From the NCBI RefSeq assembly GCF_003576375.1, contig NZ_QWGE01000006.1, positions 91,704-155,703 of the forward strand: 64,000 nucleotides of DNA. Reading direction: 5' to 3'. Positions within the stretch are counted from its first letter, which is position 1; each line of letters begins with the position of its first letter. This DNA comes from Pontibacter oryzae (GTDB taxonomy: Bacteria; Bacteroidota; Bacteroidia; Cytophagales; Hymenobacteraceae). Shown here one piece after another: positions 1 to 64,000 of this stretch. A program made the translations under genes and the position numbers. The notes under the pieces are model-generated. The model saw nothing but the letters and a program-made list of their open reading frames with translations, did not search any database and was not told the DNA's origin.

Positions 1-1206
1 GATTGGTTAAACCTGTACTTAGATATTTACAATGCTAAGCCTGAGGTCATTTTATTCTTTTGGAGACCAGCAGTGAATCATATGTTTGGTGAAGCCTTAC
101 ACTATGAACTTCAGCATAAATTTAATATTGATCCCAATGCATTTTGTGAGTTCCTGAATAAAACGACAATATTAACTGGTGTTTATGATCATTTGTTTTT
201 AGATGATCAAAGTATAGAGGCCAATAATCCACTCTACCGCCATCATATTGACGGGTATTTTGTTTCTTCGAATTTATTGAGACAAATTTATGAGACTATA
301 GATGGATACCCATCTCCCTATAGTGTTATTCAGGATGGTGTCGACACATCCATATTTTACCCCAACAATTCAAAAACTCCTTCCACTAGTAATCAACCTT
401 TAGTTATAGGATGGGCAGGAAATAGTAAGTGGGGTATGGAGAAAGATGGTGTCGATCATAAAGGGTTAATTAGTATAATTAAGCCCGCTGTACTTGAGTT
501 AATAGAGGAAGGTTATTCTATTAACCTAATATATGCCGATAAACAAGAGCCTGACACTCAAATCCCTATGGCTCAAATGAATCAATTCTATAATAAACTT
601 GATGTTTATGTTTGCACCTCTGATATAGAAGGAACTCCTAACCCTGTTTTAGAATCTATGGCTTGTGGCATAGCCGTGGTTTCTACAGATGTCGGCATAG
701 TCTCAGAAATCTTTGGTAAAAAACAAAGGGAGTTTATTCTGCACGAGAGAACAAAAGAAGCTTTAAAAATTAAGATCAAAGAAATCTTGCAGGATAGATC
801 TATATTAAGAGAATTAGGTAACGAGAACTTAACTCGAATAAAACATTGGACGTGGGAGGATAAATGTGAGCGCTTTGATGAGATGTTTAGCTACTATCTC
901 TTCAAGAAAAAAGCAAAGCTTTCTTCTTTGAAAAGCTTCCCATATTCTGCCATAGATAAATCAGTAGTAAGGCAAGAACCGGTGTCTCAGGGAGAGGCAT
1001 TGCCTATACTAGAAGAACATACACACGGGTTGGAATACGGTAAACTGCCTAACCAGCTTGCCAACAATTTTATAGAAATCAAGGAGTGGTATCACAAGGA
1101 GTATGAGGTACTCCCTATATGGTACAAGAGAATCGGCCATGTTATTAAAGCGTTTCAGGGCAATAGGTCTTTTAAATCATTATTAAAGAAGACTGAGAAA
1201 ATCTAA
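1..1206 (+). CDS. Family 4 glycosyltransferase, 5' end outside the window
   Basis: The frame is open from base 1 without a stop, so the start lies upstream; about 401 codons are visible (a GTG at 73 is internal). Around visible residues 208-224 the stretch DIEGTPNPVLESMACG gives the two acidic residues and Gly/Pro pattern of the donor-binding loop of GT-B fold, GT4-type glycosyltransferases. The last 110 residues are charged and show no domain I recognise. It is followed without a gap by a second glycosyltransferase and an ABC polysaccharide exporter, so it probably adds a sugar to a cell-surface polysaccharide on the cytoplasmic side. Donor and acceptor cannot be told from sequence. Confidence 0.85.
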   Translation, partial: DWLNLYLDIYNAKPEVILFFWRPAVNHMFGEALHYELQHKFNIDPNAFCEFLNKTTILTGVYDHLFLDDQSIEANNPLYRHHIDGYFVSSNLLRQIYETIDGYPSPYSVIQDGVDTSIFYPNNSKTPSTSNQPLVIGWAGNSKWGMEKDGVDHKGLISIIKPAVLELIEEGYSINLIYADKQEPDTQIPMAQMNQFYNKLDVYVCTSDIEGTPNPVLESMACGIAVVSTDVGIVSEIFGKKQREFILHERTKEALKIKIKEILQDRSILRELGNENLTRIKHWTWEDKCERFDEMFSYYLFKKKAKLSSLKSFPYSAIDKSVVRQEPVSQGEALPILEEHTHGLEYGKLPNQLANNFIEIKEWYHKEYEVLPIWYKRIGHVIKAFQGNRSFKSLLKKTEKI

Positions 1207-3357
1207 ATGATTTACTGGATACTGACCACGGAGTTTCCACCTAGTCATGGAGGGGGAATTAGCACCTACTGCATTTACACGGCAGAAATGCTCCAACAGC
1301 GGGGGCACGAAGTCACCATCTTCGTGCCTGACCACTCCATAACAGACATTTCCGAACAGTACATAAACAACATTAGGGTAGTGCACTTTCTACCGCAGCG
1401 GACAGAGGCCAGGCACTTCCTCGGTTACGATGCCCTGCTAAGCTATGAGTTTGCCGAGGTAGTGCGAAAGCAAATGCAGAAATATGGAGTGCCTGACATT
1501 CTCGAGACACAGGAGTATCGTGGCATAGGCTACTATACCCAGCAGTTCAAACTGATGGGCTACCCACTTTTTAAAGAGCTAAATATACTGGTCACCTGCC
1601 ATGCGCCTGCATTCCTATACCTTCAGTACAACCACGACCCTGTGTACAAGTTGCCTGAGTATTGGATTGGGCTAATGGAGAAATCCTCGATACTTTCGGC
1701 AGACATCGTAATTTCGCCAAGCCAATACCTCGTAACGCAACTGAAAAAGGAAATGAGTTGGCAAGGGGTTAAGGAAAGTATTGTCGTGAACCCAATGGAC
1801 ACCAGCAAGACGCCTGCCCCAGCCGCTTCTTTCCAAAGGAACCATATTGTGTGCTTTGGAAAGCTTTCTCCGCTGAAAGGCACCTTCAAACTGCTTGAGT
1901 ACTTTGATAAGCTCTGGAAAAACGGTTTTGAGCAACCGTTGCACATCATTGGAGGCACACAGCAGGTGTTTCACCCTGAGGGTCGCACCATGGAAGATAT
2001 AGTCAGTCGAAAGTATCAGCCTTACATAGATAGTGGGCTGCTCAAACTTCGGGGGCAAATGTTGCCTGAGCAATCTAAGCAGGAGCTGCTAAGCGCCCAT
2101 GTCGTACTTGTGCCAAGCCTTGTTGATAACCTGCCCTACACGGTACTGGAAGCAATGAGCTTAGGAAAAGTTGTTTTAGCCTCTTTACAAGGTGGGCAAA
2201 GCGAAATTATAGAAGACGGAGTTGATGGCTTTCTTTTTGACCATTCGGTGCCAAATAACTTTCAGGAAAAGCTGCTGCATGTGCTCTCCTTGTCCGACTC
2301 CGACGTGCTCGGGGTGGGTAAAAAGGCCACAAGTACCATACAGACTAGGTATAGCCCTGAAAAGGTATATTCCCAAAAGATGGGCATCATAGAAGGCTAC
2401 ATGCTTCAGGCTCCCGCCAAAGCCCGCTTTCCTTATACTGCGTGCAACGACAGCCTGGCTGAGGGGACGGCTACTGGCGCACTGCTGTCAGTGGTAATAC
2501 CTTATTACAATATGTCTGGGTGCGTGGAAGAAACAGTTAGGTCTGTACTAGCAAGTGAGTACCCCTACAAAGAAATTATCCTGGTGGATGATGGAAGCAA
2601 TGAGGAAGGCACTGATGAGGTGCTTGCCTACCTTGAGGAATCATACCCAATCAGTGTTCTGCGGAAGGAGAACGAGGGGCTGCCCCTAACCAGAAACTAC
2701 GGGGCTGCCGCTGCCCGCGGGGATTACATAACCTTTATCGACGCTGATGACACTGTTCATGCCAGTTATTTCACAAAAGCGATTAGTGTACTAGAAACGT
2801 ATGAGAACGTGCACTTTGTTGGGTGTTGGGTAAAGTACTTTGAGGGAAGCTCTGGCCATTGGCCAGCCTTTAATCCTGAGCCTCCGTTCCTGCTGGTGCA
2901 TAACATGGTTAACAGCGGACCTGTTTTCAAGAGACGCTCTTATTTACAGGGTGGCCTTAACGACCCAGAAATGGTGTACGGTATGGAGGACTGGGACAGC
3001 GTAATTGGTATGATTGAAAAGGGTTATCCGGGGGTAGTGCTGCCAGAGTTGCTTTATAATTACAGGATCAGGAAAGAATCTATGGCAAGGGCATTTACTA
3101 AAGTAAAAAAGCTTCACCTCCACAAAATTATTGCTGAAAAGCATGCACCGCTTTATCAAAAATATGGTGTTGAGGTTGCAAATCTTCTTAATAGCAATGG
3201 TAGCGGACTTTATTTTGATAACCCAACTAGGGAGGTCGCTCAGAGTACATATTTTCAATTTCCCTCAAACCTGAAATTGACAGTTAAAAACAAGGTAAAA
3301 GGGAACAAGTTTCTAACAAAAATGGCAGTTGCCATTTACCGACGAATTAACAAATAA
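1207..3357 (+). CDS. Two-domain glycosyltransferase (GT4-like plus GT2-like)
   Basis: A 716-residue protein whose ATG directly follows the previous stop codon. Residues 1-400 form a GT-B/GT4 unit: N-terminal EFPPSHGGGISTY, and a donor loop PSLVDNLPYTVLEAMSLG near residue 300. Residues about 425-640 form a GT2 (GT-A) unit: SVVIPYYN, then LVDDGS, then FIDADD as the metal-binding DxD-type motif. Two catalytic domains in one chain suggest two successive sugar additions to the same glycan. It sits in a co-directional run with the ABC exporter genes. The order of the two reactions and the sugars are unknown. No sign of truncation. Confidence 0.88.
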   Translation: MIYWILTTEFPPSHGGGISTYCIYTAEMLQQRGHEVTIFVPDHSITDISEQYINNIRVVHFLPQRTEARHFLGYDALLSYEFAEVVRKQMQKYGVPDILETQEYRGIGYYTQQFKLMGYPLFKELNILVTCHAPAFLYLQYNHDPVYKLPEYWIGLMEKSSILSADIVISPSQYLVTQLKKEMSWQGVKESIVVNPMDTSKTPAPAASFQRNHIVCFGKLSPLKGTFKLLEYFDKLWKNGFEQPLHIIGGTQQVFHPEGRTMEDIVSRKYQPYIDSGLLKLRGQMLPEQSKQELLSAHVVLVPSLVDNLPYTVLEAMSLGKVVLASLQGGQSEIIEDGVDGFLFDHSVPNNFQEKLLHVLSLSDSDVLGVGKKATSTIQTRYSPEKVYSQKMGIIEGYMLQAPAKARFPYTACNDSLAEGTATGALLSVVIPYYNMSGCVEETVRSVLASEYPYKEIILVDDGSNEEGTDEVLAYLEESYPISVLRKENEGLPLTRNYGAAAARGDYITFIDADDTVHASYFTKAISVLETYENVHFVGCWVKYFEGSSGHWPAFNPEPPFLLVHNMVNSGPVFKRRSYLQGGLNDPEMVYGMEDWDSVIGMIEKGYPGVVLPELLYNYRIRKESMARAFTKVKKLHLHKIIAEKHAPLYQKYGVEVANLLNSNGSGLYFDNPTREVAQSTYFQFPSNLKLTVKNKVKGNKFLTKMAVAIYRRINK

Positions 3358-3360
3358 TCA

Positions 3361-4158
3361 ATGGGAGTTAATACAGTAAGAGAGAGAGTCTCTTCTTCGA
3401 ATAAACTGGAGCGCATCTGGCTTTTAGCAAAAATTGAGTATAAGCTCAGATACTACGAAAATAGGCTTGGGTTATTATGGGCACTTATTAAACCAATAAC
3501 AGACGTTTTAATTTTTTATGTTGTATTCAAAACTATCTTAAAAACCGATATTCCAGCATTTGCGTCCTATTTATTCATAGGTCTAATTCTTTGGAATTTC
3601 TTTCTGGAAAGTACTTCGGGCACTATACAAATTCTGTATACAAAGAAATATCTGTACGAATACAGCAACATGAATAAGATGGAGATTTACATTTCTACAC
3701 TACTAAGCAGTAGTATAGGCTTATTCTTCAACATGATCATGTTTATATTCTTTTATAACTTTATCGAGTCAAGCACTGCCGGATTAGGGGTACATAACCT
3801 CTGGATCATACCTTTATTTATTAATCTATTTATCTTATCGCTTGCCTTATCCTTGATTTTATCAAGCATATACATATTCGCTAAGGATATAACGCAGATT
3901 TGGCAGGTATTTTCTATCGCCTTATTTTATCTGTCTCCAATATTCTACAGGTCTGAATTGTTTCAAACTGCCCTGCCTGCTTTTGATTACTTAAACCCAA
4001 TTGCTGGTATTATTATAAATGCAAGGCGCGTGATGATGCAAGGTGTGCAACTAGACTTCAGCCTATTTTTATTTGACTTCGGATATGCCTTACTATTCTT
4101 ACTTGGCGGCCTTTTACTTTTAAATAAACTCGGCTCTAAAGCTGCAGAAAAACTGTAA
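3361..4158 (+). CDS. ABC-2 type polysaccharide export permease (Wzm-like)
   Basis: A 265-residue integral membrane protein with about six hydrophobic segments and the amphipathic N-terminal region of polysaccharide/O-antigen ABC-2 permeases (KIEYKLRYYENRLGLLWAL before the first helix). It would form the inner-membrane channel that carries undecaprenyl-linked glycan to the periplasm, paired with the ATPase gene that starts 6 bases downstream. It starts 3 bases after the glycosyltransferase stop. Length and context fit Wzm/KpsM/TagG-type proteins; which class of glycan is exported cannot be decided. Confidence 0.87.
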   Translation: MGVNTVRERVSSSNKLERIWLLAKIEYKLRYYENRLGLLWALIKPITDVLIFYVVFKTILKTDIPAFASYLFIGLILWNFFLESTSGTIQILYTKKYLYEYSNMNKMEIYISTLLSSSIGLFFNMIMFIFFYNFIESSTAGLGVHNLWIIPLFINLFILSLALSLILSSIYIFAKDITQIWQVFSIALFYLSPIFYRSELFQTALPAFDYLNPIAGIIINARRVMMQGVQLDFSLFLFDFGYALLFLLGGLLLLNKLGSKAAEKL

Positions 4159-4164
4159 CCCCGT

Positions 4165-4947
4165 ATGAAAAACAGTATCGCTATTAAAGCTCAAAACATA
4201 AGCAAGTCTTTCCACATTTCCCAAGACAGCCATAATACAGTTAAGCACAGGCTATTCAATATTTTTAAACCGTCTGGAAAAAAAATTGTACCAGCTGTAA
4301 AAAACATGTCACTCGAGATTATGCAGGGTGAATGCATCGGGCTACTCGGTAGAAATGGTTGTGGCAAGTCAACGCTAGTCAAACTACTGGCAGGGGTTTA
4401 CCCTACTGATAGTGGCCACATAACTATTAATGGCTCTACTATGCTTATGAACTTGGGTGTTGGCATGAGCCATGAGTTAACAGCTAGAGAGAATATTTAC
4501 GTTTCTGGATCTGTACTTGGCCTCAAAATAAAGGAAATTGATACCATTTTTGACCAGATTGTTGAATTTGCTGAATTAGAAGGCTTCGTAGATACTAAGA
4601 TCAAATTTTACTCTTCTGGTATGGCAGCCCGCTTAGGCTTTTCCATTGCCGTAAATGCGGGCGCCGATATTATGTTTCTAGATGAAATTTTCGCTGTCGG
4701 AGATGCTAAGTTTCAGGAGAAAGCTATCAGAGTTTTTGAAAGTTCCTGGATTAATGGCAAAACTGTAATTCTTGTTAGCCATTCCATGGATGTGATTCAG
4801 CAATATTGCACGAGAGCGGCATTTCTAAAAGATGGAGAACTTAAATTCTTTGGAGATACTCAAGAAGCGATTAACCTTTACCTGAAGGACAATGAGATCG
4901 CTTCTGAAACCACGGCTCCGGCTTTGCAAGAAGCACAGGCTGTATAA
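4165..4947 (+). CDS. Polysaccharide ABC exporter ATPase (Wzt/TagH-like)
   Basis: A 260-residue nucleotide-binding subunit. Walker A is GRNGCGKST (about residues 62-70), the signature is YSSGMAARL (near 153) in place of LSGGQ, as is usual for polysaccharide exporters, and Walker B plus the following Asp region reads IMFLDEIFAVGD. The C-terminal carbohydrate-binding domain of long Wzt proteins is absent, so termination or recognition of the glycan is likely done elsewhere. It is the last gene of the co-directional run from base 1, which ends at a strong hairpin at 4997-5036. Confidence 0.9.
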   Translation: MKNSIAIKAQNISKSFHISQDSHNTVKHRLFNIFKPSGKKIVPAVKNMSLEIMQGECIGLLGRNGCGKSTLVKLLAGVYPTDSGHITINGSTMLMNLGVGMSHELTARENIYVSGSVLGLKIKEIDTIFDQIVEFAELEGFVDTKIKFYSSGMAARLGFSIAVNAGADIMFLDEIFAVGDAKFQEKAIRVFESSWINGKTVILVSHSMDVIQQYCTRAAFLKDGELKFFGDTQEAINLYLKDNEIASETTAPALQEAQAV

Positions 4948-4996
4948 GCACGAAGAATTTAAAGGACCCTTTGCTAGCATGTAAAACGGTTAATAA

Positions 4997-5036
4997 ACGC
5001 TGAAGTATAAAAATTTATACTTCGGCGTTTTTCTTA
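4997..5036. terminator. Bidirectional hairpin terminator with paired AAGTATA
   Basis: Inverted arms CGCTGAAGTATAAA and TTTATACTTCGGCG (one G-T pair) are followed by TTTTTCTT. The hairpin lies between convergent genes and contains the last codons and stop of the O-antigen ligase. Each arm carries one copy of the over-represented heptamer AAGTATA. Confidence 0.75.
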
Positions 5037-6265
5037 TCGGTTAAAAGAAAGACAACAAAAAAGCCACTTATCATTCCTCCTACACTTCTATCGAAGTAAA
5101 TCTCAGTAACCCAGGCAAGCGCCAACGTTATCAGCATCATCAATGCCAGGATATCGTGGTATTTAACTGCCTCTATTAACGGAAATATTACCCAGGCAAG
5201 CAAGAAGAATGCAAAGCCAATCAAACCCATACTATATAGAATGTCTAGGTAGTTGTTATGCACATTCTTATTTGTTTCGATAGCGAAATAAAAGTCCTTT
5301 TGCTTATATTTTTGTATAAGTTCCTCTTTTTTATCCCCTAAACCTACTCCTATTAGCGGGTTTTCTTTAAACAGCTCCCAACCGCAATTCCAAGCCGCTA
5401 ACCTAAAATTAGTACCATTCCATTGGTCGGGAGTCAGTTCCATAAAGTAATGGCTTTCTGTACCTATATGATCGTATTCAAACTTACTGTAGGCAAGCTC
5501 TTTATACCTATTAAGCATTAATGGCTCAGCTTTAAAAACGATGAAGGCACCTACCACAAGAGCAATAAACAGGGCAACCCCATGTACAAATAATTTCTTG
5601 TTAAGTATATAGTATATGCTAATCCCTACACACATCACAAGTAAAATTGCTAAGTTAATACGGCTACCAAGTAAGTAGCTTATGCCAGTAAGAAATAAGA
5701 TGCTGCAAAAGACTCCTGCCCTAAATGACACCTTTCGGAAAAGCAGTAAGTATAAAAAAATGTAGATCGCAAAATTTACCAAAAGTGCTACATACACCGA
5801 TTGATGCCCAATTAACAGTGTTAGGTTATCGTTATACATAGCATCTGCACGGCCAAGGATAAAATAGTTGTATAATGCATACCCAAAGCATAAAACACAA
5901 ACCAGGGTGGTTATATAGGCAAAAGTTAAAAGGGCCTTCTCTTTAAAAGTTGCACTAAGTTGCAGCAGCCCTAAGCTAACAGGGAAAATCACTAATGGTA
6001 AACGCAAGGTTAAATAATTTATACCCTGGCTTAAGTTATATGATAATGCAAAGCTTACCAGTATAAGTACTGAAAAAAAAATCATGGCTTGTACACCTTT
6101 TCTCTTTTTTAAAAGGCTGAGCTTTTCACTCATCGGAAATGCTACATAACTGTAAATAGTTATGCCCGCTGTTATTACAACGTTTGCAACTCTAAGCCAC
6201 GATACTAACAGCGTGAAGAAGAATAAGCTAATAAGTATGTACAGTTTTTTTTCTTGCGGAGTCAT
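5015..6265 (-). CDS. O-antigen ligase / Wzy-type polymerase family membrane protein
   Basis: A 416-residue polytopic protein with 10 or more hydrophobic segments. A large extracytoplasmic loop (about residues 265-345) contains ENPLIGVGLGD and ends in NVHNNYLDILYSMGL, the conserved His-Asn pattern of the Wzy_C/WaaL family that joins lipid-linked glycans to an acceptor or polymerises them. It is convergent with the exporter genes and completes a surface-polysaccharide locus. Ligase and polymerase cannot be separated by sequence alone. The stop codon lies inside the shared terminator hairpin. Confidence 0.8.
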   Translation of the reverse strand: MTPQEKKLYILISLFFFTLLVSWLRVANVVITAGITIYSYVAFPMSEKLSLLKKRKGVQAMIFFSVLILVSFALSYNLSQGINYLTLRLPLVIFPVSLGLLQLSATFKEKALLTFAYITTLVCVLCFGYALYNYFILGRADAMYNDNLTLLIGHQSVYVALLVNFAIYIFLYLLLFRKVSFRAGVFCSILFLTGISYLLGSRINLAILLVMCVGISIYYILNKKLFVHGVALFIALVVGAFIVFKAEPLMLNRYKELAYSKFEYDHIGTESHYFMELTPDQWNGTNFRLAAWNCGWELFKENPLIGVGLGDKKEELIQKYKQKDFYFAIETNKNVHNNYLDILYSMGLIGFAFFLLAWVIFPLIEAVKYHDILALMMLITLALAWVTEIYFDRSVGGMISGFFVVFLLTDKKNAEV

Positions 6266-6624
6266 GCACTAGAAATTATCAGAGTGCAAAAATACAATAT
6301 CGATCGGTTTCAAAATCAAAAAACTCAGAATAAGAAAGTAGCCCCACACTCGAAGCGCCAAATCCATCTTCGGCATCAGCGCACATACAAGCTCTTACCC
6401 CTACTGAAGATTCAAAAATAAAAAGTCAATAAAAACAGGCTTTACAGGTAGCTAAAAGCGATTTTGAAAAATTTTTTGTTTTTTTCATCCAATTATAAAA
6501 CATCTGCGAACCACTGCCGTAAATATAGATACCTTTGGCTAAAAGTTGAGAACCTGAAAGTATGATTGTTCAGAAGGGACAATAGATACTTTCAGGTTTT
6601 TCTTTTTTACACCTCATTCTCCGA
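6266..6624. other. Intergenic region, AT-rich, with one hairpin
   Basis: No convincing gene here. It holds the upstream region of the ligase gene and, at 6549-6604, an inverted repeat AACCTGAAAGTAT / ATACTTTCAGGTT followed by a T-rich run. A TACCTTTG (-7 like) element at 6530-6537 points into that hairpin. Confidence 0.5.
6549..6606 (+). terminator. Strong hairpin with T-run; possible tiny RNA
   Basis: Thirteen-base arms at 6551-6563 and about 6586-6598, with an inner ATTGT/ACAAT stem, then TTTTTCTTTTTT on the + strand. The T-run orientation does not fit the leftward gene at 6625-6804, so it may end a very short rightward transcript. Confidence 0.5.
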
Positions 6625-6804
6625 CTACTCTATGTTCTTTCGCGTAAGCGATATCACATACACAATACCTATCGCCAGGAACACAACCATCAGAAACACA
6701 TCCAGCATGGTATACTCTCCGGTTAGCACGCGGTACCCATTCAGGCCAGCAAAAATAAAAGACACAATAGTCATCACGATACGATAAGTGCGTCGGCTCT
6801 TCAT
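6625..6804 (-). CDS. Small two-helix membrane protein
   Basis: A 59-residue product if the ATG at 6804 is used; a TTG three codons upstream is also possible but less likely. Two hydrophobic segments (IVMTIVSFIFAGLNGYRVL, then MLDVFLMVVFLAIGIVYVI) are separated by a short polar turn, and both ends carry basic residues. No family is recognised. It starts 24 bases after the end of the SLC13 transporter gene on the same strand and may be co-transcribed with it. A rightward ORF over the same bases has poor composition and is treated as a shadow. Confidence 0.6.
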   Translation of the reverse strand: MKSRRTYRIVMTIVSFIFAGLNGYRVLTGEYTMLDVFLMVVFLAIGIVYVISLTRKNIE

Positions 6805-6827
6805 AAGATTCAATTAAAGTTTCCGGG

Positions 6828-8270
6828 CTAAGTTAGCATATAAAACAGTATCCAGAGCGTAATAAGCATAGTGGCTGCTATATTCAGGATTACGCCTGCA
6901 CGCACCATTTGCCCAATTGGCACCTGCTTGCTTCCGTATACAATGGCATTAGGCGGCGTGGCAACCGGCAGCATAAAGGCCATGCTGCAAGCCAGCACCG
7001 CCCCGAGCACCGGGTACAGTAGCGGAAGATCGAGGCCATGCAGCACCCCGATGATGATAGGCACAAACGTAATGGCAATGGCCGTGTTAGAGCTGATCTC
7101 GGTAAGCATGAGCACCAGGAAAACCAGCACCAGAACCAGCAGCGCCTGTTGGTTAGGGTCTACGAAGGCTGTCATGGCCCGCCCGATGATGTCCGCCAGG
7201 CCGGAGGTAACCACCAGTTGCCCAAGCGCCATTCCACCCCCGAAAAGCAGGATGGTATCCCAATCAATCTTCACAAGGTCTTCGGAAGTTAGTGTGCCGG
7301 CTCCCATGTTTTCCTTGCCGGGCGGGATCAGGAACAGAAGCAAGGCTGCCAGAACCGCCACAGTGCTTTCGGCAAAGTAAGTATCCATGAACGCGTAAGC
7401 CTCCTGCATGCCCAGCAAGTTAAACACGCCTGGGGCCAGCCAAAGTATAACCGCAAGAATGAATACGCCCATCGTTATTGACTCGCCTTGTCGCAGCTTC
7501 TCTCGCCGCGACAACTGTTCGGCCACATACGTTCGAACCACTTCTTGCCGGTACCCGGCCTTTCGCAGAAAATAGCGCATATAGAGCAGCAAAAAGCCAT
7601 ACATACTCAGCGATATAGGCAGCACCAAGTACATCCACTGCAGAAAATCAATCCGGATGCCCTGCTCTGCCAAGTAATTTACACCGATCAGGTTTGGCGG
7701 CGAGCCGATGATGGTGCTGATGCCCCCGATGGATGCGCTATAGGCAATGCCTAGTAAGAAGTATACCGCAGGGCCTTTTCCGGCCTCGTTGGGAGGGCAA
7801 ACCAATTGGGTAACCCCAAGTATAAGCGGCAGCAACATGGCCACCGTAACCGAGTTGCTCACCCACATCGAGAGCAGAAAAGAGATAAAGGAGAAGCCCA
7901 GAAACAACCGGAACAGGCTCTGCTGGAAAAAGCGGCGCGAAAGTATAAATAAGGCAATGCGCTTATCCAGGCCATGGCGCGTCATGGAGCGGGCCAGCAA
8001 GAAACTACCGATAAAGAGCAGGATTATAGGGTGGCCCAGGTTCTGAAAAGCTGTACTTATTTCGGCAACACCAAGCATCACAGCCAGCAGCACGCCCAGA
8101 AAGGCTGTCATGGAGAGCGGAATCACCTCGGCTATCCAAAACACCAGACAAAATGCCATGATTGTAGCAACAACTCGTGCCTGATAAGGTAGTACTGGTG
8201 TAAGCCACCATACTAGTAACGCAAGGAGTGGCGCTAATGCCAGCCCCAGGTTTCGACGTGAAAGAGACAT
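6828..8270 (-). CDS. SLC13/DASS family sodium-coupled anion transporter
   Basis: A 480-residue protein with 11-12 hydrophobic segments. The two re-entrant hairpin motifs of the DASS family are visible: WVSNSVTVAMLLPL (first motif reading SNS rather than SNT) and ISSNTAIAITFVPI (second, canonical SNT), each near a GSPPNLI- or ATPPNAI-type loop. Family members import C4-dicarboxylates, citrate or sulfate with sodium; the substrate is not predictable here. No regulatory partner is adjacent. Its full length and intact motifs suggest a working transporter. Confidence 0.88.
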   Translation of the reverse strand: MSLSRRNLGLALAPLLALLVWWLTPVLPYQARVVATIMAFCLVFWIAEVIPLSMTAFLGVLLAVMLGVAEISTAFQNLGHPIILLFIGSFLLARSMTRHGLDKRIALFILSRRFFQQSLFRLFLGFSFISFLLSMWVSNSVTVAMLLPLILGVTQLVCPPNEAGKGPAVYFLLGIAYSASIGGISTIIGSPPNLIGVNYLAEQGIRIDFLQWMYLVLPISLSMYGFLLLYMRYFLRKAGYRQEVVRTYVAEQLSRREKLRQGESITMGVFILAVILWLAPGVFNLLGMQEAYAFMDTYFAESTVAVLAALLLFLIPPGKENMGAGTLTSEDLVKIDWDTILLFGGGMALGQLVVTSGLADIIGRAMTAFVDPNQQALLVLVLVFLVLMLTEISSNTAIAITFVPIIIGVLHGLDLPLLYPVLGAVLACSMAFMLPVATPPNAIVYGSKQVPIGQMVRAGVILNIAATMLITLWILFYMLT

Positions 8271-8355
8271 AGATGGATAGTGCTATACTTTTACTTCCCT
8301 TAAAGATATAGAAAAGTAAAAGTACAGCAATTTGCAATTACCCATAGAGCAAGCT

Positions 8356-8889
8356 TTAGCGCTTCAGGTAACGCTCCTGTATAACTTTCTGGTGGTGCAC
8401 TTCGTGGCCAAGTATGACATAGCCCAGTGCCCGCACGCTTACTTCCAGGCCGCTGGCCATGCCACGCTGCTGCAGGGCCTCCTCATCGAAGCTTTTGAAC
8501 AACTCGATAGTGGCAGTACGCAAGGAAGTATACTCGGCAATAATGGAGTTTATATCACGCACATCAGCTTTTGCCGGCGGCATGTAGGCATTCTCATCGA
8601 AGCCGGGCAGTGAGGTTTTGTCTTGGCGGGCAAAGCGGAGGGCACGGTACGTAAAAATTCGCTCCACGTCCATCACATGCACCATTACTTCTTTGATGCT
8701 CCACTTCTCCGGTTGGTAACGGTAAAGCAGTTGCTCATCGGTCAGTCCTTGTACCAGCCCCGTAATAAAGATATAGCTGGCTGTAAGGCCTTCGATCAGG
8801 TCATCTGTTTTGGCCTGCTGCACATAGTTGCCCAGGTAACCATTATATTCTTCCGCCGCTGGGGGCGTGATTGCTTGTTGCGTCTGCAT
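8356..8889 (-). CDS. DinB-like metal-binding protein
   Basis: A 177-residue soluble protein matching the DinB_2 four-helix fold: an early helix ending near a WSIKEVMVHVMDVERIF segment, and a C-terminal GHEVHHQKVIQERYL. The three His positions (in HVMDVE and in GHEVHH) fit the metal site of the family. In this superfamily, known roles include thiol-dependent transferases (mycothiol and bacillithiol enzymes), but most bacteroidetal members are uncharacterised. It stands alone, so context gives no pathway. Confidence 0.82.
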   Translation of the reverse strand: MQTQQAITPPAAEEYNGYLGNYVQQAKTDDLIEGLTASYIFITGLVQGLTDEQLLYRYQPEKWSIKEVMVHVMDVERIFTYRALRFARQDKTSLPGFDENAYMPPAKADVRDINSIIAEYTSLRTATIELFKSFDEEALQQRGMASGLEVSVRALGYVILGHEVHHQKVIQERYLKR

Positions 8890-9094
8890 AACTGATTTTC
8901 AGTAAGTATAGATGCCGTACAAGGTACGAATTTATACTATATAGTTCGTAAGGATGATAGTAGTGGAATTGAAGCTGTGTGGTTGGGTTAACAACCCTAA
9001 TTCATTTATCCCTTCAACTTGACTAAGGGTATCTTTTCCAGCCACAGTTCATGCTCTGCCTTATATTCTCATTGGTTGCATTTCTAATTTTGGT

Positions 9095-9225
9095 GCCCTC
9101 AAGCCCGGGGGGGGCTCGTCCTTGGGCATCGCGCTGTGTACATTCCCTGTCCTCGTGCCTCGGACTGACTCACTGCGTTCGTCACCGGAAATCTACAAGG
9201 CGCTCTTTTTCGAGGGCCCCTACCC
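9095..9225. repeat. GC-rich dispersed repeat, copy 1
   Basis: The stretch from CTCGTCCTTGGGCATCGCGC through CATTCCCTG and CACCGGAAATCTACAAGGCG aligns by eye with 63684-63785 (CTCGTTTTCCCGCTCAGCGC, TTCCCTCATGC, CACCGGATCTCAAAAGGCGC). Both copies lie in intergenic DNA and are markedly richer in GC than their surroundings. The family is unknown to me. Confidence 0.55.
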
Positions 9226-9287
9226 CCACCCAAGGACTGGGATCATTTTAGTAGCTACCACTTTTGCAACTACAACCATTTTGTAGA

Positions 9288-9305
9288 GACAGGTCGCGAC
9301 CTGTC
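9288..9305. repeat. Perfect 18-base palindrome (REP-like)
   Basis: GACAGGTCGCGACCTGTC is its own reverse complement. Similar short palindromes are widespread intergenic repeats in several phyla. It lies next to two further inverted repeats. Confidence 0.6.
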
Positions 9306-9329
9306 CTTGCGTTAACCGCTACTATGCAA

Positions 9330-9415
9330 AGCCACAGGCTGAAAACCTGCTGCATGTGGGGAAAGCTTGCGGCATGTGAGGCTCTAACGCTGCCGCAAGC
9401 TTTCAGCCTGTGGCT
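9330..9415. repeat. Nested inverted repeat element
   Basis: Outer arms AGCCACAGGCTGAAA (9330-9344) and TTTCAGCCTGTGGCT (9401-9415) enclose inner arms GAAAGCTTGCGGCA (9361-9374) and TGCCGCAAGCTTTC (9391-9404). The overlapping arms suggest a mosaic built by repeated insertion. Degenerate relatives are visible at about 35875-35940 and 36100-36160. Confidence 0.6.
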
Positions 9416-9514
9416 AAAATGATGTTGAGTTTGTAACTCAATTGGGCCACTGGCCAAATTACAACTGCAACAGTACAAGCTCTGTTAAAGCAGAAGGCAT
9501 TGCCATTTCATCCT

Positions 9515-9554
9515 GCAAAAAAAATCCCCTGCACTTTACCAGCACAAGGGATTT
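9515..9554 (-). terminator. Terminator of the M14 carboxypeptidase gene
   Basis: AAATCCC (9522-9528) and GGGATTT (9548-9554) with a GC-containing inner stem; the A-run 9515-9524 gives a U-tract on the leftward transcript. Confidence 0.65.
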
Positions 9555-9575
9555 AAATAGATTTTTATAAGTATA

Positions 9576-12131
9576 CTACTGCCCAACAACAAAAACCGCG
9601 TTGCCGAACAAGAGCTTGCCGCCTTGCCAGAATCCTCTGAAAAGCGGGTTATCTGCCAGGTAAACCACTTCGCCGCGCCCCATGTTTTGGGTACCGATAA
9701 TGAGGGCATCCTTCAGCTTATCTTTCGCCTCTTTACCTACAAAGCCTGTGGTATAATTATCCTTCTTGAGCACGCCTACGTTCCAGCCATCCGCTAAAAA
9801 CTCAAAGGCGTTAGAAGAACGAACCAAGGCAAAGTAATTGTCGCTATAGCCAAAGGCCAGCGGGTGCGTTTTATCCAGGTCTATGCGGAATATGCTGCCT
9901 TGCACTTCGCTATCCAGGGCTGCTCGTTCACGGTTTGCATACGCACGCAGGTTTTTATAAGGGTCTTTTTCCTTGCCGTTGCCTTTCTCTTTGTCCTGCT
10001 CAGCATCTGATTTGCGCTTCAGCTCGAAGCCTTTTTTGCCAGCCAGGTAACTCATGGCGCTTTCCAGGGCGATCAGTTTGCCACCGCTGCGCACCCAATC
10101 CTGCACTTTCTCCAGCGTTTTCTCATCCAGCACGTTTCCGTAAAACCCAGACGGTAAAATCAGGACGTCAAACTCATGCAGCGGCACCTGGCTAAAGTAT
10201 GAGGTGTTCAGCACCGTGACTGGGTAATTTATCTGCTGCTCAAAGAAGTGCCATACTTCTCCGAAACCATACGGTGATATACCCTCACCCGACATGAGGG
10301 CCACTTTTGGCATTTTCAGGGAGCGCACGTTGCCAGAGCCAAAGTCTGCGCCGCTAGTTACAAAGCCTGTGGTGGTGGCGCCAAGCTGCACGTTAAACTG
10401 TTGGGCAAGGCTGCGAACCGTGCTGTCAAAGGCACCACCCATGCGCTCGTTTCCGGTGCGGGTGATGATTACGGTGCCCGGTTCATACTTGGTGCCATCA
10501 ATCTCGAAAGGGCGCTCGGCCATGCGCACCTTCACACCTTTTTCCATCAACTTGGTTGTAAACTTCAAGTCTTGCAGGCTGTGCCAAGGTGCCAGGTAGG
10601 CGTATGGTTTTTCAATCGTGATGCTGGTGCTTTCTGTAGCAGGCTTGGTCTGGCTCATGTCCACTTTCCCTCTCACGGCATAGGCCTGCACGCCGTAAGC
10701 ATACGGCAACGACCAGGACGTAATGTCATAGGTCAGGGAGTCCTCGAGGCTGGCATTCGGCTCGAAAAGCACTTTTACCAAAATCGATTTTGGCTGATAC
10801 ATGCTGATAACCACATCCTCTGGTGCCAGCTTTATACTTTCGGTTTTGCCATTGCTGTAATTATAGCCTTTCACGGAGTTTGATTTGCCCGCGTAGCCAT
10901 AGGCAATGCCTTGCTGGCCCAGGTAATCGGTTAACATGCGCAAGTTTCCAATGCTGCCGCTACTGCTCTTTATCACAAAGGATTTATAGTTGCCCTCTGG
11001 GTTCTTGAGGCTGCTGTCATAATATTTCCTGAACTCCTGCTTCAGTTGGTCGGCTTTCTCGGACGTGGCTTGAATGGTTGCTTTGCTGGCCGCCACGTGG
11101 TGCGCAATGCGGTCGTGCAGGGTAAGCGTATCGCCATCCTGTTTCTTGTACGCCAAACCGGCCCGGCCAGAGCCGCCCTGCTCATAGGTCATGCCAATGG
11201 CACCGTTATAGGTTGGCCAGGTATCGCCGTAGCTCGGGTAAAAAAGGTCGAAACTTTCGCGGGTGAAGTATAACCAGTTATTTTTATCGAAATACTGGCG
11301 GTTGTACTCGCCAATGGTATTTTGGAACTGGCGCTGCCAAGGTGTAATGCTCTCATGGAAAGGTTTAGCCGCCGGCGAGAAATAGTACGGAGACTCCACA
11401 CCCATCTCATGGAAATCGGCGTGTACCTGAGGCAGCCAGTTGTTGTATACTTTTAACCTTTCCTGAGACTCTACTTGTGTTTGCCAGGCCCAATCGCGGT
11501 TAAGGTCGAAGTAATAGTGGTTTGGCCTGCCGCCCGGCCACGGCTCGTAATGCTCCCAGGCATAAGGCGAGGCGTTACCGCCGCGGTTAGATGCCTGCTG
11601 GTACCACTGCACATAGCGCTCACGGCCGTCAGGGTTTACCATCGGGTCAAGTATAACCACCGTGTTCTGCAGCCACTGCTTACTTTGGGCATTGCTTGGG
11701 TTTACCAGGTCATACAGCACCTGCATCACCGACTCCGAGCTTACCGATTCATTGCCGTGCACGTTGTAGCTGAGCCAGGCAATAGCAGGCTGGTTGCCCT
11801 GCACCTGCCCTGTTACTAGCTGGGCCTGGCGCAGGTTGTTCTCCCGGATTTGCTCCAGGCGGGGCAAATTTTCGTCAGAAGCTACGAAGGCCAGCATCAG
11901 GGGGCGGTTTTCATAGGTGCGGCCATACTCCTGCAGCTTTACCCGGTTGGGAGCTTGCGCGGCAACATATTTCACATAATCCAGGATGCGGTTTTGCGTG
12001 GTAAACTGCTCCCCCAGCTCGTAGCCCAGGAACTCAGCCGGCGACTGCAATGCCTGCTGCGCCACAGCCAGCTGCACGTTAAGTAGAACCAACATCAAAG
12101 CGGCCATGCGCTTCAGCGGTGTAAATATCAT
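9576..12131 (-). CDS. Secreted M14-family zinc carboxypeptidase
   Basis: An 851-residue protein with a signal peptide (hydrophobic run ending LAVAQQA near residue 25). The peptidase domain (about 30-350) shows HGNESVSSE (first His and Glu zinc ligands, near residue 124) and VHADFHEMG (third ligand region, near 237), with DPMVNPDGRER between them, a typical M14 signature. The C-terminal half (about 560-851) contains LMSGEGISPYGFGEVWHFFE and LILPSGFYG, resembling a glutaminase/DJ-1-like domain found in long bacteroidetal M14 proteins. It probably trims peptides in the periplasm or outside. Single transcription unit with its own terminator. Confidence 0.88.
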   Translation of the reverse strand: MIFTPLKRMAALMLVLLNVQLAVAQQALQSPAEFLGYELGEQFTTQNRILDYVKYVAAQAPNRVKLQEYGRTYENRPLMLAFVASDENLPRLEQIRENNLRQAQLVTGQVQGNQPAIAWLSYNVHGNESVSSESVMQVLYDLVNPSNAQSKQWLQNTVVILDPMVNPDGRERYVQWYQQASNRGGNASPYAWEHYEPWPGGRPNHYYFDLNRDWAWQTQVESQERLKVYNNWLPQVHADFHEMGVESPYYFSPAAKPFHESITPWQRQFQNTIGEYNRQYFDKNNWLYFTRESFDLFYPSYGDTWPTYNGAIGMTYEQGGSGRAGLAYKKQDGDTLTLHDRIAHHVAASKATIQATSEKADQLKQEFRKYYDSSLKNPEGNYKSFVIKSSSGSIGNLRMLTDYLGQQGIAYGYAGKSNSVKGYNYSNGKTESIKLAPEDVVISMYQPKSILVKVLFEPNASLEDSLTYDITSWSLPYAYGVQAYAVRGKVDMSQTKPATESTSITIEKPYAYLAPWHSLQDLKFTTKLMEKGVKVRMAERPFEIDGTKYEPGTVIITRTGNERMGGAFDSTVRSLAQQFNVQLGATTTGFVTSGADFGSGNVRSLKMPKVALMSGEGISPYGFGEVWHFFEQQINYPVTVLNTSYFSQVPLHEFDVLILPSGFYGNVLDEKTLEKVQDWVRSGGKLIALESAMSYLAGKKGFELKRKSDAEQDKEKGNGKEKDPYKNLRAYANRERAALDSEVQGSIFRIDLDKTHPLAFGYSDNYFALVRSSNAFEFLADGWNVGVLKKDNYTTGFVGKEAKDKLKDALIIGTQNMGRGEVVYLADNPLFRGFWQGGKLLFGNAVFVVGQ

Positions 12132-12289
12132 GTATGATTAGATGTTAAATGAATGATGTGCTTATTTTATACACAATCTGGACAAAAAAGGCGAATAAGA
12201 CAAACAATGGCATCATTTGGCGCCATTGTTTGTCTTATTCGCCGCTTATACTTTGTTTCAAAGATGTTTAAACAATTGTGAAATTTTTA
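12132..12289. other. Intergenic segment with a perfect 22-base inverted repeat
   Basis: Between the M14 gene start and the ncRNA promoter. Arms at 12190-12211 and 12222-12243 (GGCGAATAAGACAAACAATG plus GC, and its exact complement) enclose a 10-base loop. No T-run follows on either side, so it is not an ordinary terminator. Confidence 0.7.
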
Positions 12290-12290
12290 G

Positions 12291-12298
12291 TAGCTTTG
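12291..12298 (+). promoter_or_regulatory. Bacteroidota -7 element of the ncRNA candidate
   Basis: TAGCTTTG matches the TAnnTTTG consensus, followed by GCACCC; transcription would start near 12305. An AT-rich TTTA/TTG region lies at the -33 distance but is not a clear match. Confidence 0.55.
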
Positions 12299-12302
12299 CA
12301 CC

Positions 12303-12531
12303 CGAAACCCGATTTGGGTTTCCAATCGCCCTATCCCCTACAGAAAACAAATTCCATGTTATGGCTTTAGGCCATGCCTTATAGCGTTCAGCTTTTTCTC
12401 GACTCAGCTTTTAGGTGACACCAACTGAATTTAAACTGACGGCAAGAAGGCATTCGGGCGATAATTGAAGAGAAACTAAACTAACTAAGCTACACTCAGA
12501 CCCGGCGTTTTGCGCCGGGTTTTGTTTTTTA
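12303..12531 (+). ncRNA. Structured non-coding RNA candidate (6S-like layout)
   Basis: No reading frame fits, but many paired segments do. A 5' hairpin GAAACCC (12304-12310) / GGGTTTC (12316-12322); a long-range stem ATCGCCC (12325-12331) / GGGCGAT (12456-12462); an inner stem ATGCCTT (12374-12380) / AAGGCAT (12447-12453); a local hairpin ATGGC/GCCAT (12361-12375); and a GC-rich terminator at 12500-12520 with a T-run. A -7 element precedes it. A long closing stem with a large internal bubble and a terminal arm recalls 6S RNA, but I cannot confirm the family. It does not look like tmRNA, RNase P RNA or SRP RNA. Confidence 0.55.
12500..12530 (+). terminator. Intrinsic terminator of the ncRNA candidate
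   Basis: ACCCGGCG (12500-12507) pairs with CGCCGGGT (12513-12520), followed by TTTGTTTTTT. Confidence 0.85.
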
Positions 12532-12556
12532 TTCGCTAGTCGCGTAAAAGCAAAGT

Positions 12557-13252
12557 ATGCAAGGCGTATTTCTCAAAATGATTCGGGTTGTTAGCTGGGC
12601 GCTACTTATAGTTGCTGGCCTAATGCTTGCTTTTGTAGTTACTGCCTTTGTGCTAAGCAGCATCCCGGTGAATAGCGGCTTTGCGCAGCCCCCTGCCCAG
12701 CAAAACCAACTGGAGATATTTGTTACCTCCAACGGTGTGCATACAGATATCGTGGTGCCGGTGGCAACCTCATACATCGACTGGCGCACTAAGCTGCCCT
12801 TACATCAGTTTGAGGGCATCGATAGCAGTTATCAGTACATCGCCTTTGGCTGGGGCGACCGCCGCTTTTACATGGAAACACCTTCCTGGACCGACCTTAC
12901 CCCATCAGTGGCTCTTACTGCAGCGCTCTGGCCCACCCGAGCCGCCATGCATGTAGAGTATATCAAACATAAACTGATACCCACTAAACGACAGCAGCCG
13001 GTATATATCTCCCCAAAGCAATACCTACAGCTGATTCATTATATTGAAGCATCGTTTGTGCAGCAGCAGGGGCAATTCAAGCATATTCCAGGGTCTGGCT
13101 ATACGCCGCAGGATACATTTTATGAAGCGCACGGCAGGTTCTATATACTTAATAATTGCAATAATTGGGTAAATAATGGACTGAAGCAAATGGGCTTTAA
13201 AACAGGATTATGGGCCCCGCTGCCCTTTGCCGTGATGCGCCACCTCCGCTAA
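12557..13252 (+). CDS. DUF2459 (TIGR02117-like) family protein
   Basis: A 231-residue protein with an N-terminal membrane anchor (WALLIVAGLMLAFVVTAFVL), so the rest is likely periplasmic. Family landmarks are SNGVHTDIVVPV (near residue 55), YIAFGWGDRRFYMETP, and NCNNWVNNGLKQMGF near the C-terminus. A conserved His and Cys in these motifs suggest a papain-like or amidase-type site, but no activity is established for the family. A second ATG at 12578 would remove 7 residues and still keep the anchor. It lies just after the ncRNA terminator, so it likely has its own promoter. Confidence 0.82.
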   Translation: MQGVFLKMIRVVSWALLIVAGLMLAFVVTAFVLSSIPVNSGFAQPPAQQNQLEIFVTSNGVHTDIVVPVATSYIDWRTKLPLHQFEGIDSSYQYIAFGWGDRRFYMETPSWTDLTPSVALTAALWPTRAAMHVEYIKHKLIPTKRQQPVYISPKQYLQLIHYIEASFVQQQGQFKHIPGSGYTPQDTFYEAHGRFYILNNCNNWVNNGLKQMGFKTGLWAPLPFAVMRHLR

Positions 13253-13257
13253 AAGAA

Positions 13258-13286
13258 AAACCCTGGCAAGCGCCAGGGTCCTTTCT
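13258..13286. terminator. Convergent terminator
   Basis: CCCTGGC AAGC GCCAGGG at 13261-13278, flanked by an A-run on the left and CTTTCTT on the right, between the DUF2459 gene and pirin. Confidence 0.8.
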
Positions 13287-13315
13287 TCATCAATCACTAA
13301 ACACAATTACTATCT

Positions 13316-14029
13316 TTATTTCATCGGAATTTCTATTAACAGCAGTTCTGCATCAGCCGAGGATTTTATACTTACCCAATCGGCATCGCTAATGCCCATG
13401 CCATCTCGCTTTTCAAGTTTTTCGCCGTCAATCTCAACTTCCCCTTCCAGCACAAAAGCATAAACCCCATTACCTCGTTTATGCAGTTGGTAATCTTCCG
13501 AAAAACCGGCTTTTAAACTCCCAAGCGTAAACCAGGCATCCTGGTTAATCCAAAGGGCATCACTTCCTTTTTCCGGGGAAATTACGGTTTGTAGCTTGTT
13601 TTGCCGGTCTTCCGGCTTGTACGCCTTTTGCTCATACCTTGGCTGGATGCTCTGCTCTTTAGGAAACACCCAGATCTGCAAAAAGTTTACAGGTTCTGTT
13701 TTAGATGCGTTAAATTCGGAGTGCGTCAGTCCGCTACCTGCCGACATGATCTGCACTTCGTTCGTCTCGATCACTTCGCTGGTGCCGGTGCTGTCTTGGT
13801 GGGCAAGCGCGCCTTTCAGGGGTATCGACACAATCTCCATATTATCGTGGGGGTGCGTGCCAAAGCCCATGCCCGGCGCTACAATATCATCGTTTAGCAC
13901 GCGCAGCAGGCCAAAACCCATACGCTCCGGATTATAGTACCTTGCGAAGCTAAACGTATGGTGTGAGTTTAACCAGCCGTGGTTGGCATGCCCGCGCGTA
14001 TCTGCTTTATGGATTATTTTCTTGCTCAT
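13316..14029 (-). CDS. Pirin family protein
   Basis: A 237-residue bicupin. The N-terminal cupin has GHANHGWLNSHHTFSFARYY and FGTHPHDNMEIVSIPLKG with the His and Glu residues of the pirin metal site, then SAGSGLTHSE. The C-terminal cupin (about 150-237) is less conserved. Some pirins are iron-dependent quercetin 2,3-dioxygenases, others are redox-linked regulators; the sequence does not decide. It starts 4 bases after the nitroreductase gene, so the two form an operon, probably linked to quinone, flavonoid or electrophile stress. Confidence 0.9.
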   Translation of the reverse strand: MSKKIIHKADTRGHANHGWLNSHHTFSFARYYNPERMGFGLLRVLNDDIVAPGMGFGTHPHDNMEIVSIPLKGALAHQDSTGTSEVIETNEVQIMSAGSGLTHSEFNASKTEPVNFLQIWVFPKEQSIQPRYEQKAYKPEDRQNKLQTVISPEKGSDALWINQDAWFTLGSLKAGFSEDYQLHKRGNGVYAFVLEGEVEIDGEKLEKRDGMGISDADWVSIKSSADAELLLIEIPMK

Positions 14030-14033
14030 AGTT

Positions 14034-14636
14034 TTATACTTGGTTGCCAGAGTCGTTTTGTGGCCATTGCCCTTTAAATGCCATTTCTTCGAGTGGCTTG
14101 CGGCTTCGTTTTGCCAGTTCGCGCGCCTTCAGGTTTTCCGGAAGCGAATCCGGGTCGCCAACATAGCCTATTGCCCCCATCGATACAGCTTCGTAACCGT
14201 CTGGAATGCCCAGCGCCTCGTGCGCCTTACTCACGTCGAAGCCACCCATCAGGTGCACATGCAAGCCCAGGTCCGTAGCCTGGAGCAGCAGGTTGCCAGT
14301 TGCTAGCCCCACATCGTGCCAGGCGTGCTTATTCGGTTTCCCGTTCAGGTCGTAATGTATTTTGGCCACTGTAACAAAGAGTGCACCGGCATTCTTGGCC
14401 CAACTGTTCCCTTCCAGCAGGCAACCAAACAAACGCTCAAATTTCCCCTTGTCATCCTTTGTAGCATAAATAAATCGCTAGGGCTGCTCGTTCATGGCAG
14501 AAGGTGCCCAACGCGCAGCTTCAAATAGCGTAGCAAGTTGGGCTTCACTTATGCTTTCGTCTCGAAACGCTCTTGGGCTCCAGCGCCGCTCTATTAAATT
14601 ATGTATGGCTATAGTATCTTCTGTAGGTGTATTCAT
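14034..14636 (-). pseudogene. Nitroreductase family gene with an in-frame amber stop
   Basis: From the ATG at 14636 the frame gives a typical flavin nitroreductase N-terminus (RRWSPRAFRDE, then ARWAPSAMNEQP). Codon 53 (14478-14480 on the + strand) is TAG, followed in the same frame by RFIYATKDDKGKFERLFG and then a complete C-terminal part to the stop at 14034. Family members usually have Trp at this place (NEQPWR), so a single TGG-to-TAG change explains it. The total of 200 codons equals the family length. A 132-residue internal start at 14432 would lack the FMN-binding N-terminus. Either a recent nonsense mutation, a sequencing error, or read-through. Confidence 0.85.
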
Positions 14637-14694
14637 GTCTTGTTAATTAAACCTCTTACCTTATTACGTGTTTAAGCTATGAGCTAGAGACGCA

Positions 14695-14721
14695 ATTTAA
14701 TGTACATACATTTAATGTACA
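14695..14721. promoter_or_regulatory. Operator-like repeat upstream of the nitroreductase-pirin operon
   Basis: ATTTAATGTACA occurs at 14695-14706 and again at 14710-14721 (period 15). Together they also form an inverted repeat TGTACAT-7-ATGTACA. It lies 59 bases upstream of the nitroreductase start in a divergent intergenic region, a usual place for a HxlR- or MarR-type redox regulator. No such regulator gene is in the window. Confidence 0.5.
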
Positions 14722-14797
14722 AACACAACATGCATTTAGTTTCCGACAGAGATAATTATTTTATGCTAAAACTGGCATGTCACAACTCCTGAGCACA

Positions 14798-14821
14798 TTA
14801 TTTCATTGTAAAATGAAATAA
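14798..14821. promoter_or_regulatory. AT-rich palindrome upstream of the aminotransferase-GRAS gene
   Basis: TTATTTCATT (14798-14807) and AATGAAATAA (14812-14821) are exact complements with 4 bases between, about 100 bases before the start codon. No T-run follows, so it is more like an operator than a terminator. Confidence 0.45.
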
Positions 14822-14918
14822 ACGACATAGTGTTCATACATTGCAGACAATATTTATATATATTGGGCACTTGAAATCAACCCGTATAAACTGCTCCAAT
14901 TCTACGTCTTTTACTTTT

Positions 14919-17066
14919 ATGGAAACATCCGCCCAGTTACATTACAATGGCTCCACAAACGAAAATCTTTTCGGGATCTCGGCTAAGGTAGCCGATGCCC
15001 TTCAGCATGCCATCACCTTTACACATACTTACCCCAACCCGGATGCTTCGGCACTCTCTTCGGCAATTGCTGCACGCCTTGCCGTAAATCCTTCTCAGGT
15101 TGCAATTGGCAGTGGGTCTGCGGAGCTTATCTCGCTGCTGGTAAGAGCTATTTGTAAACCACACCCCGATAGCAACATTGTATCCGTAATGCCAACCTAC
15201 CCGCTTTACCGGCTCGAGGCAGAGGCATTGGGAGTGCATTACAAAACTGCCCCACTCAACAGCAAGCATGAGCTTGAGATAGAGTGCCTCCTGCAGCAGA
15301 TTGACGAGAAAACACGTATAATTTTCTTGGCTAACCCCAACAACCCCACTGGTAACTACCTGACGCAGCCACAACTAGAGCGCCTGTTACAGGAGGTTCC
15401 GCCGCAGGTGCTTCTGGTGCTGGACGAAGCTTACGTGGAGTATACCACTGCCCCGGATTTTACAGATGGGATGGCTTACCTAAGCCAATATCCAAATCTT
15501 GTTGTGCTACGAACATTCTCTAAAGCTTATGGCCTTGCTGCTCTACGTGTTGGCTACCTGGTGGCCCAAGAGCAGCTGGTACAGAAGATTCTTACCGTAA
15601 AGCTGCCCTACAATGTAAATCAATTTGCTCAAATGGCCGCTCTGGCTGCCCTTGAAGATCAGGAGCATTTAAACCATACTGTATCTGAAACGCTTATAAG
15701 CAAAGCGCATTTGCAGCAACTACTGGATGCATGCGGTGTGCAGTGGTGGCCTTCAGAGGGTAATTTTCTTTATGTTGATGCAGGTGTTCCGGCTGCCGGA
15801 GTAGTGGCGGGCCTGGCCCAGTATGGCATCCGCGTGCGCGAAATGGACAGTAAATTTCATTTCAGAATCACGGTAGGCACCCACGAGAACCAGCAACACC
15901 TCCACGAGAAGCTCAACGACATACTTGCACCTGCCCAAATCTGGCCCGACAAAGCACTTGCACAGATACTTGAGACAGGTTATCAACTACCAAATATAGA
16001 AGACGTGTTTCAGGGGCTTGCCGCCGTTGCAGATCTTGCCGAAACAGCCAATAGCATTGGTACTGCCGCCGAGCGTATTGCACTTGCCTTTGCGCGTGCC
16101 TTCAGCGCCTGCCTTGGCCCGGAGGGCAACGAACACGCCGGCAACCTGTATAGCAGCACCTATGGCGAAACCGACATGATCTCAGCGTTCAACGTGTTGG
16201 TGAAATCGACGCCACTCGTTACGTTTGGGCACTTGTTCGGGAATCTGGCTATTGCCAAGGCTACAGAGCAGTCTAACGACATTCATATATTGGACTTGGG
16301 TATCGGCAGCGGCTTGCAGTGGCTACATTTGCTTGATGTATTGGCAGCCCGCCCCGGCAAAGCCCCTAAAATAAGTATAACCGGCGTGGATATTCCGGCA
16401 AGCACGGGCACGCCTGATGCACGCCTGCGCCAGGCCGGCTGTATGCTGCAGCAACATGCCGCACGCTTAGGCTTGGAGTTTCATTACTCGTGCCTGGCAA
16501 AGCGCCTGGAAGACGTAACGCTGCAGGATTTATACTTCTCCCCTACCGAGACGCTTGTTGTGAACTCAACCTTTACGCTTCATCATTTGCCAGATAAGCT
16601 GCAAGGCGAGGTGGACTACCGCGACAAAGTATTGCAACAGGTTAAAGCCCTTAAACCCGCTATCGTTACGCTAACCGAGCCGGACTCTGAGCATAACAAG
16701 CTAAACTTTTTGCCTCGCCTGCGCGAATCGCTGCGGCATTATTACACTGTTTTTGATGCTCTGGACACTTTACTACCACGCTTTATGCCTGAGCGCCAGG
16801 TTATTGAGCAGGAGTTTTTTGGCCGTGAGATCATCAATGTGATATCTTGTGAGGGATCGCAACGCGTAGAGCGCCACGAGCGCCACGAGGCCTGGCGGCA
16901 GCGCCTTGCCCGCAATGGCTTTGCTCCCGCAGACCACCTGATCAAACCTAAAGACATACACCAGGCGCTGGAACTGCACCCTAACTTCTCGTTGCAGCCA
17001 AACGGTGCCGGTTATACTTTGTGCTGGAAAGGTACGCCCGTGGTGGCAGCTACGGCATGGGTATAA
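14919..17066 (+). CDS. Fusion of a HisC-like PLP aminotransferase and a GRAS-type methyltransferase domain
   Basis: 715 residues from the ATG at 14919; an upstream in-frame TTG at 14841 would add 26 residues of poor quality. Residues 1-340 are a fold-type I aminotransferase close to histidinol-phosphate aminotransferase: NPNNPTG (139-145), LDEAYVEY with Asp169 (168-175), and TFSKAYGLA with the PLP lysine at 202. Residues about 347-715 match GRAS proteins: AERIALAFARAF, IHILDLGIGSGLQW (the VHIID region, a Rossmann SAM-binding site), VVNSTFTLHHLP, FFGREIINVISCEG with RVERHE, and the C-terminal LCWKGTPVVAATAW (the SAW region). Bacterial GRAS domains are predicted SAM-dependent methyltransferases. 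No his operon is nearby. Its role is likely transamination and methylation of one small molecule. Confidence 0.85.
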   Translation: METSAQLHYNGSTNENLFGISAKVADALQHAITFTHTYPNPDASALSSAIAARLAVNPSQVAIGSGSAELISLLVRAICKPHPDSNIVSVMPTYPLYRLEAEALGVHYKTAPLNSKHELEIECLLQQIDEKTRIIFLANPNNPTGNYLTQPQLERLLQEVPPQVLLVLDEAYVEYTTAPDFTDGMAYLSQYPNLVVLRTFSKAYGLAALRVGYLVAQEQLVQKILTVKLPYNVNQFAQMAALAALEDQEHLNHTVSETLISKAHLQQLLDACGVQWWPSEGNFLYVDAGVPAAGVVAGLAQYGIRVREMDSKFHFRITVGTHENQQHLHEKLNDILAPAQIWPDKALAQILETGYQLPNIEDVFQGLAAVADLAETANSIGTAAERIALAFARAFSACLGPEGNEHAGNLYSSTYGETDMISAFNVLVKSTPLVTFGHLFGNLAIAKATEQSNDIHILDLGIGSGLQWLHLLDVLAARPGKAPKISITGVDIPASTGTPDARLRQAGCMLQQHAARLGLEFHYSCLAKRLEDVTLQDLYFSPTETLVVNSTFTLHHLPDKLQGEVDYRDKVLQQVKALKPAIVTLTEPDSEHNKLNFLPRLRESLRHYYTVFDALDTLLPRFMPERQVIEQEFFGREIINVISCEGSQRVERHERHEAWRQRLARNGFAPADHLIKPKDIHQALELHPNFSLQPNGAGYTLCWKGTPVVAATAWV

Positions 17067-17090
17067 GTATAAATCACACGTGATACTACA

Positions 17091-17124
17091 AACGGGCCGC
17101 CTGCAATGCGGCCCGTTTTCATTT
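17091..17124 (+). terminator. Terminator after the aminotransferase-GRAS gene
   Basis: AACGGGCCGC (17091-17100) pairs with GCGGCCCGTT (17108-17117), followed by TTCATTTT. Confidence 0.85.
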
Positions 17125-17171
17125 TAGCGCAAGCCAACGTACCGAAGTCATCACCTCTGTTTCTTATTTTG

Positions 17172-17179
17172 TATCTTTG
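17172..17179 (+). promoter_or_regulatory. -7 element before thiL
   Basis: TATCTTTG followed by CACTTTG, 24 bases before the start codon, matches TAnnTTTG. Confidence 0.55.
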
Positions 17180-17202
17180 CACTTTGTAAACTGATTTTAA
17201 GT

Positions 17203-18228
17203 ATGAGCGAATATACTCCACTTAGTGCGGTAGGCGAATTCGGCCTTATCCGGAAAATTAAAGAGAAAATTGAGCTGCGCAATAATTCTACTATCAAAGG
17301 GATCGGGGATGATGCGGCAGTGTTGGCGCCACAGGAAAAGCAGGTAGTTGTATCGTCGGATATGCTGCTGGAGAGCGTGCACTTCGACCTGACCTTCTGC
17401 CCCCTGAAGCACCTGGGCTATAAAGCCGTGGCCGTAAACGTTTCCGACATTGCCGCCATGAACGCCAAGCCTACGCAAATTACGGTGAACATTGCGGTTG
17501 GCGCGCGCTTTACCGTAGAGGCCGTTGAAGAGCTTTACGAGGGCATCCGGCTGGCCTGCGAGAGCTACAAGGTGGACCTTGTAGGTGGCGATACCACCTC
17601 TTCCAGGGCAGGCCTGGTGATCAGTGTGACAGCTATCGGAGAGGCTAAACCCGAAGAGATAGTATACCGCAATGGTGCAAAAGTAAATGACTTAGTATGC
17701 GTTACCGGCGATCTGGGTGCTGCATACATGGGCTTGCAGATACTCGAGCGTGAGAAGCAGGCATTTATGGCAAACCCTGAAATGCAGCCGGAGCTCGACG
17801 AGAAACAATACATTGTGGGTCGCCAGTTAAGGCCTGAGGCACGCATGGACGTGATCTACGACCTGAAGGAGCGCGGCATACAACCAACAGCCATGATCGA
17901 TATTTCTGACGGGCTGGCCTCAGAGCTGTTCCATATCTGCAGCCAGTCGGGCGTAGGCGCTGTGGTATACAAAGACAACCTGCCTGCTGACCCACAGATG
18001 CTGGAAACCGCCGTTGAATTTAACATCGACCCGCTTACCTGCATCATGAATGGTGGTGAAGACTATGAGTTGCTTTTCACGGTTCCGCTTGCCGCTTACG
18101 ATGAGCTAAAGAACCACCCGGACATTACCATCATCGGCAACATCACCGAAGAAAGCGAAGGCGTAAACCTGGCCACCAAATCCGGACAGGTGTTCCCGCT
18201 GAAAGCCCAGGGATGGAGCCATTTTTAA
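17203..18228 (+). CDS. thiL: Thiamine-monophosphate kinase
   Basis: A 341-residue enzyme of the PurM/ThiL ATP-binding fold; it phosphorylates thiamine monophosphate to thiamine diphosphate, the last step of cofactor synthesis, in the cytosol. Visible landmarks are GEFGLIRKI near the N-terminus, IKGIGDDAAVL (residues 31-41), SSDMLLESVHFD, VNVSDIAAMNAKP, DLVGGDTTSS, GDLGAAYMGL, DISDGLASEL and NGGEDYELLF. All metal and ATP motifs are intact and the length is normal. No other thiamine gene is adjacent. It has its own promoter and ends at the hairpin 18281-18325. Confidence 0.95.
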   Translation: MSEYTPLSAVGEFGLIRKIKEKIELRNNSTIKGIGDDAAVLAPQEKQVVVSSDMLLESVHFDLTFCPLKHLGYKAVAVNVSDIAAMNAKPTQITVNIAVGARFTVEAVEELYEGIRLACESYKVDLVGGDTTSSRAGLVISVTAIGEAKPEEIVYRNGAKVNDLVCVTGDLGAAYMGLQILEREKQAFMANPEMQPELDEKQYIVGRQLRPEARMDVIYDLKERGIQPTAMIDISDGLASELFHICSQSGVGAVVYKDNLPADPQMLETAVEFNIDPLTCIMNGGEDYELLFTVPLAAYDELKNHPDITIIGNITEESEGVNLATKSGQVFPLKAQGWSHF

Positions 18229-18232
18229 GATT

Positions 18233-18259
18233 GGCGTATCTCGTATCACGTATCACGAC
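18233..18259 (-). repeat. TACG-rich intergenic repeat, copy 1
   Basis: Reverse complement reads GTCGTGATACGTGATACGAG plus ATACG; four related copies in alternating orientation bracket the 18362-18730 gene. Confidence 0.55.
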
Positions 18260-18280
18260 ATTAAATTGGATAGACTGTAA

Positions 18281-18325
18281 ACAGAAGAGGAGCACAAAAT
18301 TGTGCTCCTCTTCTGTTTTTATTAT
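18281..18325. terminator. Bidirectional terminator after thiL
   Basis: ACAGAAGAGGAGCACA (18281-18296) pairs exactly with TGTGCTCCTCTTCTGT (18301-18316), followed by TTTTATT. Confidence 0.85.
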
Positions 18326-18326
18326 T

Positions 18327-18360
18327 GTCGTGCTACTTGATACGTACTACGTGCTACGCA
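18327..18360 (+). repeat. TACG-rich intergenic repeat, copy 2
   Basis: GTCGTGCTACTTGATACGTA followed by CTACGTGCTACGCA; same orientation as copy 4. Confidence 0.55.
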
Positions 18361-18361
18361 A

Positions 18362-18730
18362 TCAATCTTCCGGGAAAGGTATAAACACGAAGTTCTGAAA
18401 CTCGCCGTCTACCACAAAGAGGCAGCAAAACTCGTCGGGGTCTTTGTAAGCGGCTCTGAACTCCTCTATTTTATCATCCGCGATTAATTGCCGGTTCACG
18501 AAGTCCTCCAGGTAAGAGGCGTTGATGTGCCACTCCAGGGCTACCTCCTCTTTCGCCAAAAACACAGAGCCAACGGGCACCTGTGTGCGGCTAAACACAA
18601 AAATCGGGTATTCAGAAATCTGACGCTTGCGCACCTGGTACGATGCCTCCTTCAGCGTCTCGGCTACCACTACAAAGTCCTTTGAAATGGTGCCTAGGTA
18701 TTTACCGTTCAGTTCCGGATCGTTTTCCAT
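18362..18730 (-). CDS. Hypothetical protein, 122 residues
   Basis: An acidic, soluble protein without signal peptide or membrane segment. Visible features: ISEYPIFVFSRTQVPVG in the middle and a C-terminal FCCLFVVDGEFQNFVFIPFPED with paired Cys. Composition and codon use look like a real gene, and similar short proteins occur in related bacteria as far as I can recall, but I cannot assign a family. It is flanked on both sides by TACG-rich repeats, which isolates it from thiL and rlmD. Confidence 0.7.
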   Translation of the reverse strand: MENDPELNGKYLGTISKDFVVVAETLKEASYQVRKRQISEYPIFVFSRTQVPVGSVFLAKEEVALEWHINASYLEDFVNRQLIADDKIEEFRAAYKDPDEFCCLFVVDGEFQNFVFIPFPED

Positions 18731-18740
18731 ATTTATTTTT

Positions 18741-18773
18741 ACGTATCGCGTAGCACGTATCAGGTAGCACGAT
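18741..18773 (-). repeat. TACG-rich intergenic repeat, copy 3
   Basis: Reverse complement reads ATCGTGCTACCTGATACGTG followed by CTACGCGATACGT. Confidence 0.55.
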
Positions 18774-18795
18774 TATAATCTATACTGTGTATTTC

Positions 18796-18839
18796 AACTT
18801 TATACTTGCTCAGGTTTTCTCTATAGCAAGTATAAAGTT
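18796..18839. repeat. 15-base perfect inverted repeat carrying AAGTATA in each arm
   Basis: AACTTTATACTTGCT (18796-18810) and AGCAAGTATAAAGTT (18825-18839). No clear T-run follows; it may still end the rlmD transcript. Confidence 0.6.
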
Positions 18840-18857
18840 CCTCTTTCTGAGAAGAGC

Positions 18858-18889
18858 TCGTGATACTTGATACGTGTTACGAAGTACGC
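18858..18889 (+). repeat. TACG-rich intergenic repeat, copy 4
   Basis: TCGTGATACTTGATACGTGT followed by TACGAAGTACGC, five bases from the end of the RlmD gene. Confidence 0.55.
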
Positions 18890-18893
18890 TTTT

Positions 18894-20306
18894 CTATTTA
18901 GCTGTTAACAATACTATATTTTCTACGTGGTGCGTTTGCGGGAACATGTCCACGGGTTGCACACGGGTTACGTCATACTTCTCGGATAGCCACTCAATGT
19001 CGCGGGCTTGCGTGGCCGGGTTGCAGCTTACGTACACAATGCGGTTCGGGTGCACCTGCAGCAGCTTTTGCACCACATCCTCGTGCATGCCGGCGCGCGG
19101 CGGGTCCGTGATTACGACCTCCGGTCTGCCGTGCCTTGCAATCAACTCATCCGAAAGTATATCCTTCATGTCGCCGGCATAGAAGGTCGTGTTGGTAATA
19201 TTGTTGATCTGTGAATTGATTTTGGCATCCTCGATGGCGCTCGGCACATACTCAATACCAATCACTTCACGGGCCTGCTTAGCTACAAAGTTGGCGATGG
19301 TGCCGGCCCCAGTGTACAGGTCGTATACCAGTTCATTGCCGGTTAGGTTAGCCAGTTCGCGCGTTCTCTTGTACAGCTCGTAGGCTTGATCGGCATTGGT
19401 CTGGTAGAAAGACTTTGGCCCAACCCTGAACTTAATGCCTTCCATTTCCTCGTGTATATACGGCAAGCCCTTGTAGCAAATCACCTCCAGATCGTGGAAG
19501 GTTTCGTTGCCTTTAGCGTTCACCACATACTGCAGCGAAGTAATTTCTGGGAACGTAACAGCCAGGTGCTCCATTAGTGCCTGCATTTCCTCTGGCCTGT
19601 CCTCATACACCTGCACAATCACCATCAGCTCGCCGGTATTTGCGGTCCGGATGATAAGGTTACGCATATACCCAACCTGCTTCACGATGTCGAAAAACGG
19701 TAGGTTATGCTCCTTGGCATACTTACGCACCTCCAAACGAATGGCATTCGACGGGTCTGGCTGTAGGTAGCAATGCTTAATGTCGAGGATCTTATCGAAA
19801 CGGCCAGGGATGTGGAAACCCAGCGCGTCGCGGTCGAACTCCTGCCCCGACTGAATTTGCTCCTTGGTCAGCCAGCTTGTGTTAGAGAAAGTATACTCCA
19901 GTTTGTTGCGGTAATAACGGGTTTTCTCTGAGCCAAGTATAGGGTCAAACTCCGGCAACGGCACCTTACCAATGCGCTCCAGGTTATCCTTCACCTGCTT
20001 TTGCTTAAAGTATAACTGCGTATCGTAGCCGATGTGCTGCCACTTACAGCCCCCGCAGGTACCAAAGTGCTCGCAAAACGGCTGCACGCGCAGCTCCGAC
20101 AACTCATGGAAGTGAACAGGCTCAGCCTCCAGAAAGCTTTTCTTTTTGCGGGTAATGCGCAGGTCCACCACATCGCCGGGAGCTACGCCAGCCACAAAAA
20201 TCACCATGTTATCATGGCGCGCAAGGCATTTCCCCTCGGCCACCATGTCCTCGATCTTAACTTGCTCGAGTATCTCGAATTTCTTCTTCTTGCTCTTATT
20301 TCTCAC
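18894..20306 (-). CDS. rlmD: 23S rRNA (uracil-C5) methyltransferase RlmD family
   Basis: A 470-residue RumA/RlmD-type enzyme that would methylate a uracil of 23S rRNA at C5 with SAM. A TRAM-like domain (about 13-70) precedes the iron-sulfur ligands FCEHFGTCGGCKWQH (near 77-91) with a fourth Cys in DIKHCYLQP. The C-terminal methyltransferase has VYDLYTGAGTIANF, VVITDPPRAGMHEDV and the catalytic Cys in VYVSCNPATQARDIEWL. It is full length. The exact uridine (747 or 1939) cannot be fixed by sequence reading alone. No operon partners. Confidence 0.92.
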   Translation of the reverse strand: MRNKSKKKKFEILEQVKIEDMVAEGKCLARHDNMVIFVAGVAPGDVVDLRITRKKKSFLEAEPVHFHELSELRVQPFCEHFGTCGGCKWQHIGYDTQLYFKQKQVKDNLERIGKVPLPEFDPILGSEKTRYYRNKLEYTFSNTSWLTKEQIQSGQEFDRDALGFHIPGRFDKILDIKHCYLQPDPSNAIRLEVRKYAKEHNLPFFDIVKQVGYMRNLIIRTANTGELMVIVQVYEDRPEEMQALMEHLAVTFPEITSLQYVVNAKGNETFHDLEVICYKGLPYIHEEMEGIKFRVGPKSFYQTNADQAYELYKRTRELANLTGNELVYDLYTGAGTIANFVAKQAREVIGIEYVPSAIEDAKINSQINNITNTTFYAGDMKDILSDELIARHGRPEVVITDPPRAGMHEDVVQKLLQVHPNRIVYVSCNPATQARDIEWLSEKYDVTRVQPVDMFPQTHHVENIVLLTAK

Positions 20307-20568
20307 AGTGGCGCAAAATTACAAAAATCTCAGTAGATACAGGTGCTTGGTTGCCAGTTATTGGTTAATCGTTGATGGCCTATGGCAATGTAGCGGTGGA
20401 ACACCTTGTATCTTGTCTGCAGCTGAGCGGTAAGTTTACATTATGTCATTGGTTTATGAGAACACAAGGGCGCACTATACTTGCCACTGAAAGCATGCTG
20501 AAGGTCAAAGCGAGACCGTACATTCATCCACTCAACAATTTAACCATTCAACAATCAACCATTAACTT
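20307..20568. other. Intergenic region, no gene seen
   Basis: Divergent promoter space between rlmD and the SDR gene. Only short frames without start context; a run of CAACAATTTAACC-type simple sequence at 20531-20562. Confidence 0.5.
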
Positions 20569-20576
20569 TATCTTTG
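20569..20576 (+). promoter_or_regulatory. -7 element before the SDR gene
   Basis: TATCTTTG followed by CACC; transcription would begin near 20583, which excludes the upstream TTG at 20574 as start and supports the ATG at 20610. Confidence 0.55.
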
Positions 20577-20609
20577 CACCAAATTATTGCAGATGAAAGT
20601 ATAAACAAG

Positions 20610-21419
20610 ATGAAAGATAAAGTAGTGCTGATTACCGGCGGCACCTCAGGTATAGGAAAAGCGCTGGCCTTCGCCTTTGGCCGCGAGGGAGCAAAAGTTG
20701 TAGTATCGGGACGTAACCAGCAAAACCTGGATGCCACAAGCCAGGAACTAGCAGCGGCAGGCATCGACAACCTGGCCGTAAAAGCCGATGTTAGCGTAGA
20801 GCAGCAATGCCAGGAAATGGTGCAGGCAACGGTCCAAAAGTATGGCAAACTGGATGTGCTGATCAATAACGCCGGCATCTCGATGCGCGCCCTGTTCGAG
20901 GACCTTGACCTGGACGTGATCCGCAAGCTGATGGATATTAATTTCTGGGGCACAGTGTATGCCACTAAGTATGCGCTGCCTTACATCCTCGAAACCAAAG
21001 GCTCGGTTATCGGCATTTCTTCCATAGCCGGGTACCGTGGCTTGCCAGCCCGCACAGGTTACTCTGCCTCTAAGTTTGCCATGCACGGCTTCCTGGAAAC
21101 GCTGCGCACCGAGCTCTTGCACAAAGGCGTACACGTGATGGTTGCTTGCCCTGGCTTCACGGCCTCTAACATTCGTAACACGGCCTTGGCTGCCAACGGC
21201 TCCCAGCAAGGCGAATCGCCGCGCGAGGAAGGAGACATGATGACTGCTGAAGAAGTAGCAGACCGCATCCTGAAAGCCACCAAGAAACGTAAGCGCGACC
21301 TAGTCATGACCTTCCAGGGCAAACTCACTGTGTTCCTCAACAAGTGGCTGCCTGGCCTCACCGATAAGCTGGTTTTCAACCACATGGCCAAAGAAAAAGA
21401 CTCGCCGCTTAAGAAGTAA
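20610..21419 (+). CDS. Short-chain dehydrogenase/reductase
   Basis: 269 residues from the ATG at 20610. Classical SDR landmarks: TGGTSGIG (NAD(P) binding, residues 9-16), the Arg in VVSGRNQQNL that suggests NADP preference, NNAGIS, the catalytic Ser region GISSIAGYRG and YSASK (Tyr and Lys). After that comes a basic segment KATKKRKRDLVMTFQGK and LNKWLPGLTDKLVF, as in DHRS7-like bacterial SDRs acting on hydrophobic substrates near membranes. The substrate is unknown. It stands alone. Confidence 0.9.
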   Translation: MKDKVVLITGGTSGIGKALAFAFGREGAKVVVSGRNQQNLDATSQELAAAGIDNLAVKADVSVEQQCQEMVQATVQKYGKLDVLINNAGISMRALFEDLDLDVIRKLMDINFWGTVYATKYALPYILETKGSVIGISSIAGYRGLPARTGYSASKFAMHGFLETLRTELLHKGVHVMVACPGFTASNIRNTALAANGSQQGESPREEGDMMTAEEVADRILKATKKRKRDLVMTFQGKLTVFLNKWLPGLTDKLVFNHMAKEKDSPLKK

Positions 21420-21423
21420 ATTT

Positions 21424-21493
21424 ACTTGCTGGTTGCTTATTGTTGATTGTTGTGGTTAGCCTGAAAACAATCGACAACAAGCAATCAACAAGT
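21424..21493. terminator. Imperfect long inverted repeat between convergent genes
   Basis: About 27-base arms (starting CTTGCTGGTTGCTTATTG and ending CAAGCAATCAACAAG) pair with a few mismatches between the SDR and the BatE-like gene. Probably a shared terminator. Confidence 0.55.
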
Positions 21494-21497
21494 AACA

Positions 21498-22235
21498 TTA
21501 AGGCAGCTCCAGCACATTGCTTTTGCGGATGTAAGCCTTCTCCCCTTTCCACTTTATCTCGTACCAGATATCCTGCTGCCCGGTAATGGGTACCTTATGC
21601 CCCTCAGAGGCCGTAGCCAGCCAGTTTGCTCCAGCAGAAGGCGCAGACATAATGGCTACATGGCTTGCCTTGATAATGCCCTCCTGCCCCAGCGTCAGGA
21701 AATTAATGTAGTAAAGTATAAACAGCAGATACAGCGTGAACCCAAGCTTATATGGCTTGCCAAACTGGTGCCCCCTGCGCCAACTAATGAACATCACCGT
21801 AACCGCAATAACAGCAGCTAGCAGCAGCAACTCCAGAATACGCATGTAATGCTTGCTGAACTGGGTTTTAAAGAACTGCAGGTCGTTATACTCATAGCCC
21901 TGCAAGCGGTGTGCCTGCGCCAACTCCTCCATTTTTTTTAGCGTGGATCGGCTGGGCTCCTTGGTATAAAAAAGGTGGAGGTAGTACATCGCGCCGGTAT
22001 AGTCGCGCAAGCCTTCTTTTATGTAGGCCATCTTCAGCAGCATCTGAGGCGAGTAGTGCTCCTGCTTTTGCAGAATAGTTTCGTAAAGCACAAAAGCATC
22101 GGTGTAATGCTGTTTCTGGAACAAAGAATCTGCTTTAGCCAGTGTTAAATTATCTGCCTGAGCATAAGCCGGTTCTGCCAGAATGGCCAAAAAAATAATC
22201 AGAAAAGCAGATATTTTGGACAAGATGTTTTGCAT
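21498..22235 (-). CDS. BatE-like TPR and SH3-domain membrane protein
   Basis: A 245-residue exported protein. Signal peptide (IFLAILAEPAYAQA), TPR-like helices at about 30-115 (AKADSLFQKQHYTDAFVLYE, then LRDYTGAMYYLHLFYTKEP), two membrane segments (LELLLLAAVIAVTVMFISW and LGFTLYLLFILYYINFLTL), and a C-terminal bacterial SH3 domain (SHVAIMSAPSAG, IWYEIKWKGEKAYIRKSNV). This is the layout of BatE in Bacteroides aerotolerance operons, but no BatA-D genes are adjacent, so a role in oxidative or envelope stress is only suggested. Confidence 0.75.
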   Translation of the reverse strand: MQNILSKISAFLIIFLAILAEPAYAQADNLTLAKADSLFQKQHYTDAFVLYETILQKQEHYSPQMLLKMAYIKEGLRDYTGAMYYLHLFYTKEPSRSTLKKMEELAQAHRLQGYEYNDLQFFKTQFSKHYMRILELLLLAAVIAVTVMFISWRRGHQFGKPYKLGFTLYLLFILYYINFLTLGQEGIIKASHVAIMSAPSAGANWLATASEGHKVPITGQQDIWYEIKWKGEKAYIRKSNVLELP

Positions 22236-22251
22236 TTAAAATCTTAGCTGT

Positions 22252-22259
22252 TACTTTTG
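22252..22259 (+). promoter_or_regulatory. -7 element of the first tRNA-Lys
   Basis: TACTTTTG matches TAnnTTTG; start about 45 bases before the tRNA. Confidence 0.55.
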
Positions 22260-22308
22260 CATCGCAATTCAGGGGAACGCCTTGAGAACGCAAGTTAAGA
22301 AATAAACC

Positions 22309-22381
22309 GATTCTGTAGCTCAGCTGGTAGAGCAATACACTTTTAATGTATGGGTCCTGGGTTCGAATCCCAGCGGGATCA
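22309..22381 (+). tRNA. tRNA-Lys (anticodon TTT), copy 1
   Basis: A 73-base cloverleaf: acceptor GATTCTG pairs with CGGGATC, D arm GCTCAGCTGGTAGAGC, anticodon loop CTTTTAA, T arm CTGGG TTCGAAT CCCAG. CCA is not encoded. A perfect 14-base hairpin follows. Confidence 0.97.
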
Positions 22382-22387
22382 CAAGCG

Positions 22388-22423
22388 AAATAAAAAGCCT
22401 TTTAAATCGAAGGCTTTTTATTT
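22388..22423 (+). terminator. Terminator after tRNA-Lys copy 1
   Basis: AAATAAAAAGCCTT pairs exactly with AAGGCTTTTTATTT, 14 base pairs. Confidence 0.8.
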
Positions 22424-22481
22424 CCTCTTAACAAGGAGAGAAAAAAGCTGAAATAAATTTTGCGATTTAAAATAAAGCTCT

Positions 22482-22489
22482 TAATTTTG
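22482..22489 (+). promoter_or_regulatory. -7 element of the second tRNA-Lys
   Basis: TAATTTTG matches TAnnTTTG, 25 bases before the tRNA. Confidence 0.55.
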
Positions 22490-22514
22490 CCCTCCCAAAC
22501 AACAATAAAAAAAC

Positions 22515-22587
22515 GATTCTGTAGCTCAGCTGGTAGAGCAATACACTTTTAATGTATGGGTCCTGGGTTCGAATCCCAGCGGGATCA
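22515..22587 (+). tRNA. tRNA-Lys (anticodon TTT), copy 2
   Basis: Identical over all 73 bases to the copy 206 bases upstream, but with its own promoter element and terminator, so it is an independent unit. Confidence 0.97.
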
Positions 22588-22592
22588 CAACG

Positions 22593-22625
22593 AAAAGCCA
22601 CTCTTAACCGAGTGGCTTTTTTTAT
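22593..22625 (+). terminator. Terminator after tRNA-Lys copy 2
   Basis: AAAAGCCACT pairs with AGTGGCTTTT, followed by a T-run. Confidence 0.85.
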
Positions 22626-22682
22626 TCGACACAATTCTATACCCGCTTCCCAATATCTTTGCCTAGCAGACTTTCGCCTTGC

Positions 22683-23114
22683 TCAATAGTCGCTTACCTC
22701 AGGTTCATAGAATGCCTTTAAAATTTGAAGCGCCGGGTGCGATGAGTTCCCGATATGGACATTCAAGAACAAACTTGAGTCGAGGTCGCGGAAACCGGTT
22801 TTTTTAGAAAGTTCTGTAAAGGTAATCGAGCGGAGCCCCATACTCCAGTCCGGGAAATTCCGTTGCTGCAAGGGTGCTTGTGTGAGTATTTCTATGTGGC
22901 GGTGCCTGGTGTCGACTAAAATTCGCTGCATTGTGTCTTTTACGGCCCCTTCCCTGCCCTCCAACAGCTGCATGAAAGTTCCCTCGATAAACAAGAGCAA
23001 ACCTGTCAAGTCATCTCGTTTGTTGTGACATAGGCTTACCTGCAATATACTTTCGAGATCTGCAGCTGTAATACCAGAAACAGCTTCGCTTTTATACACC
23101 AGATAATATAGCAT
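22683..23114 (-). CDS. Stand-alone BLUF-domain blue-light sensor
   Basis: A 143-residue protein made almost entirely of a BLUF domain: the flavin-contacting Tyr in LVYKSEA (near residue 7), the Asn in SLCHNKRDDLTGLLLF (near 31), the Gln in GTFMQLLEGRE (near 50), and the late NFPDWSMGLRSI loop with Trp and Met. BLUF proteins bind FAD and shift hydrogen bonding on blue light. The last 35 residues are a short C-terminal cap without a known output domain, so it would signal through a partner protein that is not encoded next to it. Confidence 0.92.
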   Translation of the reverse strand: MLYYLVYKSEAVSGITAADLESILQVSLCHNKRDDLTGLLLFIEGTFMQLLEGREGAVKDTMQRILVDTRHRHIEILTQAPLQQRNFPDWSMGLRSITFTELSKKTGFRDLDSSLFLNVHIGNSSHPALQILKAFYEPEVSDY

Positions 23115-23364
23115 GCTTCAAAGTTTATTTCACATTGCTTTAGCAACCTAATATACTATAATTCACGAAAAAAATACCATAACAGTTTAACCCTATCACA
23201 TGGGTGTGCTCCTTAAGCACGTGAGCAGGTTATTTTTAGAAGCCTTGGGCAAGACTACCAGCAACCTGCGCCCTATCTACTTAGTACACAGGTTATACAG
23301 ACTGTTTATTTATTGTGTAACACCCCAGTCGTTGTAGCAACTGCTACTCTTAACACAAAGCCTT

Positions 23365-24459
23365 ATGCGATCAGCTTCAAAGCTGCTGCTTTACTTTAGT
23401 TTGCTCCTAAGCGCCTGCGGGGATAGGGCACCCTCTACGCAGCCAGCCTACCGGCAGCTGACCGAGGCTGTGTACGCCTCTGGAAAGATCCTGCCCGACA
23501 ATGAGTACCAACTCTCGGCCAACGCTGATGGCATAATCACGGCCATACTTGTAAGCGAGGGCGATACCGTGCGCGAAGGCCAGGAGCTTATGCGGGTAAA
23601 GAGCGAAGTACAGGATGCCCGCCTGGAATCTGCCGCTGAAGCCTATCGAGAGGCCCGCGAAAACTACAGCTCCAACTCGCCAGTGCTCCGCGAGCTGCAG
23701 GCAAAACTGGCGGCAGCCAAAACCAAAATGCAGAACGACTCCATAAATTACATACGCTACCGTAACATGCTTCGCGCCAACGCCACCTCGCAGGCCCAGT
23801 TCGACCAACGGGAGCTTACCTACACCCTATCAAAGAAAGATTTCGAGGCCCTCCAGAGCACTTACAGGCACACGCGCAGCCAACTATACCTTGCCCTGAA
23901 GAACGCCGAGAGCCAGTACCGTATCAGCGCAGAAGACAAAGCCAATTACGCCATCGCAAGCCGCATTAATGGCCGTGTGTATGACTTGTACAAGGAGCCC
24001 GGAGAACTGGTGCGTCGCAACGAGCCTGTGGCACTGCTCGGCGATGCCGGCAACATGTACATGCGCCTGCTCGTGGATGAGTTAGATATTGCCCGTGTGC
24101 GCGCAGGGCACCAGGTTTTAGTAAGAATAGATTTGTACCCCGATCAGGTGTTCGAGGCGAGCGTTACCAAAGTATACCCCAGACTGATATCAGAAGATCA
24201 GTCCTTTCGTGTTGATGCGAAGTTTACCGGCGAGAAGCCAGAGATATTCTACGGCCTCAACATAGAGGCCAACATCATCATCAGCGAGCGCGACAGCGTG
24301 CTTACCATCCCGAAATCATACTTGGTAGGCCAGGACAGCGTGTGGGTGGAGCGCGGCAAAGACCTGGAGAAGGTAAGAATACAGAAAGGCGTGGAGAACT
24401 TTGACCTAGTGGAGATACGTGGCGGCATTGATAAGAATACAACCATTAAACAGCGCTAA
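23365..24459 (+). CDS. HlyD/DevB-type periplasmic adaptor lipoprotein
   Basis: 364 residues. A lipoprotein signal (LLLYFSLLLSAC, Cys18) anchors it to a membrane. Then a biotinyl-lipoyl-like half motif (GIITAILVSEGDTVREGQEL, about 53-72), a coiled-coil hairpin (about 85-185), the second half motif (INGRVYDLYKEPGELVRRNEPV) and a beta-barrel with FEASVTKVYP. It would link the inner-membrane ABC transporter encoded just downstream to an outer-membrane channel. It ends 2 bases before the permease start, so the three genes form an operon of the DevBCA/MacAB type. Confidence 0.9.
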   Translation: MRSASKLLLYFSLLLSACGDRAPSTQPAYRQLTEAVYASGKILPDNEYQLSANADGIITAILVSEGDTVREGQELMRVKSEVQDARLESAAEAYREARENYSSNSPVLRELQAKLAAAKTKMQNDSINYIRYRNMLRANATSQAQFDQRELTYTLSKKDFEALQSTYRHTRSQLYLALKNAESQYRISAEDKANYAIASRINGRVYDLYKEPGELVRRNEPVALLGDAGNMYMRLLVDELDIARVRAGHQVLVRIDLYPDQVFEASVTKVYPRLISEDQSFRVDAKFTGEKPEIFYGLNIEANIIISERDSVLTIPKSYLVGQDSVWVERGKDLEKVRIQKGVENFDLVEIRGGIDKNTTIKQR

Positions 24460-24461
24460 GC

Positions 24462-25718
24462 ATGGCACTGGGGCTGGCTGCAAATATCGCTAAAACGCAC
24501 TTGCTGGCCAAGATACGGCAAACGGTGATTGCCTCGCTTGGCGTTACCTTCGGTATTGCCATGTTCATTGTTATGATCAGTTTCATGACCGGCGTAAACA
24601 AGTTCCTGGAAGACACTATGCTCACCGCTACGCCGCACATCCGCATTTACAACGACATCGAAACTAACCGACGAAGTATACTTGATGAGGTAAAGAGCGG
24701 TGAGGGCCGCATGAATGTGGTATATCATCAAAAACCGAAAGACGAAAAACTGAACCTAAAGAACGGCCTGCGCATTGCCGAGCGGGTTAGGCGGGAGCCA
24801 GCTGTGCTGGGCGTGTCGCCACAACTCACTTCACAGGTTTTTTACAACTACGGCCCTTCCGAGCTTACAGGCATACTCACCGGCGTGAACATTCTGGATG
24901 AGGATGCGCTCTACGATATCAAAACCAAGCTTAAATCAGGCTCCCTAGAGGCGCTGCTCTCTTCATCGGATGGGGTGCTGATGGGCAAGGGATTGGCCGA
25001 GAAGCTGAATGTAACCATCGGCAACCGCGTGAGCGTAACCACACCCAAAGGTCATACTATCCTGGTAAAGGTGGTGGGCACCTATCAGGTGGGTATCGGC
25101 GAGATAGATAATGTGCGCAGCTATGCCAACCTCTCCACGGTACAAAAAGTGCTGCAAGAAGACCCGCGTTACATCACAGACCTGCACATTAAACTTACCG
25201 ACCTGGAGCAGGCCAGGCCGCTTGCCAAGCGCCTGCAGAACACCTATGGCTACAAAGCCGAAGACTGGGAAACGGCCAACGCCAGTATCCTCGTCAGCTT
25301 CACAATCCGAAACGTGATGACTTCTGTGGTGGTAACGACCCTGCTGATAGTGGCCGGCTTTGGCATTTATAACATCATGAGCATGACGATCTACGACAAA
25401 ATGAAAGACATCGCCATACTTAAGGCAACCGGTTTTGATGGCCACGACATTGTGCAGATGTTTTTGCTACAGGCAATTGTTATTGGCGCCATTGGAGGCA
25501 CAGCGGGCCTGCTGATAGGCTATGCCCTCTCCTACCTGCTATCCATTACCCCATTCGAAACCGGAGATTTTCTCGCCATCGATACCTTTCCGGTCAACTT
25601 TAATCCTTGGTTTTATGTGTCGGGCATTGTGTTTGGCATACTTACCACAGTGCTGGCGGGTTACTTCCCGGCTAAGCGCGCCTCCAAGGTTGACCCCGTC
25701 AGTATATTAAGAGGCTAA
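24462..25718 (+). CDS. FtsX/LolC-type ABC transporter permease
   Basis: 418 residues with one N-terminal membrane segment (TVIASLGVTFGIAMFIVMIS), a large periplasmic MacB-like domain (about 50-270), and three C-terminal segments (about 290-410), the layout of FtsX-domain permeases. MacB/LolC-type proteins drive mechanotransmission rather than classical transport: they move lipoproteins, peptides or lipids out of the inner membrane. It lies between the adaptor and ATPase genes with gaps of 2 bases each side, so translation is probably coupled. Confidence 0.9.
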   Translation: MALGLAANIAKTHLLAKIRQTVIASLGVTFGIAMFIVMISFMTGVNKFLEDTMLTATPHIRIYNDIETNRRSILDEVKSGEGRMNVVYHQKPKDEKLNLKNGLRIAERVRREPAVLGVSPQLTSQVFYNYGPSELTGILTGVNILDEDALYDIKTKLKSGSLEALLSSSDGVLMGKGLAEKLNVTIGNRVSVTTPKGHTILVKVVGTYQVGIGEIDNVRSYANLSTVQKVLQEDPRYITDLHIKLTDLEQARPLAKRLQNTYGYKAEDWETANASILVSFTIRNVMTSVVVTTLLIVAGFGIYNIMSMTIYDKMKDIAILKATGFDGHDIVQMFLLQAIVIGAIGGTAGLLIGYALSYLLSITPFETGDFLAIDTFPVNFNPWFYVSGIVFGILTTVLAGYFPAKRASKVDPVSILRG

Positions 25719-25720
25719 GT

Positions 25721-26398
25721 ATGAAAACGATCCTCAGAACCAGCCAGATAAATAAGTACTTTCTGGAACCTGTAAAGTTCCATGTGCTGAAGGACATCGA
25801 CTTTGAGATAAACGCGGGTGAATTCCTGACGATCGTGGGCAAATCGGGATGCGGCAAAAGCACACTGCTTTACATACTTTCTACCATGGATACAGCGTAT
25901 GAGGGCACACTGGAGATAAACGGCCAACAGCTTACGGGCTTGCCGCAGAACCAGCTAGCCAAATTCCGGAACGAGCACATCGGCTTCGTCTTTCAGTTTC
26001 ATTACCTGCTGCCTGAGTTTTCGGCGATAAAAAACGTGATGCTGCCCGCCATGAAGCTAGGAAAGTATACTCGCAAGGAGATTGAGGAGCGAGCCTACGA
26101 GAAGCTGCGCCTGCTGGATGTGCACGAGCAAGCCCTGAAACCCACCAATAAGCTATCTGGGGGGCAGCAGCAGCGCGTTGCCATTGCCCGTGCCCTCATC
26201 AACGACCCGGCCGTAATCATGGGCGACGAGCCAACAGGCAACCTAGACAAATCCAACAGCCAGATCGTCTTCGACATCCTGAAAGAGCTATCGCGCAGCT
26301 ACAACCAAACCATTATTGCCGTTACCCACGACACCGATTTTGCCGATAACTCGGACCGCACCATCGAGATGAGCGACGGCATGATCATCAAACAGTAA
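25721..26398 (+). CDS. LolD/DevA-type ABC transporter ATPase
   Basis: 225 residues. Walker [10 protein letters not shown] (about 40-48), Q-loop region [17 protein letters not shown], signature [15 protein letters not shown], Walker [12 protein letters not shown], and a switch His in AVTHDTDFA. It belongs to the MacB/LolD subgroup and powers the permease upstream. Last gene of the adaptor-permease-ATPase operon. What the pump exports cannot be read from the sequence. Confidence 0.93.
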
Positions 26399-26426
26399 AA
26401 TCCATACTTGCCGGAAATCTAACCTA

Positions 26427-27788
26427 TCAGGCTTCGGACTTAAAATGCGTTTCGAATAGTTTATACTTATACCTCGGATACTCTTTCAGAACGGCGGCAA
26501 GCGCGAAAAACACACCCCCTAGCAGCACAGGATATATAAGGTACAACAGCGGGTGCAGCAGGGGTAGCAAAAGCAGGCTAAACAGGGCAATAGAGATGAC
26601 GTTAAACAGGTATGATGACTTGGCACTAAAGCTGAACAGCCCACCCGATACCGTTTTTGGCCCCACCACCGAGGCAATTATACTTAGCGGCGTCATGAGC
26701 AGCACCCCGGCCAGATACATCATCACGATAAAGAAAGCATCCGTGTGGTTAAAGATCGCTACATACACAAAGGTAATTATGGCATCCAGCATCAGAGGCA
26801 AGCGCAGAGCAAGCCAGGTGGCACTGATCAGTCCTTTGACAGAGCCGCTGGAGCGCTCCACTGTTAGCCACAGGTTGCGGTAAAAGCCCCACACGTTGTT
26901 AAACACATAGGAGAAAACCACCAGCGGGCCCACAAACAACCAGAGCGTTACAATGTCATCGAAGATATGGCCGCCTTTTTTCACAAAGGCAAAGGCATCG
27001 GCCGCAAGTATGATCGTTTTAAAAGAAAAACCGAATAAGAGCATTTGGCGGGCTTGCTTATGGTTTTTGAACAAGCGCCAGCCTAGGCTACGGCGGGCAT
27101 CGCTGCTGTAATTAATGGTCTTGCGCCGAGGCTCGGCGGCAGCTTTCTCCAGAAAGAAATCTGCCGTAACCAATGCGCCAAGCGAGGCCATGTGCACCAC
27201 AAGCATCAGCCACTCGGTAGCAGGCATAAACATAGGTGCCCGCGCTTGCAGTGCAATAAAAGCACCGGCCATCACCACCGACGAATAAAGGTTAAGCGTG
27301 CGCCAGCGCATTTTACGTTCTACAAAAACCTGCAGCGAGCGCAGCGTAACATGTGCCGTCAGGATAACCAGTACACTCTGCATCAGGTGCAGGACTGTAT
27401 AGGCCGGCGAAAGTATAAATAGCAGCCCCAGGAAAAAAAGCAGCACAGTATACAACGGAGAAATAAGCTCAACCAGCAACTCCGTCCGGAAGCGCTCTAA
27501 GGCCGATACCGGATAGAGCTGGTGTATCAGGTTAACCTTGGGAATGTATGCCGGGAAAAAACCCTTCAGAATGATAATAGCTAGTATAAACAGGTTAGTA
27601 TACTCTAGCACCGTATCCACGCTCTGGCTGATGCCGCCCTGTGCCGCTTGCCGTAGCATAAATGCAAACAGCCAGCTATAAACGCCAGCAGCCGCCAGCC
27701 CAAATGCCATCAGCAAGAGGCGTTGGGTGCGTTTAAACCGAAAGAAACTATGTATGCGCGCGCGGCAGGAGAAAGCAAGAAGATCCAT
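26427..27788 (-). CDS. DUF5687-like ABC exporter membrane subunit
   Basis: A 453-residue polytopic protein with about ten hydrophobic segments and a conserved-looking NLIHQLYPVSALERFRTELL stretch after the second pair of helices. It resembles DUF5687 proteins, which in Bacteroidota are encoded next to a stand-alone ABC ATPase, as here (the ATPase gene is 74 bases upstream on the same strand). The pair probably works as an ABC-2 type exporter of unknown substrate. Start at the ATG 27788 is supported by the basic, helix-preceding N-terminus. Confidence 0.78.
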   Translation of the reverse strand: MDLLAFSCRARIHSFFRFKRTQRLLLMAFGLAAAGVYSWLFAFMLRQAAQGGISQSVDTVLEYTNLFILAIIILKGFFPAYIPKVNLIHQLYPVSALERFRTELLVELISPLYTVLLFFLGLLFILSPAYTVLHLMQSVLVILTAHVTLRSLQVFVERKMRWRTLNLYSSVVMAGAFIALQARAPMFMPATEWLMLVVHMASLGALVTADFFLEKAAAEPRRKTINYSSDARRSLGWRLFKNHKQARQMLLFGFSFKTIILAADAFAFVKKGGHIFDDIVTLWLFVGPLVVFSYVFNNVWGFYRNLWLTVERSSGSVKGLISATWLALRLPLMLDAIITFVYVAIFNHTDAFFIVMMYLAGVLLMTPLSIIASVVGPKTVSGGLFSFSAKSSYLFNVISIALFSLLLLPLLHPLLYLIYPVLLGGVFFALAAVLKEYPRYKYKLFETHFKSEA

Positions 27789-27861
27789 TTAAATGAGTTA
27801 TGAGGTCAGCGTTTGGAGCCATGGGTTCACAACCCTAGTACTCTCAACTTCCAATTACTTA

Positions 27862-28620
27862 CTAGGTTAGCATCCAGTCGAGGTTCGTCTCGGTGTTGTG
27901 GTGTGGCAGCAGCAGTTGGAAAAGGGCCTGGTCTATCAGGTTGGCACCGTTCATGGTAAACTCCTGCACTGAGCCGTTATACATCAGTTGTCCATCGTTT
28001 AAAACGCCAATGTGCGTGGCAATCTTTTCCACATAGTTTAGGTCGTGGGATGAAATCAGGATAACGCGGTTAGCAGCACGATAACTCCTGATAAGCTGCA
28101 CCAGCAGCTGCGCTGCAATTGGGTCGAGGCCGGTAAAGGGCTCGTCAAGTATGAGCACCTGCGGTTTATGAAGCATCGCGGCGGCTATGCCTACTTTCTT
28201 TTTCATACCGGTGGAGTAACCAGCTATGTTTTTATGCAAAGCCTGTTTATTCGAGAAGAAATAGTTGACAAGGCTCGTTATGCGCTCTTCGGTTTCGGCG
28301 GCGGAAAGCTTATAGAGGCGGGCCACAAAGTTTAGGTACTCGAGGCCTGTAAACTCCTCGATCAGTGGATTATCTTCGCAAAGCGCGCCAAGGTTTTGCT
28401 TCACCTCCAACTGGTGTTGGTGGTAATCTTTGCCAAAAAGCGTGATGTTGCCGCTATCTGGCTGCACAAGGTCCAGAATGCAATTTAAGAAAGTGCTTTT
28501 GCCCACACCGTTTTTGCCTAGCAAGCAATAAATCTGCCCCTGCTCAATCGACAGGTCCAGCTGCTGCAGTACAGTATTTTTCCCAAATTTTTTCGATAGT
28601 CCTTGTATTGCTATGCTCAT
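27862..28620 (-). CDS. ABC transporter ATPase paired with the DUF5687 protein
   Basis: 252 residues. Walker A GKNGVGKST (about 35-43), Q-loop and ALCEDNPLIEEFTGLEYL, signature YSTGMKKKVGIAAAML, Walker B VLILDEPFTGLD and switch His in LISSHDLNYVE. The YSTGMKKK signature is typical of CcmA/ABC-2 type ATPases. It is transcribed first in a two-gene unit with the membrane subunit. Confidence 0.92.
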   Translation of the reverse strand: MSIAIQGLSKKFGKNTVLQQLDLSIEQGQIYCLLGKNGVGKSTFLNCILDLVQPDSGNITLFGKDYHQHQLEVKQNLGALCEDNPLIEEFTGLEYLNFVARLYKLSAAETEERITSLVNYFFSNKQALHKNIAGYSTGMKKKVGIAAAMLHKPQVLILDEPFTGLDPIAAQLLVQLIRSYRAANRVILISSHDLNYVEKIATHIGVLNDGQLMYNGSVQEFTMNGANLIDQALFQLLLPHHNTETNLDWMLT

Positions 28621-28883
28621 AAATACTCTTCAAGAATCGGCTTAAACTTTTGCGATGTAAGCCCATGCCATAAAAGCCCAAACAGTTTACACAAGTTACT
28701 GAACAGCCTGCGCTTATGCTTTATAACTTTATACTTCCAGGATATTGGCCGGGCAACTCGCTCCCTTCCTAGTGCTAACACCCGCAAGCCATATTTAGGT
28801 TCTGCCAAAGCAGTATTTAGCTTTAAAGTATAGATAAAGTATATTTTTGATGTTTTGCTTTTGCATTTGTCAGCGTGCCTCTT

Positions 28884-28891
28884 TACTTTTG
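28884..28891 (+). promoter_or_regulatory. -7 element of tRNA-Leu(GAG)
   Basis: TACTTTTG followed by CATCC, 16 bases before the tRNA. Confidence 0.6.
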
Positions 28892-28907
28892 CATCCACCT
28901 TTTACCA

Positions 28908-28989
28908 GCGCACGTGGTGAAATCGGTAGACACGCCATCTTGAGGGGGTGGTGCCTTCGGGTGTGGGAGTTCGAATCTCCCCGTGCGCA
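28908..28989 (+). tRNA. tRNA-Leu (anticodon GAG)
   Basis: 82 bases. Acceptor GCGCACG pairs with CGTGCGC; anticodon stem CCATC/GGTGG around loop TTGAGGG; long class II variable arm (GTGCCTTCGGGTGT); T arm GGGAG TTCGAAT CTCCC. CCA is not encoded. Confidence 0.95.
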
Positions 28990-29110
28990 CTTTTTACCTG
29001 ATTGTTTTGATTAGTTAGGCCGGGGCAGCGAAAGCTGCTTTTTGCTTTTATAGGCCTTTCTCTACTTCCCGCTTCTATTTTTTTTGCATGTAGTTTTTCT
29101 TACAGCTAGT

Positions 29111-31225
29111 TTATTCTATTGTAAGCACAAATGCGCCTGAATCTGCCACATCATAATATGAAATACCTAGTGTATCCAGTTGCTGATGCAGGCGCTGCCG
29201 GTACCATGGTGCGCTGGATCCATCCAGAATCAATTTTTTGAAAGTATACGTTTGCAGTTCCTGTGGCTTTAACCGCACGTTTTGGCGCAGCAGCAGGTAA
29301 TCAACTGCAAAGCCTGCTTTGGGTTGCAACTGTGGCGCATGAGAAAGTATAAGCCAGCGCTGCCCCTGCCACACCAGCAGTTGGTTGCTATCAGGAAGTA
29401 TTTGCACAGGAGCTAGCATACGCGCGGCATTTCCCAGCGATATAAACTCAGGTAGATGCACCCCAAGCTGCCAAAGGTGCGGCTGTACGTTAAACGTATA
29501 GTTGCCAGGGTTCTGGCTTAAGGCTGAGTCTGCCAAAAGGACTGCCTGCTGCCCCTGCACCAAGCCTATACCGGTTGCCCCTCGCACACTATACACGGCA
29601 AGAGTCTGCTGCTCCTTTTGCCGTATGCCCTCCCAAACTTCCTGCACCACAAGTATGGCTACCGCCGCTACGACCATTGCAAAATACCGGAGCCGCTTCA
29701 GGGCCAGAAAAAGTATGACTGCCAGCATCAAGGCATAGAGTAGGTATGTTTGAAAAAGCGAAATATCAATGCCATTGATGAGTGCCTCGGGCCAGCGCTG
29801 AATCCAGAGGTTAAATTCGTTCATCGACCAGATCATCCAAAAATGCACCTGGAAGAGCAAACCGCCCAGCCCCGGAACCGCATTTAAAACCAATGCTATC
29901 ATACCGGAATAAAGCACTAACGTAGCCAGCGGCACCACAATAATGTTCGCCAGCCAGAAGTATACCGGAAACTGATGGAAGTAAAATAAGCCCAACGGAA
30001 AAGTAGCCAGCTGCGCAGCAAGGGCAATCGTGAAGTATTCCCATACAAAATCCAGCACGCGGTTCCGTAACTCGAGTAATTTATAAAGCCTTGGCTGTAG
30101 GTACACAATGCCGAGTACAGCTAAAAAAGACAACTGAAACCCGACTTCCAGCAAATTATATGGGTTTATGTACAAAAGCACCAAAGCTGCCAGCGCCACA
30201 GTATTATAGATTATGGTGCGCCTTTGCAGCGCAAACCCAACCGTTACCAGGCTAAACATAAGCACTGCCCGCAGCACCGAAGGCGACAAGCCTGTGATGA
30301 AGGCATACAGCCATAGCACAACCATTACAAGTATGGCGCCCAGCCAGCGCTGCCCGACCCGTTGCCTGAAATACTTTAGTGCAAACATAAGCACCCCGAA
30401 AATAAGCCCGACATGCAGCCCCGAAACAGCCAGCACATGCATGGTACCCGTATCGGCATAGGCTTGTCGGATGCTGTTATCCAGATCGTCTTTCACGCCA
30501 AGTATAAGCGCCGAGGAAATGCCATACTCGCGGCGCTCGTTTATACGTGCGCGCAGTAACGCATCGAGGTAGCGCCGTAGCCGAATGCTATGGTATAAAA
30601 CAAGGTTGGGAGGTTCAGAAGCTATTTTCTGAAACTGAAACGATTGCAGGTAATGGCGGTGATAAATATTCTTGTTGGCCAGATAAGCCCTGTAATCGAA
30701 CTGGTTGGGGTTGAGCGGACCAGCCACCTCCTGCGGTGCCCCTTTCACCAACAGCACGTCGCCGTAGCTCAGCTCAAAATCCTGTTCTGAATCGTGGGGA
30801 ACAGAGAGCTGGATTTTACCTGTGGTGAGCTGCCACTGGCCGTTTATTTGCACCTGCTGCACCGCAAGCACCGTGCTTTGGTAGCCCGGCTTTTGCAGAA
30901 TATAGTCATCCACCACGCCCACGTAATATGCAGGCGCTTCCGGCAAATGCGTTAAATGGCTAGGCTGGTGCCGCACTGTGTGCTGCTCAGCCACTGCCAA
31001 ACCCAGCGCAAACCAGGTTAGCAGCCCAAGTATACCGCTCAGGTCACGGGAGAAGGCAGTTTTATACTTTCGGGCAAGTACGAACGCGAGGCAGAAGGCA
31101 CCAAAGAAAAAGGCAAGCAACCCGAGACTATACCCGAATTGCTTGCCTAACACAAGATACAGCAGAATACCCGCCATAAAGCTCAGCGTGATGCGCACTA
31201 TAGGATATGGCGCCCACCTGAACAT
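29111..31225 (-). CDS. comEC: ComEC/Rec2-type DNA uptake channel protein
   Basis: 704 residues. The N-terminal part has membrane segments and a DUF4131-type OB-like loop domain (about 90-200); the competence core (about 240-520) includes LAVSGLHVGLIFGVLMFALK and GLSPSVLRAVLMFSLV, the hallmark segments of ComEC, which passes single-stranded DNA through the inner membrane during transformation. The C-terminal 150 residues sit where the metallo-beta-lactamase nuclease domain lies in long ComEC proteins, but no HxHxDH motif is seen. Its start codon shares one base with the stop of the GNAT gene upstream, so the two are coupled. Confidence 0.9.
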   Translation of the reverse strand: MFRWAPYPIVRITLSFMAGILLYLVLGKQFGYSLGLLAFFFGAFCLAFVLARKYKTAFSRDLSGILGLLTWFALGLAVAEQHTVRHQPSHLTHLPEAPAYYVGVVDDYILQKPGYQSTVLAVQQVQINGQWQLTTGKIQLSVPHDSEQDFELSYGDVLLVKGAPQEVAGPLNPNQFDYRAYLANKNIYHRHYLQSFQFQKIASEPPNLVLYHSIRLRRYLDALLRARINERREYGISSALILGVKDDLDNSIRQAYADTGTMHVLAVSGLHVGLIFGVLMFALKYFRQRVGQRWLGAILVMVVLWLYAFITGLSPSVLRAVLMFSLVTVGFALQRRTIIYNTVALAALVLLYINPYNLLEVGFQLSFLAVLGIVYLQPRLYKLLELRNRVLDFVWEYFTIALAAQLATFPLGLFYFHQFPVYFWLANIIVVPLATLVLYSGMIALVLNAVPGLGGLLFQVHFWMIWSMNEFNLWIQRWPEALINGIDISLFQTYLLYALMLAVILFLALKRLRYFAMVVAAVAILVVQEVWEGIRQKEQQTLAVYSVRGATGIGLVQGQQAVLLADSALSQNPGNYTFNVQPHLWQLGVHLPEFISLGNAARMLAPVQILPDSNQLLVWQGQRWLILSHAPQLQPKAGFAVDYLLLRQNVRLKPQELQTYTFKKLILDGSSAPWYRQRLHQQLDTLGISYYDVADSGAFVLTIE

Positions 31226-31653
31226 CAGCCCTGGTAACTCATTTTATAATGCTGTATGTCGCACTCGCTAAACAGATCGCCTTCGGTGGCAAAGCCGTGG
31301 CGTTTGTAGAAATTTACGGCTGGCAGTTGGGCATGCAGGTAGATCTTCTGGCCCGGTTGCTCGGCCTGCACATCGGCCAGCACGGCTTGTAATATCTCGC
31401 CGCCCACGTTTTTGTTACGGTACTCGGGCAACACGGCAAAGCGCTCCAGTTTTACGCCTGCATCTGTTTTGCGCCAGCGCGCCGCGCCGCAGGGCACTCC
31501 GGCATAGGTAGCCAGGTAATGGCTGGCCGTCGGCTCATGGGCATCGTACTCGGCATCGCGGGGTACCTGCTGCTCCTGCACAAACACCTTCTCGCGTATG
31601 GCAAAGGCGGCTTTCAGGTCGTGGTCGTTATCAATTCGCTTTAACTCGATCAT
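31225..31653 (-). CDS. GNAT family N-acetyltransferase
   Basis: 142 residues, a single GNAT domain of the YjcF/ElaA-like group: IREKVFVQEQQVPRDAEYD near the N-terminus, the acetyl-CoA loop VLPEYRNKNVGGEILQAVL (about 77-95), and C-terminal AVNFYKRHGFATEGDLFSE. It would transfer an acetyl group from acetyl-CoA to an unknown amine. Overlaps the ComEC start by one base. Confidence 0.9.
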   Translation of the reverse strand: MIELKRIDNDHDLKAAFAIREKVFVQEQQVPRDAEYDAHEPTASHYLATYAGVPCGAARWRKTDAGVKLERFAVLPEYRNKNVGGEILQAVLADVQAEQPGQKIYLHAQLPAVNFYKRHGFATEGDLFSECDIQHYKMSYQG

Positions 31654-31670
31654 GTGGCAGGTATAAAAAC

Positions 31671-31699
31671 ATCGAGACGCAATAGGCTTGCGTCTCGAT
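31671..31699 (-). terminator. Hairpin after the PhoH gene
   Basis: ATCGAGACGCAA (31671-31682) pairs exactly with TTGCGTCTCGAT (31688-31699). Leftward it is followed by a short T-rich stretch (TTTTTATACC). Confidence 0.7.
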
Positions 31700-31736
31700 A
31701 GGTATACTTACAAGTATAAATTAAATAAGTTTCGGG

Positions 31737-32783
31737 CTATTCGGCTTTCTCTACTCTTGGCTTGCGGCTACGCCCGTTTAGCTTTACAGGCTCACTGGCT
31801 TCAGCGGCCTTTGCGTCCTCGCGGGCAGCACGGCGCTCCTCTTCCAGCTTGCTGTAAGCGTTTACGATGTCGCGTACCAGGCGGTGGCGCACCACGTCCT
31901 CGGCGGTCATCTCCACAAAGCCAATGCCTTTTACGCCACGCAGAATGTTCAAGGCTTCCATCAGGCCGGAGCGTTGGTTGCGCGGCAGGTCAATCTGCGA
32001 CCAGTCGCCGTTTACCATCAGCTTGGCGTTAGGGCCCATACGCGTCAGGAACATCTTCATCTGAGCCGGTGTGGTGTTCTGGGCCTCATCCAGCAAAACA
32101 AAGGCATTGTTCAGCGTACGTCCGCGCATGTAGGCCAGCGGCGCAATCTCTATGATCTTATTTTCCTGATAGTACTTCAGCTTCTCCACCGGAATCATAT
32201 CCTCCAGGGCATCGTAGATCGGGCGCAGGTATGGGTCTACCTTCTCCTTCATGTCGCCGGGCAGGAAGCCAAGGCTCTCGCCTGCCTCAACCACCGGCCT
32301 GGAAATGATGATCTTCTTGACCTCCTTGTTTTTCAGGGCGCGCACCGCCATGGCCACCGACACATAGGTTTTACCCGTACCGGCTGGCCCGAGGGCAAAT
32401 ACCAGGTCGTTTTTCTCCACCGAGTCCACCAGCTTCTGCTGGTTAGGGGTTTTGGCTTTAATCACGCCGCCCTTGCTACCGTACACAATCACGTCCGGCG
32501 AGGTTACGATAACTTCCTCCTCGGTGATGCCATCGGGGGCGAGGTATCTATTTACGCTGTTATGCGTAATCTTTCCAAACTTATGATAATGATCTATCAG
32601 CGAAGACAGGATTTCGTGGATTTTAGTGATCTCGGGCGTTTGCCCCTGGATCTTAATCTCGTTACCTCTCGAAATAATCTTGCTGCTCGGGAATGCCGCT
32701 GCCAGCTGTTTTATGTTTTGATTCTCTGTTCCCAGAAAATCGATGAGAGATATATTCTCTAAGGTTATTACTTTCTCTACCAA
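31737..32783 (-). CDS. PhoH-like ATPase
   Basis: 348 residues. An N-terminal KH-like region (about 1-100) precedes the PhoH P-loop domain: GPAGTGKT (Walker A, about 133-140), VVEAGESLGFLPGDMKEKVDPY, and LLDEAQNTTPAQMKMFLTRMG (Walker B) with NGDWSQIDLP. PhoH/YbeZ proteins are linked to RNA processing and ribosome maturation with YbeY, which is not encoded here. The last 30 residues are a charged tail with AREDAKAAEASEPVKLNGRS, probably disordered. It has its own terminator. Confidence 0.93.
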   Translation of the reverse strand: MVEKVITLENISLIDFLGTENQNIKQLAAAFPSSKIISRGNEIKIQGQTPEITKIHEILSSLIDHYHKFGKITHNSVNRYLAPDGITEEEVIVTSPDVIVYGSKGGVIKAKTPNQQKLVDSVEKNDLVFALGPAGTGKTYVSVAMAVRALKNKEVKKIIISRPVVEAGESLGFLPGDMKEKVDPYLRPIYDALEDMIPVEKLKYYQENKIIEIAPLAYMRGRTLNNAFVLLDEAQNTTPAQMKMFLTRMGPNAKLMVNGDWSQIDLPRNQRSGLMEALNILRGVKGIGFVEMTAEDVVRHRLVRDIVNAYSKLEEERRAAREDAKAAEASEPVKLNGRSRKPRVEKAE

Positions 32784-32880
32784 ATGCTTACCCTCTTATA
32801 TAGTATCTTGGGAATATTTTCTTTAATTTAATTAAATTCAATAATATTAATACAAATCTACTCAAATTATAGTTCGTAAT

Positions 32881-33657
32881 ATGGCTGTAATTACGTTTCT
32901 CTCTGATTTTGGATATGCTGACCATTATGTGGCTGCCGTTAAAGCCAAAGTCCTTTCGCAAGACCCGCACGTGCAGGTTGTGGATATAACGCATGCCGTT
33001 GAGCCTTACAACATCGCGCAGGCCGAATATGTTTTCGGGGCTGTTTATCGCGATTTCCCGGAAGGCACCGTGCATCTTATCGCCGTGGATACCTACGGCT
33101 GCAAGTATGGAAAATACCACGCAGCCAAGTATAAAGGGCACTACTTCCTGCTGCCCGACAATGGCCTGCTCTCGCTACTGACAGACGGACAACCAGACAA
33201 GGTAGTTGAGCTGAAGACCGACAAACCGCTCATGCCTTTCCCGGCCAAGGACCTGCTGGCGCCCGCCGCCGTTTTCTTGGCAAAAGGCGGCGATTTGGAA
33301 GTGCTGGGCGAGCGCACCGATACGATCCGGCATCTGTTTAACCGCCAGCTGCGCCTCGGCGACCACGCCATTACCGGGCACGTCATCCACGTGGACCGCT
33401 ATGGCAACCTGATCACCGACATTACCCGCGACAGCATCGAGACCATTGCCCATGGCCGCACGTTTACCATACATTTTGGCCGCGAAACCGTGGGCCGCAT
33501 CTTCCCTAATTACAGCCAGGTAGACGACGGCGATTGCTGCTGCACCTACAACAGCCAGGATTTGCTCTGCATTGGCATAAACAAAGGCCACGCTGCCGAG
33601 CTGCTAGGCCTGGGCTTCGACTCGCAGGTAGACGTGCGCTTTTACCCGGGAAGTTGA
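32881..33657 (+). CDS. SAM hydrolase (DUF62 family, SAM hydroxide adenosyltransferase)
   Basis: 258 residues. Family motifs: FLSDFGYADHYVAAVKAKV (residues 5-23), VDITHAVEPYNIAQAEYV, VHLIAVDTYG, LLPDNGLLS, HVDRYGNLITDI. Such enzymes split S-adenosyl-methionine into adenosine and methionine using an activated water; they are homologous to fluorinases. It is divergent from PhoH across a very AT-rich 97-base spacer (32784-32880) that must hold both promoters. No halogenation genes nearby, so hydrolysis is the likely activity. Confidence 0.9.
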   Translation: MAVITFLSDFGYADHYVAAVKAKVLSQDPHVQVVDITHAVEPYNIAQAEYVFGAVYRDFPEGTVHLIAVDTYGCKYGKYHAAKYKGHYFLLPDNGLLSLLTDGQPDKVVELKTDKPLMPFPAKDLLAPAAVFLAKGGDLEVLGERTDTIRHLFNRQLRLGDHAITGHVIHVDRYGNLITDITRDSIETIAHGRTFTIHFGRETVGRIFPNYSQVDDGDCCCTYNSQDLLCIGINKGHAAELLGLGFDSQVDVRFYPGS

Positions 33658-33742
33658 GCCAGTTTTGAATAGCTGAATAATTGAAGGACTGAATAAAAAA
33701 CTAACTTGCATTCAGTTATTCAAAAATCAGTTATTCAAAATT

Positions 33743-34033
33743 ATGATTATTCGCATCGTCAGGATGACGTTTCAGGAAGATAAGGTTGAGGAGTTTCTGG
33801 AGATTTTCCGGGACTCAAAGGATAAGATCAGGGGGTTTGAGGGCTGCCGGCATGTGGAGCTGCTGCAGGATGCGCACCAACCAAACGTGTACAGCACCTA
33901 CAGCCATTGGGAGTCCGAGGCAGCCCTGAATAACTACCGCCGCTCCGAACTGTTCGGGCAAGTATGGCCAGCCACTAAAAAGCTGTTTGCCGCAACGGCG
34001 GAGGCCTGGTCGTTGAAGCCTGTACAAGTATAA
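33743..34033 (+). CDS. ABM-domain (antibiotic biosynthesis monooxygenase-like) protein
   Basis: 96 residues, one dimeric alpha-beta barrel domain: MIIRIVRMTFQEDKVEEFLE, then FEGCRHVELLQD, VYSTYSHWESEAALNNYRRS, and FGQVWPATKKLF. Small ABM proteins include quinol monooxygenases (YgiN) and heme-degrading enzymes; a cofactor-free oxygenase role is possible but not shown. It follows the SAM hydrolase gene after an 85-base spacer with TTATTCAAAA repeats, so co-transcription is uncertain. Confidence 0.85.
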   Translation: MIIRIVRMTFQEDKVEEFLEIFRDSKDKIRGFEGCRHVELLQDAHQPNVYSTYSHWESEAALNNYRRSELFGQVWPATKKLFAATAEAWSLKPVQV

Positions 34034-34054
34034 ACTACCATCCGTTAGAAAACA

Positions 34055-34103
34055 AAAAGCACAGCTTCCCGCCCTTGGCGAGGGCATCTGCTGCGCTTTT
34101 GTG
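34055..34103 (+). terminator. Terminator after the ABM gene
   Basis: AAAAGCACAGC and GCTGCGCTTTT form the outer stem with one mismatch; GCCCT and AGGGC pair inside. Confidence 0.65.
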
Positions 34104-34167
34104 TCCCCGGCTTTAATGAGTTCGTAAAGCACCGGGCTTTCACCAATCTAACACTAACAATAGAGTC

Positions 34168-34332
34168 TTAAACTACTTTAATATTTATACTTAGCTCCTC
34201 CCTGAAAAAATCAGACAGGGATTGGCTCCATGCCAGAGCAGCAAAAAAGGCCACGCCTACCTTAGTAAACTGGGTATAGCTGCTGTGCTCTAACACCTGA
34301 CTTACAAACTGGGTTTTCTGCATTTTTTTCAT
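34168..34332 (-). CDS. Putative small protein, 54 residues
   Basis: An ORF below usual length cut-offs, ATG at 34332 and TAA at 34168. The product begins MKKMQKTQFVSQVLEHSSY, continues with a moderately hydrophobic VGVAFFAALAWSQSLSDFF and ends in EELSINIKVV. The residue mix, basic start and lack of rare codon clusters look gene-like, and no other feature explains this 430-base gap. It lies downstream of the NarL-type regulator on the same strand and ends in an AT-rich segment. No family is recognised. Confidence 0.45.
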   Translation of the reverse strand: MKKMQKTQFVSQVLEHSSYTQFTKVGVAFFAALAWSQSLSDFFREELSINIKVV

Positions 34333-34469
34333 GTGGCATACCCTTTTGTTTCAGATCATTACTAACTGTTACAAAGGTATGGACTGGCGGAGGGTGCTGC
34401 AATCGCTGATGCTAGCCAAAATAACAGACTCCAAATAGCTAGCACTAGGGAGTAGCACATATCAGAGGC

Positions 34470-35108
34470 TTAGCGGTGAGGCTTTACAATGCCTAGGTCA
34501 AGGGCTTTTACGATCAGTTCTGCCGGCGATTTTATTTTGAGCTTGCGCAGAATGTTCTTTCGGTGCGAGTTAATGGTATGATGGCTCAGAAACAGCTGGT
34601 CGGCGATCTGCATCGTGGACTTACCCTCAGCAATGAGCTCGATAATCTCTACCTCGCGCGGTGTTAGCGGATGGCTGCTCTCTGGGGTGGCATCTTCGGC
34701 AAAAACAGCCTCCAGCACCTGACTGCACATAAAACGCTCTCCTCGGGCTGTGGCGCGTACGGCATTCACTATTTCCTGCTCGCCGCAAATCTTAAGCACA
34801 TACCCTGTGGCGCCTGCCTTTAGCGTTTCCAGCACAGTTTCCTTGGCACAGTCATCAGTAATAATGAGTAGGTTAATTTGCCCGACGGCCCCTCGCAGCG
34901 CCGCAAAACGTGAAGGCTCCAACAAACCCGGTTGGTTGCAGTCCAGCACAACTACATCGGGCATGTGCGTGGCTACAAGCTGCAGCAGGTCTTCTTCGCT
35001 GTCGGCCTCGGCAATAACCTGTAGCCCCTCCTGCTGCTGCAGAAGCGCTACTATCCCTTTCCGGATTAAAAGGTTAGCATCGGCTACAAGCACTTTTGTA
35101 GATGGCAT
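34470..35108 (-). CDS. NarL/FixJ-type response regulator
   Basis: 212 residues. The receiver (about 5-122) has VLVADANLL where the usual acidic pair is DD (one Asp lost), the phospho-acceptor Asp in VVVLDCNQPG (near 55), Thr in LLIITDD and Lys in GYVLK. A LuxR-type helix-turn-helix follows (about 150-205): LTPREVEIIELIAEGKSTMQI and SHHTINSHRKNILRKL. Regulators of this kind bind promoter DNA upon phosphorylation. No histidine kinase is adjacent, so it is an orphan. The altered acidic pocket may weaken Mg-dependent phosphorylation. Confidence 0.9.
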   Translation of the reverse strand: MPSTKVLVADANLLIRKGIVALLQQQEGLQVIAEADSEEDLLQLVATHMPDVVVLDCNQPGLLEPSRFAALRGAVGQINLLIITDDCAKETVLETLKAGATGYVLKICGEQEIVNAVRATARGERFMCSQVLEAVFAEDATPESSHPLTPREVEIIELIAEGKSTMQIADQLFLSHHTINSHRKNILRKLKIKSPAELIVKALDLGIVKPHR

Positions 35109-35250
35109 ATCAGTTTTTAGCAGGTTGATTACTCAGGAGTTGATGTAGAAAGCTCAAATTTATTTAGAAATAGTCTAAATAAAAAGAAAATAATATATAA
35201 TGCAAGTTATAACCTTGAAGTGGTGCAAAACATTAGTGCCGCGGTTTCTG

Positions 35251-35258
35251 TACCTTTG
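35251..35258 (+). promoter_or_regulatory. -7 element before hscB
   Basis: TACCTTTG followed by TGAGG, 33 bases before the ATG at 35291. Confidence 0.55.
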
Positions 35259-35290
35259 TGAGGCAACGCATACTTTAAAGCATTTTGCAG

Positions 35291-35827
35291 ATGAGCAACT
35301 ACTTCGAATTCTATAACATCCCGGAAAGTTTTCTGCTGGACGAAAAGGCCCTGAAAAGCACATACTACAAACTTAGCCGCGCGTATCATCCTGATTTTTT
35401 TGCCAACGAGCCGCAGGAAAAGCAGCAGGAGATTTTGCAACTGAGCACGCAGAACACTAACGCCTACCGAACTCTCTCCGACCCTGACCTGCGCATGCAG
35501 TATATTTTAAAGGAGCACGGCCTTTTGGAGGAAGGCGGCAAAAACGAATTACCTTCAGATTTCCTAATGGAGATGATGGATCTGAACGAGGAACTGATGG
35601 AGCTGGAGTTTGACTTCGACGCTGCCAAACTGCACGAAATAGGAGAAAAAAGCAGCGGCGTGATGGCGGAATTGGAAAATGACATACTGCCAGTTTTGCA
35701 GCGTTACCCTGAGCTACATGGCCTTACAAAAGAAGAGGCTTTGCAGGAGGTGAAGACCTACTATCTTAAGAAAAAGTATTTGTTGCGCATCCAGGAAAGT
35801 ATAGCAAAACTTGCGACAGGCTCATAA
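35291..35827 (+). CDS. hscB: Fe-S cluster assembly co-chaperone HscB
   Basis: 178 residues from the ATG at 35291. An N-terminal J-domain (about 1-75) has the HPD triad in SRAYHPDFFANEPQ, and the C-terminal three-helix domain (about 90-178) contains LPSDFLMEMMDLNEELMEL, the IscU-binding region of HscB. It would deliver the IscU scaffold to an HscA-type Hsp70. No isc/suf genes are next to it. A decayed copy of its last 75 codons is found 4.4 kb downstream (39995-40222). Confidence 0.9.
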   Translation: MSNYFEFYNIPESFLLDEKALKSTYYKLSRAYHPDFFANEPQEKQQEILQLSTQNTNAYRTLSDPDLRMQYILKEHGLLEEGGKNELPSDFLMEMMDLNEELMELEFDFDAAKLHEIGEKSSGVMAELENDILPVLQRYPELHGLTKEEALQEVKTYYLKKKYLLRIQESIAKLATGS

Positions 35828-36371
35828 CACTGGGCTTAAAACCTCTTGCATAGGCAACTCCTAAGATAAGGCTACCTACCGCAAGTTTTCAATTTCTGAT
35901 TTATGATGGCGTTGAGTTTGTAACATAACGGGGTCAGCGGCCCAAACTATAGCCTGTTAAAAGCGAGTAAGCCCTTCCTTTGCCATTACATATGCCAGAG
36001 ATACCGCAAGTATCGCTTGGGCAGCTTCCAGTTTATATAAGCTGCCCAAGCTATACTTTAAAGCATTCTTCAAGATTAGTCTTTCATTGATGTTATTCAC
36101 AAGCTGAAAGCTTGCCTCAAGTATAGCCACGAGTTGAAAAATCGCGGCAGAATTTGCCATTCCTATACTTCCTTCGGAGCAGCCGTTCTAAAATAATTGC
36201 TCCGTTCTCATTCGTGGTTTTATACTTTGCCATGGCAGCAACAGTCTCAGACATAGCTGCTCACTTATATTTATAGCCACAAACTATCATATCATCAGAT
36301 TTATTGATTTGTTCTATGATAGGCCGTCAACCAATTTTGTGATGTAAAAAATAACAATCCACATCACAATT
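35828..36371. other. Intergenic region made of decayed repeats
   Basis: No convincing gene. CCGCAAGTTTTCA ... GTTGAGTTTGTAAC at about 35879-35922 parallels 9393-9440; a perfect 13-base inverted repeat GCTTGGGCAGCTT / AAGCTGCCCAAGC lies at 36015-36027 and 36039-36051; CAAGCTGAAAGCTTGC near 36105 parallels part of the 9330-9415 element. A leftward 67-codon frame (35957-36160) spans these repeats and is not taken as a gene. Confidence 0.6.
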
Positions 36372-37904
36372 ATGATAAGAAGAGTACTTTTACTAGGAGT
36401 AACTTTGTTGGCATCCGGGCAAATGATTTTTGCGCAGCAGAAGCCGTTAACCACTAATACCGGAGCCCCGGTTGGCAACAACCAAAGCTCTAAAACTGCC
36501 GGTGAGAACGGCCCGGTTCTACTGGAAGATGTTCACCTGATCGAGAAGCTTGCCTCTTTTGACAGAGAGCGTATACCTGAGCGCGTGGTGCACGCACGCG
36601 GCGCCGGTGCACACGGCGAGTTTGAAAGCTACGGTGATTTCTCTGCATACACCAAAGCCTCTTTGTTCGGCACAAAAGGCAAGAAAACACCGCTTTTCGT
36701 GCGTTTCTCGACGGTAGTGCACGAGCAGGGCTCGCCAGAAACGCTTCGTGACCCGCGCGGATTTGCCGTGAAATTCTACACCGACCAGGGCAACTATGAT
36801 TTAGTTGGCAACAACCTGCCGGTGTTCTTCATCCGGGATGCCATGAAGTTTCCGGACATGGTGCACTCGTTCAAGCCCTCGCCTATCTACAACAAGCAAG
36901 ACCCGAACCGTGTATTCGACTTTTTGTCGCACCAGCCGGAGGCCACCAACATGCTCACCTACCTGTACACAAACCTGGGCACACCTGCCAGCTACCGCCA
37001 GATGGACGGCTTTGGCGTGCACGCCTTCAAATGGGTGAACGCGCAGGGTGAGGTAACTTATGTGAAGTATAAATGGACATCATTGCAGGGTGTGAAGAGC
37101 CTGTCTGCCATGGAGGCCTCGCAGATGCAGGGCAAAGACCACTCGCATGCCACCACCGACCTGTACGAGCAGATCAGCAAAGGCAATAACCCAAGCTGGG
37201 AGCTTTCTGTGCAGATGATTAAGCCGGAAGACCTGGACAAGTTTGACTTTAACCCACTGGACCCAACCAAGATCTGGCCGGAGTCTGTGGCGCCAAGTAT
37301 GAAAATCGGTAAGATGACGCTGAACCGCGTGCCGGGCAACTTCTTCGAAGAGGTAGAGCAGGCAGCTTTCTCGCCAGGCACCTTGGTACCGGGCATTGAG
37401 CCATCGGAAGACAAATTGCTGCAGGGCCGCGTGTTCTCATACTTTGATACGCAGCGTTACCGCTTGGGCGCAAACTTCCAACGCATCGATATAAACGCCC
37501 CAAAGGTAGAGGTGAACAGCAATAACCAGAACGGCACGTTTAGTAACCGTGGCAAAAACTCCAACATCAACTACGAGCCATCCGTGGTGCAGCAAGGCAC
37601 TTATACTGATAACAAGGCCTATGAGTACTCGGTGCGCAAGATAGATGCGGAGACCATGCAGCGTGTCATCTCCAAGCAGAACAACTTTGCACAGGCTGGC
37701 GAGCTGTACCGTTCGCTTTCCGAGGCCGACAAGAAGCACCTGATCAGCAACCTTGCCGGCGATCTAGGCCAGGTTAACAACAAAGTGATCGTCAACAAAA
37801 TGGTGAGCCACTTTTACCAAGCCGATGCCGACTATGGCAACCGCCTGATTAAAGCCCTGAAACTGAACAAAGCCGAAGTAACAGGACTGGTAGCCCAGAA
37901 CTAA
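36372..37904 (+). CDS. Catalase with a signal peptide (clade of small-subunit heme catalases)
   Basis: 510 residues, a typical length for a monofunctional heme catalase plus a signal peptide (LLLGVTLLASGQMIFAQQ, cleavage near residue 22), so it is probably periplasmic. Landmarks: active-site His in RVVHARGAGAHGEFE (near 74), FVRFSTV, RDPRGFAVKFYT, the Asn region GNNLPVFFIRD, and the heme-ligating Tyr in RVFSYFDTQRYRLGANF. It removes hydrogen peroxide. Followed by hemA (heme synthesis) and an exported ankyrin protein, all on the same strand. Confidence 0.94.
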   Translation: MIRRVLLLGVTLLASGQMIFAQQKPLTTNTGAPVGNNQSSKTAGENGPVLLEDVHLIEKLASFDRERIPERVVHARGAGAHGEFESYGDFSAYTKASLFGTKGKKTPLFVRFSTVVHEQGSPETLRDPRGFAVKFYTDQGNYDLVGNNLPVFFIRDAMKFPDMVHSFKPSPIYNKQDPNRVFDFLSHQPEATNMLTYLYTNLGTPASYRQMDGFGVHAFKWVNAQGEVTYVKYKWTSLQGVKSLSAMEASQMQGKDHSHATTDLYEQISKGNNPSWELSVQMIKPEDLDKFDFNPLDPTKIWPESVAPSMKIGKMTLNRVPGNFFEEVEQAAFSPGTLVPGIEPSEDKLLQGRVFSYFDTQRYRLGANFQRIDINAPKVEVNSNNQNGTFSNRGKNSNINYEPSVVQQGTYTDNKAYEYSVRKIDAETMQRVISKQNNFAQAGELYRSLSEADKKHLISNLAGDLGQVNNKVIVNKMVSHFYQADADYGNRLIKALKLNKAEVTGLVAQN

Positions 37905-37907
37905 ACA

Positions 37908-37945
37908 GTAGGGCGGGCCAGATAAAAAGCCTGGTCCGCCTTTAC
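37908..37945 (+). terminator. Terminator after catalase
   Basis: GGGCGGGCCAG (37911-37921) pairs with CTGGTCCGCCT (37931-37941) with one G-T pair, then TTACT. Confidence 0.65.
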
Positions 37946-38015
37946 TATACTTTACCCTAATCATACTTGCGCGATGCAGGTTTATACTTTCATCACGACG
38001 CATCTAATAGTTTAC

Positions 38016-39275
38016 ATGAGCACGTTACAGGTTATTTCTATCTCACACCAAACAGCCACGCTTGCATGGCGGCAGGCCCTGCAGCTGAGCAAAGAGGAGG
38101 CGGCAGCCTTTATGCAGGAGCTAAAAGAAGCGCACTTAGTAGAAGGTGTGATGGTACTGACTACCTGCAACCGCACCGAAGTATACTATGAGACAAATTG
38201 TGCCACACCCGGCATGATTCAGGAAAAACTGCTGCGCTTTAAGCAAATACAAGATACTGCTGCCTTTGCACCACTCTTTACCCATTACACCCATAGTGTA
38301 AGCGCGCTGCGCTATTTGCTGGAGGTTGGGCTTGGGCTCCGCTCGCAGGTTATCGGCGACAGGCAGATTATCACGCAGTTTAAGGAAAGTTATACGCTGA
38401 GCACCAACCTGAAAATGGGAAGCCCACTTCTGCACCAGGCGCTCCAAACACTTTTCAGGACGCATAAGCGCGTGCACAACGAGACAAATTTTAGGGCAGG
38501 CGCTGCCTCGGTGGGCTATGCCGCCCTGGAGCGTTTAATGGATTTCTTCCCGAGAAAAGACTTTGCGGCCAAACGAATGCTGATCATCGGCACGGGCCAA
38601 ATGGGAACTGATATTGCCCGCTACGCCGCCTCGTTTGGTTTTAAAGCCGTGAGCCTTACCAACCGCACCGATGCCAAAGCAGCCAAGCTTGCTACCGACC
38701 TTAACATGCACCACCTCCCCTACCAGCACTACCTAACGGAGATAAACGAGTATGATGTGGTGGTAAGCTGCGTGGGTGGCGGGGCGCAATTGCAGCATTC
38801 GCAGCTTGGTTTGGCTAAAGCAAAACGCGTACTCCTGGATTTATCGGTGCCACAAGGTATAGCGACAACAGCCGGACAGCTGGAAAATACCACCTTAATC
38901 AACATTGATCAAATTAATACCCGAACACAGGCAGTACAAGCTAGCCGGCAAGCCGCTATTGCGGAGGTAGAACATATTATTACAGAGCAGGCTACTGAAT
39001 TCTCTGCCTGGCTCCAGGACTTGCCCGTGGCAAAAGCAATAGGTGAGCTAAAGAGCTTCTTCGCCAACATTCTGACCTCGGAACTGGAAAAGCACCAACA
39101 GGCAAGTGAGCCTGAAGCTATACAAGCAGCTACGAAAGTCGCCCTGGACAGGCTAATCCGTAGGCCGGCAGGCGCACTCAGGGCCACTGCCGGAGACGAC
39201 AGGCAACAGCTGCTCGCTTCTATGCAAGCCCTTTTTAATATCACTCCTCCCGAGGAATCAGCCATACATCACTAA
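38016..39275 (+). CDS. hemA: Glutamyl-tRNA reductase
   Basis: 419 residues from the ATG at 38016, the start that places LQVISISHQTATL at the usual position; an in-frame ATG at 37974 adds 14 residues. It reduces glutamyl-tRNA to glutamate-1-semialdehyde, the first step of tetrapyrrole synthesis. The catalytic Cys is in MVLTTCNRTEVYYE (near 49), then GLRSQVIGDRQIITQ, the NADPH domain has LIIGTGQMGTDIARYA and LTNRTDAKA, and a C-terminal dimerisation helix follows. Lying right after catalase, it may help supply heme under peroxide stress. Confidence 0.94.
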   Translation: MSTLQVISISHQTATLAWRQALQLSKEEAAAFMQELKEAHLVEGVMVLTTCNRTEVYYETNCATPGMIQEKLLRFKQIQDTAAFAPLFTHYTHSVSALRYLLEVGLGLRSQVIGDRQIITQFKESYTLSTNLKMGSPLLHQALQTLFRTHKRVHNETNFRAGAASVGYAALERLMDFFPRKDFAAKRMLIIGTGQMGTDIARYAASFGFKAVSLTNRTDAKAAKLATDLNMHHLPYQHYLTEINEYDVVVSCVGGGAQLQHSQLGLAKAKRVLLDLSVPQGIATTAGQLENTTLINIDQINTRTQAVQASRQAAIAEVEHIITEQATEFSAWLQDLPVAKAIGELKSFFANILTSELEKHQQASEPEAIQAATKVALDRLIRRPAGALRATAGDDRQQLLASMQALFNITPPEESAIHH

Positions 39276-39305
39276 CAACACAACCATTTAAGTATACTTT
39301 TTACC

Positions 39306-39824
39306 ATGAGATCAATTTTCTTAAACATCCTTTTCATGATACTTCCCGCCCTGGCTTTTGCCCAGTCTGATAACCTGATTATGGCAGCCCGAGCCGGCGA
39401 TGTGGCCGCTATAAAGCAGCAGCTCCAAAACAAAGCCGACATAAACGCTACCGACGCCAGAGGTTTCAGCCCCTTGATTGTTGCCGTGTATGGCGGCTAC
39501 CAGGATGCCGTGGTCGTGCTTTTGGAGGCTGGTGCCAACGTGAACCAGCAAGACGCAAGCGGCAACACCGCCCTGATGGGTGCGGCGTTTAAAGGATACC
39601 CGGCCATTGCGGAATTGCTGATTAGCAAAGGCGCCGACGTGAACCTGCAGAACGGCAACGGCGGCACAGCCCTGATGTTTGCCAGCATGTTTGGCCGCAA
39701 CGACATGATAAAAGTGCTGGTGAACCACAAGGCTGACAAGCAGCTGAAAGACCAGCGCGGCCTTACCGCCCTGGACCTGGCCACGCAACAAGGCAACCAG
39801 GAAGGCATCAGCCTGCTTAAGTAA
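39306..39824 (+). CDS. Exported ankyrin-repeat protein
   Basis: 172 residues: a signal peptide (IFLNILFMILPALAFAQ), then four to five ankyrin repeats (NLIMAARAGDVAAIKQQL, DARGFSPLIVAVYGGYQDAV, DASGNTALMGAAFKGYPAI, NGNGGTALMFASMFGRNDMI, DQRGLTALDLATQQGNQEG). Ankyrin proteins encoded next to exported catalases, such as AnkB with KatB in Pseudomonas, support catalase activity in the periplasm. Here hemA separates the two, but shared strand, export and spacing suggest a similar partnership. Confidence 0.9.
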   Translation: MRSIFLNILFMILPALAFAQSDNLIMAARAGDVAAIKQQLQNKADINATDARGFSPLIVAVYGGYQDAVVVLLEAGANVNQQDASGNTALMGAAFKGYPAIAELLISKGADVNLQNGNGGTALMFASMFGRNDMIKVLVNHKADKQLKDQRGLTALDLATQQGNQEGISLLK

Positions 39825-39844
39825 CCCACTTTATACTTTGGTAT

Positions 39845-39894
39845 AAAAAAGCCCATGCCGCAGCTCCTGAACAGACTGTAGCATGGGCTTTATA
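39845..39894 (+). terminator. Terminator after the ankyrin gene
   Basis: AAAAAAGCCCATGC and GCATGGGCTTT (cores 39851-39858 and 39881-39888). TATACTT copies flank both sides. Confidence 0.75.
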
Positions 39895-39912
39895 CTTTGG
39901 TGCCGGCAATAA

Positions 39913-39940
39913 CGGCTTATAGTCTTTAGGCTATAAGCCG
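39913..39940. repeat. 10-base perfect inverted repeat
   Basis: CGGCTTATAG (39913-39922) and CTATAAGCCG (39931-39940), intergenic, no T-run; may be a REP-like remnant. Confidence 0.5.
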
Positions 39941-39994
39941 TGCCTCGCCTCTGCAGGAAAACAAAACAGAACAGCCTATTTGTTGGTGTAGATT

Positions 39995-40222
39995 GTAGAA
40001 CTGAAATTTAATTCTGACAGCACCAAGCGGCACGAAACAGCAGAAAAAAGCAGCGGCCCGATGGCCGAATTGCAAAATGATATACTTCCGGTTTTGCAGT
40101 GCTACCCTGAACTACACGGAGTTACAGAAAGAAGCCGTCGCAGCGTGTATAAACCTACTCTCGGAAGAAAAATATCTATTGCGCATTCAAAAAAGTTTAT
40201 CTAAGTTTGCATCACGTTCCTG
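39995..40222 (+). pseudogene. Decayed 3' fragment of an hscB copy
   Basis: Aligns by eye with 35597-35827, the last part of hscB: shared blocks include GAAAAAAGCAGCGGC, GAATTG-AAAATGA, GTTTTGCAG, TACCCTGA and TTGCGCAT. Roughly a quarter of the bases differ and small indels shift the frame, so it cannot be translated. The rest of the gene is absent. It ends next to tRNA-Leu(CAA), whose -7 element lies inside the former coding end. Confidence 0.75.
40202..40209 (+). promoter_or_regulatory. -7 element of tRNA-Leu(CAA)
   Basis: TAAGTTTG followed by CATCAC, 29 bases before the tRNA and within the hscB remnant. Confidence 0.5.
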
Positions 40223-40237
40223 AAAGAGGAACATGAT

Positions 40238-40321
40238 GCCTTGGTGGCGGAATTGGTAGACGCGCTGGTCTCAAACACCTGTGAGGTTACACTCGTGCCG
40301 GTTCGACTCCGGCCCAAGGTA
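40238..40321 (+). tRNA. tRNA-Leu (anticodon CAA)
   Basis: 84 bases, class II. Acceptor GCCTTGG/CCAAGGT, anticodon loop CTCAAAC, variable arm GAG/CTC, T arm GCCGG TTCGACT CCGGC. The anticodon stem CTGGT/ACCTG has a T-T mismatch at the second pair, where related tRNAs usually have ACCAG. CCA is not encoded. A strong terminator follows. Confidence 0.93.
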
Positions 40322-40329
40322 CAACTAGT

Positions 40330-40370
40330 AAAAAGCCCTTGTAAGTTAATGACTTGCAAGGGCTTTTTTT
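40330..40370 (+). terminator. Terminator after tRNA-Leu(CAA)
   Basis: AAAAAGCCCTTGTAAGT pairs with GACTTGCAAGGGCTTTTTT with one mismatch, then a T-run. Confidence 0.85.
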
Positions 40371-40439
40371 GTATCCCATTTCCTTAAAAAATTAAAAATC
40401 CTATTAGATTCTACTTGCATATAAGCACTATATTCAGGT

Positions 40440-40592
40440 ATGAAAAAAAGAGATGTTTTCTTGTTTGGAGCCGGTTCCGTAATCGATTGGAAAGGCCCCC
40501 TTGCTCTAGCAAAACAACTTTCGCTTAAAACATCTTCCCTAACAATGGCAACACAAGCGGACGCTTGCGCTAGGTGGGTTGTGTTTTGTTAG
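40440..40592 (+). pseudogene. Truncated 5' end of a gene, possibly a SIR2-like protein
   Basis: An ATG opens a 50-residue frame. The first 20 residues, MKKRDVFLFGAGSVIDWKGP, look like the nucleotide-binding start of SIR2-like proteins (a FGAG motif followed by D-W-x-G-P), many of which act in phage defence. At 40499 the frame runs into a REP-like repeat and soon stops at 40590. The rest of the gene is not seen in the window. The family call rests on a short motif and is tentative. Confidence 0.4.
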
Positions 40593-40601
40593 TTGCGGGT
40601 G
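40499..40601 (+). repeat. REP-like repeat unit A
   Basis: About 103 bases starting CCTTGCTCTAGCAAAACAAC and containing CACAAGCGGACGCTTGCGC (hairpin AGCG-GAC-GCTT region at 40552-40570). Unit B follows directly. Confidence 0.65.
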
Positions 40602-40705
40602 CCTTGCGCTAGCAATACAACTTTTTCATAAAGCATCTCACCCTAAAAATGGCAGCACATGCGGACGCTTGCGCTATGGTTTTTGTGTTTTTTTATTCGT
40701 TAGTG
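40602..40705 (+). repeat. REP-like repeat unit B (tandem copy)
   Basis: Starts CCTTGCGCTAGCAATACAAC and carries CACATGCGGACGCTTGCGCT at 40656-40675. About 80 percent like unit A by eye over the first 75 bases. Confidence 0.65.
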
Positions 40706-40791
40706 GTCTGTGTTATTTCAATTTATACTTAATTGCAAGAACCAAACAAGCTGCCGCAAAGTATGGTGAAGCTAAAACCATACGTTAGCAC

Positions 40792-41340
40792 ATGAGCAGG
40801 AAGTATAAATTCAGGGACCAGGACAAATTGCACTTTGTGAGCTTTTCGGTGGTGTATTGGCTAGATGTGTTTATCCGGGATGAGTACAGGCAGGTGCTGC
40901 TCGACAGCCTGCGATATTGCATGCAGCACAAAGGACTGGAAGTATACGCCTATTGCATCATGACGAGCCACGTACACCTGATCATCGGTAGCCAACAGGA
41001 ACCGCTCCAAAATATCATGCGCGACTTTAAGAGCTATACTTCCACACAACTCAAGAAAGCCATTCGGGAAAACCCACAGGAGAGTAGAAAAGAATGGATG
41101 CTGTGGCTAATGGAGCGGGCCGGAAAAAAGAACGGCAACAACAACGCGTTTCAGTTTTGGCAGCAGCACAACCACCCAATCGAGCTAAACACGAATTTTC
41201 TGCTGCAGCAGAAGCTGGACTACATCCACGAGAATCCGGTAAAGGCTGGATTTGTCAGCCTCCCCGAGGCGTATACTTACAGCAGCGCCGCTGCCTATGC
41301 AGGAGAACCTGGTTTGTTGGATATTATGCTGATTGAGTAA
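40792..41340 (+). CDS. REP-associated tyrosine transposase (RAYT, Y1/IS200-like)
   Basis: 182 residues with the HUH signature HVHLIIG (near residue 60) and a catalytic Tyr in DFKSYTSTQLKKAI (near 83), then QQKLDYIHENPVKAGFV, a motif of the bacteroidetal TnpA_REP group. RAYT enzymes cut and move single-stranded REP elements and are vertically kept domesticated transposases. REP-like hairpins CAAGCGGACGCTTG lie on both sides (40552, 40656 and 41376), as expected. Full length with intact catalytic residues, so likely active. Confidence 0.9.
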   Translation: MSRKYKFRDQDKLHFVSFSVVYWLDVFIRDEYRQVLLDSLRYCMQHKGLEVYAYCIMTSHVHLIIGSQQEPLQNIMRDFKSYTSTQLKKAIRENPQESRKEWMLWLMERAGKKNGNNNAFQFWQQHNHPIELNTNFLLQQKLDYIHENPVKAGFVSLPEAYTYSSAAAYAGEPGLLDIMLIE

Positions 41341-41375
41341 TGTGGGGATAACATAAACCACCGTTAGTACCGCGG

Positions 41376-41396
41376 CACAAGCGGACGCTTGCGCCA
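41376..41396 (+). repeat. REP-like core, copy C
   Basis: CACAAGCGGACGCTTGCGCC, downstream of the RAYT gene; only the core and a preceding CCGTTAGTACCGCGG are shared with units A and B. Confidence 0.65.
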
Positions 41397-41475
41397 GCTC
41401 ACTTGCTGTTGTCATAAAAATTAAACTCATCTCTAGCCCCACCATAGTTTCTAAAGGGGTTCGTTTCAAATCAAA

Positions 41476-41522
41476 ATTAGCCGCTACATTACATCGCGTG
41501 AGCGAGTAACATAGCGGCTAAT
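41476..41522 (-). terminator. Hairpin after the PLP enzyme gene
   Basis: ATTAGCCGCTA (41476-41486) pairs exactly with TAGCGGCTAAT (41512-41522), with TTAC/GTAA inside; leftward it is followed by TTTGATTTG. Confidence 0.6.
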
Positions 41523-41563
41523 ACAGGTATAGTTGGCTTTAGTATAAAAAACCTCTGCCAGTT

Positions 41564-43432
41564 TTAGATTTGCTTCACGAAATCAGCGAATACTTTCTTG
41601 TGAAGCGCAAGATCCATGTCCGGGGATAGCGATACGCGGGCAATGTAATCTTTGTCAGCTTCTTTGGTTGTGCCTTGCGTGGAGGTAGCCGGGATGGTCC
41701 AGTAGCAGCCTTTTAACTGCCCGTAGCTCACGCAGTACTTACTTTCATGCGGAATTTCAGTGATCATCATATTGATCAACTTGTTATTTAGCTCCCGTTT
41801 GTAGCCTTCCCGTTCTTCAGGCGTGTTGCCCTTGGTGGGCAGGTCCAGCGAGAACACAGATGGCGTAAAGCCCTGCTGCGCTAGCTCTTCTGACACAAAA
41901 TTGATCTTAGCCTGGGGCAACGTATCCTTGATGAAGTTTACAAACGCACGTGTATTTTTGTAGGCTTCCGCAATCCGTTGGTTCATAGAGGGAAGCTGTT
42001 CGGCTAGTATCTCCAGTTGGAGCTCGGTTGCCTCGTTATCACACAGCTGCAGGTGCTTGTCTATTTTCTCGAGCAAAGCCTCGGCTTTCGTGTTTGCCAC
42101 GCAGTAGCCGGCTGTAGCCTTGCCACCGCTCGGGAACTTAGAGCCGCTAACGTAGGAAATAGCCCTTACCGTGGAGAGCACTCCATCTTCAGCCAAAAAC
42201 TGCACATTCGGGCAGAACGTTTGGTCCAGAATAAACACCGGATCAATGGCAGGCTGCCCGGCAGCGGTGTAGCGCGCCTTGCTAAGCACCTCCTTCAATT
42301 GTATAAGGTTGGGCACCTCAACCCTCGGGTTGGTCGGTATTTCAGCTATAATGTATGGCACAGCATCCTGGCTGGCAATTTTCTCTAGCACTGTGTCTAT
42401 ACTTTGCACCATGTCATTCTCCCCGTCAACCAGCAGATCCACTACTTCCACGTTGGCAAGTATGGCGGCTATGCGCCGGGCCTGGTCGTTGGTGCCGCCG
42501 TAGCAGTTTGGCGGAACAATAAACTTGATGTCCTTGCCGGGGTGTTGGTCCAGGGCATCATGCACAAGGCCCATCATAATTGCGTATTGCATCGACAGCC
42601 CCGAAGAGCCAATCAGCGCTTTCGCGGTGGTGCCTGTAATCTCGTTAATCAAGCTTCTAACCTTTGCTTTGGTGGCTTCGGCATCGCTTTTCTTTTGCTC
42701 CGGAGTGGGCTTTTTTAGCAGTCTTTGCAGGGCAACAAGGCAATTGGCCGGCGTCATAGCGATGCTCTCCCTCCTTCTCACGTGCTGTATCTCAGAAACA
42801 TATTCGCTGTTCTGCTCACCGTTTACCAACAGCACACTTCCCAGACCCATATACACGCTTACATAAAAGTCGATGGCTGGGGAAAGCCTGGCCTGGCCAA
42901 CTTCATCTTCCTCTGAAAAGAAAACAGTGCTCCCATCAAACCCGGCAAGCTCTTCCAACTTCTCAACGCGCTCTAGCTCAAATTTATACCCATACACATA
43001 CTGGAGCGTTTCCGCATCGAAGAAAGCGGGCAGATTACCGGTATAAACAATGCGGGTGTTTTTCTGAGTTAGTAAGTTCTTTCTTAGAACAGCCAATACA
43101 GGCATCGTCCGGGATGAGAAACTGATAACATTTTCCGGCTTCAGGTTGTGCAAACGGCCTAGTGCCCACTCCAGTACAGAAGATAGCGGGTGGCCTAAGC
43201 GGATATAATCAAAGGCGGTGGGTAGAGCACTAAGCGCGGCTGTCTGTGCGTTGCCTGCCTCGAACAAAGCCTCAAACTGCTCCAGAAACTGGGTTTTGGC
43301 TAACTGTTCGTTATAAATATCCAGCCGGTGAGTTGTTAGCCTCAGCCAATCCGCTGGCATGTTTTCTAGTACGCTGTCAATATAAGTAAGCACCTTGTTA
43401 TCTTCCATTCTATTTGTCTTGTGATAAGCCAT
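41564..43432 (-). CDS. Long Cys/Met-metabolism-like PLP-dependent enzyme
   Basis: 622 residues, much longer than usual gamma-synthases and lyases (about 380-400). The fold-type I core spans about 255-620: GSSGLSMQYAIMMGLVHDAL, FIVPPNCYGGTNDQARRIA, FILDQTFCPN (Asp facing the PLP ring) and the likely PLP lysine in ISYVSGSKFPSGGKATAGY. The extra N-terminal 220 residues include NVISFSSRTMPVLAVLRKNL and may be a degenerate second copy or a regulatory part. A downstream ATG at 43408 would remove 8 residues. Likely acts on a sulfur amino acid; the reaction is not predictable. It stands alone. Confidence 0.78.
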   Translation of the reverse strand: MAYHKTNRMEDNKVLTYIDSVLENMPADWLRLTTHRLDIYNEQLAKTQFLEQFEALFEAGNAQTAALSALPTAFDYIRLGHPLSSVLEWALGRLHNLKPENVISFSSRTMPVLAVLRKNLLTQKNTRIVYTGNLPAFFDAETLQYVYGYKFELERVEKLEELAGFDGSTVFFSEEDEVGQARLSPAIDFYVSVYMGLGSVLLVNGEQNSEYVSEIQHVRRRESIAMTPANCLVALQRLLKKPTPEQKKSDAEATKAKVRSLINEITGTTAKALIGSSGLSMQYAIMMGLVHDALDQHPGKDIKFIVPPNCYGGTNDQARRIAAILANVEVVDLLVDGENDMVQSIDTVLEKIASQDAVPYIIAEIPTNPRVEVPNLIQLKEVLSKARYTAAGQPAIDPVFILDQTFCPNVQFLAEDGVLSTVRAISYVSGSKFPSGGKATAGYCVANTKAEALLEKIDKHLQLCDNEATELQLEILAEQLPSMNQRIAEAYKNTRAFVNFIKDTLPQAKINFVSEELAQQGFTPSVFSLDLPTKGNTPEEREGYKRELNNKLINMMITEIPHESKYCVSYGQLKGCYWTIPATSTQGTTKEADKDYIARVSLSPDMDLALHKKVFADFVKQI

Positions 43433-43758
43433 ACTTCAATGGCCCAAATTTATTAAAAAAATGCCGCACCGCCTTTGCCACAGCGCAGCACCTTGCCGGC
43501 TTAGCCGCTAAGTGAACACTTATACTACGGATATAGTTTTGCCCACCGCACGGCTATCTACAATGCCTGTCTGAAACTACAGCTCCCTCACCTTATCATA
43601 CTCTCGCCGGATGCCTATTGATTGCTATGTCCCATCATTCTCTCCGCGGCGTTAAAGCTGGCGGGGTAAGTCGGTAGTCTTTTCAGGTATACTTAGAAGT
43701 AAATAAGAAGACTGAGGTAATCCGAATTAAGATCTACTGCCTTTATAACTAGTAGCCT
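43433..43758. other. Intergenic region, nothing clear
   Basis: No gene or strong hairpin seen. One TAGTTTTG (-7 like) at 43534-43541 points rightward without an ORF behind it. Confidence 0.45.
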
Positions 43759-44652
43759 TTACATTACCTCGGCGCTATACTTGCTGGCAGCTTCGGTTAC
43801 TTTCTGCAGGATGTTTTTAAGGATGGGGCTGTTGTCGTTTTTGCGCCAGGTGACGTAGAGGTTCACGGTGTAGGGCAGCGTAAGAAAGCGCACGTTGGGC
43901 AGGGCGCTGAACGAGTAGGAGTATGGAAGTATGGACACTCCCAGGCCCTTCGATACCAGGCCCAGCACCATGCCGCCAAAATCCGTTTCGATGTGCACAT
44001 CCGGGGTAAAATTGTTATCCTCGAAAATCTGCCGCAAACTGGAAGTATAAAACGTAGTTTGCGTTAGGTTCGAAAGTATAAATTTCTCCTCCCTCAGGTC
44101 GTGTATTCCGGTAAAGTTCTGGGCATTTAAGCGGTGGTTCTGCGGCACAACAAGCGCAAAAGGCTCCGAGTACAGGCACTCCGACTGCAGCGCGGGGTTC
44201 TCGGCGGGGTCGCGCCGAAAGGCCATGTCCATCTGGTAATTCAGCAGCATCTGCTCAAAACTTACATCCGTCGGCTCTACCAGGTCAACCTTCAGCTCGG
44301 GCAGCGAGTGCGATATGCTTGTGATAAGGTCAGGCAGAAAACCATAGGCAATAGAGCCCGGGTACCCGATCCGCAGCGTTCCGTAAGCGCCCTCATGTAT
44401 TTTGCGGGCCTGCATATGGGTGCGGTTAATCTCGTCGAGCAAGGGTAGCCACTGGTCTCTTAGAAAGGCGCCTGCTGCTGTCAGTTTCACGCTGCGCTTG
44501 TTGCGCTCAAAAAGCTGCACGCCCAGTTCATCTTCCAGTGCCTTAATCTGCCTGCTAAGCGCCGACTGCGTAATAAACATCCGCTCCGCCGTGTTCCAGA
44601 AGTGTAGCTCCTGGGCCAGCGCCAGAAAATACTTTATCTGCTGTAGCTCCAT
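43759..44652 (-). CDS. LysR-family transcription regulator
   Basis: 297 residues from the ATG at 44652 (MELQQIKYFLALAQELHFWN, the usual start of the family); an upstream ATG at 44682 adds 10 residues. N-terminal winged helix-turn-helix with AERMFITQSALSRQIKALEDELG and LFERNKRSVKLTAAG, then a linker helix and a periplasmic-binding-protein-like effector domain (about 90-290). It is divergent from a small membrane protein gene 108 bases away, the common arrangement for LysR proteins and their targets. The effector is unknown. Confidence 0.93.
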   Translation of the reverse strand: MELQQIKYFLALAQELHFWNTAERMFITQSALSRQIKALEDELGVQLFERNKRSVKLTAAGAFLRDQWLPLLDEINRTHMQARKIHEGAYGTLRIGYPGSIAYGFLPDLITSISHSLPELKVDLVEPTDVSFEQMLLNYQMDMAFRRDPAENPALQSECLYSEPFALVVPQNHRLNAQNFTGIHDLREEKFILSNLTQTTFYTSSLRQIFEDNNFTPDVHIETDFGGMVLGLVSKGLGVSILPYSYSFSALPNVRFLTLPYTVNLYVTWRKNDNSPILKNILQKVTEAASKYSAEVM

Positions 44653-44759
44653 CCCTAGTGATTCAATTTTCGCATTACTCAAGTCAATATTAGCATTTTT
44701 AAGTCCGGCAGCATGCTTTTCCTTTGTATTACTTAAAAAATTTAAAATGCTGTGATGCC

Positions 44760-45017
44760 ATGATTACGATGCGCAAATATTTATGGGAAGGACTAGGCTG
44801 GATAGGCGCCTTATTTTCCTTGCTGGCTTTTACCCTGAACAGCCTGAACTTTATCGGTAGCCAATCGGTGCACTATCTGGGGATGCAGATCTTTGGCTGC
44901 CTGCTTATGGCGATGTACGCAGCCTCAAAGAAAGCCTATGCCAGCTGGGTAGTAAATGTCATTTTCTTTGTGGTTGCAATTATCGCGTTGGCTAGGGTAT
45001 ACCTGTTGCAGTCTTGA
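44760..45017 (+). CDS. Small membrane protein, CBU_0592-like
   Basis: 85 residues from the ATG at 44760. Three hydrophobic segments (GWIGALFSLLAFTLNSL, YLGMQIFGCLLMAMYAAS, VVNVIFFVVAIIALARVYL) with the pattern GWIGA...N...Y...N of CBU_0592-like proteins, a group of small uncharacterised membrane proteins. Being divergent from the LysR gene, it is the best candidate for its target. A longer frame from 44724 has a poor start. Confidence 0.7.
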   Translation: MITMRKYLWEGLGWIGALFSLLAFTLNSLNFIGSQSVHYLGMQIFGCLLMAMYAASKKAYASWVVNVIFFVVAIIALARVYLLQS

Positions 45018-45222
45018 TGAGGTCGCTTGTTTCAAACTTTCTTTTTCGCTAGCGCTTGGCTGAGCGTCCTAAACTACACTCCAAAGTATATTTTCAGGAA
45101 AACCCGTTACTGTAACAGCACTTTGCAGGGCAGTTGAAATTATATTGTATAAAGCTGTGTCAGTGGTAGCACAAAGCGCAGAGTTATTCGTAAAAGCATC
45201 TACCACTAAATAAAATAGAACG

Positions 45223-45414
45223 ATGAACGAAGCAGAATATAAAGCAAGAGGAAACTGGAACGAACTAAAGGGAAAGCTAAAACAAGAATACGGCGACCTA
45301 ACCGACGATGACCTGACTTACGAAGAAGGCAAGCAGGACGAATGGCTCGGAAAACTACAGCAGAAGACCGGCAAAGCTAAAGGCGATCTCAAAAAATGGA
45401 TTGATTCTTTGTAA
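45223..45414 (+). CDS. CsbD-family stress protein
   Basis: 63 residues, highly charged and soluble: [20 protein letters not shown], then [20 protein letters not shown] and [16 protein letters not shown]. This is the complete CsbD fold, found in small general-stress proteins (first known in the Bacillus SigB regulon); molecular role unknown. The upstream region contains no clear TAnnTTTG box, consistent with control by an alternative sigma factor, which is only a guess. A very strong terminator follows. Confidence 0.92.
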
Positions 45415-45504
45415 GGGAATAGAATAATAACCTTGCTGGAGTTTTTATTATCTAGAAGGGTATTTACTTTTTGTTGCCTTTAAAGGCACTTTCTACCATT
45501 CCCT

Positions 45505-45554
45505 ATTAAATAGTGAAGCGGCGCAGGAAAACCTGCGCCGCTTCACTATTTAAT
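45505..45554. terminator. Very strong bidirectional terminator
   Basis: A perfect stem of 23 base pairs with loop AAAA: the left arm includes TAGTGAAGCGGCGCAGG and the right arm its exact complement, flanked by AT-rich ends. Lies between the convergent CsbD and PorP-SPOR genes. Confidence 0.9.
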
Positions 45555-45568
45555 ATATTATACACCAC

Positions 45569-46900
45569 TTACTTAATTTCAAAAATCCAGCTGTCTCGGA
45601 AGCCTGCTTTGCGCATGTGGTTCCGGGTTTTTAGAGCTTCACGCAAGCGGGTGAAGCTATCTACATATACACGATACTTTTTGATTTCAGATATATACAT
45701 CACCTTCGGAGATAAACCTAAGGTATCATACTGCTGCATAAAAGCATTTACGCGCCACATGGTGTCGAAGGAGGCGATGGCCACGTAATAGCCGGCAGAA
45801 GCAGATACCGACGGTGTTTCATCTAACATAGGCGGCTCAACCGTGGTGGCAGGTTCCTTGCGCAATTTCAGTAAGGCTTGCAGTGTATCGGTGTGGGTTT
45901 TCTGGGTTTGCTCCAGTTTATCTTCGGTTTGCTTCAGCAAGTCTTTGTAGTTATCCAGCAACTGCGTCTTCTCTTTCAGAATCATTTCCAGTTGCTCGCG
46001 CTCCTCCAACTCTTGGGCTTTACGGCGTTTGCTTTTCGCGAAAACATCTCCAAAGTTATACCCAACGTATAGGCGGTGCCCCATCTGGTTCTCATACCCT
46101 TCTTTGGCAGTTTTACCTGCATTATAGCCGTACCCTACAGTGAAGGAGTTATAAGCCACTGTTGCTTTAGCCCGTAAGGCGTTTTCGGAGGTAAAGCCTA
46201 CTTCCATAGCCAGACGGTCTTTATAACTTGCGTACAGGCCGGTTTCGTACCAGTTGCCCAGCGCTTCCAGGTTCTCGAAGTAGAAATTAGGGCGCACTTG
46301 CCAATCATTTTTAACAAACGAATAGCCCATATACATACTGTAATTTCTACGGGCGTAGCGGGTGCCTTCCAATGGCAGCGTTTCAGGGGCGTTTATAGCC
46401 AAACGCAATTGCTTCCATTCATACAAGAAACCAGTTGAAACCAAGATGCTGTTTTGTTGAAACAAATCGCCATAAAGCATCGGGTCATCTACATTGGAGT
46501 GTTCCACTGAGGCTCTGTTCAGACTGTTTTTAAAATAGATGAACTTCACACCCGCTGACAGGCTCTGATTTTCAGAGAGCCGGATACGGTAGGCGTAATT
46601 GGCACCTACACTGTTACCTGAAAGTATACCTGAGCGGCTGCTCTGTATGTTTATACCTACGCCATGCCCCGTACCAACATTGGTATGAAGTTGTAGCTGG
46701 CCGCCCACGTTAGTTTGCACACCACCCACCATATCCTGGCTATACGTTAGGTTTCCGACCATACTTGTGTCATAAGCCACAGCAGCCGGGGTTACATAGG
46801 AAAGATCCCAACTCTTAAAAAAATAATCTTGAACTGTTTGTGCCTGTCCCGTACTGTTTACCAGCAAAAGCAACAGAGGCAGTAAAACTTTGTATTTCAT
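45569..46900 (-). CDS. PorP/SprF-like outer-membrane barrel fused to coiled coil and SPOR domain
   Basis: 443 residues. Signal peptide (LLPLLLLLVNSTGQAQ), then a PorP/SprF-type beta-barrel (about 25-290: QDYFFKSWDLSYVTPAAVAY, alternating strands, ending MGHRLYVGYNFGDVF). A coiled coil follows (about 295-350: ELEEREQLEMILKEKTQLLD, LLKQTEDKLEQTQK). The last 75 residues form a SPOR domain (GYYVAIASFDTMWRVNAFMQ, YRVYVDSFTRLREALKTRN), which binds glycan strands of peptidoglycan. PorP/SprF proteins attach type B sorting-domain proteins to the surface. It is directly downstream of such a protein gene, so it is probably its anchor. Confidence 0.82.
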   Translation of the reverse strand: MKYKVLLPLLLLLVNSTGQAQTVQDYFFKSWDLSYVTPAAVAYDTSMVGNLTYSQDMVGGVQTNVGGQLQLHTNVGTGHGVGINIQSSRSGILSGNSVGANYAYRIRLSENQSLSAGVKFIYFKNSLNRASVEHSNVDDPMLYGDLFQQNSILVSTGFLYEWKQLRLAINAPETLPLEGTRYARRNYSMYMGYSFVKNDWQVRPNFYFENLEALGNWYETGLYASYKDRLAMEVGFTSENALRAKATVAYNSFTVGYGYNAGKTAKEGYENQMGHRLYVGYNFGDVFAKSKRRKAQELEEREQLEMILKEKTQLLDNYKDLLKQTEDKLEQTQKTHTDTLQALLKLRKEPATTVEPPMLDETPSVSASAGYYVAIASFDTMWRVNAFMQQYDTLGLSPKVMYISEIKKYRVYVDSFTRLREALKTRNHMRKAGFRDSWIFEIK

Positions 46901-46946
46901 ATCTTAATAGCCAAACGGCTCACTTTTTTATACCTGAATGATTGAC

Positions 46947-49900
46947 CTAGTGAATGATGTTGAGCGTGCCCTTATACACTTTCACCTTATTTACCGACTG
47001 AATAGTATAGATGTATGTACCGCTTGGCAGCTTTTTGCCGTTGAAGGTGCCATCCCAGAAATTATTGTGGTAGCCACGGCTGAAAAATACTTCCTGGCCG
47101 CGCATATCAAACACCCTGAAAATGTAGTTTTGGTATAGGTAGCCTTTTTGTATCTCCCAGTAGTCGTTGTAACCGTCGCCGTTTGGAGTAATCACGTTGG
47201 CAATCTCCATTTCGATTTCGCCTTCCCCGATCACAGTTACTGTTACTTCCGCTTCTGTTACATTTACCTGGTCGCTTATTGCTACTTTAAACTTGAATAC
47301 CTTTTCATTTAGCAGCGCCAACACTTGTTTGGTCGTAAGTTTCCCGTCTGCAGAGAGCTCGAAAACACTATTAGGCGATACAAAGGAATAAGTAATTGGT
47401 GAGCCATCATTGTCAGCGTCAATAGCCTCTAGCTGCAGGATCATGGTGCCTGGCGCTAGGTAATTTGGTACTTCTATTGCAGTGGTTATGAGCACAGGTG
47501 CCTCATCGTTTTCATTGATCACTTTTACCGGGAAGGCAAAAGTCTTTTTGTTTAATCCGTCGCTTACCTCAATTTTCAGGTCATATGATTTTACCTGCTC
47601 ATAATCCAGAGGCGCAGCGACTGTAATTAGTCCATCAGCATCAATTGTGAAAGGCATACTCCCTGCGTTCAGGATGCGATACAAAAAGGTAGTGGCACCA
47701 TCAGCATCCGTTGGCTGCAACTGATGAATGTCCATACCTACTGAAAGCGTTTCTTTTACTGCTAATGTTGTCTCGGCAACAACAGGCGTCTCATCGTTCA
47801 CATTTTGCAATTCAAACGTAAGGCTAGCAAATGATTCATTCACGCCATCAGACACACGGATAGTTAAATTATAAGTTCTTTTTTCCTTTTCGTAGTCCAT
47901 CATTTGCTGCACGCGCACCTCGCCCTTCTTGTCGTGGATCACAAATTTACCATCCAGGTTGCCGTCGTAAATGCTGAAAGTATAATTGCTGGGCCCGTCC
48001 GGGTCGGTTACTACCATTGTATGCACCAAGGTAGCTACGGGCTGATTTTCCGGGATGCTGATTGTGGCACTTACTGGCTGCGGCTTCTCATCGTTCACGT
48101 TCTGCAGTTCAAACTTAAGGGTAGCAAACCCTTCGTTCACACCATCCGATACACGGATAGTTAGCTCGTAGCTCCGTTTTTCCGTTTCGTAGTCCATTAC
48201 CTGTTGCACGCGCACTTCACCTTTCCTGGCATCCAGTGCAAACTTACCATCCAGGTTGCCACTGATAATGCTGAAGGTGAAGTTGCTCGGCCCGTCCGGG
48301 TCGGTTACTGCCATGGTGTGTAGTAGCGAACCTGTTGGCTGGTTCTCTGCAATACTCACGGTAGCACTTACCGGCTGGGGCTTCTCGTCGTTCTCGTTGA
48401 TGATCTGAACCGGGAAAGTAAAAATTTTTTTGTTAAGCCCGTCGCCAATCTCAATCTTTAAACTATAGGTTGGTTGAGTTTCATAGTCAAGGGGGCCTGC
48501 CACGGTAATAATTCCATCGGCATCAACCGCAAACGGAATGTTAGCCGCGTCGAGCAGGCGGTAGGTAAAGGAGGTTACACCGTCAGCATCGGTTGGCTCC
48601 AGGCGATATATCTCTGTGCCAGGGGCAAGGGTCTCATTTGCTGATATGGTGGTTTCGGTAACCGAGGGCGCTTCATCGTTCACGTTTTGCACCTCAAACT
48701 TAAGGGTAGCAAACCCTTCGTTCACGCCATCCGACACACGGACAATCAGTTCATAGTTTCGCTTGTCCTTCTCAAAATCTATTAGCTGTTGTATGCGCAC
48801 TTCTCCTTTTTTGTCGTGCACAGAGAATTTACCATCCAGGTTGCCTTCGTAAAAGCTGTAAGTATATTCACTGGGGCCATCCGGGTCCGTTACAACCATC
48901 GTGTGCACCAACGTAGACACAGGCTGATTTTCCGGGATGCTAATTGTTGCGCTGGCTGGCTGAGGTTTTTCGTCGTTTTCGTTCAGAGCTGCAACCTGCA
49001 AGGCTGCTTCAACAGCATTGCCAACCTCGTCTACTGCCTTTGCCCTAAACGAATAGATGCGTTTAGTCTCATAGTCCAACCTTTCTTTCAACACTAGTTT
49101 ATCGCCATCTATCCTAAAGTGGCGGTTGTCGTCGCTTCCTGCCCCGTTTACCAGCGTATAGGTAAAACTGCCGCTGCCATCCGGGTCAATAGCTTTTAGC
49201 GTTCCTATATTAGTTCCGATGGCTGCAGACTCGCTGAGTTGTGCATTGCTAAGCTCTATGCCCTGTGGCACTGCCGGCGCATAAGCAACAGAGACCTTAT
49301 AGCTCTTTTCTGTGGTAGCATCTGCTGCAATCACTTTGTAAGTGACCGGCAAACTGAAGTTATTCTGAGTTGTTCCGCTTGTTTGCAACTGGTTCTGTAC
49401 ATATACTTTTGCAAGAGGTGAGGTAGTATAGCTGGCAGCCAGGCTATTTAGGTTACTACCGAAAGGCATCATTACAGAAATATCTGTTCCGTTAACTGCA
49501 GAGCTAGCTTGGTTTGGCAAATTGAATGTCAGGATATTAGACTCGCTGCTTAGCCTAGGGTGCGAGTAAGTTACCGGTGCCTCTGTGTTACCTCTCAGGC
49601 TTTGGATTTCGAAGTTTTCGGTCTGCTCCAGGTTTACTACCCTGTTCTGGCTAGCATCGTATACTTTAAAGCTAATGGTGCCGCTGCCCTCGTTGTGGTA
49701 GATGTTCATGTACACCACATAGCGGTTATACTTTGCCAGGTACTCCGGCTGCCCTACCCCTCTAACTTCTCCGTTAATAATTGCTGCTAGCTTATCATTT
49801 GGGTCAGTAGATTCTATACCATCGAGGTTAATAACCCCTACTATAGCCATCTGGTACTGATAATCCTGAACATTCACGCTCCAGTTAGGAGCCTGTGCGG

Positions 49901-49961
49901 TAACCTGTGTTGATAGTAGGCACATGAAGATGCCTATCGTGTAAAGTAAAATTTTCCGCAT
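46947..49961 (-). CDS. Cadherin-repeat surface protein with T9SS type B sorting domain
   Basis: 1004 residues. Signal peptide (LLYTIGIFMCLLSTQVTAQ), an N-terminal module (about 26-135, NDKLAAIINGEVRGVGQPEY) shared with the giant neighbour, a linker domain, and seven cadherin-like repeats (about 235-905). Two repeat types alternate: one with ENQP and TDPDGPS, one with PTDADG and PLDYE. The last 85 residues (VITPNGDGYNDYWEI ... LPSGTYIYTI) are the gliding-motility-type (type B) C-terminal domain that targets proteins to the type IX secretion system. It is probably a calcium-binding adhesin or matrix protein, held by the PorP-SPOR protein encoded 46 bases downstream. Confidence 0.88.
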   Translation of the reverse strand: MRKILLYTIGIFMCLLSTQVTAQAPNWSVNVQDYQYQMAIVGVINLDGIESTDPNDKLAAIINGEVRGVGQPEYLAKYNRYVVYMNIYHNEGSGTISFKVYDASQNRVVNLEQTENFEIQSLRGNTEAPVTYSHPRLSSESNILTFNLPNQASSAVNGTDISVMMPFGSNLNSLAASYTTSPLAKVYVQNQLQTSGTTQNNFSLPVTYKVIAADATTEKSYKVSVAYAPAVPQGIELSNAQLSESAAIGTNIGTLKAIDPDGSGSFTYTLVNGAGSDDNRHFRIDGDKLVLKERLDYETKRIYSFRAKAVDEVGNAVEAALQVAALNENDEKPQPASATISIPENQPVSTLVHTMVVTDPDGPSEYTYSFYEGNLDGKFSVHDKKGEVRIQQLIDFEKDKRNYELIVRVSDGVNEGFATLKFEVQNVNDEAPSVTETTISANETLAPGTEIYRLEPTDADGVTSFTYRLLDAANIPFAVDADGIITVAGPLDYETQPTYSLKIEIGDGLNKKIFTFPVQIINENDEKPQPVSATVSIAENQPTGSLLHTMAVTDPDGPSNFTFSIISGNLDGKFALDARKGEVRVQQVMDYETEKRSYELTIRVSDGVNEGFATLKFELQNVNDEKPQPVSATISIPENQPVATLVHTMVVTDPDGPSNYTFSIYDGNLDGKFVIHDKKGEVRVQQMMDYEKEKRTYNLTIRVSDGVNESFASLTFELQNVNDETPVVAETTLAVKETLSVGMDIHQLQPTDADGATTFLYRILNAGSMPFTIDADGLITVAAPLDYEQVKSYDLKIEVSDGLNKKTFAFPVKVINENDEAPVLITTAIEVPNYLAPGTMILQLEAIDADNDGSPITYSFVSPNSVFELSADGKLTTKQVLALLNEKVFKFKVAISDQVNVTEAEVTVTVIGEGEIEMEIANVITPNGDGYNDYWEIQKGYLYQNYIFRVFDMRGQEVFFSRGYHNNFWDGTFNGKKLPSGTYIYTIQSVNKVKVYKGTLNIIH

Positions 49962-49975
49962 GATATAATTTTAAT

Positions 49976-50026
49976 AAAGAACCTGTTTCCCGGTGAAATG
50001 TGAATACCACAGGAAACAGGTTCTTT
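49976..50026 (-). terminator. Hairpin between the giant and the cadherin gene
   Basis: AAAGAACCTGTTTCC (49976-49990) and GGAAACAGGTTCTTT (50012-50026) are exact complements. It may end most transcripts of the giant gene and set a lower level for the downstream genes, or act as an RNA-stability element. Confidence 0.65.
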
Positions 50027-50051
50027 TCTTTAGATTTGATTTAAAAGGGGA

Positions 50052-53000
50052 TTACTTTTTAACTACTCTGATAATCTGCTGCTGCCCTGCCTGTTTGATG
50101 CGTATGATGTACACACCAGCCGGTAAAGCGGCTGCAACACGATCCTCCCAGACGAAGTTTCCATACTCCCCATCCTGCGTTCCCTTATAAATGGTGCTCA
50201 GCTTACGCCCTGCCAGGTCAAGCAGGTCGACTGTTGCTTGCTCTTCAGGAGTATTCACCCAGTTTAGGGTAAGCTTATCTGAGAATGGGTTAGGATATAC
50301 TTTCGTAGAAATTACCGCAGGCACCAGCGCAGGCAGTTCTGAAGTTGAAGTAAAGCGGTAAGGAACAGACAATGTACCTAAACTCTGCTCACCTTTAAAG
50401 GTCTCCTTCTGCTCCAGAATCGCTAATTGTTTCCCGTCGGCATCGTGGTAAGCGAAGTATAAATCCTGTTTCTCCTGGTTGCTATAGGCCGTTATAAAGT
50501 ATAGCACTTTGCCTCCTATTTGCTGGCCTACTCCCCAGCCCACTTTCTCGCCTTGGGCATTGGTTGCAGAAATAACAGTACCTTCCTGCACTTTGTCTGA
50601 GGCAATCTCAGCCACCATGTTCATCGAGAACTGGTAGTTATGAGGCGATACAAGTTCTGAGAACAACAGGTTCGTGGCTGCAAACGCCTTATCGTTTTCA
50701 GATTTAGCAACCCGGGCACCAGAATTAACAGACGCTTTAGGATAAGTGAAGCTCACATCTGCCGTTTTAGAGGATTTAACGCGGTAACCCTCGCCGCTTC
50801 TCAAGTAAGACAAACTACCAATCCAGCCCATATAATCATCATATATGGCAAATCCGGTCTGGCCTTTAATCATATCACCACTGTTGAGGGTTGCACTTGC
50901 TAAGGCATCTTTCACCGGCATGCTGGCTTGCGGTGTATAACCTACCCAGTTCCAGCCTTTCTTCAGTATAATGCGTTCATTCGCAGTGTTCAGTAGTCCA
51001 CCCTTCACTCGCATGGCAGCATCGGTCTCCACTTTAAGCAAGTAGCTTTCGATGTTATTAAACTTCTTGCCAGGTGGCGACCAGGAATTGCCAGAGTAAT
51101 CTGCGGTCCACTGCTGAGACATCAAAATGCTTCTAGTATTCAGCAAATCAGGATTAATCACGTCTGAAATCTCCTTGTTGGCAACCCCCACGTTAAAGGA
51201 AACCCAGTTCCATCCCTTCTTGAGCGCAATACTTTGGTATACCTCGTTATTTGCAGTCAGAACAAGCGGGTTGGCAGGCGAACCATATAACTCCCCATCT
51301 CTGAACGTTACAGCGGCTGGCGTAACATCGGTGTGCACCACGCCTAAGCTGGCATTCCAAATGTTAAATTTCACCTGCTCCGCTTCGTTTACCTTTCCAT
51401 ACACATCCATAAAGAACATGTAGCGATCATAGCCTGCCACATACTTTGGTTGGGCTACCCCTCTTACTTCACCGTTTACTAAGGCGACTACTTTATCATC
51501 AGGATTCGTAGAAAAACGGTCGTTCATCTTAATTTGGCCGGTTATACTCATCGACTTGTCAAAGTCTGCCGGGTTTACTGTCCATTTAGGTGATACGGCA
51601 AACACTTTCAGGTCCAAGGAAAGTTTCTCGTCGTAGCCAAAGTTGGTGCGCAGGAATAGGTCTTTAGAGTAATTGCCAATATTCAGGCTTTCCTCCACCA
51701 CAAACTTGATAGTTTTGCGGCTATTAGGCTCAATTACCCCTGTGGCAGGTTGCGGTGTAAGCCAACTTGGTACACCTTCTATGGTGAAGTTCTCCTGAGA
51801 ACCTCCCATGTTTACAATTTCTACTTCAAAGGAAAGAGGTTCGTAGAGCTGTTTCTCAAAGCGCAAGCGGGTATTGGCCCACTTCACCTGGTTCTTATCC
51901 ACAAACACAGACCAGGTTTTAGAACCTTGCATCGCGTTGCTGTTCTTGTCAAGGATGCCTTGTACCGTAATATCCAGTTTGGTCTTCTCTACTAAAGCAG
52001 CAGGCTCGTTTAGGCTGATCAGAATCTTATCCTGATTTACGACATAAGTAAAGTTTACTTTCTGCTCTGGCTGCGGCCTGTCAATCAGCGGCGACTCTGC
52101 AGTATAAGTTGTATTTACAAAAGTTGCTTCCTTCTTTACCGTTTTTCCGCTGAACTCTCCTGCTGAGTTGGTAGATACCATGATACCGCTGTTATTAATA
52201 TAACTTTCGAATGGCAGGTAGATTTGTAGGTCCGGCAGGTTATCACCCTGCTTACTGCGCATGGCTCTGTTAATTTGCTCCGCTGTTCTGGCAGAATTCC
52301 AAAGGCGGATCTCATCCAGGTTACCCTTATAGTTTCTGTCGATGGTACCAGCTGGCGTCCCTCCTAAGTTGGTCGTTGCCACGTAACGGGCACCAAAGTA
52401 TAAAGCAGGCGCTGTCAGGTTTGCTAGGGCACTTGCCTTGCGTGAGTTCTTTTGCTCACCATCCAGGAAGAACGTCAGGTTTCCTCTGCGGTCGGTTACC
52501 ATTGCCAAATGGTGCCACTTGTTATCCAGAACATCATTATCAATGCCCTTAAATTGCACCTCTGCCTGCTTCAAGAAAATCCCGCCTTTGTTATCGATAT
52601 CTAAAGACCACTGCATGTCTGTGCCTAGCAAGCTGGCCGAGAAAAGCGTAGTCTCCTTGGCATCGGCACCGGCCTTAAACCAGAACTCAAGCGTGAAGTC
52701 TGTATTTTTCGTGATTGGGCTGTGCTCGCTTGGCACTGAGACATACCCATTACCGGTAAACTTAATGGCTTTGGAAGCTGGTTCTGCTACCCACTGTGCT
52801 GTGGATACCCCATGTAAAGCGCGCGCTACATCCTTTACTCCTGTTCCGGCCAGATCATTCATTGGCCAGGCACCTACCAGGCTACGCTCTGTGCCATTTA
52901 GGTTCTTAGACTGTAGGGCATATACTTCGTCACGGCTCTTATATGTATCCCATACGCGCAGGGCGTACAAGTCTCCATTGAAAGCCTTGTCACCGTTAAA

Positions 53001-56000
53001 GCTCTTACCTACCAGTATTTGTCCAATTCCTTCGTAGGCTTTTGCATAATTTAATTCGGCAAGTATTTGCTCGTTTCCGTAAAGGCTAGCATTTCCTGTA
53101 GCAGCATCAAAGCTTACGGCATAGTGATTCCAGGTAGCCGATGCTAGAGCTTTGTTCGCTGTTAAACGTTGGTTGGCACCCCATTCCGTGTAGAACTTGC
53201 CGGTGGCATCAAATCCAATGTTGATTATCTCATTACCTGCGCCCTGCGTTACAACAATACTTTCGGCTGTCCCGGCGGCGCTTCGTGCCCAGAACTCTAC
53301 GGTAAATGATCTATTGTCCAGTCTAAGCCCTTCCGGGATTTTTACATAAGCCTGCTGGCCATCAAAGTTCAAGAAGCTACCATGCGCTCTGTCAGATCCG
53401 TTAAGTACGCCTCTTACCGAAATGTTATTCTTCGAAACCAGTCCAGCCTCTATAGGTTCGGCAAACTGGATCATGATCTCGTCGTTTGGCGACAAGATAC
53501 CATCTGCTGGCTGCGGTGTACCAAACACTAATGGAGGTGTCTCGTCTTTGAGGCCTTTGCTAACCTCTGTATAACTAACTGACCCATCTGCACATACCGA
53601 TTTAGCCCTTACCTCATAGTTACGGTCAGGCAAATCAGAAATTTTCCAATCATAGGTAAGTGTAGTTTTCTTGTTGATGAACGCTACACTACTCTCTCCA
53701 TTTGCTATTGCCTCGTTATAATCGTTTTCCCGGTTATAATAAGTATAAATAGTTGCCCATGTATTTGATGCGGTAGACTTATACTGTATTTCTACAGACT
53801 TAAATGTTCCCAGGTTTACATCATAACCGCTCACAACTATTGGCAGTACACCATTAGAGTCTACATTGGCTAACCAGTTATTTAGTGGTGCAATAAGTTT
53901 AACCGGCGTACAAGCTGGGTTAAAGTGCGCAGAAACTAGTACAGTATCAGCAATCTCCTCGGTCTGGCAACTAGATGATAGTATAATGCCTAAATTTTTA
54001 TAACTAAATACTGCACCTGGCCCTTTTCTTACAGTTAGTACTTTTTCAACAAACTTACCATAAGGAACATTAAATGCGCGATTAGGAGAAGCGCCATCTA
54101 TTTGCAGAATAGCACCATCTTGGTTTGATGATTCATCTACTCTTATACTGTACCACATATCTTCTTCGGACTCACTGTTGTTTTGCAACCTAAGTTTGAA
54201 GACAGCGGCACTAGTTTCTGGCACTCCTGATACACTCTGGTTATCTACTCTTATTTCTGGCTTTTCACGCTGTAGAGTAGCAGCGTTTAGTTGTTTAAGA
54301 CCTTTTTGATAGTACTTTGTAAACTCTCCACCCTCATAAGGGCAAGAAGTCTGACCACCTCGTGTATAGAACATTGGAGTATAAAAAGTACTAGAGCTGG
54401 TAATAGTATTACTATTCACAGAAGGGTCTATGACATCAACACTGAAATAATCTCCCTTATTAGCATCTTTGAACTCATACCCGAAAATCATTCCTTTTGA
54501 AGTAGTACTACCGTCAGTTGTGGATTTTGCATTGCTATAACCCGACATCACTCTCAACTCCATACCGAACCCGTTAAAGCTGGCACCAGTTACACTTTCA
54601 AGGGAAGCATCAGATGTAACTTCAAAAGTGCTTATAACAGTTCTTTCCGTTTGCAGGTTCTTCTCCCAGGTATATGTTGTGCCTCCATCAAAGGTGATGT
54701 TGTTCTTACCCCCTTTAGCTTTATCTAGAGAAACGATTTTATTTTCTTCGTTGTCACTCAACGCTTCCTCCCATAACCTGATTTGCTGGTTTAGAAGATA
54801 GACAGAGTCTCGGTCGCCTTCTTTTCGAGGGTTAAAAGCATAGCTAGGGCCTGTATATTGAGATCTTGTTGCTACGCCTACACCTTTTACTTTTGGAAGA
54901 TAAGTAGTAGGAAATGCTAACGAGTCATAATTATCTGCACCAAACCGTACATTATCTTTCGTAATTTTTGGTACAAATACACCATCTCCTCTGAGCAACA
55001 GATGGTCTCTTAACCTTTTAAGACCTGGTATTATCTGGTTTTCGATGGCAAATTGAGAGACCATAAAGCGTGTAGCGAAGTTATCTTTAGCTGCAGCTAT
55101 TCCTTTTCGCTTAACCAAGGCATACTCCTTGTTACCAATCATAACAGCCTCAGAACGCTCAAGATTCCTGTAAACGCTATCCATTGGGAGCAACTCTAGG
55201 TTATTGGTTTCTGCGATAACAAAGTTCTGTGCTTTGCCTACAAAAAGGTCACCAGCACTACCCACAAATTCTTCACTATCGCTAGTTTTGATGCTCTCCT
55301 TTATTTCGGTCGTTTCAATAAACTCACCCTCATCTGTAGTAGCCTGTGTAATGGCTAGCTGTGATGAAACATCTTGTGTGACTTCAGCCTCGGCTAACAC
55401 CATAACCCCAATGCCTGTACCAATCGTTGTTTCTACCCCCAACGAAAATGTAGGGTTAATCTCTGTAGTCCCACTATTTGTTGTACTGATAGTAGTGCTA
55501 TTAGAAAAAGAAGACCCTTTTTCTAAGTAAGCATAACTTGAGCTTCCAGGAGGGTCGCGTAATACAAACTCCACTAAATCTGGCCCGTTCGTTATAATGC
55601 CACTTCCATGAGTTTCTTGCCCTAACACGTAGCCTGTTTTAGTCCCTCCGGCTACGGCAGTATAACTGCTTTCGCCAAGCTTTACCAATACTTGTAACTG
55701 AGAAGTGTATGGAGCCGTCAAATTAGGCCCACCTGCTCTAAACTCATAGTTCAATACCCCCTGTTTGTCAGCAAGATCATACTCTTCGGGCCTTCCCCCC
55801 TTCCAGTCATTTTGTATACTAACTTTGGCTGTAGTTATTGGCACCGTAGTTCTTACGCTATTATCAGCATTTTCAAACTCTTCGTAAAACTTGATTGGGT
55901 ACCGATACACAGAATTCATCTTGAAAATTGGGTGGTTAAATGGTTTACCAGATAAGTCTATTGCTGGCCCAGCTTCATCAATTTTCAGTGACGTTTCCCC

Positions 56001-59000
56001 TAGAACATTTCCATCGTTAATGCTCATTGTCGGAGATGTATGGAAGATAAAGTTTTTGGCAAAATTATAGCCAACCGAATCTACCTTTATACCTTTATTA
56101 TTGAGCTTATAAGACCACGTAGAGTCTTGGGCTGGTAAGGTCAGATTAAGTATGGGATGCTGTTCGTAGGTATAGTAGCTCCCATCGTCTTTAGCGTTTA
56201 TAGATTTAACACTTTCGACTATAAATTTTTCGGGTACAATTAAAGCTGAATATTCTCCGGTTATCTGATCTGTGGTTAGCTGGATATAACTTTGAAGGCC
56301 CGGAGTATTCTTATCCATATCATAACCACTTCTTTCCGGTACAAGCTTTATAATAGCTCTTCCTATATTGTTTACAGATAAACCCATTCCTAAAGGTTTA
56401 TCCCCTTCAACCTGTCCACCAACTACCCGCCCTATTAACTTCCTCTTAGATGTGTCAACTATTTCTAAGGCCCCGGCCAAATTTGTCTGAAAATCAAACG
56501 TTTCACCCTTTCCAGGCCAATAAGCTTCACCTGTCAGTACACCTTCTTTGCTAAGAGACAAGTCATGGCCATGTTTAACGAAAGAGAGCGTGTGCTGGCC
56601 TATTGGAACTCGTGCTTCGAACTCACCATTAGCACCGGTTACAACAGGTAAATTGTTTGCACCTATAATCGTTGCTCCATCTACTAATACCTGAACCCCT
56701 TCTACTGGGAAAGTTGTGTTTTGGTAGTACGCTGCTCCTGTAACCACAAACGAAGACACATCTTTAAAGTCTTTGCTATTATGGCTCAATGACCCCTCTC
56801 CGATAAATAACTGCATGGAAGTAGGGTCAAACTGGTGCACGCCCAGCATTGGGGTTATTTCATACGTTTCACCTGAGCCATGGAACTGGATTCCCGTCAT
56901 TTTATAATCACCTTTGGCATCCGTGTAGGCTACATTGGCCAATTGGCTTTCAGAAGGTATGATTGACGTCCACTCGTAGCCATTGCCAGACAGTAACGAA
57001 GCGTGGTTTTCATTATACTTCCTGTCAAATTTAGAGGCATCAAACAGTGATGTGCCAAAGCCCTCATCTGCTCTCCAGTATGCTACGAGGCCTGGTTCGC
57101 TTCCTGTTAGGTAGCGGGTATGGTCTCTCACCATTTCTGTACTTGTGCGTGCCTTACTCCATACTCTTATTTCATCTAGCACACCTATAAAAGCCTCACC
57201 ATTTTTTTGGCTGTTACCGATTACTAACGGAGGGTTTATAAAGGTGCTGCGTGTAAATGCTGCGCTTAAGTGCTGTACAGGATATATTTTATCATTTATA
57301 ACCCACTGTACTTCACGGGTTACCGTATTTAAACTTACTGCAATGTGCGTAAACTCATTGTTTCTAAATTGCCCTGTAGGCATTATGCTTATCTGGTCTG
57401 TGGTAGTTTGTAAAACATACTTTGTTCCATCAAAGTATACTTTTAAACCAGAGTCTGATTTGTAGTGGTCGTATAACACATAGGGTTTCGTGGCATCGTC
57501 TGGGCGCACCCAAGCTTCAAGGGCCCAACCCTGCTGGCTTGGCCAGAATACGTCTGCGGAAAATACTGCCAGCATGGCTTGGGAGTTTTTAAAGCGAATT
57601 GCTTTACCAGCAGGGCCTTCTGTGTTACGTGCTCTTACCATCACGCCTTCTACCCCCTGCCCGCCAGCAAAGGAAATGCGCCCACTTACATTACCGTATG
57701 GCGCCCTGAAACCCAGCGTTGTTGCCTGCATGGTTTGGATTGCCTGCCCATCGCAGGTGGAAACCCCTTCTATGGTATACTCATAAATCGTATTGGCCTC
57801 GGTATATTCATCCATCCACAGGGTAGCACTTCCGCCCTCTACCACTTTCACCAGTTCTTTATTGCTTGTGGTACCTACAACTTTGCGGTATATATTGTAG
57901 CTCTGGATTTTGCTTTTATAACTCGCATCCCATTGCAGTTGAACGTAGTTTGTGTAAAAGCCCTTTGAGGCCTTAAACTTGTAGTCGTGGTTATAAAAGG
58001 TGTGCTGTGGGTTTGTTTTATCTCCTAAAGAGATTACAAACGCATCCGCTATGTTATCAGAAACCGCTCTCTCTATCAACTTGCTTATTGCAGAAGCAGA
58101 CGCATTGCGAGCCTTGAGCTGATACTTGTAAGTATTACACGTTTGCAGGTTATTATCAATGTATTTAAACGTGTTTTTGGGTATTATTATAGACTGCTCA
58201 TTCACTAAGGTGTTGCCTTGGTAGGTTTTTCTAAGCAACTCAAAATCAGTAACGTTAGAACAAGCATATTCACTCCAGCCGATGACAAATCTGTTACCTT
58301 CGTCTGTTAAACTAATAACCGGCACACTAGGCTCCAGATTTGTTTGAATCGATACCTCGCTAGAAGATAACTGGGACACAAGTTTATTATTGACGTCAAG
58401 AACTTCAATCTTGTAATAGCTTGTGCCCATATGGGTTAATTTAGAATCATCGAAGTACGTGGACTTGCTGATACTTTCAATATTAAATATTTGCAAGTCA
58501 GTGCTGAAGTCTGAGCGGCTGCTTCGGGTTATTTTGTACTTGTAACTATCATCCAGCTCAGGAGTACCCCATGCCAGTTTTATACCGGTGTCGCAGGGTG
58601 CATAGCTTGGAGTTATTGAAAGCTTGGGATTTTTCCAAACCTCTAGTGAGTTCCCTATGCTACTGTAATTACCTCCTGAAGGGAACGCATAACGCACCCG
58701 TACTTTGTAGGAGTATTTTACTTTATCAGATGTATTATTATCGGCGTAAGTTGTTGTCCCGTAATTTAAGGTAGCTATTGCTACATTGTTGCGTAATAAA
58801 TCATATTTAATATTGTTCGTTGAAGCCTGTAACGCTGCCGAAATAACCTTAGGCTCTGTTTCGTTCCAGTTTACTGTAATAGTATTCTGCTCACCATTGG
58901 AGCTTGAAGTAAGTATGTTAGGCGCTGCTAAGCCCGCGATAGAAAAGGTGTCAATTTTATCACCACCTAAATCTCCTGGAAATCCCCAATAATAATGCGT

Positions 59001-59384
59001 TTTAATTATTACATTTTTCCCCATCCACTCTATGGGCACCTTTATGTAGTATCGTTGTTTATCTACATTGCCATCCCACCCAGAGCCGTTATCTACTAGA
59101 TAGGATAAATCAGGGTCTCTTCCCATGTAATTATCTTTTCTAGCCTCTTTCAATATATCATGGTAAGTAGCTCCCCCATCAAGGCTAAAAGATATATAAA
59201 CATCATACATGGCATTTTTAGAGTTCTTATCCTCTTTGCCAAGTTCCATGTAAATTCTACTCTCAGCATGGTTATAGATGACAGAATAGTGCCAAACTCC
59301 AGCAAGTGCACCTTGCACTCCAAGAATAAAAAAAGAGAAAACAAACAGATAAATTGTCCGTAAGTAGAGTTGTTTCATAAACAA
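50052..59384 (-). CDS. Giant LamG-domain surface protein (3110 residues) with T9SS type A sorting domain
   Basis: Signal peptide (LFVFSFFILGVQGALAG). Fibronectin-III-like repeats at about 155-600; a LamG domain at about 600-780 (WALEAWVRPDD, FIGVLDEIRVWSKARTSTE); a carboxypeptidase-regulatory-like beta-sandwich near 875-940; a long middle part without known domains; two more LamG domains at about 2003-2185 and 2200-2400 (FTLEFWFKAG, NLDEIRLWNSARTAEQI); the module shared with the cadherin protein near 2600-2700 (VVALVNGEVRGVAQPKY); and a C-terminal type A sorting domain (KVYPNPFSDKLTL ... LPAGVYIIRI). LamG domains often bind polysaccharides, so surface adhesion or glycan capture is likely. No frameshift seen over 9.3 kb. 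Confidence 0.88.
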   Translation of the reverse strand: MFMKQLYLRTIYLFVFSFFILGVQGALAGVWHYSVIYNHAESRIYMELGKEDKNSKNAMYDVYISFSLDGGATYHDILKEARKDNYMGRDPDLSYLVDNGSGWDGNVDKQRYYIKVPIEWMGKNVIIKTHYYWGFPGDLGGDKIDTFSIAGLAAPNILTSSSNGEQNTITVNWNETEPKVISAALQASTNNIKYDLLRNNVAIATLNYGTTTYADNNTSDKVKYSYKVRVRYAFPSGGNYSSIGNSLEVWKNPKLSITPSYAPCDTGIKLAWGTPELDDSYKYKITRSSRSDFSTDLQIFNIESISKSTYFDDSKLTHMGTSYYKIEVLDVNNKLVSQLSSSEVSIQTNLEPSVPVISLTDEGNRFVIGWSEYACSNVTDFELLRKTYQGNTLVNEQSIIIPKNTFKYIDNNLQTCNTYKYQLKARNASASAISKLIERAVSDNIADAFVISLGDKTNPQHTFYNHDYKFKASKGFYTNYVQLQWDASYKSKIQSYNIYRKVVGTTSNKELVKVVEGGSATLWMDEYTEANTIYEYTIEGVSTCDGQAIQTMQATTLGFRAPYGNVSGRISFAGGQGVEGVMVRARNTEGPAGKAIRFKNSQAMLAVFSADVFWPSQQGWALEAWVRPDDATKPYVLYDHYKSDSGLKVYFDGTKYVLQTTTDQISIMPTGQFRNNEFTHIAVSLNTVTREVQWVINDKIYPVQHLSAAFTRSTFINPPLVIGNSQKNGEAFIGVLDEIRVWSKARTSTEMVRDHTRYLTGSEPGLVAYWRADEGFGTSLFDASKFDRKYNENHASLLSGNGYEWTSIIPSESQLANVAYTDAKGDYKMTGIQFHGSGETYEITPMLGVHQFDPTSMQLFIGEGSLSHNSKDFKDVSSFVVTGAAYYQNTTFPVEGVQVLVDGATIIGANNLPVVTGANGEFEARVPIGQHTLSFVKHGHDLSLSKEGVLTGEAYWPGKGETFDFQTNLAGALEIVDTSKRKLIGRVVGGQVEGDKPLGMGLSVNNIGRAIIKLVPERSGYDMDKNTPGLQSYIQLTTDQITGEYSALIVPEKFIVESVKSINAKDDGSYYTYEQHPILNLTLPAQDSTWSYKLNNKGIKVDSVGYNFAKNFIFHTSPTMSINDGNVLGETSLKIDEAGPAIDLSGKPFNHPIFKMNSVYRYPIKFYEEFENADNSVRTTVPITTAKVSIQNDWKGGRPEEYDLADKQGVLNYEFRAGGPNLTAPYTSQLQVLVKLGESSYTAVAGGTKTGYVLGQETHGSGIITNGPDLVEFVLRDPPGSSSYAYLEKGSSFSNSTTISTTNSGTTEINPTFSLGVETTIGTGIGVMVLAEAEVTQDVSSQLAITQATTDEGEFIETTEIKESIKTSDSEEFVGSAGDLFVGKAQNFVIAETNNLELLPMDSVYRNLERSEAVMIGNKEYALVKRKGIAAAKDNFATRFMVSQFAIENQIIPGLKRLRDHLLLRGDGVFVPKITKDNVRFGADNYDSLAFPTTYLPKVKGVGVATRSQYTGPSYAFNPRKEGDRDSVYLLNQQIRLWEEALSDNEENKIVSLDKAKGGKNNITFDGGTTYTWEKNLQTERTVISTFEVTSDASLESVTGASFNGFGMELRVMSGYSNAKSTTDGSTTSKGMIFGYEFKDANKGDYFSVDVIDPSVNSNTITSSSTFYTPMFYTRGGQTSCPYEGGEFTKYYQKGLKQLNAATLQREKPEIRVDNQSVSGVPETSAAVFKLRLQNNSESEEDMWYSIRVDESSNQDGAILQIDGASPNRAFNVPYGKFVEKVLTVRKGPGAVFSYKNLGIILSSSCQTEEIADTVLVSAHFNPACTPVKLIAPLNNWLANVDSNGVLPIVVSGYDVNLGTFKSVEIQYKSTASNTWATIYTYYNRENDYNEAIANGESSVAFINKKTTLTYDWKISDLPDRNYEVRAKSVCADGSVSYTEVSKGLKDETPPLVFGTPQPADGILSPNDEIMIQFAEPIEAGLVSKNNISVRGVLNGSDRAHGSFLNFDGQQAYVKIPEGLRLDNRSFTVEFWARSAAGTAESIVVTQGAGNEIINIGFDATGKFYTEWGANQRLTANKALASATWNHYAVSFDAATGNASLYGNEQILAELNYAKAYEGIGQILVGKSFNGDKAFNGDLYALRVWDTYKSRDEVYALQSKNLNGTERSLVGAWPMNDLAGTGVKDVARALHGVSTAQWVAEPASKAIKFTGNGYVSVPSEHSPITKNTDFTLEFWFKAGADAKETTLFSASLLGTDMQWSLDIDNKGGIFLKQAEVQFKGIDNDVLDNKWHHLAMVTDRRGNLTFFLDGEQKNSRKASALANLTAPALYFGARYVATTNLGGTPAGTIDRNYKGNLDEIRLWNSARTAEQINRAMRSKQGDNLPDLQIYLPFESYINNSGIMVSTNSAGEFSGKTVKKEATFVNTTYTAESPLIDRPQPEQKVNFTYVVNQDKILISLNEPAALVEKTKLDITVQGILDKNSNAMQGSKTWSVFVDKNQVKWANTRLRFEKQLYEPLSFEVEIVNMGGSQENFTIEGVPSWLTPQPATGVIEPNSRKTIKFVVEESLNIGNYSKDLFLRTNFGYDEKLSLDLKVFAVSPKWTVNPADFDKSMSITGQIKMNDRFSTNPDDKVVALVNGEVRGVAQPKYVAGYDRYMFFMDVYGKVNEAEQVKFNIWNASLGVVHTDVTPAAVTFRDGELYGSPANPLVLTANNEVYQSIALKKGWNWVSFNVGVANKEISDVINPDLLNTRSILMSQQWTADYSGNSWSPPGKKFNNIESYLLKVETDAAMRVKGGLLNTANERIILKKGWNWVGYTPQASMPVKDALASATLNSGDMIKGQTGFAIYDDYMGWIGSLSYLRSGEGYRVKSSKTADVSFTYPKASVNSGARVAKSENDKAFAATNLLFSELVSPHNYQFSMNMVAEIASDKVQEGTVISATNAQGEKVGWGVGQQIGGKVLYFITAYSNQEKQDLYFAYHDADGKQLAILEQKETFKGEQSLGTLSVPYRFTSTSELPALVPAVISTKVYPNPFSDKLTLNWVNTPEEQATVDLLDLAGRKLSTIYKGTQDGEYGNFVWEDRVAAALPAGVYIIRIKQAGQQQIIRVVKK

Positions 59385-60203
59385 TTGGGTTATATTAAAG
59401 CTTTAAGGTTACTATTCCAGGCTAGGCAACACAATCAGCCCTGCAGCTTGCTGCCAATAAGAAAATTGCGATATAGGAGATTTCTCAAATTATAGAGGAA
59501 TGCGCAAACAGGATTTAATTTCCTAAATTTGAAAGATAAGAAGTCTTAAGGGATTGCCATACATTTCAAAAGGCAGAACTCTGTTTTAGTCTTTAGAGAT
59601 TCGTTTACATTTCACAGAACTATATAAAGGCATAGCGCTACCGGCTACCAGGCACTTTAAACAGCTCAACAGCTAAAAATAATCCCATTATTAATCAAAC
59701 ATAATGAAACCTTAATATTTAAAAAAAAGCCTGATACTCTGAGACTAAACATAGGTATTGATTGCATTAGCAAATATATACTTCTAAAATAATACAAGGC
59801 AAATACCACAAACTTAATATGCGATATTTTATATTATTATTTTGTGTCAGTTTTTAAATTATGAATCGAGCAATTCAATAAAACAACATATCCACTTTTA
59901 AAGCTAGCAGCTTAATGCCCTAAATTTAGATAGAATCAAATATAAAGTATGGTGGCAAGGATAGGCGGTACACTAGATGATCTTATATTATTTTGACAAC
60001 TGTATGAATATTAGCTTTAAAAAATATTTGTATAATCCAACTAAACACCAGCAATTGAAATATAACTATAAAGCTTATAAATTAACATTTATCTATAAAG
60101 CACTGACTCATACCTAATACTACAGTATTTTAATAAGATACATTATGTGTTTATAAACCTTCATATCTAAGAACGTAGTTAATATAAATGGACACTCCTT
60201 AAC
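59385..60203. other. 820-base AT-rich intergenic region
   Basis: No gene seen on either strand. Very AT-rich, with a CAAATATA (reverse of a -7 element) at 59771-59778 that could start the leftward giant-gene transcript about 385 bases before its ATG. No strong hairpin noted. Confidence 0.5.
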
Positions 60204-60503
60204 TCACCCCCGCTCCACTACAATGTACCTTGCCGAAAAGCCATTGTTTTTATAGAGCGCCTGCAATGCGGTAATCAAAGAATTGATGGCTGTGCTTTTG
60301 TTGAGCTGGCTGTTTAGCGGGTTTAGGTAATTTTTGAAGCCGCTGCCACTGCGCCATACATAGCCTCGCACGTCTGTCTCCTCCACTTCGGTGAGGGCTT
60401 TTGCGAGCACTACACGTCGCATATAGGGTAGCGCCGCTTTCATGCTTTGGTAATCAGAAAAAGCGTAAAGACGATAGTAATTACTCAGCTTGATAGAATT
60501 CAT
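60204..60503 (-). CDS. Hypothetical protein, about 100 residues
   Basis: From the ATG at 60503 (one at 60509 is possible). A basic, soluble protein with KLSNYYRLYAFSDYQSMKAA at the start, TDVRGYVWRSGSGFKNYLNP in the middle and NNGFSARYIVVERG at the end. No signal peptide, membrane segment or known family is seen. Composition is gene-like. It lies at the edge of the AT-rich gap, apart from other genes. Confidence 0.55.
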   Translation of the reverse strand: MNSIKLSNYYRLYAFSDYQSMKAALPYMRRVVLAKALTEVEETDVRGYVWRSGSGFKNYLNPLNSQLNKSTAINSLITALQALYKNNGFSARYIVVERG

Positions 60504-60630
60504 GGCCATAAAGATAAACCACAGCTCTTAAACCACCCGCTTATCTCACTCAGCACACTCCCGGTTTCAGCTCGTCAAGTTTACCTTCATACTTTACAAA
60601 CCAACACTAACATCAGTTTGCCTAGCTAAC

Positions 60631-61089
60631 TTAATCGGATAAACCTTGTAGCCTTTCCGTTAGGGTATCTATCAGGTCCTCGGTCCATTTTTCGGCCAGT
60701 TGGTTATACTCGCTCTGCTCCCAGCGCTGCCCATATTCTTTCTCCAGCCATGTGCTTTGCTTATCCGGGCCAATAGAATAACCATACTTTTCCAGCCTGA
60801 ACAGCAAGTCTTTAGCCAGGTCAAACGCTTCGGCGCCGGCTTTCTGGAAACCTTCCAGCCGCAGCCGCAAGCCAAGTTGCTGCACGTTTCCATTCTCTAT
60901 ACTTATCTCCTCGCCCTCGGAGGCAGCGGGGTCTTTGGTCCAGGTGTCTATCACGCGCTCCAGATGGAAATCGTGGAAGAGCGGCAGTACCGGCGAGAGG
61001 TTCCGGTGGATGTGCTGTGCCAGTTCCGGTAAAATGGTATTGTATAGTTGCTGTATGGTTTGCTTTGAGCGTGCTGGTTGTGCATCCAT
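60631..61089 (-). CDS. Hypothetical protein, 152 residues
   Basis: An acidic, mostly helical soluble protein: QTIQQLYNTILPELAQHIHR, a middle EGEEISIENGNVQQLGLRLR, and GYSIGPDKQSTWLEKEYGQR near the C-terminus. Aromatic and charged positions suggest a compact helical fold, but no family is recognised. Divergent from the M3 peptidase gene. Confidence 0.7.
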   Translation of the reverse strand: MDAQPARSKQTIQQLYNTILPELAQHIHRNLSPVLPLFHDFHLERVIDTWTKDPAASEGEEISIENGNVQQLGLRLRLEGFQKAGAEAFDLAKDLLFRLEKYGYSIGPDKQSTWLEKEYGQRWEQSEYNQLAEKWTEDLIDTLTERLQGLSD

Positions 61090-61289
61090 GTTTTAAGTTC
61101 TAAATCTGACTCTACGTATAAATCCTCGGCTTTACGAAGGTAAACATTTACCACTATCTGATGTTTACTGATATTCGTCAGAATACGCCTCTGCAACGCT
61201 ATCAGTTATTTTTTAGTAACTTGTGGTACAGTTATGGCTGCATACTGTGCAGTGTACTTCAATCTATTTAACCTACTTTATTAATTTCT

Positions 61290-63482
61290 ATGGAAAACCC
61301 ACTTCTATATGCCGGCAAGAAATCAAGTATAATTGCCCTGCTGGCCTTACTCGGCTGTACCTCTACGCAGGTGCAGCAAACTCCACAAGCACAAGCATCT
61401 ATGGAATTGAAAAAAGATATAGATAACCCTTTACTCGCTGAATGGACTGGCCCATATGGTGGCGTGCCAGCATTTGATAAAATGAACCTGGCCGACCTGA
61501 AGCCAGCCATAGAGAAGGGCATGGCGATACAGCTGGCCGAGATAGAGGCGATTGCCAACAACCCCGCTCCCGCTACGTTCCAGAACACAATTGAGCCGAT
61601 GGAGAAAGCCGGCGAAGAACTGAACCGCGCATTTACATACTATAGCATTTGGGGCAGCAACGTTTCGTCGCCGGAGTTCCGAGCTATTCAGGCAGAGCTG
61701 GCACCGAAAATCTCCGAGTTCAGCTCTAAGATCTCTCAGAACGAGAAGCTGTTCCAGCGCATTAAAACGGTTTACGACAACTCCCAGAAAAAGCCATTGC
61801 CTGCCGATCAGCAACGCGTGGTGCAGCTGGTATACGAAGGCTTTGCCATGGAAGGTGCCAACCTGGATGCGGCTGCTAAAGCGCGTTACGCCGCCATCAA
61901 CAAAGAATTGTCATCGCTTTATACTGAGTTCTCTAACAACATACTTGCCGATGAGGAGAACTACGTAGTGTACCTCACCAAAGACCAACTGAGCGGACTG
62001 CCGGAGTCTTTTGTGAAGGCTGCTGCCAAAGCTGCCGCAGACCGTGGCCAAGCCGGCAAGTATGCCGTTACCAACACCCGCTCCAGCATGGACCAGTTCC
62101 TGACTTATTCTGATGAGCGTGCCTTACGCGAGAAAGTATGGACCACTTACTACTCCCGTGGCGACAACGGCGACAAGTATGATAACAACGAGAATATCAA
62201 GAAAATACTGAAGCTTAGAAATGAGCGTGTAAAACTGATGGGCTACGATAACTACGCCGACTGGCGCCTGCAGAACCGCATGGCCAAAACGCCGGAGCGT
62301 GCCATGGACCTGATGAATGCCGTTTGGCCAGCCGCCATTGCGCGTGTAAAAGAGGAGGTGGCTGATATGCAGGCCGTAGCCGATGCCAGCGGAAAGAAAA
62401 TCACTATCAAGCCCTGGGATTACCGCTATTATGCCGAGAAGGTGCGCAAGCAAAAGTATGACCTCGACTCTGACGAAGTGAAGCAGTATCTGGAGCTTAA
62501 CAACCTGACCCAGGCGCTGTTTTTCACGGCTGGTGAGCTGTTTAACTTCAACTTTACACCAGTGCCGGAAGGCTCGGTTCCTGTTTTCCATGAGGATGTG
62601 AACGTATGGGAAGTAACCGACAAAACGACCGGCGAGCATATCGGGCTTTGGTACCTCGACCCATTTGCACGCCAGGGCAAGCGCTCGGGTGCCTGGGCCT
62701 CGCCTTACCGCAGCCATACTACTTTTAATGGCAAGAAAACGGTGTTGGCTTCTAACAACTCAAACTTTATTAAGCCTGCTCCCGGCGAGCCGGTGCTTGT
62801 TTCCTGGGACGATGCCACTACGTTCTTCCATGAGTTTGGCCATGCGCTGCACTTCCTGTCGTCTAACGTGAAGTACCCAACCCTGAACGGCGGCGTGCGC
62901 GATTATACCGAGTTCCAGTCGCAGTTGCTGGAGCGCTGGCTGTCTACAGACAAGGTGATAAACCAGTTCCTGAAGCACCACGAAACCGGTAAGGTTATTC
63001 CTGCGGAGTTGGTTGCCAAGATCAAGAAGGCATCGACCTTTAACCAGGGCTTTTCTACGACTGAGTACCTGGCCTCTGCCCTGATGGATATGAAGTACCA
63101 CCTGGCAGACCCGGAAGGCATAGACCCTGATACGTTTGAGCGCGAAACGCTTGCCGCCATGAACATGCCGGAAGAAATTGTGATGCGCCACCGCTCGCCG
63201 CACTTCGGGCACGTGTTCTCCGGCGAGGGCTATGCCACGGCGTACTATGGTTACATGTGGGCCGACGTACTGACAGCCGATGCCGCAGAAGCCTTTGAAG
63301 AAGCGCCGGGCGGATTCTATGATAAAGAGGTAGCAGCCAGACTAGTGAAGTACCTGTTTGCCCCGCGCAACTCCATGGACCCCGCCGAAGCCTACCGCAA
63401 ATTCCGTGGCCGCGATGCCAAAATAGATGCTCTCATGCGCGACCGCGGTTTCCCGGTAACGCAGCCGCAGTCTAAGAAGTAA
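61290..63482 (+). CDS. M3-family metallopeptidase lipoprotein (peptidyl-dipeptidase Dcp/oligopeptidase type)
   Basis: 730 residues. A lipoprotein signal (SSIIALLALLGC, Cys23) anchors it to a membrane. The thermolysin-like zinc site HEFGHALHF (near residue 514) and the downstream Glu in YTEFQSQLLERW are intact, and the GGVRDYTEF and EGYATAYYGYMWADVL stretches match peptidyl-dipeptidase Dcp. Such enzymes degrade short peptides by removing C-terminal dipeptides. Length is normal for the family plus the signal. It is a single-gene unit with its own terminator. Confidence 0.92.
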   Translation: MENPLLYAGKKSSIIALLALLGCTSTQVQQTPQAQASMELKKDIDNPLLAEWTGPYGGVPAFDKMNLADLKPAIEKGMAIQLAEIEAIANNPAPATFQNTIEPMEKAGEELNRAFTYYSIWGSNVSSPEFRAIQAELAPKISEFSSKISQNEKLFQRIKTVYDNSQKKPLPADQQRVVQLVYEGFAMEGANLDAAAKARYAAINKELSSLYTEFSNNILADEENYVVYLTKDQLSGLPESFVKAAAKAAADRGQAGKYAVTNTRSSMDQFLTYSDERALREKVWTTYYSRGDNGDKYDNNENIKKILKLRNERVKLMGYDNYADWRLQNRMAKTPERAMDLMNAVWPAAIARVKEEVADMQAVADASGKKITIKPWDYRYYAEKVRKQKYDLDSDEVKQYLELNNLTQALFFTAGELFNFNFTPVPEGSVPVFHEDVNVWEVTDKTTGEHIGLWYLDPFARQGKRSGAWASPYRSHTTFNGKKTVLASNNSNFIKPAPGEPVLVSWDDATTFFHEFGHALHFLSSNVKYPTLNGGVRDYTEFQSQLLERWLSTDKVINQFLKHHETGKVIPAELVAKIKKASTFNQGFSTTEYLASALMDMKYHLADPEGIDPDTFERETLAAMNMPEEIVMRHRSPHFGHVFSGEGYATAYYGYMWADVLTADAAEAFEEAPGGFYDKEVAARLVKYLFAPRNSMDPAEAYRKFRGRDAKIDALMRDRGFPVTQPQSKK

Positions 63483-63515
63483 CAGTATGTTTTAGTGGCT
63501 ACGGCCATACATACC

Positions 63516-63556
63516 AAAAGCCTCTCACTGGTTGTGGGAGGCTTTCTTTTTTCTGA
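63516..63556 (+). terminator. Terminator after the M3 peptidase gene
   Basis: AAAGCCTCTCAC and GTGGGAGGCTTT pair with one G-T pair, followed by CTTTTTTCT. Confidence 0.8.
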
Positions 63557-63683
63557 TTGGTTTATGAATTGGGGTGTTTATACTTGATGTGTAGCCAGTA
63601 ATTGTTTAGTATTCGTTGGCATAACTAATGACAATCCTCAGTCTTGCATGCTAATAGTTTCAAATAGCTATTGTGCGCTCCAA

Positions 63684-63785
63684 GTCCGCGAGGACTCGTT
63701 TTCCCGCTCAGCGCTATGTTCCCTCATGCGCCAGGGCGCTGCCCTCCGGGCACCGGATCTCAAAAGGCGCCTCCCGGAAAAACAG
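63684..63785. repeat. GC-rich dispersed repeat, copy 2
   Basis: Same family as 9095-9225 (shared blocks ATTCCCT/TTCCCT, CACCGGA, AAGGCGC), here in the gap between the M3 peptidase and the last partial gene. Confidence 0.55.
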
Positions 63786-63845
63786 GGAACTGTTTTGCTC
63801 TGAATGTATGGAGTAGAATTGTTTTCACTGATTTCATCATTACAT

Positions 63846-63894
63846 AAAAAAACCGCTTGCTCAAAGCTTCATACTTTGGGCAAGCGGTTTTTTT
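63846..63894 (-). terminator. Terminator of the last, partial gene
   Basis: AAAAAAACCGCTTGC and GCAAGCGGTTTTTTT, with inner CAAAG/CTTTG; the A-run gives a U-tract on the leftward transcript. Confidence 0.8.
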
Positions 63895-63918
63895 ATACTT
63901 TAGGTGCTTAGGGTATAC

Positions 63919-64000
63919 TTAGTTTTTAACCTGCACCGGCAGTCCTTCTAATTGGGCGTAACTTAGTTTCCATTCGCCGTTGTCGCTTTTCTTCCAGAGC
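63919..64000 (-). CDS. 3' end of a gene running off the window
   Basis: A leftward open frame enters at 63999 and stops at the TAA 63919-63921; the visible end reads LWKKSDNGEWKLSYAQLEGL and then PVQVKN. Alternation of aromatic and charged residues resembles the last beta-strands of SnoaL/NTF2-like proteins, but 26 residues are too few for a firm call. A terminator follows at 63846-63894, which supports it being real. Confidence 0.55.
   Translation of the reverse strand, partial: LWKKSDNGEWKLSYAQLEGLPVQVKN

Follow-up and report, generated by a model that had tools for sequence, protein, structure and literature searches.

Bacterial GRAS domains with an intact SAM motif were reportedly described by Zhang, Iyer and Aravind in 2012, and they are said to have been predicted to methylate small molecules. 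The MrsA/MrsB beta-methylarginine pair consists of an aminotransferase and a keto-acid methyltransferase. According to the literature, soil bacteria passed GRAS on to the alga from which land plants descend (PMC9942845); a bacteria-to-plant transfer is stated too in PMC5332381 and PMC12448838, and one bacterial GRAS subgroup groups with plants (PMC12448838). Among the literature matches listed, whose coverage did not extend to the 2012 paper on bacterial GRAS, no paper described a fusion of GRAS to an aminotransferase, and we make no claim of a first report.

Here we analyzed a 64,000-nucleotide stretch of DNA from Pontibacter oryzae (the window), which is carried by a genome of 4.23 Mb and contains such a fusion. 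This protein gives a hint at the function of the GRAS family before plants had GRAS. In particular, an aminotransferase that is fused to GRAS here and recurs beside it elsewhere offers a concrete clue that the GRAS substrates belong to the amino or keto acids, and the prediction becomes testable on a single protein.

The fusion gene and its two halves

The fusion gene starts with an ATG at 14919 and ends with a stop codon at 17064-17066, and its reading frame stays open back to a TTG at 14841. The gene is composed of the following parts:

14919-17066, forward strand: HisC-like aminotransferase-GRAS fusion gene, 715 residues
14952-15923, forward strand: HisC-like PLP aminotransferase domain, residues 12-335 (PF00155, TIGR01141 and residue table)
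15924-16022, forward strand: variable linker, residues 336-368 (mean pairwise identity of 42% across 22 fusions)
16023-17063, forward strand: GRAS domain, residues 369-715 (PF03514 and motif alignment)

Pfam matches to both halves confirmed the first-pass annotation of this DNA, which had described an aminotransferase fused to a GRAS domain at these coordinates. The same annotation had given residues 347-715 as the C-terminal domain; GRAS is indeed present in this span, but the Pfam match begins near residue 369, and residues 336-368 form the linker. The mean pairwise identity across the 22 fusions was 62% in the HisC half and 66% in the GRAS half. We also located the motifs that had been quoted, namely DLGIGSG at 459, LHHLPD at 554, RVERHE at 649 and K202 within TFSK.

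The Pfam GRAS family (PF03514; cut-off of 27 bits) matched residues 369-714 with an E-value of 6.4e-90 and a score of 302.2 bits, and the match was near full length (model positions 23-373 of 374). The profile search that had been proposed as a check thus gave a significant GRAS score and not an ordinary methyltransferase lacking one. An ordinary methyltransferase misread as GRAS was rejected as an explanation, as a Pfam scan of the C-terminal half, run at E<=10 with the HMMER filters on, reported no family other than GRAS. By sequence, the best solved-structure matches of the GRAS half were plant GRAS proteins, with E-values of 7e-44 for plant RGA, 4e-41 for rice SCL7 (5hyz), 3e-37 for SCARECROW and 1e-28 for SHORT-ROOT. 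Seventeen solved-structure sequences were matched at E<=1; the final two were RecD at 0.8, and the 15 ahead of them were all GRAS proteins from plants, with E-values of 7e-44 to 3e-13. Residue-by-residue alignment to RGA, SCL7 and DELLA 1 revealed that the VHIID-, PFYRE- and SAW-type regions of GRAS were conserved.

The class I SAM motif I was found as DLGIGSG at residues 459-465, with D491 as the motif-II acid. In the motif alignment, all 40 bacterial GRAS sequences had motif I ([D/N]xGxGxG) as well as a D or E in motif II, and LHH was invariant. Both motif I and the motif-II acid were kept in all 22 fusions, whereas RGA, SCL7 and DELLA 1, as aligned, lacked at least one motif-I glycine and the motif-II acid. 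The SAM-binding motif is therefore intact, and the earlier claim of an intact SAM pocket holds at the motif level only. The GRAS half is best read as a predicted class I Rossmann methyltransferase. AlphaFold models built from four sequences were of low confidence (pLDDT of 61 and 53). A Foldseek search with the low-confidence GRAS model returned plant GRAS first (E-value of 1.5e-16) and CmoA next (3.5e-5), with TM-scores near 0.4 and below, and this model-based comparison contributes little beyond the sequence matches.

Among aminotransferases, the N-terminal half is most similar to HisC. Pfam Aminotran_1_2 (PF00155), a family of fold-type I PLP aminotransferases, matched residues 12-331 with an E-value of 1.2e-50, and the window protein scored 299.8 bits with the HisC equivalog model TIGR01141, above the curated cut-off of 276.55. 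The window protein has NPNNPTG at 139, D169 and the PLP lysine K202, and R307 and R316 are the likely equivalents of E. coli R322 and R335. The E. coli HisC residues Y55, N157, D184, Y187, S213, K214, R222, R322 and R335 were all kept in 22 of 22 fusions; together with the TIGR01141 score, the retained K214 equivalent bears out the annotated HisC-like partner with PLP Lys202. Some positions (E. coli numbering) differed. At position 85, E. coli and 13 of 14 separate HisC rows have D, and the fusions have A (21 sequences) or G (one sequence). At position 54, E. coli and all 14 separate HisC rows have R, a residue that was found there in one of the 22 fusions. Additionally, the N-terminal arm with Tyr20 was absent from the window protein, in which the TIGR01141 match begins at profile position 26, and was missing or unalignable across the fusions in the residue table. 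Some rows of this table include letters 5' of likely start codons, and one such row, L012, has a Y in column 20.

Occurrence, selection and gene context of the fusion

Of the 50 genus genomes, 22 (among them G003, G019 and G034) carry the fusion as one open frame of 716-774 residues with no inner stops. Its presence in 22 genomes ruled out a chimeric assembly or a chance open reading frame. The HisC half was matched at E<=1e-60 in 22 of the 50 genus genomes, the same 22 that carry GRAS, and neither half was found alone in any of the 50 at the thresholds used. The two halves are thus present or absent as a unit in the genus. A contig scan with the fusion as the query matched three Pontibacter contigs. 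Among the 204 genomes of the family, GRAS was present in 22, every one of them from the window's genus, and it was rare more broadly: it was found in 4 of 395 sampled genomes of the phylum, and the counts were 21 of 390 for the order, 1 of 244 for the class that includes genome G358 and 1 of 8 for the family that includes genome G433. These wider counts overlap and include the query genomes. Among the 14 closest pairs listed per half, dN/dS was 0.04-0.09 in the HisC half and 0.07-0.11 in the GRAS half, and both halves are under purifying selection.

The following features lie around the fusion gene:

13316-14639, reverse strand: divergent pirin gene and nitroreductase-like gene (Pfam Pirin)
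17090-17118, forward strand: terminator-like hairpin just 3' of the stop codon (11-bp stem, 8 G-C pairs, fold z of -3.5)
17203-18228, forward strand: downstream AIRS-family gene (Pfam AIRS)

The hairpin is consistent with a single-gene unit; one terminator-like site was observed in 14440-17300 against a mean of 3.3 in shuffles, so shuffling the sequence does not make these sites any less frequent. The AIRS-family gene, which we take to be thiL-like, was found by tblastn at one of the 21 other fusion loci and is a neighbor, not a conserved partner. A convergent NUDIX gene was present at 19 of 22 fusion loci and a divergent MarR-type gene at 14 of 22, both labels coming from Pfam typing of one member per cluster. 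The pirin and nitroreductase-like clusters were each found at 7 of 22 loci, and we regard these genes as neighbors of the fusion. The nitroreductase-like gene (14034-14639, reverse strand) has an in-frame stop in its first third, and loci L064-L066 have a 194-residue open reading frame at the same place. A conserved operon in the genus was rejected, as no co-directional gene adjoining the fusion was common to more than 2 of the 22 loci. With a hairpin after its stop codon and no widely shared co-directional neighbor, the fusion looks self-contained.

No RNA element over the Rfam thresholds was found in 12000-18500, and sigma-70-like sites in 14440-17300 numbered 4 against 3.7 in shuffles. A Bacteroidetes-type promoter pattern had six matches in the window and none just upstream of the fusion gene. 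Elsewhere in the window, a 622-residue protein (41564-43432, reverse strand) had only a just sub-threshold Cys/Met PLP enzyme match (26.5 against 27 bits).

Histidine genes and the pairing of unfused GRAS with HisC-like genes

The first-pass annotation had placed the fusion outside any his operon. In agreement with this, hisD and the best HisC of the window genome lie side by side on another contig (C2:214278-216495):

C2:214278-215441: hisD
C2:215482-216495: HisC, 370 bits, the best of the genome, directly after hisD
C2:217203-217631: IGPD

The fusion scored below this separate HisC. The window genome has a separate HisC over the cut-off, and so do 13 of the 14 other GRAS genomes searched. 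The exception was G433, in which no such HisC was found besides the GRAS-linked gene, itself below the cut-off with 239.8 bits. We found no match to hisD or IGPD/hisB in the G433 assembly (160 contigs, 99% completeness). The hisD and IGPD searches were each positive in 13 of 14 controls, and both failed on Bacillus subtilis, which presumably possesses both genes; given the 160 contigs and the missed control, the absence is good yet not certain evidence. As these matches are lacking, the GRAS-adjacent HisC-like gene of G433 is unlikely to serve histidine. The label HisC-like should not be read here as histidine biosynthesis, and the role of the fusion is most likely a different one. Histidinol-phosphate activity is nevertheless conceivable for the window protein, given its score above the curated HisC cut-off and its R322 and R335 equivalents.

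We compared the fusion with a sample of 18 unfused bacterial GRAS genes, 16 from Bacteroidota and two on Skermanella plasmids. A HisC-like gene was immediately adjacent on the same strand at 5 of the 18. In G358, the HisC-like gene comes first and overlaps the GRAS gene in ATGA. In the other four, GRAS comes first: in G433, its stop ends at 9628 and the candidate ATG of the HisC-like gene is at 9630 (L045), and in G1009, G1026 and G987 the gaps are 188, 68 and 55 bases, respectively. As the five pairs are spread over three families, they represent about three independent cases. The chance expectation was estimated at about 0.5% per locus, or 0.1 in 18 loci, from the 11 TIGR01141-matching genes among some 4,000 genes of the window genome. 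The remaining 13 of 18 GRAS genes had no HisC-like neighbor (phmmer at E<=1e-5 with the window's HisC half as the query), indicating that GRAS works without a HisC-like partner too. In all five adjacent partners R335 was kept and R322 was lost, and Tyr20 was found in none. As R322 is kept in the fusions, the fused and GRAS-adjacent partners may differ in substrate.

The aminotransferase tree placed the fusions in a single clade (100/99) and the partners from G433, G1009, G1026 and G987 in another (100/92). The sister of this four-partner clade was the separate HisC of G358 (L100), which is not GRAS-linked (99/91). The other separate HisC rows formed a clade with E. coli HisC (100/96), apart from both the fusions and the four partners, and the four-partner clade was nearer to it (99/98) than to the fusions. 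A tree that holds all 27 GRAS-linked HisC-like proteins in one clade was rejected (AU p of 0.0084), which argues that the pairing recurred and is not one inherited arrangement; grouping of the fusion HisC with the HisC of L027 in one clade was not rejected (p of 0.23). These trees point to at least two HisC-like lineages paired with GRAS. In the GRAS tree, L027 and three plant sequences fell on the same side of a branch (100/99) as the 22 fusions, and the other 17 bacterial GRAS sequences fell on the opposite side. The grouping of the fusions with the plants (97/85) is tentative: long branches meet on this side of the tree, and a group of the fusions and L027 without the plants was not rejected (p of 0.12).

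Several other neighbors of the unfused GRAS genes were observed. Among those without a HisC-like neighbor, four related genomes (L046, L048, L050 and L053) have a gene of 331 residues 3' of GRAS, which belongs to the phosphotriesterase family by Pfam in the L046 copy. A PF03641 gene lies upstream of the GRAS/HisC-like pair on the same strand in two related genomes, L054 (10115-10864, reverse) and L055 (9136-9885, forward), as typed by Pfam on the L054 copy; we take this family, named 'possible lysine decarboxylase', to be LOG-type. A protein of about 130 residues, alike by eye, lies beside unfused GRAS in L047 (10110-10499), L051 (8168-8569), L052 (8809-9210), L057 (8914-9306) and L058 (10159-10548), and had no Pfam family over the cut-off in L047, L051 and L052. 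GRAS was found on plasmids in two Skermanella records only (L029 and L030), where it is convergent with a PAS-domain gene that itself adjoins a response regulator; no aminotransferase was found within the stretch shown.

Proposed function and comparison with known systems

The fusion is probably a bifunctional enzyme, predicted to act as transaminase and methyltransferase in two steps on a metabolite of the amino-acid or keto-acid type. The HisC-like half would transaminate the substrate via PLP on Lys202, and the GRAS half would methylate the same small molecule with SAM. This reading builds on the presence of both domains, their conserved PLP and SAM motifs, purifying selection, occurrence as a unit in the genus and recurrent pairing. 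The recurrence of a HisC-like partner beside unfused GRAS genes favors a joint function, so the earlier proposal of one two-step enzyme is supported in part. Activity in each half, a substrate common to the two and the order of the steps are our inferences. A more specific version, offered tentatively and by analogy with the MrsA/MrsB pair, is C-methylation of a keto acid: the aminotransferase would produce an alpha-keto acid for methylation by the GRAS half, and the aminotransferase in its PMP form would then restore the amino group to yield a methylated amino acid. The further suggestion that the product is a signal is unsupported.

Three other explanations were weighed against the two-step reading. 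The GRAS half might be a regulatory or binding domain, with SAM or the product of the aminotransferase as the ligand sensed, and not a methyltransferase. In favor of this, GRAS proteins act as regulators in plants, and the match to plant structures spans most of the domain; we regard it as unlikely in view of motif I and the motif-II acid, which all 22 fusions retain and which are incomplete in RGA, SCL7 and DELLA 1 as aligned. It is quite unlikely that each half has a different molecule as its substrate and that the fusion serves co-expression or dimer stability only. No substrate evidence ties the halves together and most unfused GRAS genes (13 of 18) have no HisC-like neighbor, but pairing with the same enzyme class recurs in both gene orders and with at least two HisC-like lineages.

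The fusion might instead be an additional histidinol-phosphate aminotransferase that carries an accessory domain, which would account for the score above the TIGR01141 equivalog cut-off and the retained R322 and R335. This explanation is very improbable, however, when the better HisC adjoining hisD in the same genome, the missing N-terminal arm and the separation of the fusion clade from that holding E. coli HisC are considered, along with the GRAS-linked HisC-like gene of G433, a genome with no hisD or IGPD match.

Compared with HisC (TIGR01141), the two-step fusion proposed here shares the family, the PLP site and a score over the cut-off, and differs in its missing N-terminal arm, its changed position 85, its place away from hisD and its lower score than the best HisC of the genome. 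By analogy, it may work like MrsA/MrsB (TIGR04543/TIGR04544), although it is not a member and lies far below the family cut-offs: the TIGR04544 score of the window protein was 66.9 against a cut-off of 350, and TIGR04543 had no match in the window GRAS domain. TIGR04543 matched 5 of the 18 unfused GRAS sequences at E<=0.05, and CbiT models matched 6 and 8 of the 18, one more strongly (1.6e-5). The methylarginine analogy is therefore weak, as the scores are far below the cut-offs and other methyltransferase models match GRAS as weakly.

Plant GRAS proteins (RGA, SCL7, SCR and SHR) are homologous to the fusion over the domain; they differ in that the aligned plant sequences have lost parts of the SAM motif and the matched plant chains have no aminotransferase half. 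It is conceivable, though rather doubtful, that the plant GRAS regulators stem from the methyltransferase half of an enzyme pair modifying amino or keto acids, so that the fusion would display the chemistry of the ancestor and plant GRAS domains may have retained a pocket that binds a related ligand derived from an amino acid. Bacterial GRAS domains are already known, and the fusion is not a new family; it shares the GRAS domain and the intact SAM motif with the bacterial proteins of Zhang, Iyer and Aravind (2012), and here this domain is fused to an aminotransferase.
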